A stretch of DNA of 64,000 bases. It comes from an uncultured Candidatus Saccharibacteria bacterium. GTDB lineage: Bacteria > Patescibacteriota > Saccharimonadia > Saccharimonadales > Saccharimonadaceae. A program made the position numbers and the translations under genes. The notes below the pieces were generated by a model. That model was not told the DNA's origin, did no database searches, and saw only the letters and a program-made list of their open reading frames with translations. This document shows, piece after piece, positions 1-64,000 of the stretch (the stretch's first letter is position 1; every line of letters starts with the position of its first letter). The stretch spans positions 43,835-107,834 of the forward strand of contig CAMCBN010000004.1 in the NCBI GenBank assembly GCA_945873065.1, written 5' to 3'.

Positions 1-68
1 GCCCAACGTCGATTGCCATCAACGATATAACCAACATGCTGCGGTAATGATGAGTCACTTCGAGACAT
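1..68 (-). CDS. uppS: Isoprenyl transferase (undecaprenyl diphosphate synthase), 5' end only
   Basis: The first 22 codons of a minus-strand gene that runs off the window edge. Translation gives a short N-terminus followed by HVGYIVDGNRRWA, which matches the P-loop-like motif I (DGNRRWA with the catalytic Asp) of cis-prenyltransferases. These enzymes condense isopentenyl diphosphate into the C55 carrier lipid used for peptidoglycan. The ATG overlaps the frr stop by one base (TGATG), so it is translationally coupled to frr. It is too short for the ORF track. UppP, which recycles the same lipid, lies near 23 kb. Confidence 0.85.
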   Translation of the reverse strand, partial: MSRSDSSLPQHVGYIVDGNRRW

Positions 69-622
69 CAGATCGTCAAGATATCCTTTTCTTTGGCAGC
101 AAATACCGTCTCGATTTTCGTGTTAAATGCACTCATCAAGCGATCTATCTCCTTTTCTACCGCCTTGACATCATCCTCCGAAAGCTCTTTAGCATCCTTC
201 ATCCGCTTGGCATCTTTGAGCGCCTCTTGGCGTACACCACGCAGCGCGATACGCGCTTCTTCGGCTTTTTCACTCGCCTGACGAACGAGCTGTTTGCGGC
301 GTTCTTCGGTAAGCGGCGGTACTGGCACACGCACCACTCGACCATCGTCGCTCGGGTTTAGACCCAAGCTTTGATTTGTTCGAATGGCTGCAGCAATTTT
401 TTGTAAATTAGCTGGATCGAACGGTGTGATCTGCAGTAAAGTCGCCTCTGGAGCTGTCACGTTAGCGACTTGATTGAGTGGCATCAGCGCACCGTAAGCC
501 TCGACCTTCACACCATCAAGCATCCCTGCGTGTGCTCGACCGGTACGGATCTTGCGCAACTCACCTTCGAAATGCTCTAATGCACTCGTCATTTTTAGCT
601 CATATTCATCTGTACTAAACAT
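68..622 (-). CDS. frr: Ribosome recycling factor
   Basis: A 184-aa protein of normal RRF length. It splits post-termination 70S ribosomes together with EF-G. Family-typical stretches are the N-terminal IRTGRAHAGMLDGVKVEAYG and the C-terminal helix region DDVKAVEKEIDRL. The start is an ATG 6 nt behind a good Shine-Dalgarno (AAAGGAGA). An extended -10 (TGATACAAT) lies about 20 nt upstream, so frr has its own promoter and need not depend on tsf. uppS follows directly with a 1-nt overlap. Confidence 0.97.
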   Translation of the reverse strand: MFSTDEYELKMTSALEHFEGELRKIRTGRAHAGMLDGVKVEAYGALMPLNQVANVTAPEATLLQITPFDPANLQKIAAAIRTNQSLGLNPSDDGRVVRVPVPPLTEERRKQLVRQASEKAEEARIALRGVRQEALKDAKRMKDAKELSEDDVKAVEKEIDRLMSAFNTKIETVFAAKEKDILTI

Positions 623-640
623 ACTTGTCTCCTTTGCCCT

Positions 641-649
641 ATTGTATCA
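641..649 (-). promoter_or_regulatory. Extended -10 promoter of frr
   Basis: TGATACAAT on the minus strand (TG, one base, TACAAT), 18 nt before the frr ATG. No convincing -35 is visible. The transcript would carry a short leader with the AAAGGAG ribosome binding site. Confidence 0.5.
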
Positions 650-865
650 TTAATTTATCTGTGCCACACCTAGCAAGCTCGCCTGCCGATCGAATCCACG
701 TCGCAAACGATACGCCTGGCGAAAATCAGTCGAGCCATCGACATCTTCATACGCTCGCGCATCAAAAACCAGCCACACATCAAGTGGCCAATGCGGACGT
801 CGGGCAGCGCCTGGCAACATCGTGTGATATAGCCGAAAAAATGCATCAGTCGTATGGTATGTCAT
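650..865 (-). CDS. Hypothetical protein, possibly the frameshifted C-terminal part of its upstream neighbour
   Basis: A 71-aa reading frame that starts at an ATG inside the end of the 846-1358 gene (20-nt overlap) and stops just before the frr promoter. Its composition looks like a real protein (aromatic- and Arg-rich, LDVWLVFDARAYEDVDG) and it fills the gap before frr exactly. I see no clear ribosome binding site at the internal ATG. A +1 shift would join both frames into one protein of about 235 aa. Either it is a coupled small gene or the upstream gene is frameshifted. Function unknown. Confidence 0.4.
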   Translation of the reverse strand: MTYHTTDAFFRLYHTMLPGAARRPHWPLDVWLVFDARAYEDVDGSTDFRQAYRLRRGFDRQASLLGVAQIN

Positions 866-1358
866 TATACGGTTCAAACGCCTGACCCACAATATCTGGC
901 GAACCACTATCCGTATCTGATAGCGGTAAACCACCAGTCTCGCGAATATACTTGGCGAACGCTTTACGTCCAGCCTCATCAACATACGCCCGCGATACCA
1001 CACCGCAAACGATAAGATCTTGATATACAAACCGATGCAAAAATACGACATCAATATAGCGCGATATCTCATACGTCTTCGTATGCTGTGGGCCAACACC
1101 GACAAACGGATTATGGGCAAAATCATAGATATACGCCGGAATCGTAATATGAATAATACCATCAACGTCGCTACTCAATTGCTCACGAAGCTGTGCCAAC
1201 CGAGCATTAAGACGTTTGTCATTATCGACCCGCTCAAGGTCGCGCTGCGCCTCATCCTCATCGCGTGTATCGATCGGCTCCTTCTCAATTCTGTCGGGCC
1301 GACGACCTGCCTCAGGGGTCGACCAAAAGTCAAATCGACCCGACTCGAAATTAGACAT
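846..1358 (-). CDS. Hypothetical protein
   Basis: A 170-aa soluble protein of unknown function. The N-terminal third is charged and probably disordered. The middle (about residues 65-140) has mixed hydrophobic strands such as GIIHITIPAYIYDFAHNPFVG, suggesting a small globular domain. There is no signal peptide. The start is an ATG with a weak AGGA and an extended -10 (TGGTATGAT, 1384-1392) upstream, so it is probably the first gene of its unit. The frame ends inside the next ORF, which may be its displaced C-terminus. Confidence 0.6.
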   Translation of the reverse strand: MSNFESGRFDFWSTPEAGRRPDRIEKEPIDTRDEDEAQRDLERVDNDKRLNARLAQLREQLSSDVDGIIHITIPAYIYDFAHNPFVGVGPQHTKTYEISRYIDVVFLHRFVYQDLIVCGVVSRAYVDEAGRKAFAKYIRETGGLPLSDTDSGSPDIVGQAFEPYNDIPYD

Positions 1359-1434
1359 AGCGATAATCCTGCTTCATACACCCATCATACCAAAAACAAT
1401 CACCCACATGGAGCGGCTTAACGAGTGATGCCAA

Positions 1435-1472
1435 TAGCAAAAGGTGTCTCCTTACTTACTAGAGACACCTTT
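1435..1472 (-). terminator. Rho-independent terminator after tsf
   Basis: A perfect 11-bp stem (AAAGGTGTCTC / GAGACACCTTT) with an 11-nt loop, followed on the minus strand by TTTTGC. It lies 24 nt past the tsf stop and closes the rpsB-tsf operon. Confidence 0.8.
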
Positions 1473-1495
1473 CGATTTATCTACTTTAGACGAGA

Positions 1496-2092
1496 CTATT
1501 CTGTCACGCCAAGTTCGATACGCTTGAACTGACTGACGCGAACATTTTCGCCACGCAGCGCGACCTGTTCTTTGATCAACTCGCCGACTGTTTTGCTATC
1601 GTCTAGCACAAAAGGTTGTTCCGTCAAAACTTGCTCAGCGAAGTGTTTCTTCAGCTGGCCATCGACAATCTGCTGGCGCATGTTTTCTGGCTTGCTCTGC
1701 AAACTCTCGCTAGTCAAAAACTCTTGCTTTTTCGCCTCATAAACATCGGTCGGAATATCTTCGATTGTCGAGTATTTTGGCGCCATAGCAGCGATCTGCA
1801 TAGCGATTTGGTGAGCAAACTCTTTAAATTCTGGCAAACGTGCCACAAAGTCTGTCTCACAGTTCACCTCGACCACTACGCCGATACGGCCGCTATGGAC
1901 ATAGCTTTCGATCAAGCCTTCACGTGTCTCGCGGTCACCCTTCTTCTCGGCTTTGGTCAGGCCTTTTTTGCGTAGTGCTTCAAGAGCCTTGTCGAAGTCG
2001 CCCTCTGCTTCGACTAGCGCTTTTTTGGCATCGGTCAGACCAATACCGGTCAACTCCTTTAGCTTCTTGATATCTTCGATCGTTACAGCCAT
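1496..2092 (-). CDS. tsf: Translation elongation factor Ts
   Basis: A 198-aa guanine nucleotide exchange factor for EF-Tu. The N-terminal UBA-like helix bundle is clear (LKELTGIGLTDAKKALVEAE), followed by the family signature NCETDFVAR. The protein is of the short type (about 200 aa, as in Thermus) rather than the 280-aa enterobacterial form. The start is an ATG with GAGGAG upstream, 2 nt after rpsB, so the two are co-transcribed and coupled. A terminator follows. Confidence 0.97.
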   Translation of the reverse strand: MAVTIEDIKKLKELTGIGLTDAKKALVEAEGDFDKALEALRKKGLTKAEKKGDRETREGLIESYVHSGRIGVVVEVNCETDFVARLPEFKEFAHQIAMQIAAMAPKYSTIEDIPTDVYEAKKQEFLTSESLQSKPENMRQQIVDGQLKKHFAEQVLTEQPFVLDDSKTVGELIKEQVALRGENVRVSQFKRIELGVTE

Positions 2093-2094
2093 TT

Positions 2095-2796
2095 TTATTT
2101 CTCCTCTTTCTTGCTTTTACCTTCTTGCGCTGCGGCGGCAAAGTAATCAAGCAATAATTGCAAGCTCTTGATCGCATCATCATTAGCTGGAATCGGGTAG
2201 TCGACTAAAGTAGGGTTGGCATTCGTATCGACGATACCGACCACCGGCACACCTAGTGTCTTTGCCTCACGCACGGCGTTATTGTCATCGAGGATACCCA
2301 TGACGACGACTACACCTGGCTTGCCATTTAGGTCTTTGATGCCACCATATTTGAAATTGAGACTATCAATCTCTTCTTGATAGCGCTGAACTTCTAATTT
2401 GTTGTATCGCTTCTCGAGATCACCCGAAGCCATGCGACGCTCGAGGTCCTTTAGCTTTTTGATCTGCGCCGTTGTCGTAGCGACATTTGTCAACATACCA
2501 CCGATCCAACGGTTCGTGACATACGGCTGGCCAGCTGCTTCGGCTGCCGCTCGAGTGATGTCCTTGGCTTGCTTTTTGGTACCGACGAACAAGACTTGCT
2601 TGCCACTGGCGACAGCTTTACTGATGACTGGCAGTGCGACATCGAGCGCCTCAACTGTCTTCGTTAAATCTATAATATGGCTATCCTGCCGCTTGCTGTG
2701 AATATACGGCGCCATCTTCGGGTGCCAACGGCTCGTCTTGTGCCCGAAATGAGCACCGGCCTCAAATAAAGCCTTGATATCTACCTGTACGGTCAT
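2095..2796 (-). CDS. rpsB: 30S ribosomal protein uS2
   Basis: A 233-aa protein of normal uS2 length. Hallmarks are the N-terminal LFEAGAHFGHKTSRWHPKM, the central VLFVGTKKQAKD and the late VGIVDTNANPTLVDYPIPANDD. It is the first gene of the rpsB-tsf operon. The ATG has a strong AAGGAG 9 nt upstream. A leader of about 75 nt with a stable hairpin precedes it, which may allow feedback by uS2. Confidence 0.98.
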   Translation of the reverse strand: MTVQVDIKALFEAGAHFGHKTSRWHPKMAPYIHSKRQDSHIIDLTKTVEALDVALPVISKAVASGKQVLFVGTKKQAKDITRAAAEAAGQPYVTNRWIGGMLTNVATTTAQIKKLKDLERRMASGDLEKRYNKLEVQRYQEEIDSLNFKYGGIKDLNGKPGVVVVMGILDDNNAVREAKTLGVPVVGIVDTNANPTLVDYPIPANDDAIKSLQLLLDYFAAAAQEGKSKKEEK

Positions 2797-2884
2797 ATCA
2801 TTTTTCTCCTTGTACCTCGCCCACCACTAATGGAGTATGGTAGGCTGTGTCGTTATAATTTTGTTACAGTAGTAGATTATAGCG
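2797..2884 (-). promoter_or_regulatory. rpsB promoter and structured leader
   Basis: A TATAAT -10 sits at 2876-2881 on the minus strand, giving a leader of roughly 75 nt. Inside it, CCTACCA and TGGTGGG (2820-2844) form a 7-bp stem with an 11-nt loop just upstream of the ribosome binding site. Long rpsB leaders are known in other bacteria to bind uS2 for feedback. Whether this one does is inference. Confidence 0.5.
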
Positions 2885-2969
2885 TATTTTTCTTAAAAAA
2901 CAAGATCACCAGCCGACGATATTCCCTATCTATACCACTCAAATAACCGTTGCTTACAGCAACCTGACA

Positions 2970-4397
2970 TCACTCAGTTACACTATCAATTCCACACCAT
3001 GCTCGTTCACGTGCTGTTGGTTTACCCGTAACAAGAGCTTGGAGTACATCACGCTCTGTCGGTAACGGTATATAGAGATATTTGACATAATCGCCAGCTG
3101 TCATATAACGTTGATCCCATGCAACATGCTTAGGGTCATACATTTCACTGAGCCCTTCAGGATACAAGTCACACTTATCTACCATCAAACTCGCTGTAAC
3201 AGCTGATATACGGTATCGTTCACCACCTATCGTAACCGCGCCACCAAACGTACCCGGTAATTCACCGCCTGGACTATCAACGAACAACGATGACGTTGGC
3301 CCGTACTTATCAATTCGCTCTGATCCCTCAAGTAAGACACTCCCATGTCGAGGTAAACTGCGCTGTACGTCTAGCATGATCATATCTTGTACCACGTCAC
3401 GTGGATCATAATCACCAACAGTATAACCATGTTCTTGTTGATACCGATAAACTTTATCGAGTTCTTCTCGTGTTAGATACGCCCTACGTTCTAAATGAAG
3501 TTGCCCATCAGGCTGAGTATCATCAGGAATCGGTCGGCCGAACACGCGTTGTTCACCTTCGCCAACTGTATTAACAAATGCCACACCGACCTGGCTGAGC
3601 TCGCTACGTCTGAAGTTCTTCCAATAACCATGAGATTTGACTCCGCGTGAGGCCAAACGCTGCATACCTTCCGGATCATCAACCTGTCCTGGTATATATA
3701 TCTGGTCTGCAACAGATGCGTAGTCATTAGCGTCATATGATTCTAAGCGGTCACCCAACAAGCACTGATTTAGCTGTACGATCTTTTCCATCGCATCTGC
3801 TGGTATCGTCTCATGGCCAGGGATCGTCCATGGATAACGGTTAGACTCTCGTCGATCATGAATCAATAATTCTAGCTTTTGCTTTTCCTGTGCCATCAAC
3901 TGCTCGACTATAGCTTGGTGCGTCGCCTGAAAGTCAATTTGTTGATGGGTACTCATCGCCGCATCGAGTTTGTCTTTAATATGACTATATTGCTTCTGGA
4001 TTCTATTCTGTTGCGCATCCGTCATCTTGCCTTGCAATAACTCTTCTAGCCGGGCTATCGTATCAGTATACCGCTGTATCATTGCACTGTTGTCGATAGT
4101 CGGTACGCCAACACTCTCAAGAACGCCAAGATCACCCGTATCTAAACACTCGCGTGCTAACTCTTGAAAATACGACAAGCTATGCGGCCTCACAACCAAA
4201 TCATCTTTATCATCAAACGCCCATCGCTTTGCCATGCTTAATCCATCTTGCTCTGACACATCCAGCTCTAACCGCTCTTGCACAATCAGGGGTTCTACCC
4301 TATCGGCTTTCGCTTCACCGAATTGTTCCGGTGCATAAGTCTTTTTATCTTCATCTTCTATATTATTATTTGCTTCGGGCGCCTGATATTCATACAT
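2970..4397 (-). CDS. Hypothetical protein with a central coiled coil
   Basis: A soluble protein of about 475 aa, no family recognised. The N-terminal 100 residues are acidic and probably disordered. About residues 125-210 are a charged helical stretch rich in Gln, Glu and Lys, likely a coiled coil. The C-terminal half is globular with many Tyr and Asp. There is no signal peptide or membrane helix. The ORF track starts six codons earlier at a GTG, but that lies inside the -10 element TGGTATAGT. I chose the ATG 6 nt after the -10 (MYEYQ), which implies a leaderless mRNA. Confidence 0.7.
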   Translation of the reverse strand: MYEYQAPEANNNIEDEDKKTYAPEQFGEAKADRVEPLIVQERLELDVSEQDGLSMAKRWAFDDKDDLVVRPHSLSYFQELARECLDTGDLGVLESVGVPTIDNSAMIQRYTDTIARLEELLQGKMTDAQQNRIQKQYSHIKDKLDAAMSTHQQIDFQATHQAIVEQLMAQEKQKLELLIHDRRESNRYPWTIPGHETIPADAMEKIVQLNQCLLGDRLESYDANDYASVADQIYIPGQVDDPEGMQRLASRGVKSHGYWKNFRRSELSQVGVAFVNTVGEGEQRVFGRPIPDDTQPDGQLHLERRAYLTREELDKVYRYQQEHGYTVGDYDPRDVVQDMIMLDVQRSLPRHGSVLLEGSERIDKYGPTSSLFVDSPGGELPGTFGGAVTIGGERYRISAVTASLMVDKCDLYPEGLSEMYDPKHVAWDQRYMTAGDYVKYLYIPLPTERDVLQALVTGKPTARERAWCGIDSVTE

Positions 4398-4403
4398 ATT
4401 AAC

Positions 4404-4412
4404 ACTATACCA
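4404..4412 (-). promoter_or_regulatory. Extended -10, leaderless start of the 475-aa gene
   Basis: TGGTATAGT on the minus strand ends 6 nt before the ATG at 4397, so the transcript would begin at or within a base or two of the start codon. Confidence 0.55.
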
Positions 4413-4446
4413 CACTAACCATGTTCACACTTGTAAAGATCTGTCG

Positions 4447-4818
4447 TTAGCTATTTCGCCTCCGCTCTATCGCCTGCTGTTCGGCCCGGGCGCGCAAAAT
4501 ATCCGCTATCAACTGTTTCGCTGTATTAGCACCACCTTCTTGTCGCATCGCCTCGATAATGACTCGACCCACACGGATACTTCGCTCAAGACGTCGGCGC
4601 TCTTCTGAATTTTCTATATCTTCTATATCTCGCAGTCTCGACTGGCGATCGGCCAATAAACCTTCTCTTCGCTGTATTTCCTTTTGCTGATCCAGCCTAG
4701 CCCGTTCTACTGCAGCTACTAGATCGTCATCGTTCGTATCACCAGATACGATAGACTCATACACCTCTGAAGCACCGAGACTGGCAATATCGCCAGCGTG
4801 ATGCGCATTTATCTCCAT
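4447..4818 (-). CDS. Hypothetical coiled-coil protein
   Basis: A small, highly charged protein of about 123 aa. Residues 40-115 are almost entirely Arg, Glu, Gln and Ala, consistent with one long alpha helix or coiled coil. It ends in a basic ERRRNS tail. There is no signal peptide and no family is recognised. The ORF track begins 13 codons earlier. I prefer the ATG of MEINAHHAG because an AAAGGAG lies about 13 nt before it and a TGCTACACT -10 lies farther upstream. It is divergent from the iron permease-like gene. Confidence 0.55.
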   Translation of the reverse strand: MEINAHHAGDIASLGASEVYESIVSGDTNDDDLVAAVERARLDQQKEIQRREGLLADRQSRLRDIEDIENSEERRRLERSIRVGRVIIEAMRQEGGANTAKQLIADILRARAEQQAIERRRNS

Positions 4819-4885
4819 ATTCTCTGTTAAGCTCCTTTCTCGTCTCAAGTGTAGCACAATAGTTCTTTTATTCTGTATTAGTTTC

Positions 4886-4894
4886 TGTTATGCT
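4886..4894 (+). promoter_or_regulatory. Extended -10 of the iron permease-like gene
   Basis: TGTTATGCT ends 6 nt before the ATG at 4901, with no ribosome binding site between. This suggests a leaderless mRNA, divergent from the promoter of the coiled-coil gene. Confidence 0.45.
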
Positions 4895-4900
4895 TATGGT

Positions 4901-5704
4901 ATGAAGGAGAAATTTCGGAGGGTAGCAGCGCGAACATCTGTATTGGTGGGTTCAGCAGGCGTTTTTGCGTTAGCGATAGGTGCAGTGCTTATTTGGCTCA
5001 TCACCGGGCCGTTATTTGGATTTTCTGACACCTGGCAATTAATCATCAACACAGGGACGACCATCGTCACCTTCTTGATGGTATTTTTGATCCAAAACAC
5101 TCAAAATCGTGATGGTAAAGCGATTCAGCTCAAGCTCGACGAACTCATTCGCTCGACTAAAGGTGCTCGCATGCGATATGTCGGGTTGGAAGAGTTTAGT
5201 GATGCCGAGCTAGCTGATATCGAAGCAGAAATCCGAGCTATAGCCAACCACCCCGCCTCCAAACGTGCCATGGCGAAATTGCACGAGCGCCTCACCCACG
5301 AGACGCAGCAGCGAGAGAGAAGTAAAAATCCTGTACATAATGCCTCAACACACCAAACTGCGTCGCCAATAGCTGGATCGCAAACCCACCACGTAGTACC
5401 TGCGCCAGTCTCGCGTGCAGCCACAGCTCTGGCTACGACGCCCCATCTATCATCACAACACTCCACGCGATCGCGCCTACAGCAAACTACACCCATATCG
5501 CGCACTCGCCCTATGATGACGAAACCATCCCGACCACAGACGACACCAACACCACCGGGAGCATCAGTCTCACACCACACTCGCACCGAGCTCCGCGCTC
5601 AGCCAGCGACTCATCGCAATGTGAAGCAGCAAGCCCTCACTACCGCTCGCGCCGCGACACCACCCCGGGGTACTGCCACCATGCGACGACGCGTCAGCGG
5701 CTGA
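4901..5704 (+). CDS. Low-affinity iron permease-like membrane protein with a long disordered tail
   Basis: A 267-aa protein. The first 120 residues match the bacterial low-affinity iron permease family (PF04120 type): two membrane helices around residues 12-35 and 45-66, the conserved stretch TGPLFGFSDTWQLIINTGTT and then FLIQNTQNRDGKAIQLKLDE. From about residue 135 to the end the protein is Thr, Pro, Arg, Ser and His rich, without predicted structure, and very basic. The tail is unusual for this family and may bind cell-wall polymer or nucleic acid. Iron transport itself has never been firm for the short bacterial members. Confidence 0.8.
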   Translation: MKEKFRRVAARTSVLVGSAGVFALAIGAVLIWLITGPLFGFSDTWQLIINTGTTIVTFLMVFLIQNTQNRDGKAIQLKLDELIRSTKGARMRYVGLEEFSDAELADIEAEIRAIANHPASKRAMAKLHERLTHETQQRERSKNPVHNASTHQTASPIAGSQTHHVVPAPVSRAATALATTPHLSSQHSTRSRLQQTTPISRTRPMMTKPSRPQTTPTPPGASVSHHTRTELRAQPATHRNVKQQALTTARAATPPRGTATMRRRVSG

Positions 5705-5779
5705 TTTTTTGCATGACATTACATCACAACAGACCAACCCCCAACCGTTTTTAGCGCAACAGCTCCATCTACAGGCCTC

Positions 5780-5807
5780 TTGACCTCCTGATACAATCTG
5801 CTACAAT
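5780..5807 (+). promoter_or_regulatory. Promoter of the arginine leader / argGH operon
   Basis: TTGACC (5780-5785), a 16-nt spacer and TACAAT (5802-5807) preceded by TGC. It combines a -35 with an extended -10. The -10 ends 6 nt before the leader-peptide ATG, so that peptide is probably translated from a leaderless 5' end. Confidence 0.75.
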
Positions 5808-5813
5808 CAGGGC

Positions 5814-5864
5814 ATGACTTATAGGATTAGCACTAGCGTTATCCGTCGTCGCTCTCTCTCGTAA
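5814..5864 (+). CDS. Arginine leader peptide of the argGH attenuator
   Basis: A 16-codon ORF, too short for the ORF track, encoding MTYRISTSVIRRRSLS and ending in TAA. Four of its 16 residues are Arg, with three consecutive codons CGT CGT CGC at 5844-5852, just before the stop. It lies between a promoter and a Rho-independent terminator directly upstream of argG. This is the layout of amino-acid attenuation: a ribosome stalled on the Arg codons would leave the downstream GAGGGCT free to pair with AGCCCTC and prevent the terminator. The ATG is 6 nt after the -10, so no ribosome binding site is available and initiation is probably leaderless. The mechanism is inferred; the sequence elements are all visible. 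Confidence 0.8.
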   Translation: MTYRISTSVIRRRSLS

Positions 5865-5937
5865 GAGGGCTACTTGTCGTACCAAATCAATCTCAATCGA
5901 TTACACTAAAAGCCCTCGTACCAACGAGCGGCTTTTT
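5865..5937 (+). terminator. Transcription attenuator (antiterminator/terminator switch) before argG
   Basis: The terminator stem pairs AAAAGCC-CUCGU with ACGAG-(C)-GGCUUUU around an ACCA loop (5909-5935), followed by a T tract. The competing antiterminator is a perfect 7-bp pairing of GAGGGCT (5865-5871, right after the leader stop) with AGCCCTC (5911-5917), the 5' arm of the terminator. A third pairing of CUCUC in the leader's last codons with GAGGG would sequester the antiterminator arm when the peptide is fully translated. argG follows 24 nt later with its own AGGAGG. Confidence 0.8.
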
Positions 5938-5960
5938 CGTTTTTCAGAAAGGAGGAAAAT

Positions 5961-7223
5961 ATGAAAAACGACATGCCCCATTACAATAAAGTGGCTAGCC
6001 ATGAGGCTCATCAAGGGTCGTTTGACACCTGTCTGCTGCTGTATTCTGGCGGTTTAGATACCTCAGTGATGCTAAAGTGGCTACAAGACAAATACCACTG
6101 CCAGGTTATCACCTTGACAGTCAACATCGGCCAGACTAACGACGATTTAGCTGCGATAGAGAAAAAAGCTCGCGACCTCGGCGCTATCAAAGCGATCACT
6201 GTTGATGCGCGCGATCAGTTCGCCAACGAACTATTGTCGATAGCCATCAAAGCCAATGCCGACTATCAAGGTGGCTACGCCCTGAGTACTCCCCTAGGAC
6301 GGGTGATCATTTCACGACTAGCTGTTGAATACGCTGCCAAATATAACTGCCAGGTCATCGCCCACGGCGCGACTGGTAAGGGCAACGATCAGGTGCGATT
6401 CGAGAGCTATATCACTACGCTCAATCCCGACCTAAAAATTGTCGCTCCAGTGCGAGAATGGAGCATGGGACGAGAAGAAGAAATCGCCTACGCCAAACGA
6501 CACGATATACCAGTACCACATAGCGACGATTCACCATACTCGACTGACGAGAATATGTGGGGCATCACTAGCGAGGGAGGCGAAATCGAGTCGCCAGTTC
6601 ATATACCGCAATATCGGGCTATTTTGAACTGGTGCTCCACGCTAGATGCCGCACCCGAACAACCACAAGATATCACACTTGAATTCCGCCATGGTATCCC
6701 AGTGACACTCGATGGTAAGTCGCTATCGCTGAAGCAACTGATTCACCGCTGCAACCAAATCGGTGCCAAACATGGTGTCGGTGTAGCAACTTTGATCGAA
6801 GATCGGCTCGTCGGACTAAAGGTGCGCGGTGTCTACGAAAACCCAGGCGCTGCTATTTTGATCGCCGCCCACAAAAAACTCGAACAATTAGTCTCGACGC
6901 GCACGGAAAATGAATTAAAGGAAGAAATTGACAAAAAATGGGCCTACCTCACCTATGCTGCTCAATGGTTCGAACCAGTGATCGGCCACCTTCACGCCTA
7001 CATCGACCACCAGAACCGCAAGGTCACTGGCCGGGTAACAGTACGACTCTACAAAGGCACTATCACCATAGTCAGTCTCGACTCGCCACACTCTCTACTT
7101 GATTTAAACTTGGCTACATTCAACACCAACCAAGCATTCAACCAAAATTCATCCGCTGGGTTTATTGAAATTTACTCACTAGCACAGCGCACAGCGCACG
7201 GAGCCTATCATGACGAACAATAA
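5961..7223 (+). CDS. argG: Argininosuccinate synthase
   Basis: A 420-aa enzyme that joins citrulline and aspartate using ATP. The N-terminal PP-loop is intact (LLLYSGGLDTSVMLKWL, residues 26-42), as are the HGATGKGNDQVRFE segment and the DSPYSTDENMWG substrate loop. The start ATG has a near-perfect AAAGGAGG 5 nt upstream. About 25 residues precede the usual N-terminus. It forms an operon with argH (14-nt overlap) behind an arginine attenuator. No argF, carAB or argJ is in the window, so the pair may use citrulline from outside, for instance from a host's arginine deiminase pathway (inference). Confidence 0.97.
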   Translation: MKNDMPHYNKVASHEAHQGSFDTCLLLYSGGLDTSVMLKWLQDKYHCQVITLTVNIGQTNDDLAAIEKKARDLGAIKAITVDARDQFANELLSIAIKANADYQGGYALSTPLGRVIISRLAVEYAAKYNCQVIAHGATGKGNDQVRFESYITTLNPDLKIVAPVREWSMGREEEIAYAKRHDIPVPHSDDSPYSTDENMWGITSEGGEIESPVHIPQYRAILNWCSTLDAAPEQPQDITLEFRHGIPVTLDGKSLSLKQLIHRCNQIGAKHGVGVATLIEDRLVGLKVRGVYENPGAAILIAAHKKLEQLVSTRTENELKEEIDKKWAYLTYAAQWFEPVIGHLHAYIDHQNRKVTGRVTVRLYKGTITIVSLDSPHSLLDLNLATFNTNQAFNQNSSAGFIEIYSLAQRTAHGAYHDEQ

Positions 7224-8415
7224 TAACAAACTATGGCAAGCCGCTAGCTCTGGCACTCTTCACCCCGCTATAGAACATTACACTGTAGGTGATGACCAAA
7301 GTCTCGACCAAAAACTGCTAGGATACGACATCACCGCTACACGAGCCCACGCTCATATGCTGTCGACTATCGGCATAATTAGCACCGACGAATACCAGCG
7401 ACTGGCTCGAGCCCTTGAGGGATTGCACACCGCTTGGCAACAGGGGGATTTCGTAGTTGACGATCGATTCGAAGATGGTCACAGCGCTATAGAAATATAC
7501 CTTACCGAACAACTCGGCGATATTGGCAAAAAAGTCCACACTGGCCGCAGCCGTAACGACCAAGCGCTAGTGATGATGCGCCTCTACCTCAAGGATCAAT
7601 TGAAGCACGTCGCCACCGCCCTCGCCACAACCGTTGACACCTATCGCGCGCAGCAGTATCAGTTCTCTGACCTGCCTATGCCTGGATACACCCACAGCCA
7701 AAAAGCCATGCCAACCACTGTAGGCGCTTGGCTGGGATCATACGGTGACGCCTTTGCAGACCTAGTAGACTACATCAAATCCAGTCGTGGAGTCATTGAC
7801 CAAAATCCCCTAGGTAGCGCCGCAGGATTTGGTGTTAGTCTGCCACTAAATCGGCAAATGACTACGCAAGAGCTAGGTTTTGCTAAAGTCCAGGACAACC
7901 CATTGTATTGTGGCTTGTCGCGTGGTGCTTTTGAGTTAATCGCTGTGCAAGCTCTCAACCCCATCATGGTATTCGCTGGCAAGTTTGCTTCGGATATGAT
8001 TTTGTTCACCACCCAAGAATTCAACTTATTTTCGCTACCGACCACTATGACTACTGGCTCGTCGATCATGCCACACAAACGCAACTACGATGTTTTTGAA
8101 ATTATGCGAGCAAGAGCACATGGCTTTGCCAATCATGCAATGCAGCTACAAGCAGTGTCGACGGGCGTTGGTAGCGGCTATCACCGCGACCTACAGTTGA
8201 CCAAGCAAGTGACGATCAGTGCCTTTGAAACAGCCATCGAAACACTCGAAGTGCTAGCGCTCTGCGTCGCCCATCTGACACCACACGAAGCTAATCTTCG
8301 TGCTGCCATGACCGACGAACTTTACACCGTCGCTGAAATCAACAGATTAGTCGAACGAGGCGTACCGTTTCGTGACGCTTATCGCCAAGTCAAACAACGA
8401 CTCAGCGAAGAGTAA
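7210..8415 (+). CDS. argH: Argininosuccinate lyase
   Basis: A 401-aa member of the fumarase/aspartase superfamily that splits argininosuccinate into arginine and fumarate. Diagnostic segments are KVHTGRSRNDQ (residues 105-120) and the mobile catalytic loop GSSIMPHKRN with its Ser, the superfamily signature in slightly altered form (the usual motif is MPQKKNPD). It is shorter than typical ArgH (about 455-470 aa), mainly because the C-terminal region is trimmed. It overlaps argG by 14 nt, so translation is coupled. Leader, argG and argH make one regulated unit. Confidence 0.94.
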   Translation: MTNNNNKLWQAASSGTLHPAIEHYTVGDDQSLDQKLLGYDITATRAHAHMLSTIGIISTDEYQRLARALEGLHTAWQQGDFVVDDRFEDGHSAIEIYLTEQLGDIGKKVHTGRSRNDQALVMMRLYLKDQLKHVATALATTVDTYRAQQYQFSDLPMPGYTHSQKAMPTTVGAWLGSYGDAFADLVDYIKSSRGVIDQNPLGSAAGFGVSLPLNRQMTTQELGFAKVQDNPLYCGLSRGAFELIAVQALNPIMVFAGKFASDMILFTTQEFNLFSLPTTMTTGSSIMPHKRNYDVFEIMRARAHGFANHAMQLQAVSTGVGSGYHRDLQLTKQVTISAFETAIETLEVLALCVAHLTPHEANLRAAMTDELYTVAEINRLVERGVPFRDAYRQVKQRLSEE

Positions 8416-8458
8416 ATTTTGGCAGGTGCCATCGCCTGGCGATTTGCACTCACTAGAG

Positions 8459-8483
8459 TTTTTTGTTAGAATATTTAGGTTAT
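8459..8483 (+). promoter_or_regulatory. rpmE promoter, near-identical to the rplF promoter
   Basis: A T6 run, then the extended -10 TGTTAGAAT, two variable bases and TTAGGTTAT, with the rpmE ATG overlapping the last bases. The same 25-nt block (23 identical) stands upstream of rplF on the minus strand at 36128-36152. The -10 ends 9 nt before the ATG, so rpmE is probably leaderless. Confidence 0.65.
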
Positions 8484-8868
8484 GAAAAGCAGTATTCACC
8501 CACAGAACTATCGCCCAGTCGTATTCAGCGACGATCAAGCGGGCTTCGCGTTCTTGACTCAGTCAACGGCGCAAACAGACGACACTGTCGTCTGGGAAGA
8601 TGGCAACACCTACCCATTGGTCAAGGTGCATATTTCATCAGCTTCTCACCCATTCTTCACCGGTGAAGAAAAGATTATCGACACCGAAGGTCGCGTCGAT
8701 CGCTTTAAGGCGCGCCAAGCCGCTGCTGAAGCACGCCGCGCTGCTCTTGCCAACAAAGCAAAGAAGGCCAACGCCAATAAGGCAGCCAAGGTAGCCGCCA
8801 ACGAACCGAAGAAGTCAGCCAAAAAATCTTCGACAAAAGCCAAACCCGCCAAGGAGGGCGACAACTAA
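8482..8868 (+). CDS. rpmE2: 50S ribosomal protein bL31, cysteine-free type B, with a basic tail
   Basis: A 128-aa protein. Residues 1-80 match type B bL31 ([15 protein letters not shown], then [15 protein letters not shown] and the DTEGRVDRF end). The four zinc-binding cysteines of type A bL31 are absent. The last 50 residues are an Ala/Lys tail, unusually long for the family and probably disordered rRNA-binding extension. The frame starting at 8463 is a shadow. Expressed from its own promoter after argH and closed by a strong terminator. Confidence 0.93.
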
Positions 8869-8891
8869 AGCATCTGTAATGCGACAATTAA

Positions 8892-8931
8892 CTAAAAACA
8901 CCTTGGGATAGCCTAAGGTGTTTTTAGTTTT
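8892..8931 (+). terminator. Rho-independent terminator after rpmE
   Basis: CTAAAAACACCTT pairs perfectly with AAGGTGTTTTTAG over a 10-nt loop, followed by TTTT. The A/T-rich stem would also work on the opposite strand. Confidence 0.85.
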
Positions 8932-8994
8932 CACAATTCATACCAGCCCCTGCTAGTTTAGTCAAAAACACCAACTCCATACACTAAGAAAGAG

Positions 8995-9022
8995 CCCCAC
9001 TCTTTTACTAGAAAGAGTGGGG
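8995..9022 (-). terminator. GC-rich hairpin, probable terminator of the lipoprotein gene
   Basis: CCCCACTCTTT and AAAGAGTGGGG form a perfect 11-bp stem with a 6-nt loop. On the minus strand it is followed by CTCTTTCTT, a weak U tract. It lies about 100 nt past the lipoprotein stop. A second stem-loop (GGCA..TGCC with an inner GAGA/TCTC) sits between the two, so the 3' region or a separate small RNA could be structured. Confidence 0.5.
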
Positions 9023-9123
9023 TGAGGACGGCAAAGCGAGATTGCAAACGAGTCTCTAGCTGCCACATATTGAGGTTGTCCCAAGATTACTCTCTTTGGA
9101 TTTGTCAAATTGTATGACAAGCG

Positions 9124-9846
9124 TTAACGCGACTCTACTGTGTGACTCTCGTATTTTGTGATCATATCGTTAACTATCGCTTGTGTTCCTGTCGCGCTTT
9201 TTACTGCGCCGTTGGGATATTCTTCTTCCCCTGTCTGACTCGGTTTCTTGTATCCCTGTACGGTCACTTCGTCGGGTGCAAATGGCTTGTCTTGTTTCAT
9301 CTGGACTATCCCTTCAAGCGTAGTATGTTGCTTGCCCGATGAATCGTAAACCGTTGCCGAGATATAGCCTTCCTCTAACTTCGTATCAGGATCACCAAGA
9401 TAATCGCGCAGCTCCTTATCGGTTATGACACGGTCTTGGTTTGAATCAACCTCTTTCGAAGAGTTTGTGAACATATAATATCGCTCGTCAAATCGTGACC
9501 CATCCTCGGGGGTCTGCCCGTAAGTCACCCGGCGTGTCATGTCGAGGTACGGCTCTTTGCCATCTTCCGTGTGACTGTATTCAACTGACACATCCAAACT
9601 ATGACGGCGGTCATTAATCCTGTCCTCTACCACTGGGGTACTGCCATATTTATCACGCCAAATGTCATTCAGCTCGGTACCTGTCGCCTGAGCCTGATAC
9701 TCCATATCATCAAGCGCCTGCAGCGCAGAATCACGCGCTGCTGTATTGACACGATCGTAATCTCCCATGCTAATCTTGCGATCTTCCTGCACCTCTACAG
9801 GTCCATTTTCTCCCGCTCCGCAGCCTGCCAGTGCACTAACTGCCAC
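9124..9846 (-). CDS. Putative lipoprotein with an apparent frameshift in its signal peptide
   Basis: A 240-aa ORF starting at an internal GTG. It contains a lipobox (SALAGC) directly after the start and then a hydrophilic, acidic, extracellular-looking domain of unknown family. A proper signal peptide is missing from this frame. Upstream, a promoter (TGGTATAGT) and ATG at 9917 open a frame reading MSMENRSTNERRRGRG that runs into a stop. Adding one G to the GGGG tract at 9871-9874 joins the two frames into a complete lipoprotein signal peptide (RGRG-SSAVVAGLVAVSALAGC). The gene is therefore interrupted by a 1-nt indel, either real or a sequencing error. Confidence 0.65.
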   Translation of the reverse strand: MAVSALAGCGAGENGPVEVQEDRKISMGDYDRVNTAARDSALQALDDMEYQAQATGTELNDIWRDKYGSTPVVEDRINDRRHSLDVSVEYSHTEDGKEPYLDMTRRVTYGQTPEDGSRFDERYYMFTNSSKEVDSNQDRVITDKELRDYLGDPDTKLEEGYISATVYDSSGKQHTTLEGIVQMKQDKPFAPDEVTVQGYKKPSQTGEEEYPNGAVKSATGTQAIVNDMITKYESHTVESR

Positions 9847-9923
9847 TAGACCTGCTACAACAGCTGACGACCCCGCCCACGGCGACGCTCATTCGTACTT
9901 CGATTTTCCATGCTCATGGACCA

Positions 9924-9932
9924 ACTATACCA
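9924..9932 (-). promoter_or_regulatory. Extended -10 of the lipoprotein gene
   Basis: TGGTATAGT on the minus strand ends 6 nt before ATG 9917 (MSMENR). It supports 9917 as the true start and hence the frameshift interpretation. Confidence 0.5.
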
Positions 9933-9996
9933 CATAATGCAAGAAATAGAAATAGCACTCACCCTCTGCGTATCGGCGATAGCCCTAAAACGGCTA

Positions 9997-12900
9997 TCAG
10001 TCTACACGTCGCGCGGCACCACTGAGGGTGTAGCCGTTGAAACTAGCCGTTAACTCACCATCGGCAATATCTACCAAGGGTAGTGCACTAAGTTGTCGCT
10101 GCATTTCATCGAACAGTGTCGGACGGTTGGTCGATGATTCACCTGCCTGGTCGAGAGCGATCGCTGGCACCGCACCGATAGTTGCAGCCATCTGCTTGCC
10201 ATAATCTATCACTGCCGACAAAAAGCTAGCAGGATCGAACTTGCGTATTTGATTTTCTGTCGGATTGATACCACGCAGTGCAAGCACCCGATTACCTGCC
10301 CGATCACACGTTTCTATCATGAGCGCCGAACCGACCAAACGTTGCCGACCATCTATCGATGTTCGCCGCATTATCACACCAGTGATATTCGGGAAGTTAT
10401 CTGCCAACGACTGAGTCTGCGTCGTCCAACACACATCACCTACATAGCCCGACAGCTCGAGGCCGAGTCCCCGTGTCGGGATAAGGTCAATAGTCACCAT
10501 ATTAGCAGTATCGTCATTGGATGTCTCATACTGCCGAAGGGCTTGGCGTAATGTCCCGGCACCAAAAAGCCCTTCGTAGGCCTTGACCACAGATGGATGG
10601 GCGAATTGGTGACTCGTCACCAACCGGTCGGCAAAGTCGCTCATCACGCGCACACCGGTAATTGTCACGTCGGTCGTATCGACCGCAGTCACTTCTTCGT
10701 ATGCTGCAGGCCCCATTCGCTTTAGCTCCTCTGCCATCGCCAAGCGTCGCAACGATGACTGACACGACCGCACTGTATACAAATGCGGAAATAAATCAGC
10801 AATATCTGGCCTATCATCACCCGCTAATTGGTCTAGAGCCTGCTTCAAACCATCTACTCGCCTCTGTTCGTTCAAGCGATAAAATCGCTGCTTGCCTGAC
10901 GCGAGCGCCATGTACGCTTCATCTACACCAGTATCGATATCGCGTAGCCGTCCTACTGCTCGCATATACTCGTGCTTTACTGTCTGGTGTAATGTATCAA
11001 AAATATCATCAACGCCACCAGGTACCTCGACAGCCGCAATATCAGCACCGATAAGCGCCATACGCTCCGTTAAGTCTGGCGTCATGGCAAACCCAGAGGT
11101 ATTGCGTCGATTTGTTTTAATATCATACCGAAGAGGCGAAAACGGTAGCAGCGAATACCGCTCGCCTGCTTCGCAACAATGGTGAATAGTCTGACCAAGG
11201 CGATCATTTGCTCGATATATACCACTGTCGGTTTCATATATCTGTCCTACTAACGACTGAACGAATGGCGACATATCTGTGAGATGTAGTATATCATTTG
11301 ACACCTCAACCTGTTGGAATATTTGTGCTAGCCTCTGCACTACCACACGAAATTGCTCAACCCCCTTAGTGCCCGATAAAGTCACTCCAATGAGCCGTGC
11401 TTCATCAGATACTACACCACGATGTAATTCATCGAGAATGCGATATCCTTCCTTGGTCGGACCGCAAGCTGCCATACAGCTGCTCGTTTCGCGTAATTTG
11501 GTGATCAACTCACGACTTTGCGAGCTAAGCGATGAGCGCTTCATTAGGTCTGGTCGATGCATCACTATATCGGCTAGGGAGGCAAACTCATGCGCGTGTA
11601 AGTCATCGGCGGTGAGTCGACCGATGAATCGATCCAACCCTCGCTGGTAGAACCAATCCGTCGCAAACTGGAAATCATCTATCGTATCGATAAATGCCAG
11701 CACTCCATCACATTGTCCACGATCAGCGACGCGATCAAGTAATTCACTCGGTGAAATCGAACCGAAAACGTCCTGCCGCTTCACCGTTGCAAAGCGCCGA
11801 TCTTCTTGCTGTGAATTTTCACGCTGCAAGAATGTGCTCATATTTCGCACCAGCCGCTGCACATATATCGGCGAGTAGTGTGATGCTTCTAGTGTCACAT
11901 CAATAAGTTCGCTGGCTACTTCATCTGCTGGCTGCCCCGAGGCTATCACCAGCTGTTCTAGCGTGTAGCCCGGAACCACCCCCTGTTTCATCACCGGATA
12001 AGCCCGACGACATAAGTCGGCGACCGAGATACCATCGCGCTGTAACAATTCATGAATCTGCTGTTTTACCTGAGCTTGGTTACGACAGAGCACGTCGAGG
12101 ATAAGCCCCTCAGCATTGCTATCAAGCGCTTGGTGATATAATGCATCAACTGCAGCAATCTGCGTTGGCGATCGTTCCAGAAAAGCGATATCCGTTAGCC
12201 GTTCGTCGCCACACGCTTCACGAATCTGTTGCTGATGAGCTCGTACGGCTTCAGCCACCCAGTCTCTGACATCATATTCTTCGGCGCCTTGTATTCCTAG
12301 ATTGATTGGTAGCTCGTATACATCGTACCGACGAGCGATCTTCCCCACTTCTTCGGGCGATATAGTCAATACATCTGGGCTAATATCATCATAGGTCAAG
12401 AGATGATGGTCTACATCCGACCTAGCACTATGACTCTGCAGGAATCGTCGTTGCTCTTCTGTGTTCATATAGCCCATAAGCGCGACAAAACCTCTCGCTC
12501 CTTGATCTATGCCAGCGCGCAACAAAACCTGCTGAGCATCGGGCGTCAACTCATCAAACCCTGTCCAAAACGGATCGACGACGTTGTCGATTAGATTCAC
12601 ATCGTCCATCAACAGCTCCTCGACCCTACTAAATGCTGCTCGGCCCGTCGCTTCATGTTGCAGCACCTCTCTGATAAGCATACTCTTTTGAGACTGCGAC
12701 CATATGTCATCGTTTGGACCTTGCCAATGTTCGACATATAGTTGCACTGCCTGTGGCTGAGTCAATGAGCTCTCGAATAGTCCCGACAAAACTTCGTGTT
12801 TCAGGCCAAGTAGATCACTCATAACACCGTGCGGTGTGGAATTTTCTTCCGCAGTGATAGCGCCAGTCAGTGTACAAAATAACTGTTGTCGTAGTACCAT

Positions 12901-13164
12901 GTCATCAATATCTGCCACGGCAGTGACTGTCTGGCGTATTTCTTCGTATAATTGGGTCCGCTCACGCTCGCGATCGTCTGTCTTTTTGCGTGAGTCACCG
13001 CCAAAGCTCCGACTGCCAAACCGTTCTACAAATACTCGCAGATGCTTTTCACACACAGCAACAGCGATATTTGGCTCGACCATCCGCTCTGGATCATCGC
13101 GCCCTTGCGCTACATCGCTATAATATCCGCGTAGCTGCTGCTCCATATCAAACAAATAGCCCAT
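9997..13164 (-). CDS. Very large hypothetical cytoplasmic protein
   Basis: A 1055-aa protein without signal peptide or membrane helix, and no family I recognise. It is predicted to be largely helical with repeated charged segments. About residues 930-1000 read like an alpha/beta segment (ITGVIMRRTSIDGRQRLVGS, then LALRGINPTENQI), somewhat reminiscent of an acetyltransferase core, but I cannot support that. Its start overlaps the end of the M16 protease gene by 17 nt, so the two are translationally coupled and probably function together. A protein this large with no known domain in a reduced genome must be important to the lineage. Confidence 0.75.
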   Translation of the reverse strand: MGYLFDMEQQLRGYYSDVAQGRDDPERMVEPNIAVAVCEKHLRVFVERFGSRSFGGDSRKKTDDRERERTQLYEEIRQTVTAVADIDDMVLRQQLFCTLTGAITAEENSTPHGVMSDLLGLKHEVLSGLFESSLTQPQAVQLYVEHWQGPNDDIWSQSQKSMLIREVLQHEATGRAAFSRVEELLMDDVNLIDNVVDPFWTGFDELTPDAQQVLLRAGIDQGARGFVALMGYMNTEEQRRFLQSHSARSDVDHHLLTYDDISPDVLTISPEEVGKIARRYDVYELPINLGIQGAEEYDVRDWVAEAVRAHQQQIREACGDERLTDIAFLERSPTQIAAVDALYHQALDSNAEGLILDVLCRNQAQVKQQIHELLQRDGISVADLCRRAYPVMKQGVVPGYTLEQLVIASGQPADEVASELIDVTLEASHYSPIYVQRLVRNMSTFLQRENSQQEDRRFATVKRQDVFGSISPSELLDRVADRGQCDGVLAFIDTIDDFQFATDWFYQRGLDRFIGRLTADDLHAHEFASLADIVMHRPDLMKRSSLSSQSRELITKLRETSSCMAACGPTKEGYRILDELHRGVVSDEARLIGVTLSGTKGVEQFRVVVQRLAQIFQQVEVSNDILHLTDMSPFVQSLVGQIYETDSGIYRANDRLGQTIHHCCEAGERYSLLPFSPLRYDIKTNRRNTSGFAMTPDLTERMALIGADIAAVEVPGGVDDIFDTLHQTVKHEYMRAVGRLRDIDTGVDEAYMALASGKQRFYRLNEQRRVDGLKQALDQLAGDDRPDIADLFPHLYTVRSCQSSLRRLAMAEELKRMGPAAYEEVTAVDTTDVTITGVRVMSDFADRLVTSHQFAHPSVVKAYEGLFGAGTLRQALRQYETSNDDTANMVTIDLIPTRGLGLELSGYVGDVCWTTQTQSLADNFPNITGVIMRRTSIDGRQRLVGSALMIETCDRAGNRVLALRGINPTENQIRKFDPASFLSAVIDYGKQMAATIGAVPAIALDQAGESSTNRPTLFDEMQRQLSALPLVDIADGELTASFNGYTLSGAARRVD

Positions 13165-14428
13165 TTAATTTTGCGTGAAGTTGCTCAATCAAAGCTTTTT
13201 CTCCGCTGCTCACTCCCGCCAGGGCCCAAGTATTCGCCGCAACAAAATCACGCGCTACATTATGCATTTGCGCCAGAGTGATCTGTTGAATGCGCTGCGG
13301 TGCGTTGTCATAATCCTTGACGTAATCATCCCAAAAATACCGGCCACTATAATAACCACTAATCTGTGCTACAGTCTGAGCCCCCATCTGATGACGACCA
13401 AGACCATACGACTTTGCAGCATCTAGCTCAGCTTGAGTGATCTCGCCGCGCAATACAGCTTGCAGCTCGTGTACAATGACCGCAAAGAGCTGTGGCGCTT
13501 TTTCTAGCTCGACCTCACCACCGAAGTCCCAGCTGCTTTCGTACTTACCGACCGACGCGTCACTAAACATACCATACGCCATGCCTTGTTTGCGTACTGC
13601 ACCAAGGATACGTGAATGCATAGTGCCAGTCAAAATATGGTTAAGGCAATCAATAGCGGAATCTTCTGCATCAGTCAACTCACGCGGAATTTCCATAGAC
13701 CAACCAAAAGTCAGATTGCTCGCTTCCTTGCGACGGATCAAAGTCGGCCCACCGCTATGCAGTTCGTCGCGTGGCACCACGAAACGCTCGCCACGTGGCA
13801 ACTGCCAACCCTCTAGCAAACGCTTGATTTTCGCTTTCCGTCCTTGTAGTTTACCTGCGATGACGAATCGTAAGTTGTCGCTAGTATGTGTCCGTCGATG
13901 ATGCTCACGAATATCATCAAGTGAAATCGCCGCTATTGTCCGGAGGCGTTGATTGTAATTATATACATCACACCCTAGTAATTGTTGCATCTTCGGCCAA
14001 AGTACGCGGTTATGATCGTTGAGATATCCGGTTAATTCACTGCGAACATTACCTTTTTCGGCCTCAAGCTCAGTTTGGTTAAACCTCGGCTGAGTGATCG
14101 CCACTTGCTGTAATCGCAAAATCCGCTCCCACTCGAAGTCAGCGCAATCCGCCACGTACACCATCGATAAATCGCTAGTCCAAGCGTTGTGATAAGCACC
14201 ATTCTTGGTGAATTCTGCCTCATACTCATGTTCACTAGCGAAATCCGCATTAGCACCAAATGCCATATGCTCCATCACATGGGCTGTCTCATAAATATCC
14301 TTACTAGTAACGTAGCGATTACCAGCCCGAAACTGAAATTGAAAGCTCATAACTGTCGCTCCTGGCACATCGATCAATAAACCACGAGCGCCATTCTTGA
14401 GACACACCTCCGTCACAGTATGTTGCAT
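13148..14428 (-). CDS. M16-family zinc metallopeptidase
   Basis: A 426-aa protein of the pitrilysin/processing-peptidase family. The inverted zinc motif HxxEH is present (ETAHVMEHMAFG, near residue 50), and the distal Glu follows about 75 residues later in ELEAEKGNVRSEL. A second, inactive M16 half-domain fills the C-terminus. There is no signal peptide, so it should act in the cytoplasm, perhaps clearing peptides or cleaving the coupled 1055-aa partner. It starts immediately after the secA stop, so it is in the secA transcription unit. Confidence 0.9.
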   Translation of the reverse strand: MQHTVTEVCLKNGARGLLIDVPGATVMSFQFQFRAGNRYVTSKDIYETAHVMEHMAFGANADFASEHEYEAEFTKNGAYHNAWTSDLSMVYVADCADFEWERILRLQQVAITQPRFNQTELEAEKGNVRSELTGYLNDHNRVLWPKMQQLLGCDVYNYNQRLRTIAAISLDDIREHHRRTHTSDNLRFVIAGKLQGRKAKIKRLLEGWQLPRGERFVVPRDELHSGGPTLIRRKEASNLTFGWSMEIPRELTDAEDSAIDCLNHILTGTMHSRILGAVRKQGMAYGMFSDASVGKYESSWDFGGEVELEKAPQLFAVIVHELQAVLRGEITQAELDAAKSYGLGRHQMGAQTVAQISGYYSGRYFWDDYVKDYDNAPQRIQQITLAQMHNVARDFVAANTWALAGVSSGEKALIEQLHAKLNGLFV

Positions 14429-17059
14429 TTAGCGGTTCTTCTTGCGATTCTGCCGCTGCGCTTTCTTCTTCTTGCGGGCGGCGTTACGTTTGCGATTAAC
14501 CTCAGCAACAGTACTGGCTTTAGTAGTTTTGCTAAAGTCGTGATCGTGATTCTCTTCCCCACCCGTGATCTCGTTCACTCCATGCTCTACCGACGATTCA
14601 GCCAAGCGTGTTAGCTCTGTCCCATATTCGTCATCACTCGCCTCGCGAATGATAGCATCTGTTTTGTGCACGCCATAAAGGAAGCGCAATACTTCGTGGC
14701 GCAAATTTGCCTGCAAACTCTCAAATAGCTTCTGAGACTCGACGCGATACTCGACCAGCGGATCACGCTGCCCAGCTGAACGCAAATTGATGCCTTCGCG
14801 CAAATGCTGCATATTTTCTAGATGCTGCATCCACAAAGTATCGAGCACTTGCATATATACTTCACGCTCGACACTACGCAGCAATTCACTACCGAGCTCA
14901 TCTTCTTTAGTAGCATAGAGTTTCTCGGCCTTTTCTAAGGCTAACTTGTGACGGACGGAGTCACGCTTTTCTTCACCAATCTTGGTGACATCCTTCTCAT
15001 CTAATGGGATGACTGCGGTAAATTCTTCGACGAATTTCGGATTTTGCTTGGCTGGTACTACTGTAAAATCCGCTACCGATAGGCGTATCAAGCGTCGTAT
15101 TTCCGACTTGATACTATCACCATCGAGAATTTTGCGTCGCACTGCATAAACAACTTTGCGGTGGCGATTTATGACGTTGTCAAATTGAACAACGTTCTTA
15201 CGCAGATCGAAGTTGTAGCCCTCGACACGTTTTTGCGCCGCCTCGAGTGTTTTATTGATGGCTTTGTTTTGGATGGCAACATCTTCGTCGACACCCAAAC
15301 GCCCCATCAACGACGCGATCCGTTCACCTTGGAAAATTCGCATCAAGTCATCTTCAGTACTGACGTAAAATTGCGTATCACCTGGATCGCCCTGACGGCC
15401 ACCACGCCCACGTAGCTGGTTGTCAATGCGACGTGATTCATGGCGCTCCGAACCTATCACTACCAAGCCACCGAGCTCTCTCACGCCTGGCCCAAGTTTG
15501 ATGTCTGTCCCCCGCCCAGCGATATTTGTCGCCAACGTAACGGCACCCTTCTCGCCAGCATGGGCGACGATATCTGCCTCGTGTTCGTTGTTTTTAGCAT
15601 TGAGTAAATCGTATTTTATGCCTTCTTTATCAAGATAGGCGGCGATCATCTCGTTTTTAGCAATTGATCCCGAACCGACCAACACCGGTCGCCCCTCTTC
15701 GTGATACGCCTTGATGGCTTCTGCCACCGCTTTGAGCTTGGCTTTCTCGGTTTTGTAAATGAGATCTTCGTGATCTTTACGAATAATCGGCTTATTCGGT
15801 GGCACCACCACTACGTCTAACGAATAAATCTGCTGAAATTCCTCTGCTTCTGTGAAAGCCGTACCGGTCATGCCGCTGAGTTTTTTGTACAAACGGAAGT
15901 AGTTTTGGAAGGAGATTGTCGCCAAAGTCATGCTTTCTTGCTGCACCGGGACACCTTCTTTTGCTTCTATCGCCTGATGCAAACCCTCGCTATAGCGATT
16001 GCCAATCTTGAGACGACCAGTGTGTTCATCGACGATAATTACCTCGCCATCGTTAGTCACGACATAGTCTTTATCGCGTTTAAATAATGTCTGAGCCCGC
16101 AAAGCTTGGGTCATATGATAAATATTCCGCACCTGATCTGATGTGTATAAATTTTTTACCCCAAGCATTTTTTGTACTTTAGTGATGCCCTGGTCAGTCA
16201 GCGCTACGCTACGGCGTTTTTCATCAAGGCGGTAATCGTCGGGTACCAACCTAGCAGCAATCTTCGCGAATTGATAATAACTATCTGGATTTTCAGCAGC
16301 TTGCGCGCTAATTATCAGTGGTGTACGCGCCTCGTCTATCAAAATCGAATCTACCTCGTCAACAATAGCAAAATTTAGCTCACGCTGACGGATCAACTTC
16401 GCCTCGTTGACCATGTTGTCGCGCAGATAGTCAAAACCCAATTCGTTATTAGTACCATAAGTGATATCAGCCTCATAGGCCTCGCGTCGCGTGCAAGGGC
16501 GGAGCTTACGCATACGTGGATCAGTATGATGCTCATTGTCGTAATCTGGATCGTATAAAAACGACGCTTCGCTAATGACTACGCCAGTGCTCACCCCCAG
16601 AGCGTGATAGACCTGTCCCATCCAGCCAGCATCACGCTGCGCTAGGTAATCGTTGACAGTGACGATATGTACACCCTTACCCTCTAATGAGTTAAGATAA
16701 GCTGCCAGTGTCGACATTAATGTCTTACCTTCACCAGTCTTTAGCTCAGCGACATTACCTTCGTGCAACACCATACTACCGATCAACTGCACATCATAAT
16801 GACGTTCACCGATGACCCGATCGGCCATCTCGCGCACTACCGCGAAAGCATCTGGCAAAATCGTATCTAGTGTAACATCCTTTTGGCCTAGGCGCTCCTT
16901 TAGAGCCGCTGTCTGAGCAGCCAACTCTTCATCCGACATCTTTTTATACTTCGGGCCAAGAGCGTTGATCTCGTTGACCTTTTTTTGTAAACGCTTAAGA
17001 ATCCGCTTCTGCGGATCACCAAAAATCTTCGTTAGTACTTTTTGTTGTGTCAATGCCAT
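14429..17059 (-). CDS. secA: Preprotein translocase ATPase SecA
   Basis: An 876-aa motor that drives proteins through SecYEG. Visible motifs are Walker A GEGKTLMSTLAAYLNS, VNDYLAQRDA, the DEAD-like IVDEVDSILIDEARTPLI and the helicase segment NIAGRGTDIKLGPGV. The C-terminal zinc-binding Cys cluster of many SecA proteins is absent and replaced by a Lys/Arg-rich tail. The ORF track adds 13 codons. I use the ATG of MALTQQK, which has GAGGGAG 9 nt upstream. A TATAAT lies about 50 nt upstream. The M16 protease and the 1055-aa orphan follow in the same unit. Confidence 0.97.
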   Translation of the reverse strand: MALTQQKVLTKIFGDPQKRILKRLQKKVNEINALGPKYKKMSDEELAAQTAALKERLGQKDVTLDTILPDAFAVVREMADRVIGERHYDVQLIGSMVLHEGNVAELKTGEGKTLMSTLAAYLNSLEGKGVHIVTVNDYLAQRDAGWMGQVYHALGVSTGVVISEASFLYDPDYDNEHHTDPRMRKLRPCTRREAYEADITYGTNNELGFDYLRDNMVNEAKLIRQRELNFAIVDEVDSILIDEARTPLIISAQAAENPDSYYQFAKIAARLVPDDYRLDEKRRSVALTDQGITKVQKMLGVKNLYTSDQVRNIYHMTQALRAQTLFKRDKDYVVTNDGEVIIVDEHTGRLKIGNRYSEGLHQAIEAKEGVPVQQESMTLATISFQNYFRLYKKLSGMTGTAFTEAEEFQQIYSLDVVVVPPNKPIIRKDHEDLIYKTEKAKLKAVAEAIKAYHEEGRPVLVGSGSIAKNEMIAAYLDKEGIKYDLLNAKNNEHEADIVAHAGEKGAVTLATNIAGRGTDIKLGPGVRELGGLVVIGSERHESRRIDNQLRGRGGRQGDPGDTQFYVSTEDDLMRIFQGERIASLMGRLGVDEDVAIQNKAINKTLEAAQKRVEGYNFDLRKNVVQFDNVINRHRKVVYAVRRKILDGDSIKSEIRRLIRLSVADFTVVPAKQNPKFVEEFTAVIPLDEKDVTKIGEEKRDSVRHKLALEKAEKLYATKEDELGSELLRSVEREVYMQVLDTLWMQHLENMQHLREGINLRSAGQRDPLVEYRVESQKLFESLQANLRHEVLRFLYGVHKTDAIIREASDDEYGTELTRLAESSVEHGVNEITGGEENHDHDFSKTTKASTVAEVNRKRNAARKKKKAQRQNRKKNR

Positions 17060-17191
17060 ATGTTCAAACTCCCTCGCTCTTCGCTGCGGCCATTTCAAAA
17101 AACTCCCTTTATTATACCGGGTATGTCTAGTTTTTGGAAGAGCCGACTACTGACTATCTCGAACACGAGCCTCTCAGAGCACGCTCCTTAG

Positions 17192-17217
17192 CGGGGTAGG
17201 GCCTAAACCCCACCCCG
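17192..17217. other. GC-rich hairpin between hpf and secA
   Basis: CGGGGTAGGG and CCCCACCCCG form a 10-bp stem with one G-U pair and a 6-nt loop. Neither strand has a U tract after it, so it is not a typical terminator. It could be a transcript-stabilising 3' end of hpf. Confidence 0.4.
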
Positions 17218-17265
17218 TCTCATATCCTCGAAGCTACACGACTACATGGACTAGTTCCAGAACTA

Positions 17266-17640
17266 TTATCGCTCACGGTCGAAACTACGCTTGAAACGCG
17301 CTAATAAACCGCGGCGACCAAGGTGTGCTAGATGATTTTGCTTATACTTGCGTAACTGGCCAGCTAGCTTACGCTCGACTATATCAGTAGCAGCCAGCAC
17401 GTTGACTGTTGACTCTTTGGCTTTGATGGTCTGGTCCGGCACAGCCAGTACTACTTCAACCTCGTACTTGTTGCCATGGTCGCCATTGACTTCATCGATA
17501 CGGACAGTAGCACTGATAGTTTTGCGAGCATGGCGCGTCACCATGCGATCTAACGCACCGATTTTTTTGCGAATATATTTCTTGGTCGAGTCGTCGGGTA
17601 TATACTTGCCTACCCCAGTAATGTCGATATTTGCTATCAT
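17266..17640 (-). CDS. hpf: Ribosome hibernation promoting factor, short form
   Basis: A 124-aa HPF/RaiA (YfiA) family protein that binds the 30S decoding region and idles ribosomes under stress. The beta-alpha fold is evident (MIANIDITGVGKYIPDDSTKK; YEVEVVLAVPDQTIKAKE), and it lacks the long C-terminal dimerisation domain. The ORF track starts five codons earlier, but those codons contain the ribosome binding site itself (AAAGGAGT), so the ATG of MIANID is the start. A basic tail (LLARFKRSFDRER) ends the protein. Confidence 0.93.
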   Translation of the reverse strand: MIANIDITGVGKYIPDDSTKKYIRKKIGALDRMVTRHARKTISATVRIDEVNGDHGNKYEVEVVLAVPDQTIKAKESTVNVLAATDIVERKLAGQLRKYKQNHLAHLGRRGLLARFKRSFDRER

Positions 17641-17719
17641 GCTGACTCCTTTCAATTATCGGCTTTGTGTACTTACAGTATAACACGTCAGCGATTAATT
17701 AACGGAGGCTAAAAATCAC

Positions 17720-18850
17720 TCATCCAGCCTGATGATCAGCGCCAATCGCCTCGCTGATCGAAACGTAATCATCACGATCCAGCAAACGCACCAACCCTTC
17801 GTTGATCTCGCCTGGTAACTGTGGACCCTCAAACATCAACGCTGTCGTCAAAGCTACCAAACTGGCTCCAGCCCGAATCTTAGCATAAGCATCCTCGGCT
17901 GTAAAAATACCACCCACGCCAATGATGACGAAACGATCTCCGTATGCCGCGTAAGTTTTGTGGATTAGCTGAGTCGTGACAGCCTGTGTTGGCTTGCCAC
18001 TTAGGTTACCTTTCACTTCGTCGCTCAGTGCTGATGGCATTACTAATTGTTTGCGGTCTTTGACTAAATTGCCGATAGTCAAGCCAGCGACTTTGTGGGA
18101 GTCGGCGACTTCGAGCAACTTCGCGAACTGTGCCCAAGTTTTGTCGGTCGGCATTTTCAAGAAAACCGGCCGCGACAAATGTAGCTCGTCTACAGCTGTG
18201 AGTAGTTTCTTGAGCCGAGCAGGTGTCGTAAACGGCTCACCGCCGTAGGTGTTTGGGCAAGAAATGTTAATTTCGTACAACGGAACAATACCAGCCGCCT
18301 CGAGCTGGCGCAGACTATCACAATAATCAGCGATAGCATCCTTGGGCTTGACCTGCTGTGGGCTATTGGTCTTGGCGACCGAGATACTCAGTGGAAAATT
18401 CCGCCAAGTCCGGTGCGGATAACTCATAATGCGCTCGATAGCTGCTGCTACACCACGGTTAGCGAGGCCGACGTTGACCACGATCGATTGTTCGTCTGGC
18501 AAACGATGAAACCACGGCTTTGGATTACCTTCGCAAGGTTGCGCCGTGACCGAACCACCTATTTCGAAACCAAACCCAATCTTCTTAGCTACAACAGGCA
18601 AATCAATATTCTTATCAAGCCCTGCCGATAATCCAACTGGATTCAAAAAATCCAAGCCTAAAATCGTCTGTTCGAGCCGAGGGTTCTTATATCGCCATGT
18701 GCTCAAAATTTGCTCAGCGTGGATAGCGCGCAAAGCCCGGGCCGACCAAATCATCGTATCATGACTCGCATCTGGCGCTTGGCGAAACAATAGCGGCTTA
18801 GCGATCTTGGCGTAACCTTTACGGCCAACTGTGCGCATTGTTCGTCCCAT
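17720..18850 (-). CDS. pyrD: Dihydroorotate dehydrogenase, class 2 architecture
   Basis: A 376-aa flavoprotein converting dihydroorotate to orotate in pyrimidine synthesis. N-terminal helices (about residues 1-55) and overall length match the quinone-linked class 2 form, and NPVGLSAGLDKN and VIIGVGGIFTAEDAYAKIRAGASLV are family signatures. At the catalytic base position it reads NISCPNT. A Cys there is the class 1 state, whereas class 2 enzymes carry Ser (SSPN). The usual NRMGFNN loop is also altered to VNVGLANRG. The start overlaps the serS stop by one base (TGATG). Confidence 0.88.
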   Translation of the reverse strand: MGRTMRTVGRKGYAKIAKPLLFRQAPDASHDTMIWSARALRAIHAEQILSTWRYKNPRLEQTILGLDFLNPVGLSAGLDKNIDLPVVAKKIGFGFEIGGSVTAQPCEGNPKPWFHRLPDEQSIVVNVGLANRGVAAAIERIMSYPHRTWRNFPLSISVAKTNSPQQVKPKDAIADYCDSLRQLEAAGIVPLYEINISCPNTYGGEPFTTPARLKKLLTAVDELHLSRPVFLKMPTDKTWAQFAKLLEVADSHKVAGLTIGNLVKDRKQLVMPSALSDEVKGNLSGKPTQAVTTQLIHKTYAAYGDRFVIIGVGGIFTAEDAYAKIRAGASLVALTTALMFEGPQLPGEINEGLVRLLDRDDYVSISEAIGADHQAG

Positions 18851-20094
18851 CAGAGTACCTCCCGATTTGCTAAGTATGGTCGCAGCACCTCTGGCACACG
18901 TAGCTTACCATCATCTGTTTGGTAATTCTCGATCACCGCTACCAACGAGCGCGCCAAGCTGACCGCGGTACCGTTCAAAGTATGTAACACCTCGAGCGAG
19001 CCATCCGCCCGGCGCACGCGAATATTGAGATTACGTGCCTGAAAATCAGTACAATTTGAACAACTGGTTAGTTCACGATATTTACCATCGACTGGCGACC
19101 AGTACTCCAAGTCGTATTTCTTTGCAGCAGGTGCACCTAGGTCGCCCGCTGCAATATTGACCACATGGTATGGAATACCCAACGACTGCCAAATCTCCTC
19201 CTCGATCGACAAGATCTTTTCGTGCATCTGACGCGACTGCTCTGGTGTACAAAAAATATACATCTCCAATTTATTAAATTGATGCACCCGGAATAATCCG
19301 CGACTAAACTTGCCAGCTGCACCTGCTTCTTTGCGATAACATGGGCTGTAACCCGCATACAGCAAAGGTAGATTATCTTCATCGATAATCTCATCGGCAT
19401 GAAATCCAGTCAGCGGCGCCTCGGCCGTACCGATGAGCATCGTGTTTTCGCCATCGACAAAATACTCGTTACTCTCTTTGTCGCTTTTTGGTGCAAAGCC
19501 TGCCCCTTTGGCCACTCGCTCCGACACCATATGTGGCACTGTCATCGGAGTGAAACCTTTTTTCACCAATAAATTGAGAGCATATTGATAAATAGCGTTC
19601 TCGAGTAGCATCAAATCGCCTTTGACGTAATAAAACTTCGTCCCCGCCACTTTGGCACCACGCTCAAAATCCAGCCAACCACGCTTAGTGGCAAACTCTA
19701 AATGGTCCTGCGCCGAGGAACGCTTATCTCCCCACACCTTGACCTCGACGCTATCTTCTTCGCCACCAAGAGGCACATCTTCGAGAATGATATTTGGTAT
19801 AGCGTCTATCGCGGTACGGAATGCTGCCTCTACAGTTCGCAACTGCTCATCGAGGGCTGCTAACTCTGCCTTAATGACCTTACCCTGCGCGACCAATTCT
19901 GGCGTGGGCACACCACCTTTCATCTGGTCTGCTATTTGCTTACGCTGGGCGCGGAGGCTGTCGACCTTTTTTTGCAACTCACGCCGCTGGTCGTCACGCT
20001 CTAGCAGCGCCTCGATCGACACGTCGTACCCCTTATTGCGCGCTGAGGTTCGCACTAACTCAGCATTTTTTCTGATAAAGCGAATATCTAACAT
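18850..20094 (-). CDS. serS: Seryl-tRNA synthetase
   Basis: A 414-aa class II synthetase charging tRNA-Ser. The N-terminal antiparallel coiled-coil arm (about residues 30-105, ERDDQRRELQKKVDSLRAQR) is present. Motif 2 (RGLFRVHQFNKLEMY), the TSCSNCTDFQARN segment and motif 3 (NGTAVSLARSLVAVIENYQ) are intact. Length is normal. It is co-transcribed with pyrD. The ATG start MLDIRFIRKN is the standard family N-terminus. Confidence 0.97.
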   Translation of the reverse strand: MLDIRFIRKNAELVRTSARNKGYDVSIEALLERDDQRRELQKKVDSLRAQRKQIADQMKGGVPTPELVAQGKVIKAELAALDEQLRTVEAAFRTAIDAIPNIILEDVPLGGEEDSVEVKVWGDKRSSAQDHLEFATKRGWLDFERGAKVAGTKFYYVKGDLMLLENAIYQYALNLLVKKGFTPMTVPHMVSERVAKGAGFAPKSDKESNEYFVDGENTMLIGTAEAPLTGFHADEIIDEDNLPLLYAGYSPCYRKEAGAAGKFSRGLFRVHQFNKLEMYIFCTPEQSRQMHEKILSIEEEIWQSLGIPYHVVNIAAGDLGAPAAKKYDLEYWSPVDGKYRELTSCSNCTDFQARNLNIRVRRADGSLEVLHTLNGTAVSLARSLVAVIENYQTDDGKLRVPEVLRPYLANREVL

Positions 20095-20103
20095 AATTTT
20101 ATT

Positions 20104-20647
20104 TTACCACAAGTGCCATCGATACGAACGATCGTCCAGATCGTATGCTAAGTTGCTATCAAATTCGGCCACAAATATCAAATCAAAGGGATCAAAAAAT
20201 CCAAAGATCAAGCCTTCACCCCACCGCAGGACGCGAACCCAGATAGTCATCGCGGCGATCAGGGTCGAGCCAGGAGACAAACACCTGGTTGTAGCCGACG
20301 CCATGCATCTGGCTGTAGCTGACGTTCCAGTAGACGAGCGGAGCTAACGAACCGTAGCAGGGTATCACGAACTCACACTTTGCCCAGCTTTGGGTTTCTT
20401 TGTCAAGCATTTCGAAATAGCCGGCACCTTCTTGTATATTGCGGGCATGCAAAGTAAGAAGTTGAATTATGGTAGGGTGAGATGGTTGGTACTCCTGGAT
20501 GAGATTCCCTAGGTATGAAACCTCAAGATTATTACCATTATAGTCACAACCCTTGTAATGCGACTCTTGAGTGCCTGGCACAAGACATAGAGTCCACTGG
20601 TAACCCCTACTGTCGGTGTAGTAAGAATCGACATCATCGATCCCGAT
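20104..20647 (-). pseudogene. Decayed gene for a secreted-like protein (stop and frameshift)
   Basis: Two ORFs in different frames read as one protein: the frame ending at 20216 (YNQVFVSWLDPDRRDDYLGS, Cys-containing, aromatic-rich) and the frame at 20104-20304 (GLIFGFFDPFDLIFVAEFDS). Removing one G from a GGGG tract near 20219 joins them as RPAVGEGLIFG. The N-terminus is also lost: upstream the frame meets TAA at 20648 and no start or ribosome binding site is convincing. The product looks extracellular, but no family is recognised. It is either a pseudogene or a gene damaged by sequence errors. Confidence 0.5.
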
Positions 20648-20759
20648 TTAGATAACGGCTTTGCCATAGGCTTTGGCTTGGGCTCGCGCTCCGTAGTGGG
20701 GTGACTTCCCTGAGCGAGCCCGGAAATCCATCATCCCCACTCTTATCCTATTTTTGCCT

Positions 20760-22124
20760 CTATTCTGTCCGCAGCGCCTCGACTGGGTCGAGTTTGGCGG
20801 CTTTGCGGCTCGGTAGCCAGCCAGCGACGATCGCCACCAGCACCAATGCCAATACGACGGTTGCACCCACACCCGGCTGGAAGATCAACAGCGAATTATC
20901 ACCGAGGCCCAACGACTTCGAGATAGATGGGTTGATCAATGTCCCTATGCCCCAGGCGCTCAACACGCCGAACGCACCACCGAGAAAGCCGACCCACGCT
21001 GCTTCATAGCGAAATAGCCGCCCGATATCGCGCCGTGATGCACCGAGAGCCTTCATCAAGCCGATTTGCTGCGTCCGCTCCAACACCGAAATATACATAG
21101 TGTTGATGATGCCAAACACGCTTACAACCAGTGCCAAAAGCCCAAAGCCCAGGACGATACCCTGCAGTATATTGATAAATGTGAATATCACCCCCTGAAT
21201 GTCCTGCGCTGTAGCAGCATGATACCCCGAGCCGTTGAGTCGATCTCGTACCTCTTCTGGAGTACCATGCTTCACCGTCGCTAAGACATAAAAATACTTC
21301 CGGTGCGCGCTGGTGCCAACTGTACTAAATTCTGACAGATTTTTTGCATCATGGGCATTTATATACACACTCGACGGACTCGAAATCTGGTCGGGTGATT
21401 TTTTGGCTACGGCGACTATAGTAAACGGTTTACTCAGGGTTTTTCCTTTTAGCAATTCCTGCACACCAGCATCACCTTTTGTGGCGTAAACCTGTTGAAT
21501 CGTGGCGGCGCTGGCTTGTTGTGGTTGCTGCGTCACCACTAGATTTAGCTTCGAGCCGACCATTTCTTGCGCAGATTTGCCGAGCTTTTCTGCGTATATC
21601 TCAGGAATGATCGCCTCACCATTTGCCAGCGCATCACCCGATGCGACCGACTTACCTGCGGCTACCTCCATCTGAAGCGTGTTGTCTCGCATCATCACCT
21701 GGCCGACGTATTTCTTCTTTTTCGACTGGCTGAAGGTGATATACTTCGGCTGCACCTGGTAAGATGGCTCCACCTGCTTGATGTCATTCCGCTTGCGCAA
21801 TACCTCGATATCTTTGGTGGTCAAAGTCTCATAATCTCGGCCATTACGCGTCATGGAGTTTGGATTATACTCGGTCAGCCCGTCCTCTCCGCCGCCGTTC
21901 ACTTGCGCGCTAGTGACCCGCTTGTCTTTGGCGATCATTAGTGCATTTGGATCGAGGTTGCTCTTGATGATCCGATCGACGTATTGTCGTGCCCCTTCGC
22001 CGACCATCAAACTAGCCATGATCGCGAAACCACCAATCGCGATCGCCACACTAGTGAGAAATGTCCGCATCTTGGCACGGCGCAAATTTCGCCCAGCCCG
22101 TTGAATAATATCTACCGTCTTCAT
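20760..22124 (-). CDS. ABC transporter permease, MacB/FtsX type
   Basis: A 454-aa membrane protein with the MacB architecture: one N-terminal membrane helix (about residues 20-42), a long extracellular core domain (about 45-310) and three C-terminal helices of the FtsX domain. The conserved ERTQQIGLMKALGASRRDIG lies in the cytoplasmic loop between them. Such permeases do not carry solutes across a pore but use mechanical motion to extrude lipoproteins, peptides or antibiotics, or to activate hydrolases. The adjacent ATPase gene overlaps by 1 nt. The substrate is unknown. Confidence 0.9.
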   Translation of the reverse strand: MKTVDIIQRAGRNLRRAKMRTFLTSVAIAIGGFAIMASLMVGEGARQYVDRIIKSNLDPNALMIAKDKRVTSAQVNGGGEDGLTEYNPNSMTRNGRDYETLTTKDIEVLRKRNDIKQVEPSYQVQPKYITFSQSKKKKYVGQVMMRDNTLQMEVAAGKSVASGDALANGEAIIPEIYAEKLGKSAQEMVGSKLNLVVTQQPQQASAATIQQVYATKGDAGVQELLKGKTLSKPFTIVAVAKKSPDQISSPSSVYINAHDAKNLSEFSTVGTSAHRKYFYVLATVKHGTPEEVRDRLNGSGYHAATAQDIQGVIFTFINILQGIVLGFGLLALVVSVFGIINTMYISVLERTQQIGLMKALGASRRDIGRLFRYEAAWVGFLGGAFGVLSAWGIGTLINPSISKSLGLGDNSLLIFQPGVGATVVLALVLVAIVAGWLPSRKAAKLDPVEALRTE

Positions 22125-22900
22125 TACTTCGCCCTCCTCGCTGGTGTATTGGATCTAGTCTTTTTGTCAGTCGTTTTTTTCGGTGATTTTGTCGCAGATG
22201 GCTTAGCCGACTTGACTGGGCGTGACGACATACTATCTTTCTCGACCTCGCCATCTTTAATATAGATGATCCGCTGGCAACGCTTAGCCAAATCTTCATC
22301 GTGTGTCACGATAATCAAGGTCGCCTCAGTCTCTTTGCAATACCCAAACAGCAAATCTTCGATCACTTGCGAAGTAGTAGAGTCTAGATTGCCCGTTGGT
22401 TCATCAGCGAACAAAATTTTTGGTCGACCCACGATCGCTCGAGCGACTGCGAGGCGCTGTTTTTGTCCACCAGACAAGTCTTTGGCGCGCGACTTGATTT
22501 TATCGCCTAGATCTACCGCCTCGAGTGCTTCGATAATCCGCTGCTTGCGACCAGCTCGCGGCACTCCAGCTGTCTCGAGTGCCAAACTCACATTGTCATA
22601 GCATGTCTCGCCACCTTCTACGAAAAAACTCTGGAAAATAAATCCCATCTCCCGAGCGCGAAATTTATCCGTAGCGCGCGGCTTGAGTCGCAGTATGTCC
22701 TTGTCGCCGACCAAGACCTCGCCTTGCTGCGGCTTGTCCAACCCCGAGATTGCATGCATCAAAGTCGACTTACCACTGCCTGACTTACCGAGAATCGCGA
22801 CACTTGTCCCCTCTTTTATCTGTAGATTGATATCCTTTAGCGCCGTGAAAACATTTTTCTTTTTGCCATAGGTTTTTGTGATATGTCTGATATCGATCAT
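22124..22900 (-). CDS. ABC transporter ATP-binding protein, MacB/LolD type
   Basis: A 258-aa ATPase paired with the MacB-like permease. Walker A GKSGSGKST, Q-loop FQSFFV, signature LSGGQKQRLAVARAI, Walker B ILFADEPTGNLD and the switch His in VTHDEDL are all intact. After residue 220 comes a Lys/Ser/Pro-rich basic tail not typical of the family. The ORF track begins 27 codons earlier. The ATG of MIDIRHITKTYG has AGAGGTG upstream and is the family-like start. Confidence 0.93.
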   Translation of the reverse strand: MIDIRHITKTYGKKKNVFTALKDINLQIKEGTSVAILGKSGSGKSTLMHAISGLDKPQQGEVLVGDKDILRLKPRATDKFRAREMGFIFQSFFVEGGETCYDNVSLALETAGVPRAGRKQRIIEALEAVDLGDKIKSRAKDLSGGQKQRLAVARAIVGRPKILFADEPTGNLDSTTSQVIEDLLFGYCKETEATLIIVTHDEDLAKRCQRIIYIKDGEVEKDSMSSRPVKSAKPSATKSPKKTTDKKTRSNTPARRAK

Positions 22901-22999
22901 ACACCTCTTACCCTTACTATAAATTTTGTATACTGCCAGTAATTTTACCACAAGATACTCGTAACGTCGAATCACCCTCATCGTCGAGAGTTAGAGGCT

Positions 23000-23845
23000 T
23001 TACACTGCCGTGATCGTACCACTGACCAGCAGCAACACGATCAATGCTCCTAATCCCAACCGGTACCAAATGAAAATACGAAAATCATTACTAGCAACAA
23101 ACTTCAGTAGCCACGCGATAGAGACATAGCCGACCACGAATGACACCACCGTCGCCGTGATAGTCGCACCCCAACCTACACCACCAGCAATGTGTTTGTA
23201 CTCAGTTACTGCCTGCAGAACACCCGCTGCCACCAGCGCTGGAATACCCAGGAAGAAACTCAATTTCGTCACTGTCACCCGGTCGAAACCGCGCAGCAAA
23301 CCGACCGAAATCGTCGCCCCCGACCGGCTGACACCAGGGATCAGTGCCAAACACTGCCCCAAACCGATCATCAGCGTGTCTCTCCAGGTCGTGTCTTGCT
23401 CACTACGATGGTTGTGCTTCGCTCGCTGATCTGCCAGCCACATCACACCACTCCAAACGATCAACGCACCCGCCACGAACCACAAACTGCGCAACACCGT
23501 CTCGATTTCGTCTTTAAACATCAGACCAATCACCGCGATCGGTATTGATCCAATGATGATAGCCCAGCCATACTTATAATCAAAGTTTCGCCGCGTCCGG
23601 CGCACGCGCAGCCCACGCCACCACACTGTCAAGACTCGCCAAATATCATCCCAAAAATAAACGATCGCTGCCAAAATCGCCCCGATCTGGATGATTGCCG
23701 TAAATGCAGTCAAGCTCGCATCCGCGATATTCATACCCATCAATTTCTCGGCAATCGTCAAATGCCCAGTCGACGACACCGGCAAAAACTCAGTCACACC
23801 TTCGATGATACCGAGGATAATCGCCTGCAAGAAATTCATTTCCAT
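23000..23845 (-). CDS. uppP: Undecaprenyl-diphosphatase
   Basis: A membrane enzyme of about 281 aa (BacA family) that dephosphorylates undecaprenyl pyrophosphate, recycling the carrier for cell-wall synthesis and giving bacitracin tolerance. Motif 1 EGVTEFLPVSSTGH (residues 15-28) and motif 2 PGVSRSGATISVGLLRGF are both complete, and about eight membrane helices are evident. The longest ORF starts inside the -10 element TGCTACAAT. The next ATG (23845), 7 nt after the -10, is the likely leaderless start. Divergent from folA. Confidence 0.96.
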   Translation of the reverse strand: MEMNFLQAIILGIIEGVTEFLPVSSTGHLTIAEKLMGMNIADASLTAFTAIIQIGAILAAIVYFWDDIWRVLTVWWRGLRVRRTRRNFDYKYGWAIIIGSIPIAVIGLMFKDEIETVLRSLWFVAGALIVWSGVMWLADQRAKHNHRSEQDTTWRDTLMIGLGQCLALIPGVSRSGATISVGLLRGFDRVTVTKLSFFLGIPALVAAGVLQAVTEYKHIAGGVGWGATITATVVSFVVGYVSIAWLLKFVASNDFRIFIWYRLGLGALIVLLLVSGTITAV

Positions 23846-23852
23846 AGCTACC

Positions 23853-23861
23853 ATTGTAGCA
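23853..23861 (-). promoter_or_regulatory. Extended -10, leaderless start of uppP
   Basis: TGCTACAAT on the minus strand, 7 nt before ATG 23845. The folA promoter points the other way from about 30 nt further on. Confidence 0.6.
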
Positions 23862-23889
23862 GATCATTTGCCGCCGAGAAAACCAGCCA

Positions 23890-23898
23890 TGCTATACT
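23890..23898 (+). promoter_or_regulatory. Extended -10, leaderless start of folA
   Basis: TGCTATACT ends 6 nt before ATG 23905, with no room for a ribosome binding site. Confidence 0.6.
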
Positions 23899-23904
23899 AT
23901 CGGC

Positions 23905-24396
23905 ATGGAGAAAGCTATCGTCGTCGCCTATGATCAAAACCGTGCCATCGGTCGCGATAATGGATTACCATGGGGCCATCAGCTACCAGCAGATTTAGCT
24001 CATTTCAGACAATTGACTACTGGTGGGTCCATTATCATGGGGCGAGCTACCTTCGAGTCGATCGGCTCGCACCCCCTGCCAAACCGAGAAAACATCGTGG
24101 TATCACACACTCCTACTGGTGTTAATGAGGTACTTACCGCGGTCGATCTAGCCAGCGCTTACGCACTAAGCCGTTATCGTATTTTTGTGGTTGGTGGCGC
24201 AGCGATCTACGAGGCGGCTCTAAATGACGTAGAGATCCTTTACGCGACCGAAATACAAGCTCAATTTGCCGACTGTGACCGATTCTTCCCACCACTCGAC
24301 CCCAGTCAGTGGACCGAAACGCATCGTGAACAACACTCAGCTGATGGCCATAATGTTTATGATTACGATTTTGTCGAGTATCATCGCACTTCATGA
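23905..24396 (+). CDS. folA: Dihydrofolate reductase
   Basis: A 163-aa enzyme reducing dihydrofolate with NADPH, the target of trimethoprim. The N-terminal AIGRDNGLPWGHQLPADLAHF contains the Trp of the active-site loop and the conserved acidic residue. IIMGRATFESIG and IFVVGGAAIYEAAL form the cofactor-binding strands. Length is normal. It is a single-gene unit with a leaderless-type promoter, divergent from uppP. No thyA is in the window. Confidence 0.97.
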   Translation: MEKAIVVAYDQNRAIGRDNGLPWGHQLPADLAHFRQLTTGGSIIMGRATFESIGSHPLPNRENIVVSHTPTGVNEVLTAVDLASAYALSRYRIFVVGGAAIYEAALNDVEILYATEIQAQFADCDRFFPPLDPSQWTETHREQHSADGHNVYDYDFVEYHRTS

Positions 24397-24477
24397 GCTG
24401 GTAGCTTCTTGGCTCTATACAAGCTGAAATCATCGTATGCTCGCACAATATACCTACAACTACTTCTGCCGCGCCGC

Positions 24478-24506
24478 TTGACAGGGCCAAAAATGTTTAG
24501 TATAAG
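24478..24506 (+). promoter_or_regulatory. Promoter of the 132-aa hypothetical gene
   Basis: TTGACA (24478-24483), a 17-nt spacer, TATAAG (24501-24506). Full -35/-10 architecture with a 35-nt leader carrying AGAGGT. Confidence 0.65.
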
Positions 24507-24541
24507 AATAGAAAGCTTAATATTTCTACCAGAGGTAAATC

Positions 24542-24940
24542 ATGAAAAAACCAGAAAAACAACCAAGAGCACTTATTATTAATGGTCCGAGCGCCCAACA
24601 CCTACTGGCCTCATGGCTACAACAATCATACGACAAAACACCAAACGCGTTCGTTCCTCCACTTTTTCACGCCCTCGATCCTGCCAATAGCGAGCAGCGT
24701 GATTGTAAGCCAACCCCTATCGAGGTAATTCCTCTAGACCAGCCAAAGCCAGACGGTGAAGGTGTCATCAAAGTAACAGTACTCACCGGAGAACGGGGAT
24801 CCGCTCGTGATTCAAACGACGAAACGACTGACAATGATGGAGATAAGCAAGGTAACAGCTACGCCCACCGCCTCGGCCGTGTCGCGACAATCATCTACAA
24901 ACCAGATGCAAAAGATGTCATCAAGGGATATTTTAAATAA
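24542..24940 (+). CDS. Hypothetical small protein
   Basis: A 132-aa soluble protein with no recognised family. Residues 9-25 (RALIINGPSAQHLLASWLQQ) and 60-85 (IEVIPLDQPKPDGEGVIKVTVLTGE) look like strand-helix elements. The middle (90-112) is Asp/Asn-rich and disordered, and the C-terminus returns to strands (VATIIYKPDAKDVIKGYF). There is no signal peptide. Start ATG with AGAGGTAA 5-6 nt upstream and a good sigma70 promoter. It is convergent with the DUF2207 gene. Confidence 0.6.
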   Translation: MKKPEKQPRALIINGPSAQHLLASWLQQSYDKTPNAFVPPLFHALDPANSEQRDCKPTPIEVIPLDQPKPDGEGVIKVTVLTGERGSARDSNDETTDNDGDKQGNSYAHRLGRVATIIYKPDAKDVIKGYFK

Positions 24941-24996
24941 TTCATACAACGCAACACCTTACTACAGGGATTACAGGGCAAGTCGTAGCAGCTAGA

Positions 24997-26751
24997 CTAC
25001 CAGCCGCCCCCGCCTCCTCCGCCGCCACCGCCGCCGGAGAAGCCGCCGCCTGAGGAGCCGCCAGATGACGACGAATAGCTACTGACACTTGACGCTGCGC
25101 TCGACAAACTATTCATGCTGCTGGCAAACATCGCCGCGTTAAACGCCCCTTGTCCAGCATACCAATCTGGCTGAGCACCAATATTATCGTAATACCGCCC
25201 CAACTGCTTGGTCCACTCTTTTTCCTGCCCGAACAGCACCGCATAAGGCAAAACTCGCTCGTATAATTTGATCAACTGTTTCGGATCGCCCGCGTCAACA
25301 TGCACTTTTTCCGCCCCTTCCGGACTCTGCAGCATCGCCAGCCGCTCAGCTTCAGCCACGCCAATATACATTTTTAGCCCCAACAAATACCGGCGCAGGG
25401 CCAAACCTTTATCGGTCAAAGACTCGCTAAACGACATCGCATAGGCAATTATCGGCAGCGGCAACAGCACTGGCGACACGAGCACAACCGTCAATACAGC
25501 AAAGACCAATGCGTAACGGCGAAAACGTTTTTTGTGCGCCGCATTCACCTCGCGCAGGCCATATTCCCCATTGATAAGCTCTTTCAATTTCTTATCATCA
25601 TCCATCGTCCGCTTAGCGTATCCGCTGTTATACTGCAATTTTTTCAAATTCAGCCGCTCGCCCACCGCTGGCAAACGCCCCCGCCCGCCGAACATATCCT
25701 TAATAATCTCGCGCTCCTCAGCCCGAAGTTTGCTCATGTCCTTGACAATTTCAATTTCATATTGCGCCGCCCGAAGCGCCGTTTTTGGCTTAACTTCATA
25801 TAATTTTATATAATGCCGCACCGCCAAATCCAGCAGCTGCGCTGCCATCGGCGAGCCTTTCACGCCGCCCGTCCGCCGCAGAATATTGCCAGAAGTGATC
25901 ACGCTAGCCTCTTTTGGCGGCAAATATTCCGGCACAATGGCACCCAGATCGCGCTTTCGATCTATTATTCGATAATACGCAAAGATCAGCCAAACGATCG
26001 CCGCCATCATCGCACCGATCATACACAACTGCACAATCCCCCAAATTTCGAGCAACTTCTCCTCCAGCGTCTGCTGATACGCCGAAAACGTTCCCGTCTC
26101 AAAGCCAAGCGCCACCGTTACGCCCTCGCGCGGCTGCAAACTCCCCGCCGTAAATTTCAGTTCATTCTTGTCGTCGATCGCCACGCAGCGCTTATTCGAA
26201 CCATGCTTACCGAAATAGCAGAATGCTTGACCACGCCGCGCCGCAACGATCGAATCGTCCAGCGTCACCTTCACCGCAGTTTTTTCAATCGGCACCCGCC
26301 ATTCATTGCCGATCACATCCCAATAAAATTCATCGCGCCCAGTATCGCCATAAGCCTTTGTCACATCGCGCTGAGTGTACTCGATCACGTATGTTTTTTT
26401 ACCAGAAACATATTCGTACTTATCACCGATTCGCAGCTCGTCGCCATCCCAGTCATAATTAAGTGAGTTGCCGGCGCCATCCGTCACCGACCTCAGCTCA
26501 AAATGCGTCGGATGCTTGTCATAATCCTTCACGAAAACCGGCGCAATGCCATGATTTTGCTCTGGCGGAAAATTGGCAGTAATCGTCCACCTGGCACGCA
26601 ATGTAGAGCGATTTTCACTGTCTCGCCCTAGATAATATTCAGCTTTAAAGTTGCTAATCGTAAATTTATCGGTGTCGGCTGCCTGCGCGACTGTACCCAT
26701 TCCGAGTGTCACCACCAGCGCCATCATCACACTTAAGAATAACCGCTTCAT
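24997..26751 (-). CDS. DUF2207 family membrane protein
   Basis: A 584-aa protein. A signal peptide (residues 1-24, ending AQAADT) is followed by an extracellular beta-rich DUF2207 domain (25-220), a membrane helix near 240-262, a cytoplasmic part, two helices near 415-450, and the family's characteristic C-terminal Ser/Gly tail ending in a run of Gly and Trp. Function is unknown. In other bacteria the family is tied to the envelope. A TGCTATAAT -10 ends 6 nt before the ATG, so the mRNA is probably leaderless. A decayed paralogue of its N-terminal domain lies at 30.3 kb. Confidence 0.9.
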   Translation of the reverse strand: MKRLFLSVMMALVVTLGMGTVAQAADTDKFTISNFKAEYYLGRDSENRSTLRARWTITANFPPEQNHGIAPVFVKDYDKHPTHFELRSVTDGAGNSLNYDWDGDELRIGDKYEYVSGKKTYVIEYTQRDVTKAYGDTGRDEFYWDVIGNEWRVPIEKTAVKVTLDDSIVAARRGQAFCYFGKHGSNKRCVAIDDKNELKFTAGSLQPREGVTVALGFETGTFSAYQQTLEEKLLEIWGIVQLCMIGAMMAAIVWLIFAYYRIIDRKRDLGAIVPEYLPPKEASVITSGNILRRTGGVKGSPMAAQLLDLAVRHYIKLYEVKPKTALRAAQYEIEIVKDMSKLRAEEREIIKDMFGGRGRLPAVGERLNLKKLQYNSGYAKRTMDDDKKLKELINGEYGLREVNAAHKKRFRRYALVFAVLTVVLVSPVLLPLPIIAYAMSFSESLTDKGLALRRYLLGLKMYIGVAEAERLAMLQSPEGAEKVHVDAGDPKQLIKLYERVLPYAVLFGQEKEWTKQLGRYYDNIGAQPDWYAGQGAFNAAMFASSMNSLSSAASSVSSYSSSSGGSSGGGFSGGGGGGGGGGGW

Positions 26752-26757
26752 GATTTT

Positions 26758-26766
26758 ATTATAGCA
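26758..26766 (-). promoter_or_regulatory. Extended -10, leaderless start of the DUF2207 gene
   Basis: TGCTATAAT on the minus strand, a perfect match to the extended -10 consensus, 6 nt before ATG 26751. Confidence 0.7.
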
Positions 26767-26791
26767 AACATCGCGCCGAAATGGAGCTCGC

Positions 26792-26938
26792 CTAGCGATA
26801 CAAAGTAGTCATGGCGGGGTCTTCGTTTTCTTTTTGCTTCAAACCGAAGTCTTTGTCGGTTATTTTGATAATCTCACTATTTCGAAATATATAAGTACCG
26901 CCAACACCATGTCTTATGTGCAACTTCCTGTCTCTCAC
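26792..26938 (-). CDS. Possible 48-aa ORF or gene remnant
   Basis: A frame of 48 codons, below the ORF-track cutoff, from a GTG just after the PspC-gene terminator to a TAG. It reads like real protein (YIFRNSEIIKITDKDFGLKQ and then KENEDPAMTTLYR) but has no convincing ribosome binding site and no recognised family. It may be the tail of a deleted gene. It occupies most of the otherwise empty 26752-27022 gap. Confidence 0.25.
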   Translation of the reverse strand: MRDRKLHIRHGVGGTYIFRNSEIIKITDKDFGLKQKENEDPAMTTLYR

Positions 26939-26948
26939 CTCGCATACT

Positions 26949-26982
26949 TAAAAATGCGGCGAGCTGTGCATGCTCGCCGCAT
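26949..26982 (-). terminator. Rho-independent terminator after the PspC gene
   Basis: ATGCGGCGAGC pairs with GCTCGCCGCAT (11 bp) over a 7-nt loop, followed on the minus strand by TTTTTAAG. It ends the padR-pspC unit. Confidence 0.85.
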
Positions 26983-27022
26983 AAATAACTTACCGCCTCA
27001 ACGACCCGACAAACTACTATGC

Positions 27023-28354
27023 CTAATCCGCCCTGCGAATATGCCGATACGGCGACTCGTCATAATAATCGTGCGTCTCGACCACCTCTGGCTGAATCGG
27101 TCCGTAAAACTTAACATAAGCTTTCTTCAATACGCAAGAATCCATACCAAACAGCAGGAACGGCGCGCTGCCATGGCAATGTATATTACTCTCGTCTTTG
27201 ACCACCAGCGTATCGCCCTGTTTCTCAACCTTGATATTTGGTTTCTTATTACTATCCACCGTGAAATATTTTAATTCAGCTCGAATTTTATCATCACTGC
27301 TGCTACGCGCCGATGAAAAGTCAGCCGACAACAAGCCTTCCACGCGGTAATATTTTACACCTGTCAAATCCGCTGGCAATTCTATCGCTTCAGTCTTCGC
27401 GAGACGCTCCTCGTCCCGTTGGAAATTAACCGCCATTTGCGTCGCTGTCACCGCCATAATTGGAATCATCATCGCACCAATTACCGCCGCAATAATCACC
27501 GCGATCAGCGACGAGCGGCCAAATTTCCAGCGAATCGTACTCGCAGTTAGCACACCCGAGATCGTCACAGCCACCACACCAGACACGACAAGTGCGACCA
27601 ATAATCCCCGCGCCCATGGTTGCGCTGACAAACCGCCAAGCCACGACACTACCGTCACGCCAAAGAAGGATCCTGTCATCAACGCGATGAGCAGCCCCAA
27701 CGTCATACAAAACATCACGAACGCCACGAAAATTTGCAGCACTTTCACTGCCACCGTTTTCGTCTTTTTAGCAGTCTCATCACTCACGGAAAAATTTTTC
27801 AGGCCATCAAACGTCACCTCCTCGCCCCGCATTTGCAACTTCTCGGCCGCCGTCTGCGCCTCTGGTATACTGATCCACATCACGATGTAAATCAGCAGTG
27901 TTGTACCAAACGAAATAAATGGCGAGATAATGAACAAAATTCGTATCCACAGCGGATTAATGCCAAAATACGCCGCGATACCAGCGCACACACCACCGAA
28001 CACTGCGTGGTCAGGATCGCGCATCAGACGCTTGATCGGTTTTTTGGCCTCACCAGCCGAACTTGCTGACTCATTCAAAGTATCATCAGAATCAACCTCG
28101 CCGTCCTCCGAAAATTCCTTTGGCTCGCCCATTTTAGCACGCAAATCTGCCACATCGCCCGCCGCGATCACGCCGTCTTTTTTCACGCCGCGCTCGCCCA
28201 AAAGCTCAACCATCCGCGCCTCAATTTCATACATCGCCTCTTCAGACTTCATCGCCCGCTCGATGTCCGCCAGATATTTCTCCAGCGCCTTTTTGGCTTC
28301 AACTTCGATGTCATACGGCGTCTTCGCCAGATGCACCCTGGTTATTTCTTTCAT
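27023..28354 (-). CDS. PspC-domain envelope stress protein
   Basis: A 443-aa membrane protein. The N-terminal 70 residues are a charged helical segment. The PspC core lies at about 108-168 (RDPDHAVFGGVCAGIAAYFGIN followed by a hydrophobic helix). Three more helices span about 200-320, and an extracellular C-terminal domain follows (about 320-443). PspC proteins sense or counter membrane stress. It overlaps the upstream PadR regulator by 4 nt (ATGA), a common arrangement in which the regulator controls both. Confidence 0.9.
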   Translation of the reverse strand: MKEITRVHLAKTPYDIEVEAKKALEKYLADIERAMKSEEAMYEIEARMVELLGERGVKKDGVIAAGDVADLRAKMGEPKEFSEDGEVDSDDTLNESASSAGEAKKPIKRLMRDPDHAVFGGVCAGIAAYFGINPLWIRILFIISPFISFGTTLLIYIVMWISIPEAQTAAEKLQMRGEEVTFDGLKNFSVSDETAKKTKTVAVKVLQIFVAFVMFCMTLGLLIALMTGSFFGVTVVSWLGGLSAQPWARGLLVALVVSGVVAVTISGVLTASTIRWKFGRSSLIAVIIAAVIGAMMIPIMAVTATQMAVNFQRDEERLAKTEAIELPADLTGVKYYRVEGLLSADFSSARSSSDDKIRAELKYFTVDSNKKPNIKVEKQGDTLVVKDESNIHCHGSAPFLLFGMDSCVLKKAYVKFYGPIQPEVVETHDYYDESPYRHIRRAD

Positions 28355-28821
28355 GATTTCGCTCCTTTCTCAAGCGTTTTTAGCGTCGTATTCAGGGTTT
28401 TGATATGCGATCTTAACTCAACTTGCACCGCCTTACCCATATCTGTTATAGCATAATATTTGCGCGGCGGCCCCTGCTCTGATTCTTGCCACTCGTACCG
28501 CAGCAAGCCATCTTTTTGCAGGCGGTTCAGCAGGGGATAAATCGTTCCCTCCACCACCACCAGATCAGCCTCGGCCAGCCGCTGGATAATATCGCCGGTG
28601 TAATGCGCCCGCCCCGCACAAATCGTCAGCACGCAATACGCCATAAACCCTTTGCGCAGCTGCGTCGCCAGATTTTCGGCATAGGCCTCAGCGCTAGTTT
28701 TTGTGCTGATTTTTTCGCCAGCAGCCTCGTCGTCCGATTGAAGACTTGCAGTAGTTTTTTCGCCAGCAATCTCGTCATCAGCCTGAGGACTTGCGGCGAG
28801 CAAATCATCTGTTCTGCTCAC
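28351..28821 (-). CDS. PadR-family transcriptional regulator
   Basis: A 156-aa winged-helix regulator. The PadR core occupies the last 110 residues (GFMAYCVLTICAGRAHYTGDI, EGTIYPLLNRLQKDGLLRYEW, PRKYYAITDMGK). Ahead of it lies an acidic extension built from two 15-residue repeats, encoded by a 45-bp tandem repeat (28710-28799). The ORF track starts at an ATG 13 codons earlier. I prefer the GTG at 28821 because AAAGGAG lies 5 nt before it. The gene probably represses its own operon through the palindrome at the promoter. Confidence 0.88.
   Translation of the reverse strand: MSRTDDLLAASPQADDEIAGEKTTASLQSDDEAAGEKISTKTSAEAYAENLATQLRKGFMAYCVLTICAGRAHYTGDIIQRLAEADLVVVEGTIYPLLNRLQKDGLLRYEWQESEQGPPRKYYAITDMGKAVQVELRSHIKTLNTTLKTLEKGAKS
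28710..28799. repeat. Two 45-bp tandem repeats inside the padR gene
   Basis: Each copy starts TTTTTTCGCCAGCA and ends near GACTTGC on the plus strand, about 80% identical. In protein they give two copies of an acidic SDDEAAGEK-like unit. Copy number could vary between strains. Confidence 0.7.
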
Positions 28822-28857
28822 GCTCACTCCTTTCGTTTTCAGATTAGCTTTGTTTAT

Positions 28858-28895
28858 CATAGTTCTATGTTATACAAGGTAGTCGAAAAAGTCAA
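28858..28895 (-). promoter_or_regulatory. Promoter and candidate operator of the padR-pspC operon
   Basis: On the minus strand: TTGACT (28890-28895), a 17-nt spacer and TAACAT (28867-28872). Overlapping the expected transcription start is the inverted repeat CATAG-AA-CTATG (28858-28869), a plausible PadR operator. Confidence 0.55.
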
Positions 28896-29105
28896 GTACT
28901 TTTAACTTGCAAATTATTATATGGCACTTGCGGGTCGCTTTACCATAGCGCTATATTCAACACCGAAACTTGCCGGAAATTAAGAAATACTGTCAGGTTC
29001 TCGATAAATTAGTTCGGGTAGGCTAGCCTGTCCACCGCGTCAATAGTCACCGTGGGAAACGATCAACACTTGTTCCTTTTAGCTAGCTAGACCAACGCTA
29101 GTGTT

Positions 29106-30176
29106 CTAAGGAGTCGGCTGCGTTTTAATGTAGATCGTCGCGAGGCTTGAGCCAAGCTTATATACCTTGCCTGTTCCCAAAACATGCGCACCAACTAGCA
29201 CTGCTGTGTCCGTTGAGTCTGTGTGCTTTTCTGACAAATAATCAAACACATTTAAGCCGCTTGGATAGCATAAACCCGGGAAGACTTGACGCAATTCCGT
29301 GAGACTCCCCTTGACCAGCTGGATATCCTCCACTTTGTGCACAAGGTTTGCTGACGCGTCTACCATGGCTGCCATAGTATAGCCGCCTTGTTGCAATGAT
29401 TCTGCGTGACCCCCAAACCATTCGACAGCTGCTGATTCGTCACCGCCAAACATTTCCTTATAAGCGGCAGCCGCTTCGCGCCTCTCTGCTTCCGCTCGTT
29501 TCCTTGCAATCCCCTTTTTGGCACAATTAAGCAACTCACGTAGTTGTTTTTCCTGCTCTTCTTCTGGCAAATCAAAGAATTTTTCACTCTCTCGAACCTC
29601 CCAGTTATATTCATCTTTGCTTCCAAATACAACACAACCTCGAATGTTCTCTTCATTAAAACCGAGAGCTTCTAGTATACACAGTCTGCCTATATCCGAA
29701 CTTCCTGGCTGAAGGAATTCAGATAGAGGGCTATCCTCGGGTAACTTGTTTTGAAGTACTCTAGTGCCTACAATATCAACGTGGTCTGATCGGTGCGATC
29801 TGTTGCACAATCCTGTATATTCTTCTATCTCTCTTTTCGCTTCCTCTGGAGACACCCTTCCTGACTCAATATTCTCGTTTACTATCTTTTCTACAAACTG
29901 CCTAATGCTATCATCAACAGCCTCTTTAACTAGTAAACGAGACGTAACTTGAACAATTTCGTATGCAGGACTTGCCCGCAATTTGTCTGCTTTATCAAAA
30001 ACATTCAACGCTTCCCTCGCCTGCGGGTTAAGCTGCTCTTTTGGAGGAAGGGTAGGCCAGACATCTGGGCGAGACTCCTCAAACACCTCTCTAGTCTCGG
30101 GGTCTGCCGTAGACCACGGTTCAGGTGCGCGTATTAGTGGAGATGGGGGGGTAAATTCAGTACTCATTCTCGTCAT
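29106..30176 (-). CDS. Hypothetical protein
   Basis: A soluble protein of about 356 aa, no family recognised. The first 60 residues are Pro-rich and probably disordered. About 85-135 and 210-260 are charged helices (EEEQEKQLRELLNCAKKGIA). The C-terminal 90 residues look globular (AVLVGAHVLGTGKVYKLGSSLATIYI). There is no signal peptide. The ORF track starts 12 codons earlier. TGCTATAAC ends 7 nt before the ATG of MTRMSTEF (30176), which I take as a leaderless start. Confidence 0.65.
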   Translation of the reverse strand: MTRMSTEFTPPSPLIRAPEPWSTADPETREVFEESRPDVWPTLPPKEQLNPQAREALNVFDKADKLRASPAYEIVQVTSRLLVKEAVDDSIRQFVEKIVNENIESGRVSPEEAKREIEEYTGLCNRSHRSDHVDIVGTRVLQNKLPEDSPLSEFLQPGSSDIGRLCILEALGFNEENIRGCVVFGSKDEYNWEVRESEKFFDLPEEEQEKQLRELLNCAKKGIARKRAEAERREAAAAYKEMFGGDESAAVEWFGGHAESLQQGGYTMAAMVDASANLVHKVEDIQLVKGSLTELRQVFPGLCYPSGLNVFDYLSEKHTDSTDTAVLVGAHVLGTGKVYKLGSSLATIYIKTQPTP

Positions 30177-30183
30177 GCTATTT

Positions 30184-30192
30184 GTTATAGCA
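30184..30192 (-). promoter_or_regulatory. Extended -10, leaderless start of the 356-aa hypothetical
   Basis: TGCTATAAC on the minus strand, 7 nt before ATG 30176. Confidence 0.55.
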
Positions 30193-30265
30193 AAAAATGC
30201 GTAAAGTGTCAATTGTGCTCGGTCTTCTTGACCGCTTCACCGTCCTCATCACCGATCTGCCCATT

Positions 30266-30685
30266 TCAAATCCCACTATCAAATTCATCGAGCTCATTAT
30301 TAGGGAAATATCGCGTCACATCACGTTGACTATAAGAGATCACGACCGTCTGGCGCCCTACAATATCGATCGATAGCTGATCATCACGCCAATGGTATTT
30401 CAATTGCCTACCCGACTGGTCGCTCACCCCATGTAACCGAAAGCCAGTATCGTGCCTGTTCACAGTTTTAGTGAATTTCGGCACCTCTAGCCGTTGACTA
30501 GATCCTTCAGACGTTTCTACCTCAATAGTTACTTTCGCATCCAAAGTCGAACGATTCTCACTGTCTCGTCCCAACCGATACTCTGCTCGGTAGCTATCGA
30601 TCTTATATCCTGCCGTGGCGACCACAGGGCTAGCTGTCGACAAGATTGTGGTTAATATACCAACGCCTATCCATACAAACCTCAT
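30266..30685 (-). pseudogene. Truncated DUF2207 paralogue
   Basis: A 139-aa protein: signal peptide (MRFVWIGVGILTTILSTAS) plus the first part of a DUF2207 domain. It shares AEY-LGRDSENRSTL and ISYSQRDVT-like blocks with the full-length gene at 25-26.8 kb, and ends abruptly at DEFDSGI where the paralogue continues DEFYWDV. A shifted frame after the stop reads WDLKWADR, resembling that continuation, so this is most likely a gene cut by an indel and a deletion. The membrane and Gly-rich parts are gone. It could still be a short secreted protein. Confidence 0.55.
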
Positions 30686-30756
30686 AGAAATATCGAACTC
30701 ACCGCAACTCACCGACCACCACAGACCATATCATTTTTATACTACCAGTATAGCAA

Positions 30757-30785
30757 ACAAAAACGGGGATACTCGCAGCATCCCC
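30757..30785 (-). terminator. Rho-independent terminator after the LPxTG gene
   Basis: GGGGAT / ATCCCC stem with a 9-nt loop, followed on the minus strand by GTTTTTGTTT. It lies 20 nt past the LPxTG gene's stop codon. Confidence 0.8.
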
Positions 30786-30805
30786 ATTTTATCAGTTATG
30801 AAATA

Positions 30806-31603
30806 TTATTTGCGAAAACGTCGCACTGCGTAAGCAGCTGCAGCCGCCACCGCACCTGCACCAAGTACTGGTGCAAAGATTGTCTCCAGACCAGTATGTG
30901 GTAACTCACTAACTGTCTGAGCCGGCTGAGCAGCTGGCGCTTCTGCTGCCGCCTGCTTCACGACTGTTGGCACTGGTGCCTCAGTTGTTTTAGCGGGTGG
31001 CGTAGGAGTTGGCGTCTTGGGCGTAGTCGGCGTAGGAGTCTTAGGCGTCTCTACCTTGCATGCAGCATCAGTCGAGTCTAATTTCTTCACTACAAAACCC
31101 CAAGCCCACTTGGTACCACTCTGCATGACACCTTTGGCGTCTGGAATGTAGCTCACCGCAGTGTCACGAGCGTAAACATCATACTGAGCTGCTGCTTGAC
31201 ATACGTCTGGCTGGCTAACAGTATATGTACCGTTTAGCACTTGGCCAGCCTTGACTGAAATTTTGGTGTGAGCAAAGCCCTTTTGTGGGAAACTTGTCGG
31301 GTGGTCTGCACCAAATACGCCACTGTTATCGTAATTCTTTGGCAGCGTGAAAGAGCTAAACCACAACGTGGTATCTGCACACGCTGGCAGTCCATTGCTG
31401 CTGACTGTGACTGTACCTGGCTTGTTAGCCGTATCAGCCCAGTGGACTTTGACATTGCTGCTGACATTGAGATCTACACACTGTGATGCCGATGTCGACG
31501 ACAAGTTTGATGTCGCACCAGCACTCGGAGCAACTACCGCGCTGGCAACGCCGACAACGGTAAATACACCCAACATCATAGCAGAAATCTGCTTGACCTT
31601 CAT
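30806..31603 (-). CDS. Secreted cell-surface protein with an LPxTG sortase signal
   Basis: A 265-aa protein with three parts: an N-terminal signal peptide (residues 1-30, ending PSAGATS); an extracellular beta-rich domain with four to five Cys likely forming disulfides (30-180); and a Thr/Pro-rich wall-spanning stretch (TPTPTTPKTPTPTPP) leading to LPHTG, a hydrophobic helix and the basic end RRFRK. This is a complete sortase sorting signal, so the protein should be covalently anchored. No sortase gene is in the window. The start is the ATG with AGAGGTG 6 nt upstream, three codons inside the ORF. Confidence 0.88.
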   Translation of the reverse strand: MKVKQISAMMLGVFTVVGVASAVVAPSAGATSNLSSTSASQCVDLNVSSNVKVHWADTANKPGTVTVSSNGLPACADTTLWFSSFTLPKNYDNSGVFGADHPTSFPQKGFAHTKISVKAGQVLNGTYTVSQPDVCQAAAQYDVYARDTAVSYIPDAKGVMQSGTKWAWGFVVKKLDSTDAACKVETPKTPTPTTPKTPTPTPPAKTTEAPVPTVVKQAAAEAPAAQPAQTVSELPHTGLETIFAPVLGAGAVAAAAAYAVRRFRK

Positions 31604-31648
31604 TCTAAACACCTCTCTTTTTGCTTATTTTTGTTGGTTATATTACGA

Positions 31649-31677
31649 TATATACGCCATATTTGAGATAATGTCAA
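31649..31677 (-). promoter_or_regulatory. Promoter of the LPxTG gene
   Basis: TTGACA, a 17-nt spacer and TATATA on the minus strand, with a 40-nt leader. The surrounding 31613-31960 is very AT-rich and holds nothing else apart from the prfA promoter. Confidence 0.65.
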
Positions 31678-31960
31678 TATGTTTTCTTAACTTTTATAAA
31701 CACAAGCACTATACTACAGTTGTTATGTCATCTGTGCAATAGCAAAAAATACGAAATTTCTTCAAAAATGTTCGCCTTTCCTCTGGTAGTTGTACCCGTC
31801 TCGTGCTATATTCTGTACTATATATGTTCTATATTTATGATTTAATATATACCTCACTATGATATATCTATTAATATCTGTCTACTACACAAACTCACAC
31901 TGGACATAAAAAAGCCGCGCCTTTCGCACAAAAGCAGGGGACGACCAAAACCCAGCACTA

Positions 31961-31969
31961 TGCTATAAT
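31961..31969 (+). promoter_or_regulatory. Extended -10, leaderless start of prfA
   Basis: TGCTATAAT, a perfect consensus match, ends 8 nt before ATG 31978. Confidence 0.65.
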
Positions 31970-31977
31970 GAAATAAT

Positions 31978-33051
31978 ATGACGCGAATCTCTTTAGATAT
32001 TCCTGCCCTACAGGCCGAACATACCGAGCTCGGTGATTTTTTAGCTCGCCCTGACGCTTACAGTGCGCCAGATTTTACTGCCAAAAATAAGCGGTTTGCT
32101 GAGCTGGAAACGCTTATCGCCAAGGCCAATGAGCGCGACCAATTAGAAAAAAATTTGGCGGAAGCGCGTGAATTGTCGGCGGGCGGCGATGAATTGGCAG
32201 AGTTGGCAAAAACAGAGGTAGCGGAAGTTGAAGCGCGGTTAGCTGATCTGGAAGAAGAATTATTTGTTCTCCTCACGCCAAAAGACCCGAATGACGAGAA
32301 AAATATTATTATGGAAATCCGTGCTGGCGCTGGCGGCGACGAGGCGTCGCTGTTCGCGGCGGAATTATACCGTATGTACTTGCGCTGGTGCGAGACAAAC
32401 GGCTACAAAACTGAACTGATGAGCGAGTCTGCTAATGATTCTGGCGGCTATAAAGAAGTGATTTTTATGATCAAAGGCGACGCACCTTACGCGAAGCTGA
32501 AATTCGAAGGCGGCGTTCACCGCGTGCAACGCATACCAGTCACCGAAAGCCAGGGTCGCGTTCACACCAGCACCGTGACAGTGGCAGTCCTGCCCGAAGC
32601 CGAAGAAACTGATATCGAGATCAATCCAAATGATCTGCGCGTCGATATTTACCGCTCTAGCGGACACGGCGGGCAGTCGGTCAACACTACCGATTCGGCG
32701 GTGCGCATCACTCACCTGCCGACTGGATTGGTTGTGACGAATCAGGATGAAAAGTCGCAGATCAAAAACCGCGAAAAAGCCATGAGCGTGCTGCGCTCAC
32801 GCCTACTCCAGATGAAAATTGACGAAGAGAACGCCAAGCTGACCGCCGAGCGCCGCGCTCTGGTCGGTACTGGCGACCGCTCAGAGAAAATCCGCACCTA
32901 CAATTTCCCGCAAGACCGCATCACCGACCACCGGATCCATTACAGCCGCAGCAATATCCCCGCTGCGATGAACGGGGATATTAACGATTTGGTTGAGAAT
33001 TTGCAGAAGTTCGAGCGGGAGCTGAAAGCGCAGAACACAAAAGTGGCATAA
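31978..33051 (+). CDS. prfA: Peptide chain release factor 1
   Basis: A 357-aa factor releasing peptides at UAA and UAG. The catalytic GGQ motif ([18 protein letters not shown], near residue 230) and the codon-reading PVT tripeptide (the RF1 PxT position, in [15 protein letters not shown]) are visible, so it is RF1 rather than RF2. Domain 1 is somewhat short. Its GGQ Gln would be methylated by PrmC, encoded at 45-46 kb. It is a monocistronic, probably leaderless gene, convergent with the HExxH gene. Confidence 0.97.
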
Positions 33052-33100
33052 AAAAGGCATAAAACCGAACATCTGAAGCATGTCTTCTTCGCGCAGACAC

Positions 33101-33910
33101 CTATTCAGCGACTTCGGTGGTAGGTCGCATATATACCACTGGTGTTTGCTGCTGCTTGGCAAACTTTTTGCCTACCTGGCGGGCTTGGCGCTCTTCTTTA
33201 TCATTCCAATATCCCCAAGTGCCTACGAGCACTGCCATCGACACCGCAGAGAGAGCAACACCGCCCATGAGACACGCCTCGGCCACCGCTCGAGCGACAT
33301 CGGGGCTCAATAATTTGTCTCCATAAGATACACTGGCATGTCCTAACACACCGAACGAGAACGTACCACCAACAGCCATATCAAAACCAGCAGACCTGCT
33401 CAGGTTAATAGCTTTTATCCCTAATCTATATCGCTTTGAACCGGCTGACGATGGCTTGCCTTTTAGCCGCTCTACCACGTGAAACATCTCATGGCCAAAC
33501 GTATCAGCACATTTACGCCAATTTCTTTGGCCCTCGCCTTTATATCGTACAACCACCCGAAAGCTACCGCTGTCGTGCAAATACTTGGTATAACCCTCTG
33601 TGCCACCATGCGCTACCCCGATTATCTGACTATCAATCGGATCCGCAACAATCACTTCCCGCACCCTGCCCACGCACTCCTCCGGAACACCAGCCATTTG
33701 CATGGCATCTCGCACCGCATTGGGATCATAATCAATCACCATACCATCTGGCACATACTTACCCATACTCGTCTCAAACGACACAGGGATCTCCTCTAGC
33801 ATGCTCACAGGAGGACGAATGCGTCGCGACTGCGTGGCGACATTCTCGATTAGCTGCTCTGGCTTCTGTGGCGTATTAGAAACCGTAGCCGATGAAAAAC
33901 GTTCTGGCAT
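33101..33910 (-). CDS. Putative zinc metalloprotease with one membrane anchor
   Basis: A 269-aa protein. It has a disordered N-terminal 45 residues and a domain with strands around IIGVAHGGTEGYTKYLHDSG. Next comes the zinc motif HEMFH (TFGHEMFHVVERLKG, near residue 140), where HExxH fits gluzincin-type proteases. A hydrophobic helix lies at about 215-235 and a basic cytoplasmic-type tail ends the protein. There is no N-terminal signal peptide. The third zinc ligand is not obvious, and no family is recognised. TATAAT and AGGAGTCT are packed directly before the ATG. Confidence 0.6.
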   Translation of the reverse strand: MPERFSSATVSNTPQKPEQLIENVATQSRRIRPPVSMLEEIPVSFETSMGKYVPDGMVIDYDPNAVRDAMQMAGVPEECVGRVREVIVADPIDSQIIGVAHGGTEGYTKYLHDSGSFRVVVRYKGEGQRNWRKCADTFGHEMFHVVERLKGKPSSAGSKRYRLGIKAINLSRSAGFDMAVGGTFSFGVLGHASVSYGDKLLSPDVARAVAEACLMGGVALSAVSMAVLVGTWGYWNDKEERQARQVGKKFAKQQQTPVVYMRPTTEVAE

Positions 33911-34060
33911 AGACTCCTATTATAAAATAATGAAGCTATCAAAGCAATACACCAGTATAGGGCTCTAATGGTCCTAAGTACCATCATCCAGTAGCCCTGA
34001 TTCTACGCTAGCATTAATACCCCTATTCACTGCACTTCTCGGGCTAAGCGCCCCAAATGC

Positions 34061-34096
34061 AAAATAACACACCTCCATTTACAGAGGTGTGTTATT
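34061..34096 (-). terminator. Rho-independent terminator of the ribosomal protein operon
   Basis: AATAACACACCTC / GAGGTGTGTTATT, a perfect 13-bp stem with an 8-nt loop, followed on the minus strand by TTTTGCATTT. It stands 22 nt past rplO, so secY, adk, map and infA do not follow as they do in many bacteria. Confidence 0.85.
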
Positions 34097-34117
34097 CTTA
34101 TAGCCTAGACGATATGT

Positions 34118-34600
34118 CTACGCAGTTTTGTCGTCTGCCTCAGCTTGTTCGGCTGATTTCGGCAACGGTGTAGCAGTTTTTTCGAATTTGCCACCGGATT
34201 TTTCGAGCATAGTCACGACAGTCTTGGATGCGCCCTGCGTCCGCAGAGTTATCTTGGCAGTCAATTCGTCACGTGCTATCACCTTGACAGCGTGGAATGG
34301 CGTAGCTATCAAATCTGCTTCGTATAATACGAAATTATCGACATCGCCTTCCAAGCTGTTCAAGCGATCACTATAAACGACCTGTGCTGGGGTACGTAAG
34401 CTCTTGAAACCGCGCGCCTTTGGTATAGCTGTAGCGATACCGTTTTGGCCACCCTGAAACATACTGCGAAGCTTTTTTCCAGTACGAGCATTTTGCCCTT
34501 TGGTACCACGGCCAGCAGTCTTACCACCACCAGCGGAGATACCGCGACCGACACGCTTGCGATCTTTGTTCGCAGAGACCTGGAGTTGGTTGTACTTCAT
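34118..34600 (-). CDS. rplO: 50S ribosomal protein uL15
   Basis: A 160-aa protein, last gene of the spc block. The glycine-rich N-terminus is typical (RVGRGISAGGGKTAGRGTKGQ), as is FQGGQNGIATAIPKARGFKS. The last 25 residues are an acidic/Ala extension. It follows rpsE by 1 nt; rpmD (uL30), which usually stands between the two, is absent, as known for CPR genomes. Confidence 0.96.
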   Translation of the reverse strand: MKYNQLQVSANKDRKRVGRGISAGGGKTAGRGTKGQNARTGKKLRSMFQGGQNGIATAIPKARGFKSLRTPAQVVYSDRLNSLEGDVDNFVLYEADLIATPFHAVKVIARDELTAKITLRTQGASKTVVTMLEKSGGKFEKTATPLPKSAEQAEADDKTA

Positions 34601-34601
34601 G

Positions 34602-35201
34602 TTACTTCCCCTCCTTCATGACTTTTTGAGACTTTTTCTCAGCGCCGACCCACTGCTCACGTGGTACCAGGCCAGCTAATGCTTCGACAGTCGCATAAGC
34701 GATATTAACTTTGTTGGTACTACCAAGACTCTTGGATAGTAAGTTGCGAATACCCGTCACACCGATGACTGCGCGCACTACGCCACCAGCGATAATACCA
34801 GTACCAGGTGCAGCTGGCTTGATAAGGACGCGAGCACCACTCAGCTTGACCTCCATGTCGTGTGGGATCGTCTCGTTAACCACCGGAATGGTTACCAGGT
34901 GTTTTTTGGCGACATCGGTGGCTTTAGCAATGGCCGCCTGTACATCAGCGCCTTTGGCTACACCAACACCAACCTTATTCTTGCGGTTGCCTACTACGAC
35001 TAGCGCCTTGAAGCGAAAGCGGCGACCACCCTTGACTACACGCGACACACGGTCGATATTGATAACGACTTCTTCAAATTCCTTTGGCGCATCATCGCGC
35101 TGGTTGCGCCGGTCATCGCGGCGACCACCTCGGCCTTGCCGACCGCCACGTTGTCGTTGGCGATCAGCACGAGGTGTGGTTTGTTCTTTGGCTTCGGCCA
35201 T
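34602..35201 (-). CDS. rpsE: 30S ribosomal protein uS5
   Basis: A 199-aa protein. The first 40 residues are an Arg/Gly-rich extension (QRGGRQGRGGRRDDRRN) not found in most bacteria. The dsRBD-like core follows (VVINIDRVSRVVKGGRRFRF; VGVGVAKGADVQAAI) and the C-terminal domain PAAPGTGIIAGG. It works in decoding fidelity. It is tightly coupled to rplR upstream and rplO downstream. Confidence 0.97.
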   Translation of the reverse strand: MAEAKEQTTPRADRQRQRGGRQGRGGRRDDRRNQRDDAPKEFEEVVINIDRVSRVVKGGRRFRFKALVVVGNRKNKVGVGVAKGADVQAAIAKATDVAKKHLVTIPVVNETIPHDMEVKLSGARVLIKPAAPGTGIIAGGVVRAVIGVTGIRNLLSKSLGSTNKVNIAYATVEALAGLVPREQWVGAEKKSQKVMKEGK

Positions 35202-35202
35202 T

Positions 35203-35562
35203 TTAGAACTCCAATCCTTCCTTGCGAGCTGCGTCGGCTAGCGCTCGTAGGCGACCAGCGTACTGGCGGCCATTGCGGTCGAACACAACTGCGTTAATCT
35301 TTGCTTTTTTGGCTTTTTTGGCGATCTCAGTACCAACTTTTGCACATTTTTCGGTCATTGTACTACCAGCAGCCCTAGCACCGACTGTAGTAGCAGCGAC
35401 CAAAGTTTCACCAGCTACGTCATCGATCAACTGTGCACTGACATGCATATTACTGATGGTAACGCTCAAGCGCGGACGCTCCGATGTGCCGCTGACCTTG
35501 GCTCGAACGCGACCTTTGCGCAAATTGCGGTTCAACAGTTTGTGTGAAAGTGAACTAGCCAT
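35203..35562 (-). CDS. rplR: 50S ribosomal protein uL18
   Basis: A 119-aa 5S rRNA-binding protein of normal length. Family features are [20 protein letters not shown] near the N-terminus and [21 protein letters not shown] at the end. It overlaps rplF by one base and precedes rpsE by 1 nt, so all are translationally coupled. Confidence 0.96.
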
Positions 35563-36104
35563 TACTTCTTACCTGCCTTTCCTGCTTTGCGCAAAATTTG
35601 CTCATCGACGTACGCTATACCTTTGCCCTTATACGGCTCAGGCTTCTTGAGCGCACGGATCTCGGCGGCTACCTGCCCGACTTTTTGCTTATCGATGCCA
35701 GAAACAACTATAGTCATCCGCTCGTTGCTGACATTGACGCCTTCAGGTGCTTTGTATTTAACTTCGTGGCTAAAGCCAAGGCTCATCGTCAGCTCATTAT
35801 TGCTTGATGCAACACGAAAACCGACACCTTTGACTTCGAGACGCTTCTCGTAACCCTGTGTCACGCCAGTAACCATATTATTGATAAGCGCGCGCATCAG
35901 ACCATGCTGGGCGCGAGCGGTTTTGGATTCATCTTTGGGATGAACCGTCACCTGTCCGTCTTCGACTTTCACCTCAACTGCTGGCGTGATGAACTGCTTG
36001 AGCTCACCTTTCGGGCCTTTAACGACCACATCGCCAGAGTCAACCGTGATTGTCACACCGGCCGGAATTGCTACCGGCAGTTTTCCGATTCGACTCAGAC
36101 TCAT
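35562..36104 (-). CDS. rplF: 50S ribosomal protein uL6
   Basis: A 180-aa protein with the two repeated uL6 domains ([20 protein letters not shown] at the start, and [19 protein letters not shown] containing the conserved PEPYKGKGI signature). It is the first gene of the second half of the split spc operon: rpsH lies 1.7 kb upstream, beyond an insertion. It has its own extended -10 promoter and an AAAGGTG ribosome binding site. Confidence 0.97.
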
Positions 36105-36127
36105 GTCTCACCTTTCTCGTGATATTA

Positions 36128-36152
36128 ATAACCTAATGATTCTAACAAAAAA
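36128..36152 (-). promoter_or_regulatory. rplF promoter, shared motif with rpmE
   Basis: On the minus strand: T6, extended -10 TGTTAGAAT, CA, TTAGGTTAT. 23 of 25 bases equal the rpmE promoter at 8459-8483. It restarts transcription of the split spc operon at rplF. Confidence 0.65.
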
Positions 36153-36253
36153 TCAGAGGTAGCGCAAGTCATCTAGGTACAGAACCGACTATCAATTTCT
36201 TACCATCACGCGACCCGTCACTCGTACACCATAATGGTGATGGCGATCAGATA

Positions 36254-36397
36254 CTAGTCGCGGTTATTCTGCTGCTTATTTTTCAGGCTAGATAATTCTT
36301 TTTTCAATTTGTTGATTTCGCTGTATGCCCAGACTCCTAGTATAAAAGCCACCCCAGCTAAGCCAAGGGCTGTTCTGATTTGCGATTCAATAGGCAT
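36254..36397 (-). CDS. 47-aa single-pass membrane peptide
   Basis: A small ORF missed by the track. It reads MPIESQIRTALGLAGVAFIL and continues with a short helix, then KLKKELSSLKNK, ending in Asn and Arg residues. One membrane helix (residues 8-26) is followed by a charged amphipathic helix. The ATG has GGAAGGA 8 nt upstream, and a TGTTACAAT -10 lies at 36473-36481. No family recognised. It stands inside the insertion that splits the spc operon. Confidence 0.6.
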   Translation of the reverse strand: MPIESQIRTALGLAGVAFILGVWAYSEINKLKKELSSLKNKQQNNRD

Positions 36398-36472
36398 ATA
36401 ATCTATCCTTCCATACTACTCGCCGCACATACCTTCATGCATAACGGACTACTTACTTTTGCTAGTTATCTT

Positions 36473-36499
36473 ATTGTAACATGCGACGTAACATGCGAC
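36473..36499 (-). promoter_or_regulatory. Extended -10 overlapping a 12-bp tandem repeat
   Basis: GTAACATGCGAC occurs twice without spacing at 36476-36499 (plus strand). On the minus strand the downstream copy supplies the TGTTAC of a TGTTACAAT -10 (36473-36481). A duplicated operator over the promoter of the 47-aa peptide is one reading. Confidence 0.5.
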
Positions 36500-36667
36500 A
36501 AGAGTGTTTCAGCTGAGCACTAAACTTATTCAATCATATATCTTTTGTTGACCATATACCGACCGACTGCCTGCACTCAAAGCAGGACTACGGTCTACCC
36601 CTATCGCGAAGAAGCTTGAGCTAATTTTTTATTCATAAAGCTTATGCTTATTATAGTAACAGTCTCT

Positions 36668-37585
36668 TCATCGCATAGCATCGAAGTCTGCAGGGGTAAA
36701 CAAAAGCTCGCCACTAGACTGCCGATAAATCGGTATGTACATGCCACTATCCACTACAGCCTGGCTCACCCGTTGTCGTAAGTCTTCTTGTGACATCACC
36801 TCGCTAGTGTTACGTGTATTGCCCTCGTATCTATCGACCTTATCACGAAGAATGATACTTTTTATTTCTGTGGCGGGCAAACCACCAAATATCTGCCATT
36901 GGTTTTTGCGCCTACCCGCCCGATAGGCCTGGATGGGGCTATCAGGGTCTGGACGACGGGCGATCAGGTTCACCAAGCCAAATAAGCTATTTTGTGGTAA
37001 CGGTATGACGCTATCATCTGGTTCGTATCGCGTACCAAGGAAGCTGACCGTAAACGGAAAAGCAGGGTCTACCGAACCATCATGGGCATCAATGGCTTCG
37101 CCACAAAGTAATCCTTGAGCAAGCACTTGCTTTAACGCGCCAGGAGATGTCGCATGAATCAGGTCATCGTCAGACACTGGCGGTTGGTCGGTAAGTACCT
37201 GACGACGATTACGCTCATCGACAAGACGCCGAAATGTTTCATCCTGCGATATTGCTGTCACATCAAATATGCGCCGCATCAAACAATCACGCTGCACAGA
37301 AGTATCTAGAAGCGAAAAAGGCACTCCCTTTTCTGGGTCAATCTCGTCAGTCAGCGCCAACAGATCATCTGAGGCTACCCTTCGATAGCTCCAACCATCT
37401 TCTGACAATAACCCACTGCGGTGGCGCATAGGCAGCGCTGTCGGTACTTGACGTATCTGAACAGCCTGCACCGAGTCTGTGTTGCCGTTCATGAGTATAC
37501 CCAAGGCACACCGGCCAATTTTATACCAATCAGCTACCGATACTGGCGGCTGATTATCACCTTCAGCGGGCGTATACTCTGACAT
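36668..37585 (-). CDS. Hypothetical protein inserted in the spc operon, possibly ADP-ribosyltransferase-like
   Basis: A 305-aa soluble protein between rpsH and rplF. From about residue 143 it reads DDLIHATSPGALKQVLAQGL, resembling the H-x-T ... I/L-x-x-G-L opening of Tpt1/DarT-type ADP-ribosyltransferase folds. A later EIKSIILRDKVDRYEG could be a closing strand. The match is by eye and weak. There is no signal peptide. The ATG has AAAGGAG upstream and a terminator separates the gene from rpsH, so it is an independent unit placed in an otherwise conserved operon. Confidence 0.6.
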   Translation of the reverse strand: MSEYTPAEGDNQPPVSVADWYKIGRCALGILMNGNTDSVQAVQIRQVPTALPMRHRSGLLSEDGWSYRRVASDDLLALTDEIDPEKGVPFSLLDTSVQRDCLMRRIFDVTAISQDETFRRLVDERNRRQVLTDQPPVSDDDLIHATSPGALKQVLAQGLLCGEAIDAHDGSVDPAFPFTVSFLGTRYEPDDSVIPLPQNSLFGLVNLIARRPDPDSPIQAYRAGRRKNQWQIFGGLPATEIKSIILRDKVDRYEGNTRNTSEVMSQEDLRQRVSQAVVDSGMYIPIYRQSSGELLFTPADFDAMR

Positions 37586-37742
37586 TTATACTTCTCCTTT
37601 GACATTCGATACATTACATTTTATCAACAGCTAGACAACACACACATTACAAATAGTAACATTCATTGAGCTAACATTATAACAGATATTTACTATATAG
37701 CAAGTAACTACACATTTGGTCTTTCACTAGCGTAAACATAAC

Positions 37743-37775
37743 GAAAACGCTCGAGGTCTTGCCCTGAGCGCTTTC
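37743..37775 (-). terminator. Terminator after rpsH
   Basis: GAAAGCGCTC / GAGCGTTTTC stem (10 bp with one G-U pair) and a 13-nt loop on the minus strand; the 3' arm itself carries the T run. It lies 23 nt past rpsH and would end the S10-spc transcript before the insertion. Confidence 0.6.
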
Positions 37776-37797
37776 ATTTCATGACTATGCAAAAAGG

Positions 37798-38199
37798 TTA
37801 GTACACCTTTAGCAGCAACTCTCCACCAAGCTTTGCCTTGACAGCTTCGCTACCTGTCATCACACCTTTTGAGGTAGAGATGAGCACCAAACCGCGACCA
37901 GATTTCACTTTTGGAATCTCGGCTGCCCCAACGTAGACACGGCGACCTGGCTTTGATACACGAGATAGCTCGGTGAAAGCAGCGTTTTCGCCATCCTTAT
38001 TAATAGTGATGACGAGTGTGCCACGCGGCTTGCCATCCTCGATCTTGACATTAGCCAGATAGTGGTTTTTGACCAACTGCTCAGCGACTACTTTCTTCAT
38101 TTTGCTAGATGGAACGCGGACTTCGGTTTTGCCAACCATCGCAGCATTGCGGATGCGGGTCAGGAGATCCGCGATTGGGTCGGTTGATTGTAAACTCAT
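37798..38199 (-). CDS. rpsH: 30S ribosomal protein uS8
   Basis: A 133-aa protein that binds the central 16S domain. Family signatures are DPIADLLTRIRNAAMVGKTEV at the start and GLVLISTSKGVMTGSEA near the end. Normal length. It is the last gene of the continuous rplC-rpsH run; a terminator follows. Confidence 0.97.
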   Translation of the reverse strand: MSLQSTDPIADLLTRIRNAAMVGKTEVRVPSSKMKKVVAEQLVKNHYLANVKIEDGKPRGTLVITINKDGENAAFTELSRVSKPGRRVYVGAAEIPKVKSGRGLVLISTSKGVMTGSEAVKAKLGGELLLKVY

Positions 38200-38217
38200 A
38201 GCTTTCTCTCCTTTCCT

Positions 38218-38487
38218 TTACCAGCTACTCTTTGTCACGCCCGGGATGTTACCGTTTGATGCCTCTTCGCGAAAACGGATACGGCTCATGCCGAAGCGTC
38301 GCATATAACCGCGTGGACGACCATCGAGCATATCGCGGTTTTTAAGACGCGAAGGGCTCGAGTTGCGCGGCAGCTTCTGCAAACCCTCTAAGTCGCCAGC
38401 AGCTTTGAGTTCGGCACGCTTGTCGGCAAACTTCGCGATGAGTTTCTGGCGCTTTTTGTCGCGAGCAATCATGGATTTCTTCGCCAT
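38218..38487 (-). CDS. rpsN: 30S ribosomal protein uS14, cysteine-free form
   Basis: An 89-aa protein of the zinc-independent (C-minus) type: no CxxC pairs are present. [20 protein letters not shown] opens it, and the conserved C-terminal [20 protein letters not shown] closes it. The ORF track begins 24 codons earlier inside rplE; the true ATG follows GGAGGGG and starts 1 nt after rplE ends. Confidence 0.96.
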
Positions 38488-38488
38488 A

Positions 38489-39067
38489 CTATTTCCCCTC
38501 CTTTTCAAAAGGTAAACCAAATTTTTCGAGCAAAGCACGGCTAGCGGCTGGGCTACCATGCTCGATGGCGATCGTTACCTGCATCCCATGGATAATCTGA
38601 GTTTCTTCGAATGTCAGCTCGGGAAAAATCGATTGATCAACGATACCGAGGTTGTAATTACCACCCTTGTCGAACTTGCTGCCAACACCATGGAAGTCGC
38701 GGACACGCGGCAAGCCAACATTTACGAGACGATCAAGAAACTCGTACATACGAGCACCGCGCAAAGTCACCATGACACCGATAGGTGCACCCATGCCTTT
38801 ACGTATCTTGAAGGTGGCGATCGACTTTTTTGCCAACCGATCGACTGGTGCCTGACCAGTCACCTTGGTAATAGTATTGCGAACCAGCTGATGAAAACGC
38901 TTGTCTTCCTTGTGCTTACCGATTCCTGCGCTGACCACAATTTTCTCGAGTTTCGGCACTTGGTGGATGTTTTCGAGCTTCAATTCGGCCTGAAGTTCCT
39001 TACGATACTGAGTATCGTACAAGGCTTTCAAGCGAGGAGTCGGTACGGCTGATGCTGTGTCTGCCAT
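38489..39067 (-). CDS. rplE: 50S ribosomal protein uL5
   Basis: A 192-aa 5S rRNA-binding protein. Conserved stretches are [18 protein letters not shown], the [19 protein letters not shown] core and [18 protein letters not shown]. The ends are slightly extended. It overlaps rplX by one base and is followed at once by rpsN. Confidence 0.97.
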
Positions 39068-39390
39068 TATTTGACCTCCTTATTATTTAGCTGCCGAGCG
39101 ACGCGAACCTTCACGCCATCAGCATTTATCTTATAACCAACACGACTGGTTTTGCCTGTCTTTTCGTCGACGACCAGAGCCAATTTGTGTAGCGGCATTG
39201 GTACGTGAATATCCTTAGTTCCGCCGCGTGGGTTCAGCTGATTTGGCTTGACGTGACGATGACCGAGCCCTACACCTTCGACCAGCGCAGTCTGCGCCAC
39301 TGGGTCGACCGACAAAACCTTACCTGTAGTACCTTTGTTGTCACCACTGATGATCTTCACGATATCGTCTTTTCGAATACGCTGAGCCAT
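39067..39390 (-). CDS. rplX: 50S ribosomal protein uL24
   Basis: A 107-aa assembly-initiating protein with an N-terminal KOW motif (IRKDDIVKIISGDNKGTTGK). The NQLNPRGGTKDIHVPMPLHK segment is family-typical. It overlaps rplN and rplE by one base each. Confidence 0.96.
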   Translation of the reverse strand: MAQRIRKDDIVKIISGDNKGTTGKVLSVDPVAQTALVEGVGLGHRHVKPNQLNPRGGTKDIHVPMPLHKLALVVDEKTGKTSRVGYKINADGVKVRVARQLNNKEVK

Positions 39391-39758
39391 TAGAGTACCT
39401 CCGGCGCTAGGCTGATAATCTTATTATAACCAAGGTCACGCAATTCGCGTGGCACTGGGCCAAAGACACGTGTCGCCTTTGGCGATTTATCATCGTTGAT
39501 AATCACCGCAGCATTATCATCGAAGCAGATCGTACTACCATCTTTGCGGTGAATCTGGTCACGAGTGCGCACCACTACGGCTTTGACGACTGATTTCTTT
39601 TTGACGTTACCAGTCGGGCTGGCGTCTTTGACTGTCGCAACGATGATATCACCGACACGAGCATAACGGCGCCGGGTACCACCGAGCACACGGATACATA
39701 GAATAGATTTTGCACCACTGTTGTCTGTCACCTTGAGGCGTGATTCTTGCTGGATCAT
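39390..39758 (-). CDS. rplN: 50S ribosomal protein uL14
   Basis: A 122-aa protein of standard length, near-universal in sequence: [20 protein letters not shown] at the start and [20 protein letters not shown] at the end. It overlaps rpsQ by 4 nt. It forms part of the bridge to the 30S subunit and the docking site of silencing factor RsfS. Confidence 0.98.
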
Positions 39759-40039
39759 GCTACCTCCTCTTCGGTGTCATCTTTAACTTCGACAGAGCCC
39801 TGTGATCGCTTGACTATAGAGTCAAGTCGAAAGGCTTTGCTCTTGCTGATCGGGCGAGTCTCTACGATCCGCACCGTATCGCCAACGTTAGCGTCATTGG
39901 CCTCATCGTGAGCGGCATACTTACGGGTCACTGTGTATTGTTTGCCGTAGATTGGGTGCGTCTCGCGGCTAGTCACGGTCACCGTAATTGTTTTGTCGTT
40001 CACAGCTGAGGAGACCACGCCGGTCAATATTTTGGCCAT
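39755..40039 (-). CDS. rpsQ: 30S ribosomal protein uS17
   Basis: A 94-aa OB-fold protein. Recognisable parts are [36 protein letters not shown] and [17 protein letters not shown]. The last 15 residues are an acidic extension. It overlaps rpmC by one base and rplN by 4 nt. Confidence 0.97.
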
Positions 40040-40245
40040 TAGTTTGTCCCTTCCTGCTGGAGAGCGTTAATCTGCGTTAATAAACGAGCAATGTCGCGGC
40101 GAAGCGCCCCGAGTGCGCGTGGATTGGTGAGTTCACCAGTCTTGTGACCTCGCTGAGCCGCTAGCAAATCAGCCCGCTTGCTAGCAAGCTCTTGCTGGAG
40201 CGACTCGAGAGAAGTATTTTGTGTTGATCGTGCTGAGTCCGCCAT
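40039..40245 (-). CDS. rpmC: 50S ribosomal protein uL29
   Basis: A 68-aa two-helix protein near the polypeptide exit. SLESLQQELASKRADLLAAQ and the closing RRDIARLLTQINAL match the family; the loop reads GELTNPRALGALR. Starts and stops overlap both neighbours by one base, so it is fully coupled. Confidence 0.94.
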   Translation of the reverse strand: MADSARSTQNTSLESLQQELASKRADLLAAQRGHKTGELTNPRALGALRRDIARLLTQINALQQEGTN

Positions 40246-40658
40246 TATGCATCACCTTTCTTAACAAACCGTGTTTTGACTGGCAATTTGTGGCTAGCTA
40301 GGCGCATAGCTTCGCGAGCGACATCCTCAGGCACGCCCTTCATCTCGAAGAGGACCGTACCCGACTTTACCTTGGCTACGAAGAATTCAGGGTTGCCCTT
40401 GCCGCCACCCATCTTCAAGCCAAGCGCTTTGCGGGTCACCGGGGTGTGCGGAAAAATACGAATCCAGATCTTACCACCACGCTTGACGTAACGGGTCATT
40501 GCCTGACGAGCAGCCTCGATCTGACGACTGGTAACGCGCTCGTTGCCGAGGCTTTGCAGACCGTAATCACCGAACGCGACGTAATTACCGCGTGTAGCTA
40601 CGCCATCATTTTTGCCGATGCGGACCTTGCGAAATTTTGTTTTCTTTGGTAATAACAT
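40245..40658 (-). CDS. rplP: 50S ribosomal protein uL16
   Basis: A 137-aa protein at the peptidyl-tRNA and 5S site. Typical are [39 protein letters not shown] and [20 protein letters not shown]. Normal length, overlapping rpsC and rpmC by one base. Confidence 0.98.
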
Positions 40659-41299
40659 TACTTCGCACTCCTTTCACCCTTATAAATCCAGACCTTCACA
40701 CCAACAATACCGACACCTGGACAGTTTGCTCGAGCAACATGAAAGTCGATGTCAGCCCGCAGTGTATGTAGTGGTACCGAACCTTCGATGACCTTCTCTC
40801 GGCGAGCCATCTCAGCGTTATTCAAACGTCCAGCTACCTCAATACGGATACCTTTGGCATTAGCATTCATGGTATTTTGAGCAGCCATCTTGACAGCGCG
40901 ACGGAAATTAGCGCGACGCTCTAGCTGGCGAGCAATGTTTTCAGCTACCAACTTAGCGTTCAGCTCTGGACGGCGAACCTCTTCGATATTAATACGAACA
41001 GGGCGACTCGTGATCTTCTCGATCTCTTTTCTGAGCTCTGTCACACCAGCCCCACCGCGACCGATCACCACACCAGCTTTGGCGGTATGGATAGTAATGG
41101 TGGTTTGATTCGGACTACGCTCAATCTCAACTCGAGCGATAGTCGGACGACTAGCATAGCGTGCTTCGATCAATGAGCGAATCTTTGTGTCTTCTGCCAA
41201 CCAGGTCGCAAACTCACGCTTGTTCTGATTGAACCAACGCGAACCCCAGTTCTTGTGAACCTGGAGGCGGAAGCTGAGTGGGTTAACTTTCTGACCCAT
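40658..41299 (-). CDS. rpsC: 30S ribosomal protein uS3
   Basis: A 213-aa protein of the mRNA entry site. It has the N-terminal [21 protein letters not shown] and the KH domain with [20 protein letters not shown]. The C-terminal domain includes [20 protein letters not shown] and WIYKGE. Directly downstream of rplV with no gap. Confidence 0.98.
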
Positions 41300-41710
41300 T
41301 TACTTTTCCTCCTCTTTTGCCGGCTTGTCGGCTTTTTTAGCGGGTTTTTTCACCTGTTTGACAACGCCACTCACCTCTACCAAGATATGACTAGAGCGTT
41401 TTTGGAAAGGCTGTGCCCGGCCACGACTGGCTGGTTTATAGCGACGCATGCGCGGACCAGCGGTCACACTCAAGGTGTGAATATCGAGACTTCGCGCATC
41501 GAGACCGTGGTTGTTGATAGCGTTTGCCTGTGCACTAGCGATGGCCTTTTTGACGGCCAACGCAGCGCGACGTGGTGTATGGTCGAGAATAACTAGCGCA
41601 TCAGCTACGCTGCGGCCACGCACTAGGCTCGCAACGATCGACACCTTACGAGGTGTCTGGTCGACACCCTTAATATGTGCGCGAACTGTAAAACGTTGTG
41701 CTTCAGCCAT
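41300..41710 (-). CDS. rplV: 50S ribosomal protein uL22
   Basis: A 136-aa protein whose loop lines the exit tunnel. The core reads RKVSIVASLVRGRSVADALV and DARSLDIHTLSVTAGPRMRR, then YKPASRGRAQPFQKRSSHI. The C-terminal 20 residues are a Lys-rich extension. It overlaps rpsS by one base. Confidence 0.97.
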   Translation of the reverse strand: MAEAQRFTVRAHIKGVDQTPRKVSIVASLVRGRSVADALVILDHTPRRAALAVKKAIASAQANAINNHGLDARSLDIHTLSVTAGPRMRRYKPASRGRAQPFQKRSSHILVEVSGVVKQVKKPAKKADKPAKEEEK

Positions 41711-41976
41711 TATTTCTTATCCTTTCCACCGTGCTTGCGGAATTTGCGCGTTGGACTAAACTCACCGAGCTTGTGACCAACCATATTTTCCGAGATTAAC
41801 ACCGGTACGTGCACGCGACCATTGTGCACAGCAAAGGTAAATCCGACCATTTCTGGCGTGATCGTACTGCTGCGCGCCCAAGTCTTAATCACCGTGCGGT
41901 CGCCAACTTTCAGCGCTGCCACTTTTTTGGCAAGCTTCGCGTCAACGAATGGGCCTTTTTTGAGTGATCGACTCAT
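41710..41976 (-). CDS. rpsS: 30S ribosomal protein uS19
   Basis: An 88-aa head protein with standard signature [15 protein letters not shown] and the conserved [20 protein letters not shown] followed by GEFSPTRKF. Normal length, three nt after rplB. Confidence 0.98.
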
Positions 41977-41979
41977 AGA

Positions 41980-42819
41980 TTACCTCTTCCTCTTAGCTTC
42001 GTGACGACTGCGAACAATCATCTTGTTAGTTGATTTGCGATGACGGGTGCGGTAGCCAAGTGTTAGTTGACCCCATGGAGTACGTGGCGCCTTACCGCTA
42101 CCATGGCGACCACCGTCACCACCACCGTGTGGGTGATCGGCCGCGTTCATGACCACACCGCGAACTGTTGGGCGGATACCCTTGCGACGCTTGCGTCCAG
42201 CTGAACCGATTTTGACATTCTGATGCTGGACATTACCAACGGTACCCAAGCTCGCTTCACACTCCAGGCGGAATTTGCGAACCTCGCCAGATGGCATACG
42301 CACCATCGCGTAGTCACCCTCTTTAGCCATCAGCTGAGCCTTGGTACCAGCTGATCGAACCATCTGGCTACCCCTACCTGGGTTGATCTCGATAGCATAG
42401 ATCTGCGAACCAACCGGGATATTTGCCAAAGGCATGCGGTTGCTATTTTCAACAGGAGCATCGCTACCAGTCTTGATGACTTTGCCTTTCGTCATAGCTG
42501 TATCGGCCAATACATAATGATACAAGCCATGCTGGTCTTTCACTCGAGCAATACGCGCCGAACGGTTCGGGTCGTACTCAATCTCCTCTACCGTTAAGGT
42601 TAAGCCAGATGCCAAGCGATGATCGAGTAAACGATAGTGCCGACGCACGCCACCACCACGGTGGCGAACTGTGATGCGACCACTGTTATTGCGACCAGCT
42701 CGCTGTTTCTTGCTCTTCACTAGGCTCTTGAGCGGCTTGCGCGTCGTGATATCACTCAAATCTTGACTGGTCATACCACGACGAGCAGGAGTGGTTGGGT
42801 TGTAAGCTTTTACTGGCAT
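41980..42819 (-). CDS. rplB: 50S ribosomal protein uL2
   Basis: A 279-aa protein of the peptidyl-transferase region. It shows GRNNSGRITVRHRGGGVRRH, the middle LADTAMTKGKVIKTG and the essential C-terminal MNAADHPHGGGDGGRHG with its conserved His. Normal length. It overlaps rplW by one base. Confidence 0.98.
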   Translation of the reverse strand: MPVKAYNPTTPARRGMTSQDLSDITTRKPLKSLVKSKKQRAGRNNSGRITVRHRGGGVRRHYRLLDHRLASGLTLTVEEIEYDPNRSARIARVKDQHGLYHYVLADTAMTKGKVIKTGSDAPVENSNRMPLANIPVGSQIYAIEINPGRGSQMVRSAGTKAQLMAKEGDYAMVRMPSGEVRKFRLECEASLGTVGNVQHQNVKIGSAGRKRRKGIRPTVRGVVMNAADHPHGGGDGGRHGSGKAPRTPWGQLTLGYRTRHRKSTNKMIVRSRHEAKRKR

Positions 42820-43151
42820 TACTTCTCCTCCTTCGCGTCTTCTTGCGACTTCTCTTCAGTATCAAATACTTTGATGGAGCCTTCGCTCAAACGCACATAG
42901 GCTTTCTTGCTATCTTGGCGGTGTGTCGTACCAGGATAGCGGTTTTTGCCTCGACTATAGCGCACTGCCTTGCCAGTCTGGATAGCTGTCGTGATATTGG
43001 CGACTTTTGTACCTTCGTATTGCGCCTCAACGGCGGCAGCGATCTGTTGCTTGTTCGCCGATAATGGTACATCAAAAATATATGTATTCCGCGTAGTGAT
43101 CAAGCGATATGCCTTTTCTGTCGCACGTGGAGTTACTAATACAACTTGCAT
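42819..43151 (-). CDS. rplW: 50S ribosomal protein uL23
   Basis: A 110-aa exit-tunnel protein that docks trigger factor and SRP. RATEKAYRLITTRNTYIFDV and NKQQIAAAVEAQYEGTKVAN are family-typical. An acidic C-terminal tail (SQEDAKEEK) is extra. Overlaps both neighbours by one base. Confidence 0.96.
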   Translation of the reverse strand: MQVVLVTPRATEKAYRLITTRNTYIFDVPLSANKQQIAAAVEAQYEGTKVANITTAIQTGKAVRYSRGKNRYPGTTHRQDSKKAYVRLSEGSIKVFDTEEKSQEDAKEEK

Positions 43152-43774
43152 TATTTATCCTCCTTTTTTGTGAGCCATTGCTCGACCAGCTCAAGGGCTT
43201 CTGGCGAAATAACAATATGGTCAGCGTTCAAAATATGATAGACATTTAGGTATGTTGCTCGAACCACTAGCACCTGAGCCAGGTTGTTAGTCGATCGCAA
43301 CAATTCTGGTGTTTTTTCACTTGTTACGAGCAATACCTTGCGGTCGAGGTCGGACTGCTTCAAGAAAGCCGCCGCATCGCGTGTCTTGCCGGTCATTTTG
43401 TCTTCATATGGCAAGACTATTACTTTTCCGGCCTGATGAGCCAAGGTGAGTGCCTGGCGCACCGCGACCTTTTTCGCTGTTTTCGATAGTTTCTTGCTGT
43501 AATTTTCGTTGCCGCGCGGCCCGAAAACGATACCACCATGGCGCCAAATCGGGTTGCGAGTCGACCCGAAACGAGCTCGACCTGTGCCTTTTTGCTTCCA
43601 TGGTTTTTTGCCACCACCACGAACTTCGCCGCGGGTTTTGGTGGTCGCACTTGCCTGGCGACTGTTCGCGAGGAACGCGTCGTATGCGAGCTTGAGTAGC
43701 TCGTGATTTGGCACATCAACACCAAACACGCTCTCTGGCAAGGCTGCTTTTGCTGGCTTGGTTGATTCAGCCAT
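43151..43774 (-). CDS. rplD: 50S ribosomal protein uL4
   Basis: A 207-aa protein. The long tunnel loop is evident (TRGEVRGGGKKPWKQKGTGR followed by ARFGSTRNPIWRHGG). The globular part ends RATYLNVYHILNADHIVISP. In some bacteria uL4 represses this operon; the leader here is not similar enough to judge. Overlaps rplC and rplW by one base. Confidence 0.97.
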   Translation of the reverse strand: MAESTKPAKAALPESVFGVDVPNHELLKLAYDAFLANSRQASATTKTRGEVRGGGKKPWKQKGTGRARFGSTRNPIWRHGGIVFGPRGNENYSKKLSKTAKKVAVRQALTLAHQAGKVIVLPYEDKMTGKTRDAAAFLKQSDLDRKVLLVTSEKTPELLRSTNNLAQVLVVRATYLNVYHILNADHIVISPEALELVEQWLTKKEDK

Positions 43775-44385
43775 TACTTAGCACCTCCTAGTACGATTAA
43801 GCCCTTCTTGGGACCCGGCACCGCGCCCTTGACACCGATCAGGTTGTCTTCGGCAGAGATATAAGCAACCTTCAGGTTTTTGATAGTAACCTGCTCGGCG
43901 CCCATGTGTCCAGCCATGCGCTTGCCTTTGAATATTTTTTGTGGATACATCGAGCCGATAGAACCGACCTTACGCGTATTACCTTTACCACCGTGTGTTT
44001 TGCGGTGGCGCTTGAAGTTGTGTCGCTTGATCGTACCAGCCCAACCTTTACCTTTGCTGACGCCTGTCGCATCAACAGTGTCACCGAGCTCAAACTCTGT
44101 GACATTCCATGTGTCACCGACCTTGACTTCGCCAAGCTCATCGACACGAAACTCCCGAATCTCTTTCGGAGTCACACCGGCTGGCTTGACATGACCAGCC
44201 ACGGCCTTGCTCAGGTTCTTACCCATACCATATGCCACCTGGACTGCGTTGTAGCCGTCGGTTTCGACAGACTTGACCTGAGTCACAGTCACAGGGCCAG
44301 CTTGAATCAGCGTCACCGGAATAGTGGTGCCGTCCTCGCTGATGATTTGGGTCATACCAATTTTGGTACCGAGAAGTGCTTTCAT
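43774..44385 (-). CDS. rplC: 50S ribosomal protein uL3
   Basis: A 203-aa protein, first gene of the block; rpsJ, which usually precedes it, is not here. Signatures are MKALLGTKIGMTQIISEDGT and GSIGSMYPQKIFKGKRMAGH. The ORF track adds 24 codons; the family start is the ATG of MKALLG, preceded by GAGGG. A leader of about 140 nt with palindromes lies upstream. Confidence 0.97.
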   Translation of the reverse strand: MKALLGTKIGMTQIISEDGTTIPVTLIQAGPVTVTQVKSVETDGYNAVQVAYGMGKNLSKAVAGHVKPAGVTPKEIREFRVDELGEVKVGDTWNVTEFELGDTVDATGVSKGKGWAGTIKRHNFKRHRKTHGGKGNTRKVGSIGSMYPQKIFKGKRMAGHMGAEQVTIKNLKVAYISAEDNLIGVKGAVPGPKKGLIVLGGAK

Positions 44386-44540
44386 TGCCCTCTTTGCTCC
44401 CATGTAAAATCCCCGGCGACTAGCAGTATCTCGAAGCTTCGATGCGTTAGTGTACACCAGAGCCAGACGAGACTTACCAATTCGTCCTGGGATAAGTTAT
44501 TATTACGTAATAAATTACGTCTACTATGATATCATACCTT
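44386..44540 (-). promoter_or_regulatory. Promoter and palindrome-rich leader of the rplC operon
   Basis: A TATGAT -10 on the minus strand lies within the perfect palindrome TATGATATCATA (44525-44536). Just downstream are the inverted repeat ACGTAAT-AA-ATTACGT (44505-44520) and the palindrome TCGAAGCTTCGA (44431-44442). The leader would be about 140 nt. These could be operator sites or RNA hairpins for ribosomal protein feedback. Confidence 0.45.
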
Positions 44541-44589
44541 GGCAGAGTACAGCAAGCATTTCATACCATCTACGCGGCATTAGCCGATC

Positions 44590-45252
44590 CTATTGATTTT
44601 GATTCAACTCTCCATTAGCGGCTAGTGCCTCATTAAGGCCGTGGTCATACTCGGTAGCGATTACCGTTTTGCGCCACGTACCATCACCCTGCGGAAAAGC
44701 AGCTTTATCTGGGACTTCACCTAGCCCAAAGTCGTCTTCTGACCGGCTGAACTCAACGCACTGCGTCGTAACGCCATTCTTGCTCACACTGCTAGTAGCA
44801 TTACCATCAACCGTTGTAATCCATTTGATTTGGCTTTGCGGCACCTCATTGATTTGGTTCGGATCGCGGGTCGCCGTGTAGAGCCTCACCTCGCTAACCG
44901 GGCTACTTTTTATTGCACCTGGCTGACTGCATGATGGGTCGCCATCGATCGTCGCTAGCGGCAGCGCCGAAGCATGCCCTTGATCAGCATCCAACTGTTC
45001 GCTTACGAAGCCTGGAGCGATCCACACTGGCCCATCGGCAATCTCACTAGCCCAGCTATCATATGCGTCTGGATTAAATACTGCCGACGTTGTACTTGCC
45101 TGCTCACTGCTTTGTGTCGGCTGCGCCTGCTCTGATGTACCACAGCTAGACATACCAGCTGCTAACGCTAATGCCGCGATAGCGCCAAGTGATTTGTGTA
45201 GCTCCGTTGACGACGTAAAGTTAACGTTGTTATCTCGTGGAACATATGGCAC
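44590..45252 (-). CDS. Putative lipoprotein
   Basis: A 220-aa secreted protein. About 20 polar residues precede a hydrophobic segment (SLGAIAALALAAGM) and a lipobox-like SSC, so Cys37 should be lipid-modified. The mature part begins with a Ser/Thr/Gln linker and then an acidic domain with Cys residues that may form a disulfide. Family unknown. The ATG has GAAGGAG upstream. Divergent from prmC. The long polar N-region resembles that of the damaged lipoprotein at 9.1 kb. Confidence 0.7.
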   Translation of the reverse strand: MPYVPRDNNVNFTSSTELHKSLGAIAALALAAGMSSCGTSEQAQPTQSSEQASTTSAVFNPDAYDSWASEIADGPVWIAPGFVSEQLDADQGHASALPLATIDGDPSCSQPGAIKSSPVSEVRLYTATRDPNQINEVPQSQIKWITTVDGNATSSVSKNGVTTQCVEFSRSEDDFGLGEVPDKAAFPQGDGTWRKTVIATEYDHGLNEALAANGELNQNQ

Positions 45253-45360
45253 TCCTTCTTCGTTATTTAATGTTATGTCGTAGTGGTTATATTGTAATAC
45301 TGCTTTGTAATGATCACAAATCGATGGCTTGATAGCTACTCACATACTGCAAGCACCATA

Positions 45361-45369
45361 TGCTACAAT
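45361..45369 (+). promoter_or_regulatory. Extended -10, leaderless start of prmC
   Basis: TGCTACAAT ends 8 nt before ATG 45378. The ATG used by the ORF track (45360) overlaps this element and would not be transcribed. Confidence 0.65.
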
Positions 45370-45377
45370 ACAACCAC

Positions 45378-46214
45378 ATGCGCGACACTTCCCCTTCTAC
45401 CATCAACATGTGGCTAACCTCAGCAGCAATACAGTTGCGCGCGGCACAGATCGCTAGCGCGCGGCTCGACGCCGAGTTATTACTTGGGTATGTACTACGA
45501 CGGCCACGGAGCTGGCTTCACGCTCATGACGAGGTGACGCTCGCCTCGCACCAACAACGCAACGCAGATCGTCTCTTGGCTCGTCGCTGCAACTACGAGC
45601 CACTAGCCTACCTCACCAAGCACAAAGAATTCTACGGTCGCGATTTCATCATCTCGCCAGCAGTGCTAGTACCGCGGCCCGAGACCGAGACGATGATTGA
45701 GCTACTATTACATTACCGACAGCCGCACCATAAACGATTAATTGATGTTGGCACAGGTAGTGGTGTTGTAGCTATCACATCGGCTTTGGAGCTGCCAGAT
45801 GTTTACGTTGAGGCTTGCGATATTGACGCAGCGGCGTTAGCGGTAGCACGGCGTAATGGCACCAAACTAGGTGCATTGATACAATTTTATCAAAGTGATT
45901 TATTGTCGAAAGCACAACATAGTTACGATATCATCATGGCTAACCTCCCCTACGTCGACCCTAGCTGGCAGCGTGATAGCCGCGAAACGGCCCACGAGCC
46001 CCAGCAAGCGCTATTCGCCGAGGAGCATGGCCTAGATCTAATCTATCAGTTGCTCGAGCAAACCGACCACTGGCTCGCCCCACACGGGTTACTTATTTTG
46101 GAAGCCGACCCGTGCCAGTACCAAGCGATAACCACCAAGGCAGCACAGTATCACCTACGAAAACTCACCAGCCAAGGATACGCGATAGCATTTACGAAGG
46201 CTACCCATAAGTAG
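45378..46214 (+). CDS. prmC: Release factor glutamine methyltransferase
   Basis: A 278-aa SAM-dependent enzyme (HemK family) that methylates the Gln of the release factor GGQ motif, here presumably that of prfA at 32 kb. The N-terminal helical domain (ARLDAELLLGYVLRRPRSWL), the PRPETETMIELLL segment and SAM-binding LIDVGTGSGVVAI are clear. The catalytic motif is NLPYV rather than the usual NPPY, which is still compatible with the fold. The start was moved six codons into the ORF because the first ATG lies in the -10 box. Confidence 0.93.
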   Translation: MRDTSPSTINMWLTSAAIQLRAAQIASARLDAELLLGYVLRRPRSWLHAHDEVTLASHQQRNADRLLARRCNYEPLAYLTKHKEFYGRDFIISPAVLVPRPETETMIELLLHYRQPHHKRLIDVGTGSGVVAITSALELPDVYVEACDIDAAALAVARRNGTKLGALIQFYQSDLLSKAQHSYDIIMANLPYVDPSWQRDSRETAHEPQQALFAEEHGLDLIYQLLEQTDHWLAPHGLLILEADPCQYQAITTKAAQYHLRKLTSQGYAIAFTKATHK

Positions 46215-46246
46215 AGTATGGCTCATGCGTACGTCATAAACACACG

Positions 46247-47443
46247 TTATTCTTCGTCGCTCGCCCGATACTGACCGAGCGTGACCCGAAGGACGATTGT
46301 TTTGCTATCGCGCTGTACTGTCATCTCGACTGTATCGCCTGGCTGATATTCACCGATCAGGCTCGACACATCACCCTGCTTGCCGACTGTGAGATTATTT
46401 ATCTTAGTAATAACATCTTTCTCCTTCAAGCCAGCTTTGGCTGCTGGGCCATCAGCTACGATCGCATCTTTGCCGCTATTGCCGATGATATAAGCTCCTT
46501 CTTTGGCTGATATACCAGCTTGTTTGGCGATATCTGGTGTCAACATCGTATAGCGTGCGCCCAGATACGCACGGCGCACTCCTTTGCCTGCTAGGACCGA
46601 CTTGAGCGTCCCCTTCACAGCATTGACTGGTATAGCAAAACTAATTCCTTGCGCATTAGTGGCTACCGCTACGTTAATACCGATCACCTGTCCCGAGCGA
46701 TTGAGTAATGGCCCACCAGAGTTGCCAGAATTAATAGCAGCATCAGTCTGAATGAGGTCGGTCAAACTCTCAGTCTGGCTCGAGCTATTCGACATCGATG
46801 CTACCACTGGTCGGCCCTTACCAGAGACGATACCGCTAGTCACGGTATTCTGATAGCGGCCCAGAGCGTTACCGATCGCGATCACCGACTGACCTATACG
46901 TAGTGTCGCCGAGTCGCCCAGTGACAAAGCAGCTAGTTGTGCATTTCCAGCCTCTAACTTTAAGTACGCGATATCATTGAGCGGATCTTTCCCGACGAGT
47001 TGTACATCATCATAGCGAGTGCCATCAGCCGTGATAACTCGAATAGCAGAAGCATTCGCCACAACGTGCTTGTTGGTGATGATATAGCCATCTTTGCTAA
47101 CGATCAGCCCTGTACCAGCGGCTGCGCGTTGCTGTTGCTGCAAACCAAAAGTTGATGATTGCTGCTCAACATTCGTGATTATCGAAACGACACTCTTTGA
47201 AGCTTTTTCGGCCGCCGACGAAACAGCCGACTCGTCTGTAGTAGGCACCAAATTTCCATCGGTTTGTAGTTCATCGCGAAGTGTCACAGCCCCCTGTTGC
47301 ACACTACGCACATAAATCCACATCGCTACAGCGGCAAGAAAAACTACGATTAGCATACCCCCCGCTATAATAGACATGATCCGCGACTGACGCGCCGAGC
47401 GCCTCGCCTGCTGATCAAACTGCTGTAATTGTTCTTCTGTCAT
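46247..47443 (-). CDS. HtrA/DegP-like serine protease with PDZ domain
   Basis: A 398-aa membrane-anchored protease for extracytoplasmic quality control. One membrane helix (residues 22-45) precedes a trypsin-like domain with His (IITNKHVVANA), Asp (DPLNDIAYLKLE) and Ser (AINSGNSGGPLLN) all intact. The C-terminal PDZ domain spans about 290-390 (GPAAKAGLKEKDVITKINN). This is the standard single-PDZ bacterial form. The ATG has AAAGGGTA upstream; the membrane protein gene precedes it on the same strand. Confidence 0.95.
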   Translation of the reverse strand: MTEEQLQQFDQQARRSARQSRIMSIIAGGMLIVVFLAAVAMWIYVRSVQQGAVTLRDELQTDGNLVPTTDESAVSSAAEKASKSVVSIITNVEQQSSTFGLQQQQRAAAGTGLIVSKDGYIITNKHVVANASAIRVITADGTRYDDVQLVGKDPLNDIAYLKLEAGNAQLAALSLGDSATLRIGQSVIAIGNALGRYQNTVTSGIVSGKGRPVVASMSNSSSQTESLTDLIQTDAAINSGNSGGPLLNRSGQVIGINVAVATNAQGISFAIPVNAVKGTLKSVLAGKGVRRAYLGARYTMLTPDIAKQAGISAKEGAYIIGNSGKDAIVADGPAAKAGLKEKDVITKINNLTVGKQGDVSSLIGEYQPGDTVEMTVQRDSKTIVLRVTLGQYRASDEE

Positions 47444-47474
47444 ACTACCCTTTTAAATTTCATTAAATTTTACG

Positions 47475-48257
47475 CTAAGCCAACCCAGTCGCGCTCAAAC
47501 TATTAAACGCCACCAACAGCACAAATGTCAGACCAACAGCAAACGATACCGGCAAGATAATGTCCGCCATACGCACCACACCATGTTGATGGTAGCTATT
47601 GTAAGCGCGCTCTGCTACGAAGCCAAACACCACCAACAGCAGCGGTAATTGCGCTACCTTCATCACACTCACACCTGGCACCGTATAAGCAAACATCCAA
47701 TGATACCCTGCCCATGCCAACTCAGCGAACACGACTGCCACCACTAGTCCATAGAGTCGAGCTAATGGCTCATCATAACTACCCAAAATATGCTGTGCTG
47801 CACAGTAACCTAACACCCACGCCAAAGCGACAAAAACAGCCACATCCCAGCGATACGATATCATTGCTAACGTGCTCATACCGAAAAATACTGCTACACC
47901 AGCCTGAATAGCCACCGAACGACGATCAGACCGCGGCTTGAGAATTACTAACCACGCAGCATGCAATACTGCTAATATAGCTTGGAGCCATACCACACCA
48001 CTAGCAGCATACATCAGCATCACTACACTGAGACCAACTGTCAAATCGACCATGTTAGCCACTATATTAGCTAGCCAAAAACGCGGCCGCACAGCCAGTG
48101 CTCGCCATTTACTCGCTATCACCAACACAAGCGCCAACCACGGTGACTGTACCTCCAAGACTATCAAGAACAATAAAGCAGCCAAACCGACATTCAACGC
48201 AATGTAAACTGCCTCACTAAAGCGCGAGTTGTGGTTGCCGGCTTGTAAAAAATCCAT
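47475..48257 (-). CDS. Multi-pass membrane protein of unknown function
   Basis: A 260-aa protein with about seven to eight hydrophobic helices covering most of its length and only short loops; no family recognised. There are few charged residues in the membrane parts, and a YRWD and a YHW motif lie in loops. The ATG has AAGGACTGAGG upstream. It stands between the LCP gene and the HtrA gene on the same strand and may share their envelope role. Confidence 0.75.
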   Translation of the reverse strand: MDFLQAGNHNSRFSEAVYIALNVGLAALLFLIVLEVQSPWLALVLVIASKWRALAVRPRFWLANIVANMVDLTVGLSVVMLMYAASGVVWLQAILAVLHAAWLVILKPRSDRRSVAIQAGVAVFFGMSTLAMISYRWDVAVFVALAWVLGYCAAQHILGSYDEPLARLYGLVVAVVFAELAWAGYHWMFAYTVPGVSVMKVAQLPLLLVVFGFVAERAYNSYHQHGVVRMADIILPVSFAVGLTFVLLVAFNSLSATGLA

Positions 48258-48287
48258 ATCCTCAGTCCTTTCCTTTTTATTGTACCA

Positions 48288-50030
48288 TCAATCGCTGATG
48301 ACACTTGATGTACCTGTCGTTGGTCTACCGACGATCACCACGAAACGAGTCTTTGCTCCAACTGTCACTGGTGGTGTATTTGTACTAGACTTCACGCCGT
48401 AGATAGATTCGAGTTTTGCTTTCGTTTCTGGTTTGTCGGTGCCAATTTGATAAACGACATTGTCAGTAGTACGCGACCGTGCATTACCGACCTCGTCGAT
48501 CACCATACCAAGTTTTTCTAGCTTGTCTGCTTCACGCTTGGCTGCACCGACTATACCTGAAGCATTTAGCACCACCACATGCGCTGATTCCTTCGACACT
48601 GGTGTAGCGTTGATATTTTTGTTGATATACGCTTGGATCTGACTATAATCATACGCTCCGGCTGTCGGCACCACCGAACTAGCTCCACCCATAACCTTAC
48701 TAGTCAACAATGCCGGAGTAGCGTCGGCTAGGCTAATACTCTTGATGGAGTCACTCTTGATCGACGAGCCAAGCGACATCAATGTACGAATTTCACTCGT
48801 CTCGAAATTAGTCCGCAAATTCTTACCAAGGGCATCGATAATACCAGTCACTTTGCCAAAATCAGTCAAAGTACCAGCGCTAGTAGCTTTGTCCTTGATA
48901 GCTACCAAAACTTTCTGCTGGTTCTTCTCGCGATCGAAATTCGATTGCTCGAAACCATACGACACTGCCGTCGAACCACGTGCCTGTGCAAGATACAGCG
49001 CATGCTCGGCGTCAAGATCAACTGGGCCATTCGGATAATCGATGAAGTGGCCACGCGGCGGACAATTACGGATCATAGTCGCCCGCGAAGCATAAGCATT
49101 ACCACCCTTACACTTCCAGTCGAAGTTACCATCCATCTGACCACGTGGGTCACGACTTTCGATCGTCACTCGTATACCACCCAAAGCCTTGACCAAATCG
49201 CGCAGCACAGTATAGTTGACATGCACGCTATACTGTATATCCATGCCAACGATATTCCCGAAAAACTTTCGCGACGATGCTTGGCGTTCATCCTCGGCCT
49301 GATCACTATTCCAGTCACTATTTACACAATTGAAATACTCGTTGATTTTGCCTGCATAGCCCGAATTGCAAGCCTGACCATACTTGACATACAAATCCCG
49401 TGGGATGCTCACCATATAAGCGTCTTTTTTGCTCTGGCTGAGGCTAAGAACCATGAGCGAATCGGTCAAATACGACCCTTCATGCCCTGGGTCATCCTCA
49501 GAAGTACCAAGTAATAATATATTGCTGCGACCATTAGCGTCTTTTTTGAGTTCTTTTTGTTGGATAAAACCGAGTAAATCACCCTTGAATATCCGCGAAC
49601 TAGCCATCAACGCCCGAGCGACGAATACTCCAGCAAAGCCTATCGCAATGACGACCAGCGCAATAATGATACGCTTGGTCCAGATGCGACGAGCTGAACG
49701 TGGCTTACCACGACCACCACGCTTACCGCGAACACGACCATTCTTTGCGTGTGTTTGCTGATTGTCAAAATCAGCCAAAATACTGTCGTCTATCACCCCA
49801 AGCCCCTGAAATCCGCTACTTTGATTATTCGACGGACCAGCATACTGACCAGTCGTCGCTCCACTCATCGGAGCTGACGCTATCGTTGGCCGATGTGACA
49901 CACCTCTAACAGGCCGGGCTGCCGACACCGCAGGCCGAATAGGGCGACGAGCCATACCACCACGGACCATCCGACCACCTCGCCCATCTTGACGAGACAC
50001 AAAACCATCAATCGAACTACGATTTGCCAT
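48288..50030 (-). CDS. LytR-CpsA-Psr (LCP) family cell-wall glycopolymer ligase
   Basis: A 580-aa protein. A basic, disordered cytoplasmic N-terminus (1-125) rich in Arg and Gly precedes one membrane helix (about 137-160). The LCP domain follows (about 190-420), with LLLGTSEDDPGHEGSYLTDS, DAYMVSIPRDLYV and the DLVKALGGIRVTI core. The C-terminal LytR_C domain (about 475-560) begins HVVVLNASGIVG. LCP enzymes transfer undecaprenyl-linked polymers to peptidoglycan. The 125-residue tail is longer than usual. The presence of LytR_C fits actinobacterial and CPR members. Confidence 0.93.
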   Translation of the reverse strand: MANRSSIDGFVSRQDGRGGRMVRGGMARRPIRPAVSAARPVRGVSHRPTIASAPMSGATTGQYAGPSNNQSSGFQGLGVIDDSILADFDNQQTHAKNGRVRGKRGGRGKPRSARRIWTKRIIIALVVIAIGFAGVFVARALMASSRIFKGDLLGFIQQKELKKDANGRSNILLLGTSEDDPGHEGSYLTDSLMVLSLSQSKKDAYMVSIPRDLYVKYGQACNSGYAGKINEYFNCVNSDWNSDQAEDERQASSRKFFGNIVGMDIQYSVHVNYTVLRDLVKALGGIRVTIESRDPRGQMDGNFDWKCKGGNAYASRATMIRNCPPRGHFIDYPNGPVDLDAEHALYLAQARGSTAVSYGFEQSNFDREKNQQKVLVAIKDKATSAGTLTDFGKVTGIIDALGKNLRTNFETSEIRTLMSLGSSIKSDSIKSISLADATPALLTSKVMGGASSVVPTAGAYDYSQIQAYINKNINATPVSKESAHVVVLNASGIVGAAKREADKLEKLGMVIDEVGNARSRTTDNVVYQIGTDKPETKAKLESIYGVKSSTNTPPVTVGAKTRFVVIVGRPTTGTSSVISD

Positions 50031-50195
50031 AAACTCTATTAACTATAGCGGATTTATACCAAAAAATAAACCACATCAACGATGGTACCACCACTCCAAC
50101 GCTTGTGATATGCGATCATGCCTACGTTCGAAATAGCAGATTCATCTAGCGACTACGAGGACAAGCTCAGACTTTGCCGCAACCATCCTACGACG

Positions 50196-50204
50196 TGCTA
50201 TAAT
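50196..50204 (+). promoter_or_regulatory. Extended -10, leaderless start of lepB
   Basis: TGCTATAAT, perfect consensus, 7 nt before ATG 50212. Confidence 0.65.
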
Positions 50205-50211
50205 AGCGTAG

Positions 50212-50808
50212 ATGGAAGCAAGTTTTCTGACGCGCCACCCTCGTGTAAAGGATATCGGTGGCTTTATCATATTTGTTTGTGCCGTAATACTCGGATCGTT
50301 GTTTATTAATACTTTCATTTTTCGTAGTTTCAGCGTTACTGGGCCCAGTATGGAGTCGACACTCTACACTGGGGATCGTTTGATCGTTAATCGCCTGTCT
50401 GTCACCATTGCCCACCTCGAAAATCGCTCATATGTACCACAGCGTGGTCAGGTAATTGTTTTCAAAAACCCGCTATATAGCACTGGAGCTGATGATATCA
50501 ATCTTGTCAAACGAGTCATCGCTTTCGGCGGGGAGCGAGTAGTCGTCAAAAATGGGACAATCACTGTGTACAACAAACAGTACCCCAAGGGTTTCCAACC
50601 CGACAAAGATTGGCAAGGCCCAGGAGCGCCTACTAGCGGCGAGACAGATGTCACTGTACCAGATGGGTCGATCTTCGTGGCTGGAGACCATCGCCAAGGC
50701 GGTTATTCTCTCGATTCACGCAATGGGCTCGGCACCGTGCCTTTATACGATGTAGTCGGGCCTGTCGTGATACGATTGTGGCCGATTACTGGCATACGCT
50801 GGTTCTAA
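50212..50808 (+). CDS. lepB: Signal peptidase I
   Basis: A 198-aa membrane protease that removes Sec signal peptides. One N-terminal membrane helix (residues 18-38) is followed by box B with the catalytic Ser (FSVTGPSMESTLYTGDRLIV), box D with the Lys (NLVKRVIAFGGERV) and box E (FVAGDHRQGGYSLDSRNGLG). Complete dyad, normal short Gram-positive length. It is a monocistronic gene, convergent with parB and divergent from the LCP gene. Confidence 0.96.
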   Translation: MEASFLTRHPRVKDIGGFIIFVCAVILGSLFINTFIFRSFSVTGPSMESTLYTGDRLIVNRLSVTIAHLENRSYVPQRGQVIVFKNPLYSTGADDINLVKRVIAFGGERVVVKNGTITVYNKQYPKGFQPDKDWQGPGAPTSGETDVTVPDGSIFVAGDHRQGGYSLDSRNGLGTVPLYDVVGPVVIRLWPITGIRWF

Positions 50809-50855
50809 AAATCAGGGCGCGAGTATCTCGGCAGTATCTCTAGTGGATTCTCTAA

Positions 50856-51761
50856 CTACTTATTATTTTCGTCGAGCAATCCGATAATCCGCCGGAAATC
50901 GTCATCATCCTTAAAGCGAATAACTATCTGGCCCGACCCACGCGTATTACCGCGAATTTGTACTGGTGCACCCAAACGTTGCTCAAACCGCTGACTAGCT
51001 TCGGTGTATTGTGGCGCCTTGACTGTGGTCGACCGTGGGGTTTTTGTTTTAGCATCAGGCGCTACACCGCGCTTTAGCTCGACTAAGTATTGCTCGATCC
51101 GGCGTGCGCTCCAGTCCTCGCGCAGTATCTTTGGTAGAATATCATCGATCTGCTCGGGCTCGAGGCTAACCAATGGCCGCGCTTGCCCTTCTGTCAATCG
51201 CCCTTCCACTAGAGCCTGGCGAACAGTGTCTGGCAGCCGTAACAAACGTAACGTATTACTCACTGCGCTGACCGACTTACCGCCAACACGCTGGCCGATT
51301 TGCTCCATAGTCAAATTGAACTGATCACGAAGCTTCAGATAAGCAGTAGCTGTCTCGATCGCATTGAGATCTTGTCGCTGAACATTCTCGATCAAAGACA
51401 ACTCTAGCTTGTGCTGGTCAGACAAAGTTCGCACCAATGCTGGTATCTTGTCTAATCCCGCCTTGGTCGCCGCTCGATAACGACGCTCACCTGCCACGAT
51501 AATGTATTTTCCTTTGCTATCAGGGGTAACAACGATCGGCTGTAGTACACCATGCACCCGCACCGACTCGGCTAGCTCATCGAGCCGCGCCTCATCAAAC
51601 GAACGGCGCGGCTGTGTAGGGTCAGGTATGATCTCGCCTAACTTGATCTGACGCAGATCACTGACTTGGTCATCTTGGTCAGCAGTAGGGTCAAACGACT
51701 CATCTAATAACTCAGCTGGTATTAGTGAATCAAACCCACGCCCCAAACCTCGCTTAACCAT
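50856..51761 (-). CDS. parB: Chromosome partitioning protein ParB
   Basis: A 301-aa CTPase/DNA-binding protein that loads at parS. The N-terminus KRGLGRGFDSLIPAEL is standard for chromosomal ParB. The CTP-binding ParB/Srx domain includes IIVAGERRYRAATKAGL, and the helix-turn-helix is around MEQIGQRVGGKSVSAVSNTL. The last 50 residues are the dimerisation domain. It starts directly behind parA with no gap. No parS 16-mer with full consensus was found in the window. Confidence 0.96.
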   Translation of the reverse strand: MVKRGLGRGFDSLIPAELLDESFDPTADQDDQVSDLRQIKLGEIIPDPTQPRRSFDEARLDELAESVRVHGVLQPIVVTPDSKGKYIIVAGERRYRAATKAGLDKIPALVRTLSDQHKLELSLIENVQRQDLNAIETATAYLKLRDQFNLTMEQIGQRVGGKSVSAVSNTLRLLRLPDTVRQALVEGRLTEGQARPLVSLEPEQIDDILPKILREDWSARRIEQYLVELKRGVAPDAKTKTPRSTTVKAPQYTEASQRFEQRLGAPVQIRGNTRGSGQIVIRFKDDDDFRRIIGLLDENNK

Positions 51762-52526
51762 CTACACCCCCACTCGTTCGATAATTTCTTTACTGACCGC
51801 CTTATATGCTCGCGCACCCCGACTGAAACGATCATACGCGCCGATCGGCGCACCATGGCTTGGCGCCTCAGCCAAACGAACATTACGCGGAATCGCATCT
51901 TTGAACACCTTTGCTGGAAAATGTTTAGCAATCTCAGCTAACACTTGGTTTGATAAAGATGTCCGGCCGTCAACCATAGTCGGCAATACCCCTAGCAAGT
52001 CAAGTGTCGGATTCATCCTTTTGCGTACTAGTTTCATCGTCTCGAGCAACTGACCTAACCCCTCCAGCGCATAAAATTCTGCCTGAACTGGCAACAACAC
52101 ATAACGTGCTGCGATCAGGCCATTGATAGTCAATAGACTCAAGCTCGGCGGACTATCAATGATGATATAATCGTATCCCTTTATCTCATCGATCGCAGCC
52201 TTGAGCCGACTAAAACGATGCTCAGCCTGAGCCAGCTCTACCTCGGCATTCGCCAATTGTGGTAGCGCCGGTGCAATGAAAAGGTTTTTGTGTCCAGTCG
52301 ACTGAACTACCTGTGCTAATCGTTTCTCGCCCTTAATCACCTCTGTCATAGTAGGACCGAGCTCTTCTTTGTCGAGACCAATACCACTGGTGGCATTACC
52401 CTGTGGATCGAAATCCACTACTAGTGTCTTCTTGCCAGCCTTAGCCAAGTAATATGCCACATTAATAGCTGTGGTCGTTTTACCAACACCGCCTTTTTGG
52501 TTCGTCACGCAAATTACTGTCGTCAT
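51762..52526 (-). CDS. parA: Chromosome partitioning ATPase ParA (Soj)
   Basis: A 254-aa deviant Walker ATPase. Walker A' NQKGGVGKTTTAINVAYYLA, the A'' region VVDFDPQGNATSGIG and YDYIIIDSPPSLSLLT are all intact. Normal chromosomal length, no N-terminal DNA-binding extension. A TGCTATAAT promoter element lies 29 nt upstream of the ATG. Together with parB it segregates the origin region. Confidence 0.97.
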   Translation of the reverse strand: MTTVICVTNQKGGVGKTTTAINVAYYLAKAGKKTLVVDFDPQGNATSGIGLDKEELGPTMTEVIKGEKRLAQVVQSTGHKNLFIAPALPQLANAEVELAQAEHRFSRLKAAIDEIKGYDYIIIDSPPSLSLLTINGLIAARYVLLPVQAEFYALEGLGQLLETMKLVRKRMNPTLDLLGVLPTMVDGRTSLSNQVLAEIAKHFPAKVFKDAIPRNVRLAEAPSHGAPIGAYDRFSRGARAYKAVSKEIIERVGV

Positions 52527-52555
52527 CGTTTGTTTATTCCCATTTCTCTATCTCC

Positions 52556-52564
52556 ATTATAGCA
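52556..52564 (-). promoter_or_regulatory. Extended -10 of parAB
   Basis: TGCTATAAT on the minus strand. It leaves a leader of about 23 nt, so parA is not leaderless. Confidence 0.6.
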
Positions 52565-52604
52565 TAACCCACTTGATAATACGGCCTAACGGAGTTTGAC
52601 CCTA

Positions 52605-52633
52605 TACAAAAGCCGCTCATGTTTTGAGCGGCT
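52605..52633 (-). terminator. Rho-independent terminator after rplU
   Basis: AGCCGCTCA / TGAGCGGCT, a 9-bp stem with a 5-nt loop, followed on the minus strand by TTTTGT, 33 nt past rplU. Confidence 0.8.
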
Positions 52634-52666
52634 ACTTATGCAAAATGCAGACCTTGTCGCGATTTG

Positions 52667-52972
52667 CTATTTGATCGAATCGATCACGATCTTGCTGTAC
52701 TGCTGGCGATGACCATTTTCTTTGTGGACACGCTTCTTGGCCTTATAACGAATGACACGAATCTTGTCACCCTTAACTAGCGGCTCCACCACTGTAGCCT
52801 TGACCTTTACGCCAGCAACATGTGGCGTACCAACCGTAGTGGTATCACCATCGATGGTCAGGAGTGCATCGGCTTCGAGCGCTTTGGTACCTTCCGGGAG
52901 GCGGTCCACCAGGAGGGTCTCTTTTGCGGCGACAAGATACTGCTTGCCACCGAGCTGAATGACTGCTTTCAT
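52667..52972 (-). CDS. rplU: 50S ribosomal protein bL21
   Basis: A 101-aa protein of standard length: MKAVIQLGGKQYLVAAKETL at the start and the C-terminal IRVIRYKAKKRVHKENGHRQ with QYSKI. rpmA (bL27), its usual partner, does not follow; a terminator does. It has a full sigma70 promoter with TTGACA and an extended -10, and AAAGGAA as ribosome binding site. Confidence 0.97.
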   Translation of the reverse strand: MKAVIQLGGKQYLVAAKETLLVDRLPEGTKALEADALLTIDGDTTTVGTPHVAGVKVKATVVEPLVKGDKIRVIRYKAKKRVHKENGHRQQYSKIVIDSIK

Positions 52973-53002
52973 CTGATTCCTTTACTTAAATACTTCTAGC
53001 TG

Positions 53003-53031
53003 ATTGTAGCAGAGTTGACAAGTAATGTCAA
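53003..53031 (-). promoter_or_regulatory. Strong promoter of rplU
   Basis: TTGACA (53026-53031), a 17-nt spacer, and TACAAT (53003-53008) preceded by TGC. One of the most consensus-like promoters in the window. Confidence 0.75.
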
Positions 53032-53033
53032 AA

Positions 53034-53501
53034 TCACTCCACTAGTGCGCGCACCGTTGCCACGAGCTCCTCCTCGCTGTTCCATACACGGCTATCGTGC
53101 ACAAGTGTCGGGTCGGCAATATAGCTTTTTCCTATCGCGCTACGATGTTGCGCCACTACGACACGCTTCCCTAGCGCTAATGCCGCGCCGATTTCCATCA
53201 ACATACCCTCGCTACGACGCGGCGATGTCTGGATGACCAGTACAATTTGACACCATGGTATCATTGCAAGTCCTCGATGCATGTACTGGCCTGGAGCTGT
53301 GTAAGATTTTGTCGCATCATCAAACGTAACGCAATACACCCGTAGACCATCCGCCGTGAGAATATCGCACACTTTACGCAACCGAGCCAGTACAGCCGAC
53401 TCGTCTTCTCCTGTGTACGCATACGACAGAAAAATCATAGGTTGACGCTGCGACGCTTGAGCACCATATATGTTTGTCGATAAATGTTTTTTCATCCCCA
53501 T
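53034..53501 (-). CDS. Nucleoside 2-deoxyribosyltransferase-like protein
   Basis: A 155-aa soluble protein with a flavodoxin-like alpha/beta pattern. The first strand is PMIFLSYAYTGEDESAVLAR; a later strand reads CQIVLVIQTSPRRSEG, followed by MLMEIGAALALGKRVVVAQH. The Glu in the S-x-G-x-x-x-E-I/L-G-x-A motif is the catalytic Glu position of deoxyribosyltransferases and their TIR/SLOG-like relatives. It could cleave nucleosides or a signalling nucleotide. The start was moved two codons: TACAAT ends 7 nt before ATG 53501. The end lies 3 nt before the rplU promoter. Confidence 0.6.
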   Translation of the reverse strand: MGMKKHLSTNIYGAQASQRQPMIFLSYAYTGEDESAVLARLRKVCDILTADGLRVYCVTFDDATKSYTAPGQYMHRGLAMIPWCQIVLVIQTSPRRSEGMLMEIGAALALGKRVVVAQHRSAIGKSYIADPTLVHDSRVWNSEEELVATVRALVE

Positions 53502-53626
53502 AGACACGATTGTACGCTGCAGATACTATTGATGACAATACGACCACTGTTAATACATTAGACACAAGACGGGCACCTTGTACGATTTTTGCCCACTATA
53601 CCATTTCATGATACACTGGGTTGTAT

Positions 53627-54415
53627 ATGAGTAAACGGACTACCGTTATTATCGCCGCCGTGACTCTTATCTCCGCAAGCGTTGGTACTGTATATGGTTT
53701 GCGCTGGTTAGCTAATTCTCGCGCATTCGCTAATCAGAGTACTCTATCCTCATCGACGATCTCCCCTACTAACACAGCGTCATCACACCACACACAAACA
53801 GCGAAATTTACTATCACTACAAAGCATTCCAACAAAAACGACCTAACATTCGTCGCCAAGCCACTCATACCGACGACCACGCCAACGGCACCAGACAAAC
53901 CCACTCAGCCAATGAAATCGGCTCCAGCACGAAAAAATCCTACTGCCCCAGCTACGACTACCCAACCACCACAGGCCGCCAAGGCCGCCAAAGCCACCAC
54001 ACCAAAGGTATCGACCAAACCGCAGCCTAGCCCAGAAGACTCGTTGCTCGACCGTATGTTCACTACTGTCAATAAAGAGCGTCATGCTCGTGGCCTCAGC
54101 AATGTAGAACGCGTCGCTCAGATCAACAGCAGTAGCACCAACCAATCATCCTACAATGCTTCAATCGACAAACTAAGTCACGATGGTGGTCTCGACCGTC
54201 TTAATAAGACGTATTACCCCAACTGTGGTGTCAGTGGCGAGATCATCGAACTAGTACCGGTGAGCTACAACGAACAGCAAAATATTAATGTCTGGATCGA
54301 CTCACCACCGCACAATAAAATCATGTTTTCGAAAAATTATAGCAAAGCTGGCATCGGCTTGACGAAAAACAAAAAGAATGACATGTATTACATCGTTATG
54401 CAGTTTTGCAGCTAA
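53627..54415 (+). CDS. Secreted CAP-domain protein
   Basis: A 262-aa protein. A signal anchor (residues 6-24) is followed by a Thr/Pro/Lys-rich linker (about 30-135) and a CAP (SCP/PR1) domain: FTTVNKERHARGLSNV, KLSHDGG, SGEIIELV and VWIDSPPHNKIMFSKNYSK. Of the CAP metal-site residues, the first His and the acidic residue appear kept, the second His sits in SPPHN. The function of bacterial CAP proteins is often unknown, sometimes lytic or lipid-binding. TGATACACT ends 9 nt before the ATG. Confidence 0.85.
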   Translation: MSKRTTVIIAAVTLISASVGTVYGLRWLANSRAFANQSTLSSSTISPTNTASSHHTQTAKFTITTKHSNKNDLTFVAKPLIPTTTPTAPDKPTQPMKSAPARKNPTAPATTTQPPQAAKAAKATTPKVSTKPQPSPEDSLLDRMFTTVNKERHARGLSNVERVAQINSSSTNQSSYNASIDKLSHDGGLDRLNKTYYPNCGVSGEIIELVPVSYNEQQNINVWIDSPPHNKIMFSKNYSKAGIGLTKNKKNDMYYIVMQFCS

Positions 54416-54506
54416 TAATCATACCGATTTTCAAAACTGCCTACCCACTGTTACATTACAGAATCGCGGGGACGATAACCAAGTGGCTTGTATATAGAAT
54501 TTTTGC

Positions 54507-54956
54507 TTATAATTGTTTTTTGAAGACACAAGTATCGTAAATAGTAGCTCCCTTATGTAAATAAAACCGATGCGCAGCCTGGCGTTGTGAATTGGAGGTA
54601 AAGGTTAGCTGAGTCGCACCATGTTCTCTACCCCAGTCGAGCATCGCTTGCCAGAGCTTTGAGCCGACACCCTTACCTTGAACACTCGGATCTGTCACGA
54701 AATCATCCAAATAAATTTTTCGACCCGATACTGGTCCGACGAGCAGCGACAATGTAGCCATACCAACGATTGTATCTTGGTAGCGAGCGAGCAACAAAAC
54801 TTGATGATCGGCAGCCAAGACCTGTTCTACGACAGGCCGCACTTCCGCCGGTGTCTGCGCTAACCTTCCATCAGTTAATGTCAGACCGAGTTTTATGATA
54901 GCCTCTATGTCTGTATCGTTGATATTCTTGGCTTGCTCAATAGTTACGTCCTTCAT
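54507..54956 (-). CDS. GNAT-family N-acetyltransferase
   Basis: A 149-aa acyltransferase. The acetyl-CoA binding motif A is FVTDPSVQGKGVGSKLWQAM (QxxGxG), followed by HRFYLHKGATIYD, a typical motif B. The substrate is unknown. The ORF track adds six codons that overlap a TATACT -10; the ATG 6 nt after it (MKDVTIEQ) is the likely leaderless start. It is divergent from pta over 91 nt. Confidence 0.88.
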   Translation of the reverse strand: MKDVTIEQAKNINDTDIEAIIKLGLTLTDGRLAQTPAEVRPVVEQVLAADHQVLLLARYQDTIVGMATLSLLVGPVSGRKIYLDDFVTDPSVQGKGVGSKLWQAMLDWGREHGATQLTFTSNSQRQAAHRFYLHKGATIYDTCVFKKQL

Positions 54957-55047
54957 AGCCAAAGTATACGTCAATCATCACCACCGCGCCAGAGGTTTCG
55001 TTTCACACACGACAGACTACATCACAAAATTCGGTTATACTACATAC

Positions 55048-56019
55048 ATGAATACGTTTATCAAAAATCTTGCACGAAATCTTCGCACCACCCCACCACA
55101 CATCATCTATCCAGAAGGTGAGAACCCCATCATATTAACAGCTATTCGGCAGCTTATAGACACGGGATCTATCCGAGCGACTTTACTTGCTCCCGATCGC
55201 ACAATTGTCGAGATGGTAGCGCAACGCCATCAGATATCTCTAGATGGCATAACGATCGTACCTATCGACCCTACTGCTGCTACGACGATCGACTCATCGC
55301 GCCCACTTGTTCCTCGGCTGGCACATGCAGCGACACTTCTGCGTGACGATAAAGTCGACGCCATGGTCGCTGGCATTGATCATCCGACAGCAGATGTACT
55401 GCGCGTCGCCCTCAAAGGTGTTGGCCTCGCACCAAAAGTAAACTATGCCTCAAGCTTCTTCATCATTGATACACCAACTTTCAATGGTGGCGAAAATGGG
55501 CTTCTTCTCTTCGCCGATTGCGGCATGAACATCGCGCCAACTGCCGATCAATTAGCCGACATCGCTATCGCCTCCGCTCAGAGTGCCGCAAATCTCGGAT
55601 GGCAGCCACGTGTCGCCCTACTATCCTACTCAACAAGAAGAAGTGCTGGTGGTGATGGGGTAGCTTTAGTACAACACACGAGAGAAATTATTTCAAACCG
55701 AGATTCGTCTCTTTGTGTCGATGGCGAATTGCAAGTCGATGCAGCGATCAACCCCACTATCGCCCACAAAAAAGTTAGCAATAGTGCTGTTGCAGGCCGC
55801 GCCAATGTACTCATATTTCCCGACCTCGCCTCTGGCAATATCGCCTACAAACTCGCCGAACAGCTCGCTGGCGCCTACGCCTACGGACCAATTCTGCAAG
55901 GCTTCGCTAAACCGATCAGCGACCTATCGCGTGGCTCGAGTGTTGAAGATGTAGTCGGTACTAGCTTACTACTAGCTAAAATTTCACAATCCTCAATGAT
56001 AAATATCCCTCTTGAATAA
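55048..56019 (+). CDS. pta: Phosphate acetyltransferase
   Basis: A 323-aa enzyme interconverting acetyl-CoA and acetyl phosphate (PTA_PTB family). Characteristic are PHIIYPEGENPIILTAIRQL at the start and the C-terminal AGRANVLIFPDLASGNIAYK with LQGFAKPISDLSRG. The ORF track starts 51 codons earlier, over the GNAT promoter; TATACT lies 6 nt before the ATG of MNTFIKN. ackA is not adjacent. With an acetate kinase it would give ATP from acetyl-CoA, as in fermentative CPR bacteria. Confidence 0.92.
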   Translation: MNTFIKNLARNLRTTPPHIIYPEGENPIILTAIRQLIDTGSIRATLLAPDRTIVEMVAQRHQISLDGITIVPIDPTAATTIDSSRPLVPRLAHAATLLRDDKVDAMVAGIDHPTADVLRVALKGVGLAPKVNYASSFFIIDTPTFNGGENGLLLFADCGMNIAPTADQLADIAIASAQSAANLGWQPRVALLSYSTRRSAGGDGVALVQHTREIISNRDSSLCVDGELQVDAAINPTIAHKKVSNSAVAGRANVLIFPDLASGNIAYKLAEQLAGAYAYGPILQGFAKPISDLSRGSSVEDVVGTSLLLAKISQSSMINIPLE

Positions 56020-56333
56020 TATTTGCATCCATTATTCATACTATCAGTTCATTTAATTTATTTTATAATTGTCAATCTTTTCTATTAGTTTTATATCTAC
56101 GTCATAAGATACCCTGTTGCACGATAATTTATTTAAAAATTACATGCCTATTGCTTGCATAATACAACTATACTATTGATACTTCGGCCAAATATCCTGC
56201 AAAATTTAATACCTGCCTATATTTAAGGCCTATAAAGACATAATGAGCCGATTATTTTACTTTTGAATATACATCCACACCATTCATTTACGGCTGCTCT
56301 TTACGGCTAGAGATTTTTCAGTTAACCTTGTCG
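56020..56333. other. AT-rich intergenic region, no gene seen
   Basis: 314 nt between the convergent pta and ligA genes. Very AT-rich with scattered ATT and TAT runs, no ORF with coding character, no clear hairpin with U tract, no tRNA. Confidence 0.6.
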
Positions 56334-59652
<3,319 letters not shown>

Positions 59653-59661
59653 AGTTGCCCC

Positions 59662-60558
59662 TTATAGTGTGCTTAAATCTTGCCTTAGGCGCTTGATGCG
59701 ATCCTCAAGTGGTGGATGCGTACTAAATAACCGACTAAAGAACCCTGGCCTGAGTGGGTTTACCATAAACATATTAGCACTCGAGCTCACTTGCTTTTGC
59801 ATCGGCTGAGTATAATGCTGAAGCTTCTCTAGCGCATGCGCCAACCCCTCTGGGTCACGTGTCGTCATAGCGCCTGTAGCATCAGCCAAATATTCTCGCT
59901 GCCGGCTAATAGCCATCTGCATCATCGCCGCTACTATCGGTGCCAATACCACTGCCACGATACCCAGTATTAGCAAGACTGGGTTGGTATCGCGATTATC
60001 ACCCTCATCACGGAACCATAACATCCGCAACGCTACGTCTGAGACCAAACCAATAGCGCTGACTAATCCAAAAGTAATCATACTGACACGGATATCGTAA
60101 TTTTGTACGTGTCCCATCTCGTGCGCTAATACAGCCGTCAATTCACGCTTATCCATGATATCGAGTAACCCCGTAGTCACACCTACGATAGCATGCTTTG
60201 GATCACGGCCAGTAGCGAAAGCGTTTGGTGCTGGGTCATCAATAATGTATACTTGCGGCATCGGCAGACCTACCGTGATAGCTACGTTCTCAACAGCCCG
60301 CCAAAGTTCTGGTGCATCTGCCTTGCTGATCTGTACTGCCCCAGTCATGCTCATCGCCAGTTTTGATGCCAGAAAATATTGAAACAATGCATACAAAAGA
60401 GCGCCGATAAATGTACCCCAAAAGATCGTAAAATGACCACCGCCTACCTTTGTCCCTACCATATATTGTGCTGCCAGACCGATTGCCGCCACCATCGCGA
60501 CAAATACCAACATCAAAATCACAGTATTTCGTTTGTTCCGTGCAATTGCCTTATACAT
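59662..60558 (-). CDS. htpX: Membrane zinc metalloprotease HtpX
   Basis: A 298-aa M48 protease for membrane protein quality control. Two N-terminal helices (about 12-55), the zinc motif HEMGH (VLAHEMGHVQNYD, near residue 140) and the third-ligand segment REYLADATGAMTTRDPEGLA are present. The ORF track adds 19 codons; TGGTATAAT ends 6 nt before the ATG of MYKAIARN, which I take as a leaderless start. It follows lemA, a frequent partner, but a terminator separates them. Confidence 0.95.
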   Translation of the reverse strand: MYKAIARNKRNTVILMLVFVAMVAAIGLAAQYMVGTKVGGGHFTIFWGTFIGALLYALFQYFLASKLAMSMTGAVQISKADAPELWRAVENVAITVGLPMPQVYIIDDPAPNAFATGRDPKHAIVGVTTGLLDIMDKRELTAVLAHEMGHVQNYDIRVSMITFGLVSAIGLVSDVALRMLWFRDEGDNRDTNPVLLILGIVAVVLAPIVAAMMQMAISRQREYLADATGAMTTRDPEGLAHALEKLQHYTQPMQKQVSSSANMFMVNPLRPGFFSRLFSTHPPLEDRIKRLRQDLSTL

Positions 60559-60564
60559 ACCATT

Positions 60565-60573
60565 ATTATACCA
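60565..60573 (-). promoter_or_regulatory. Extended -10, leaderless start of htpX
   Basis: TGGTATAAT on the minus strand, 6 nt before ATG 60558. Confidence 0.65.
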
Positions 60574-60617
60574 AATTACCTCAGATATACATATTACTAA
60601 CCCTAGACTAGACAAAT

Positions 60618-60660
60618 CTATAAAAATACCGATACTTCTACGGTATCGGTATTTTTATAG
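60618..60660. terminator. Strong terminator between lemA and htpX
   Basis: CTATAAAAATACCGATAC pairs with its exact complement over a 7-nt loop, an 18-bp stem with T-rich ends on both strands. It lies 12 nt past lemA and so separates lemA from htpX transcription. Confidence 0.85.
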
Positions 60661-60672
60661 ATGTTTTATTAC

Positions 60673-61242
60673 TTAAAACTGTACATCGACCGGGTTTTCG
60701 ATGCTAGCACGATCCTCCACTTCAAAGAATTCACGCGCCTTGAAGCCGAGCATACCAGCTACGATATTTGATGGGAACATCGCGATCCGTGTGTTCAAAT
60801 CTCGGACACCACCGTTGTAAAAGCGACGAGATGCTTGAATTTTGTCTTCGGTGTCGACCAGCTCTTGCTGTAGTTGCAAGAAGTTTTGGTTCGCTTTCAA
60901 ATCTGGATAGGCCTCAGCGACAGCAAACAGACTTTTCAGGGCGCCTTCAAGCATGTTTTCAGCCTTCGCAGTGTCAGCGACCCCCTTAGCATCCATGATA
61001 GCGCTCCGAGCCTCGGTAACCTTCTCGAATACTTCCTTTTCGTGAGTCGCATAACCCTTGACGGAATTGACTAAATTCGGGATCAAATCTGTACGACGCT
61101 TCAATTGTACTGTGATATCACTCCACGCTTCATCAACGCGAATCTTCAGCTTGACCAGGCTGTTATAAGTTGCCCACATAAACAACGCGAATAACACCAG
61201 CAAGCCGACGACGACCAGCAAGATGATAACAGTTGTTGACAT
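60673..61242 (-). CDS. lemA: LemA family protein
   Basis: A 189-aa protein. One N-terminal membrane helix (residues 4-24) and then a four-helix bundle with YNSLVKLKIRVDEAWSDITV, KRRTDLIPNLVNSVKGYATH and FPSNIVAGMLGFKAREFFEV, all strongly conserved in LemA. Its function is unclear, but it travels with HtpX in many genomes. ATG with AAGGAGAAG upstream. Confidence 0.96.
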   Translation of the reverse strand: MSTTVIILLVVVGLLVLFALFMWATYNSLVKLKIRVDEAWSDITVQLKRRTDLIPNLVNSVKGYATHEKEVFEKVTEARSAIMDAKGVADTAKAENMLEGALKSLFAVAEAYPDLKANQNFLQLQQELVDTEDKIQASRRFYNGGVRDLNTRIAMFPSNIVAGMLGFKAREFFEVEDRASIENPVDVQF

Positions 61243-61362
61243 AATCTATTCTTCTCCTTCTTGGTTGGTTTATATGCCTATTATATCAAATTCCAGTGGT
61301 TTCGCTAGAACTACCAGAGCTAAAACCTCATTTAGTGAGGTTATTCCTGCGTTTACATCATA

Positions 61363-61436
61363 TGGAGGCACGTACGAGAGTCGAACTCGTCTAAAAGGTT
61401 TTGCAGACCTCTGCGTAACCGCTCCGCCAACGCGCC
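61363..61436 (-). tRNA. tRNA-Cys (anticodon GCA)
   Basis: A full cloverleaf on the minus strand: acceptor GGCGCGT/ACGTGCC with one G-U, anticodon stem GAGGT/ACCTT around loop CTGCAAA (anticodon GCA), T arm ACGAG/CTCGT with TTCGACT, discriminator T (typical of tRNA-Cys) and encoded CCA. Confidence 0.95.
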
Positions 61437-61625
61437 ATATCTGTATTATAGCAGAAAATCCTACACAGACCATATTCACTGTTTCGCTGTAAATTTAGGT
61501 GAAGTAATCTTATTGTTTATGCTTATTTCATTTTTTTGGCATATCGTACAACGCATATGGTAATATTAAGTAAGCGCTGCATCGCATCTAAATCATGAAC
61601 TGCGCTGCAGAAAGTGGAGTGAATC

Positions 61626-63224
61626 ATGTCTGCATTTACCGATATCCAACTTAATATCACCGTAAATCGAGCCTCTCGATACATTGATGTGGTGAAAACC
61701 CCAGATCATAGCCCATCGACTGCCTTGTCGCCGTCTCTATTACCGTACATCGTGCTCGGTATGCTTGGCATTATTTTACTCATAGTGATAATTTGGTCTA
61801 TAGCAAACCAACGGCATAGCCACCGTAAACGTATTCGCTTCATGATGATGGGAGGATTACTCTGTCTCGGCAGTGCGAGCTGGAGTACAACCATCTCAGC
61901 CCAGCCAATGCTCGACATAACTTCGCACACCCCAATGCTATCTTTTGTCATTAATACCCACTCCCAACGCGATAAATCAGATACCGCAAAACAGGATTTC
62001 TCGCTAAAAACACGCAGCAATAGCCCCTACCGCGTCGAAGCTACCATCGTTCACAACAATATGCCAAGTAGCGGCATGGATATATCGCTCTTTAACGGTA
62101 ACAAAGAAGCAGACGAATCACAGCCTCGTGCCATCAAGGCTGGGCCACAAACCCAATTCACACAGCAAACACAGACAGCACATCCGACCACACTCAAAGG
62201 AGCACTGGGTGTTACTGCGAATAATACTGTACCGCCTGGCATGTACCGAGTCGTCGTTCGCTTCACGATCATCGCTCTACCCCCAAAAACCTCGACACAC
62301 CATAAGCCACGTATAGTCGACCAACGCTTATTACAGCAAGCCATGCGTAATACACAGGCTGGGCACGATGTAAATTTCAGTGATGGTACACCATTTGACT
62401 TCGCTGGATACAGTGCTAATTCCCGCCGATTGTTCGAGAAGGGCGGCAGTATCGCCCTAGGCTCTGCTCTCAATATCGCCTCAATCGACCACAATTCGTA
62501 CTTTTACAAGAATTGTAGCTGGGCCTATCACGGCAAGCCTGGCGCTTGCCAATATCCCGACGAGAACGCTTATTACGATTTGTATAATATTTGGGGGGTT
62601 CTCTTCTCTGAGAAAAATAATACCGATCCAAATGCGCTCGCAAATATCAAAAACTTCCGAATGTATGTACTATATCGAGGTGAACAAACCTGGCGGCAAG
62701 TCGACTTTCCGATCAGCCCTGTTCGCCCTATAAGTTGGGCTGGCGTCTATGCCAACGACATCCTAACACCGCTGTATGTTCAAGGGGACGCCAAATCCAA
62801 CGGTGTTATTAAAGTCATACAAAACGGTTCGTATTCAACGATTGCTCTACCAAAATCTGGGACCTACAAAGATGGTAAATGGCACGACGCCAAGCAGCTT
62901 GTGACTCATTTTGGTTCGCCTCGCATGAATCCGCCTGCTAATATCAACCTTAGTCGAGTAGAGGGTGTCTACATGCAGGTAGATATGCGCCTCGACCCTA
63001 GCACGCAAAACGCCAAAGTCGGTGTGCAAGTCGGCATCGATGTCAAGCACTCGTGGTTCAACAAAGCTAAATACATCAACGGACTAGGTTCGACTCGTAT
63101 CGTCACTGTTACGCCACAGTGGAAGACGATTAACTGGGTCAATTACGCTGGCGGCCAGGGTGCCAATGAAGGCGGCGTAACTATCAGCAAAGATCGCATC
63201 CTCTCGACTACATTGCCACAATAA
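61626..63224 (+). CDS. Large membrane-anchored surface protein of unknown function
   Basis: A 532-aa protein. The first 40 residues are polar, a membrane helix follows (about 41-62), then a short basic loop (RHSHRKRIR) and a second hydrophobic stretch (about 72-95, ending SAQP), after which some 430 residues are extracellular. The outer part has beta-rich segments and a long C-terminal portion with many Tyr, Trp, Asn and Gly (FAGYSANSRRLFEKGGSIAL; KTINWVNYAGGQGANEGGV), suggestive of an adhesion or glycan-binding fold. No family recognised. ATG with GGAGTGAA upstream. Confidence 0.75.
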   Translation: MSAFTDIQLNITVNRASRYIDVVKTPDHSPSTALSPSLLPYIVLGMLGIILLIVIIWSIANQRHSHRKRIRFMMMGGLLCLGSASWSTTISAQPMLDITSHTPMLSFVINTHSQRDKSDTAKQDFSLKTRSNSPYRVEATIVHNNMPSSGMDISLFNGNKEADESQPRAIKAGPQTQFTQQTQTAHPTTLKGALGVTANNTVPPGMYRVVVRFTIIALPPKTSTHHKPRIVDQRLLQQAMRNTQAGHDVNFSDGTPFDFAGYSANSRRLFEKGGSIALGSALNIASIDHNSYFYKNCSWAYHGKPGACQYPDENAYYDLYNIWGVLFSEKNNTDPNALANIKNFRMYVLYRGEQTWRQVDFPISPVRPISWAGVYANDILTPLYVQGDAKSNGVIKVIQNGSYSTIALPKSGTYKDGKWHDAKQLVTHFGSPRMNPPANINLSRVEGVYMQVDMRLDPSTQNAKVGVQVGIDVKHSWFNKAKYINGLGSTRIVTVTPQWKTINWVNYAGGQGANEGGVTISKDRILSTTLPQ

Positions 63225-63266
63225 AATAACTTGTGGTATAATTTCGCTTTAATAGGAGTTACCATC

Positions 63267-63803
63267 ATGGCAGGATCGACTTGGTTACCGCGCGAACAAT
63301 GGCTCAAAACATTAGAGTCCCAACCAGCATCGGCTAATATCTTGCTCGAAAATTCACGCCACGAGCTTCTCATCATTAATCAAACCTATAGGAATATCTG
63401 GAGCGTCCCTGGTGGAGTGATTGATACTGGCGAGACACCGCTTGAGGCAGCTATCCGTGAAGTCAAAGAAGAAGTTGGCATCATCGTAAAGCCCGAAGAA
63501 CTTCATTTCACCACCGCCTCACTCCGACATCGTAACGCCGAGCAGTTTACATATCAATTCACTTTTCGTACCAAAATCGACGATGAGCAACTAGCAAACC
63601 TCACACTTCAATCGTCAGAAATAAAATCACACCGTTTTGTCAGCAAAAACGACATCAAAAACACCCCCACTAAGACCTCCTTCACCGCCAATATATTGCA
63701 CTGGGCAAACGATCACCCCAATGGTTATATGGATGTCGCTATCACCAAAGATAACACTGGAGCAGAGCACGAAACTATCACACGGTTAATCCCGTTTTTG
63801 TAA
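63267..63803 (+). CDS. NUDIX hydrolase
   Basis: A 178-aa pyrophosphohydrolase. The NUDIX box is complete: GGVIDTGETPLEAAIREVKE followed by EVGI (GX5EX7REUXEEXGU). The substrate cannot be told; nucleotide sanitation is the common role. The ORF track starts 12 codons earlier, over a TGGTATAAT -10. The ATG of MAGSTWL is preceded by AGGAGTTACC, so this gene keeps a ribosome binding site. tRNA-Leu follows. Confidence 0.92.
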   Translation: MAGSTWLPREQWLKTLESQPASANILLENSRHELLIINQTYRNIWSVPGGVIDTGETPLEAAIREVKEEVGIIVKPEELHFTTASLRHRNAEQFTYQFTFRTKIDDEQLANLTLQSSEIKSHRFVSKNDIKNTPTKTSFTANILHWANDHPNGYMDVAITKDNTGAEHETITRLIPFL

Positions 63804-63867
63804 TCATCTCCTTTACCAAAGTAAACGATACACTTTATCGCGCAAATGTAGTATACTAAAGAGTACG

Positions 63868-63953
63868 CGCGAGTGGCGGAATTGGTAGACGCGAGGGACT
63901 TAAAATCCCTTGACCAAAAGTCGTGCGGGTTCGATTCCCGCCTTGCGCACCAG
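63868..63953 (+). tRNA. tRNA-Leu (anticodon TAA)
   Basis: An 86-nt class II tRNA: acceptor GCGCGAG/CTTGCGC, anticodon stem AGGGA/TCCCT with loop CTTAAAA (anticodon TAA, reads UUA), a long variable arm, T arm GCGGG/CCCGC with TTCGATT, and encoded ACCA. A TATACT -10 stands about 10 nt upstream. Confidence 0.96.
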
Positions 63954-63974
63954 AATACGGATTTTTTCGGAATC

Positions 63975-63997
63975 GTCGCCTGAATCGGCGACTTTTT
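63975..63997 (+). terminator. Terminator after tRNA-Leu
   Basis: GTCGCC / GGCGAC stem with a 6-nt loop, followed by TTTTT, 21 nt past the tRNA 3' end. Confidence 0.8.
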
Positions 63998-64000
63998 CAT

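Follow-up and report, generated by a model that had tools for sequence, protein, structure and literature searches.

Putative leader-peptide attenuation of argGH in a Saccharibacterium, with similar arginine leaders in other CPR bacteria and in Balneolota

The argGH operon of an uncultured, host-dependent Saccharibacterium is preceded by a short region that we regard, with a probability of roughly 0.9, as a classical ribosome-mediated transcription attenuator sensing the supply of arginyl-tRNA. Cells with such a leader would very probably switch on the arg genes once arginine becomes limiting for the ribosome. An attenuator had been proposed at this place from the letters of the DNA, and comparison with relatives, in which the Arg codons and the pairing arms are conserved, supported that interpretation. 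The support computed here comes from the anatomy of the leader, its conservation, compensated pairing of segments 2 and 3, ribosome geometry, restriction to arg operons and absence of ArgR. Arginine synthesis is usually treated as ArgR-controlled. It seems likely, though we hold this less firmly, that the leader represents an undescribed and widespread class of Arg leader-peptide attenuators replacing ArgR in CPR bacteria and Balneolota, in which the sensing ribosome would begin directly at the 5'-terminal AUG of a leaderless mRNA, so that initiation of transcription, initiation of translation and the sensing of the amino acid would all be linked at a single point. The whole stretch of DNA analysed, 64,000 nt of contig CAMCBN010000004.1, is called the window in the following.

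Results

Anatomy of the argGH leader region

The original prediction had listed a promoter, a 16-codon ORF with CGT CGT CGC, the segment GAGGGCT, its partner AGCCCTC, a terminator and argG, and every position given for them was correct to the base (Table 1). The promoter (5780..5807, forward strand) matches the consensus at 10 of 12 positions. The leader ATG at 5814 lies 6 nt 3' of the -10 box, and transcription of argGH would start at about this position, on the A of the leader ATG. The leader ORF reads ATG ACT TAT AGG ATT AGC ACT AGC GTT ATC CGT CGT CGC TCT CTC TCG TAA. It is accompanied by the full classical set of pairings (1:2, 2:3 and 3:4), with terminator and antiterminator mutually exclusive, both using segment 3. 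A cluster of Arg codons, exclusive hairpins and cognate genes downstream, as known from attenuators, are all present, and switching by a stalled ribosome is indicated by geometry only (see below). The ATG of argG is preceded by a clear Shine-Dalgarno sequence (AAGGAGG), and the start of argH overlaps the end of argG.

Table 1. Features of the argGH region in the window, and T-boxes at arg genes of other CPR genomes.
Feature	Position	Strand	Remarks
Promoter, -35 box TTGACC	5780-5785	+	16-nt spacer to the -10 box
Promoter, extended -10 box TGCTACAAT	5799-5807	+	TG before the -10
Leader peptide ORF MTYRISTSVIRRRSLS, then stop	5814-5864	+	16 codons; without Shine-Dalgarno sequence
Putative sensing codons CGT CGT CGC (Arg)	5844-5852	+	RR to RRRR at the same place in the leaders of relatives
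Hairpin 1:2, GCTCTCT/AGAGGGC	5851-5870	+	-9.6 kcal/mol; overlaps the end of the leader ORF
Segment 2, GAGGGCT	5865-5871	+	Directly 3' of the leader stop; from duplex and ribosome-shadow calculations
Segment 3, AGCCCTC	5911-5917	+	5' arm of the terminator; pairs with segment 2 (antiterminator) or segment 4 (terminator)
Intrinsic terminator hairpin 3:4	5909-5935, T run to 5936	+	-13.7 kcal/mol; one bulged C
argG, argininosuccinate synthase	5961-7223	+	NF001770, 482.7 bits; TIGR00032, 443.4 bits; both above cut-off
argH, argininosuccinate lyase	7210-8415	+	TIGR00838, 277.9 bits, E 1.6e-82; cut-off 279.5 just missed
T-box before argG, argH or their operon (Uhrbacteria, other CPR)	L017:2652-2935
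T-box before argG, argH or their operon (Uhrbacteria, other CPR)	L065:2598-2934
T-box before argG, argH or their operon (Uhrbacteria, other CPR)	L049:850-1121
T-box before argG, argH or their operon (CPR)	L119:3038-3284	-
T-box before argG, argH or their operon (CPR)	L125:2798-2990	-

Conservation in other Saccharibacteria

argG is rare in these bacteria, being found in 10 of 394 genomes of the window's family and 24 of 393 in its order. Our results revealed that all 15 Saccharibacteria operons belonging to the window's ArgG lineage on the ArgG tree open with a short ORF carrying RR to RRRR and followed by a terminator. A 16th Saccharibacteria leader was found in L009, whose ArgG is just 39% identical and belongs to another lineage, and the Saccharibacteria argG genes without a leader all fall in other ArgG lineages. 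Leader peptides situated 5' of argG, each with a terminator behind it, are MTYRHNIVIVARRRRSDSEG (L002), MISSNFAPAVIRRRSDRTRGGCS (L003), MSYHQFADFRRRLRH (L004), MVLLSLISLRRRRL (L009), MTTTHNVIRRRRSLAEG (L010), MIRDAVVVNRRRPRI (L011), MNIVNSGEKERRRPCL (L012), MNKNVRVDSERRRRLMAGLAEVN (L013), MNSLSILQNRRSYRITGSCS (L099) and MTYFVCTKNRRRSTRI (L101). The peptides are unalike except for the Arg run, and within the run synonymous changes occur among CGT, CGC, CGA, CGG and AGA. In three genomes with the gene order argH-argG (L146-L148) the leader precedes argH; in L005 and L100 another gene opens the operon and it is that gene which the leader precedes. A comparison of related Saccharibacteria for conserved Arg codons and complementary arms had been suggested beforehand, and both were kept; an operon retaining argGH after loss of the leader or the arms was not seen among the 15 of the same ArgG lineage.

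Compensated pairing and ribosome position

The leaders could not be aligned outside short segments, hence the complementarity of segments 2 and 3 was tested by permutation of partners instead of a column-by-column count of covariation, using the segment after the Arg run and the 5' arm of the leader's own terminator. In 25 leaders the own 2:3 duplex had a mean of -16.84 kcal/mol versus -10.51 (sd 0.64) with permuted partners, and none of 20,000 permutations reached the own-partner mean. The same held when only the 11 Saccharibacteria were taken (-18.95 versus -14.71; 0/20,000). Furthermore, comparison with shuffled segment 2 gave a mean z of -3.7.

In the ribosome-shadow calculation, in which the ribosome was given a forward shadow of 12 nt, the 2:3 duplex averaged -14.8 kcal/mol for a ribosome stalled at the final Arg codon of the run against -1.5 at the stop, and the stalled state was the stronger one in 36/36 leaders; this drop is partly built in, for less RNA is free downstream with the ribosome at the stop, and part of the 36 leaders had been collected by a scan requiring a duplex, whereas those found visually were not so selected. 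For the window's leader before arm 4 emerges, the probability of 2:3 was 0.99 for stalling at each of the three Arg codons, but 0.00 once the ribosome had reached the stop. In the full-length RNA the terminator exceeds 2:3 in stability whatever the state of the ribosome, and antitermination must therefore be kinetic. Equilibrium before arm 4 likewise favours 2:3 when there is no ribosome at all, so that untranslated RNA might read through unless the early-forming hairpin 1:2 persists.

Restriction to arginine operons

Upstream regions were scanned for a short ATG ORF with two adjacent and three of five identical residues, a terminator and a 2:3 duplex. The scan covered 603 regions, 178 of them before argG or argH and 425 elsewhere. 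Arginine gave 22 matches in the argG/argH regions, any other residue four at most. The other 425 regions contained nine Arg matches, each preceding the first gene of an operon with argG, and four matches for other residues, one of which shares its ORF with an Arg match. That first gene was confirmed by HMM as argF in L025, L031, L043 and L058; in L100 it has no family match. Arg leaders in the scan were limited to argG, argH or the first gene of an operon containing argG. The window's own leader was missed by the scan owing to its bulged terminator. Searching nine genomes for leaderless ORFs with the pattern CGYCGYCG yielded no further Arg leader in the window's genome, where the two additional matches were, in our reading, the beginning of a longer gene and an occurrence out of frame. 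Counts in the remaining genomes of the nine were near those of the reversed-pattern control.

Leaders outside Saccharibacteria

In a collection of named genomes, the same leader anatomy was observed in Peregrinibacteria (L018, L024, L041, L047, L058) and one Peribacteria isolate (L046), in Gracilibacteria (L020, L026, L027, L030), and in one Magasanikbacterium (L021), one Moranibacterium (L019) and one Kerfeldbacterium (L043). Beyond CPR it occurs in Balneolota, for example in Rhodohalobacter (L025, L028, L029, L031, L038), where the leader (e.g., MKFNSHIALSNLRRRRPLGV) stands before argF, with argG following. The leader is present in Saccharibacteria and other CPR, but it is not confined to them. 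The arg operons of these five Balneolota loci (argF-argG-...-argH) open with a strongly conserved leader ending in LRRRRPxGV. On the ArgG tree the label "Arg leader" required 13 changes versus 34.7 with shuffled labels (0/500 as low), and the leader is therefore largely tied to one ArgG lineage, gain and loss being indistinguishable on this tree.

Three contigs of a viral collection (L095-L097), putatively viral, carry ArgG genes whose products are 50-52% identical to that of the window and group together on the tree; no leader was found before these three genes. Just 5' of argG, L130 and L122 contain very short Arg-rich ORFs (MTKRWRRKN and MKYRWRWRNF, each followed by a stop) with a Shine-Dalgarno sequence. 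A terminator is not visible there, and these ORFs may represent a different type of Arg leader.

Putative leaderless start

Among 36 leaders, none had a Shine-Dalgarno sequence of the searched forms before the leader ORF. In the 16 Saccharibacteria leaders the ATG is preceded at a distance of 5-10 nt by a -10-like box (picked by eye in L146 and L147), and in twelve of them the distance is 6 or 7 nt. Some other CPR leaders (L046, L061) show a wider gap of about 20 nt, and a leaderless start is thus not universal. For the window as a whole (66 genes), the distance of -10-like boxes from the ATG has its maximum at 6-8 nt (8, 4 and 3 matches, versus 0-2 at most other distances), therefore leaderless transcripts are probably common in this Saccharibacterium. 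The original prediction had the sensing ribosome start on a leaderless end: the 6-nt gap between -10 and ATG was confirmed, but it is not special to the attenuator, as the window's genes share such spacing. Judged by the position of its promoter, the attenuator would use leaderless initiation just as other genes would. A Shine-Dalgarno-like motif was present at just 24 of the 66 first starts in the window.

Discussion

From these features we infer termination, stalling and the direction of the response as follows. RNA polymerase would start at about the A of the leader AUG, and a ribosome would load on the bare 5' end and translate MTYRISTSVIRRRSLS. When charged tRNA-Arg is ample, the ribosome would reach the stop and cover GAGGGCT; segment 3 would then pair with segment 4, and the resulting terminator would end transcription before argG. 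Under a shortage of charged tRNA-Arg, it would stall in CGT CGT CGC and leave GAGGGCT free to pair with the emerging AGCCCTC. The terminator would come too late, argGH would be transcribed, and arginine would be made from citrulline and aspartate.

In its short ORF with cognate codons, its exclusive 1:2, 2:3 and 3:4 pairings and its terminator before structural genes, the window's leader is similar to the attenuators of his, trp, leu, thr, ilv and phe. However, the cognate amino acid here is arginine, the hosts are CPR bacteria and Balneolota, and the leader ORF begins at, or a few nt from, the predicted 5' end without a Shine-Dalgarno sequence. Ribosome-mediated attenuators are known from Proteobacteria, and some from Actinobacteria (PMC1262725). 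ArgR, which controls the same target genes in other bacteria, differs in being a DNA-binding repressor. It (PF01316) was absent from all nine leader-bearing Saccharibacteria genomes searched, including the window's, while control genomes did match.

In some other CPR bacteria the same genes are preceded by T-boxes (RF00230; Table 1), which likewise switch between antiterminator and terminator, but bind uncharged tRNA directly and have no leader peptide. The Rfam gathering threshold misses these arg T-boxes, and searching by E-value reveals them. For example, two Uhrbacteria argG T-boxes scored 72.2 bits (E 8.8e-16) and 48.7 bits (E 1e-9), both below the gathering score of 93, and most CPR arg T-boxes also fall below the threshold. 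In our reading of the alignment, the specifier position is CGC (Arg) in L017, L065, L119 and L049, with GAA-CGC in both Uhrbacteria. A T-box before argH was recognized by motif in L149 and L150, and a T-box-like sequence precedes argH in L107, where a Saccharibacteria ArgG occurs without an Arg leader. The T-box of L094 was rejected as an arginine T-box, as its specifier position reads GAG. Taken together, the T-boxes with Arg specifiers and the absence of ArgR suggest that arg genes in CPR respond to the charging of tRNA-Arg.

Arg-rich short ORFs also precede the genes under the fungal arginine attenuator peptide and SpeFL, and this common feature would suit a leader peptide that senses free arginine through ribosome arrest, which we consider improbable. 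Those systems resemble the window's leader in that arginine or ornithine acts through a small ORF, by way of its Arg codons or its peptide. However, they regulate polyamine synthesis (for speF see PMC6386406) or CPA1, and rely on a conserved peptide or on other RNA mechanisms. Arrest peptides need conserved residues, whereas the window's peptide is unconserved outside the Arg run, the only part common to its relatives. The Arg-specifier T-boxes on the same genes in other CPR also argue for tRNA-Arg charging rather than for free arginine.

Control of the terminator by a metabolite riboswitch, a T-box or an RNA-binding protein, with translation of the ORF irrelevant, is still less probable. The leader region does fold better than shuffled sequences (z -2.7; 0/200 shuffles as good), and T-boxes do stand before argG or argH in some CPR. 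However, no T-box match was obtained in window positions 5000-9500 at E values up to 1, Rfam gave no sensible match there and none at the scanned leaders of relatives, and the leaders occupy only about 135-175 nt before argG, with a common sequence limited to Arg codons and arms. The absence of ArgR speaks against a role of this protein. Least credible is a constitutive terminator, or one ending an upstream transcript, with a fortuitous Arg-rich ORF and the argGH promoter elsewhere. In favour of such a reading, promoter and terminator matches in the window are by themselves at chance level (4 found versus 4.6 expected, and 5 versus 4.6, from shuffled sequence); this and the bulge in the window's terminator also weigh against the attenuator. 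However, Arg run and terminator, complementary to each other, are found again in 16 Saccharibacteria operons and in further phyla despite unalike peptides, and the leader precedes whichever gene opens the operon. Three consecutive Arg in a 16-codon ORF have a chance of about 0.004 at the window's Arg content; on the sequences compared here, it is conservation among relatives, rather than the window's features alone, that lifts the leader far beyond chance.

The mechanism would be textbook attenuation. New relative to the searched literature are arginine as its cognate amino acid, the phyla concerned and a sensing ORF that is apparently leaderless. A 2005 survey of RNA elements in Actinobacteria reported none for arginine, and named T-boxes as the sole RNA control of arginine genes elsewhere (PMC1262725). 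No Arg leader-peptide attenuator of argG or argF was found in our literature search, which covered a minority of subscription papers and not the 2010 survey of attenuation by Lopatovskaya et al. (cited in PMC4833913). Arg leader attenuation across CPR and Balneolota would fill a gap in the RNA control of arg genes and give CPR bacteria a defined mechanism for reading the arginine supply of their own ribosome. It would also offer a natural test of attenuation begun on leaderless mRNA.

In the window's genome arcA (arginine deiminase) is clustered with genes for an ornithine carbamoyltransferase and an arginine-ornithine antiporter, and the arcA operon has no Arg leader. Judging from gene content, possession of both arcA and argGH enables a cell to degrade arginine to citrulline as well as to synthesize it again. 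The switch would therefore stand at the decision between using arginine up and making it anew. TM7x, a Saccharibacterium in culture, possesses the deiminase operon but lacks argG (PMC12815258).

Two neighbours of the operon were also noted. The gene at 4901-5704 (forward strand), which ends just 5' of the argGH promoter, encodes a predicted membrane protein whose N-terminal half matches the low-affinity iron permease family (PF04120) and whose long C-terminal tail is rich in Arg, Thr and Pro. Downstream, at 8482-8868 on the same strand, lies a gene for a type B ribosomal protein L31 that is extended at the C-terminus by a Lys- and Ala-rich stretch.
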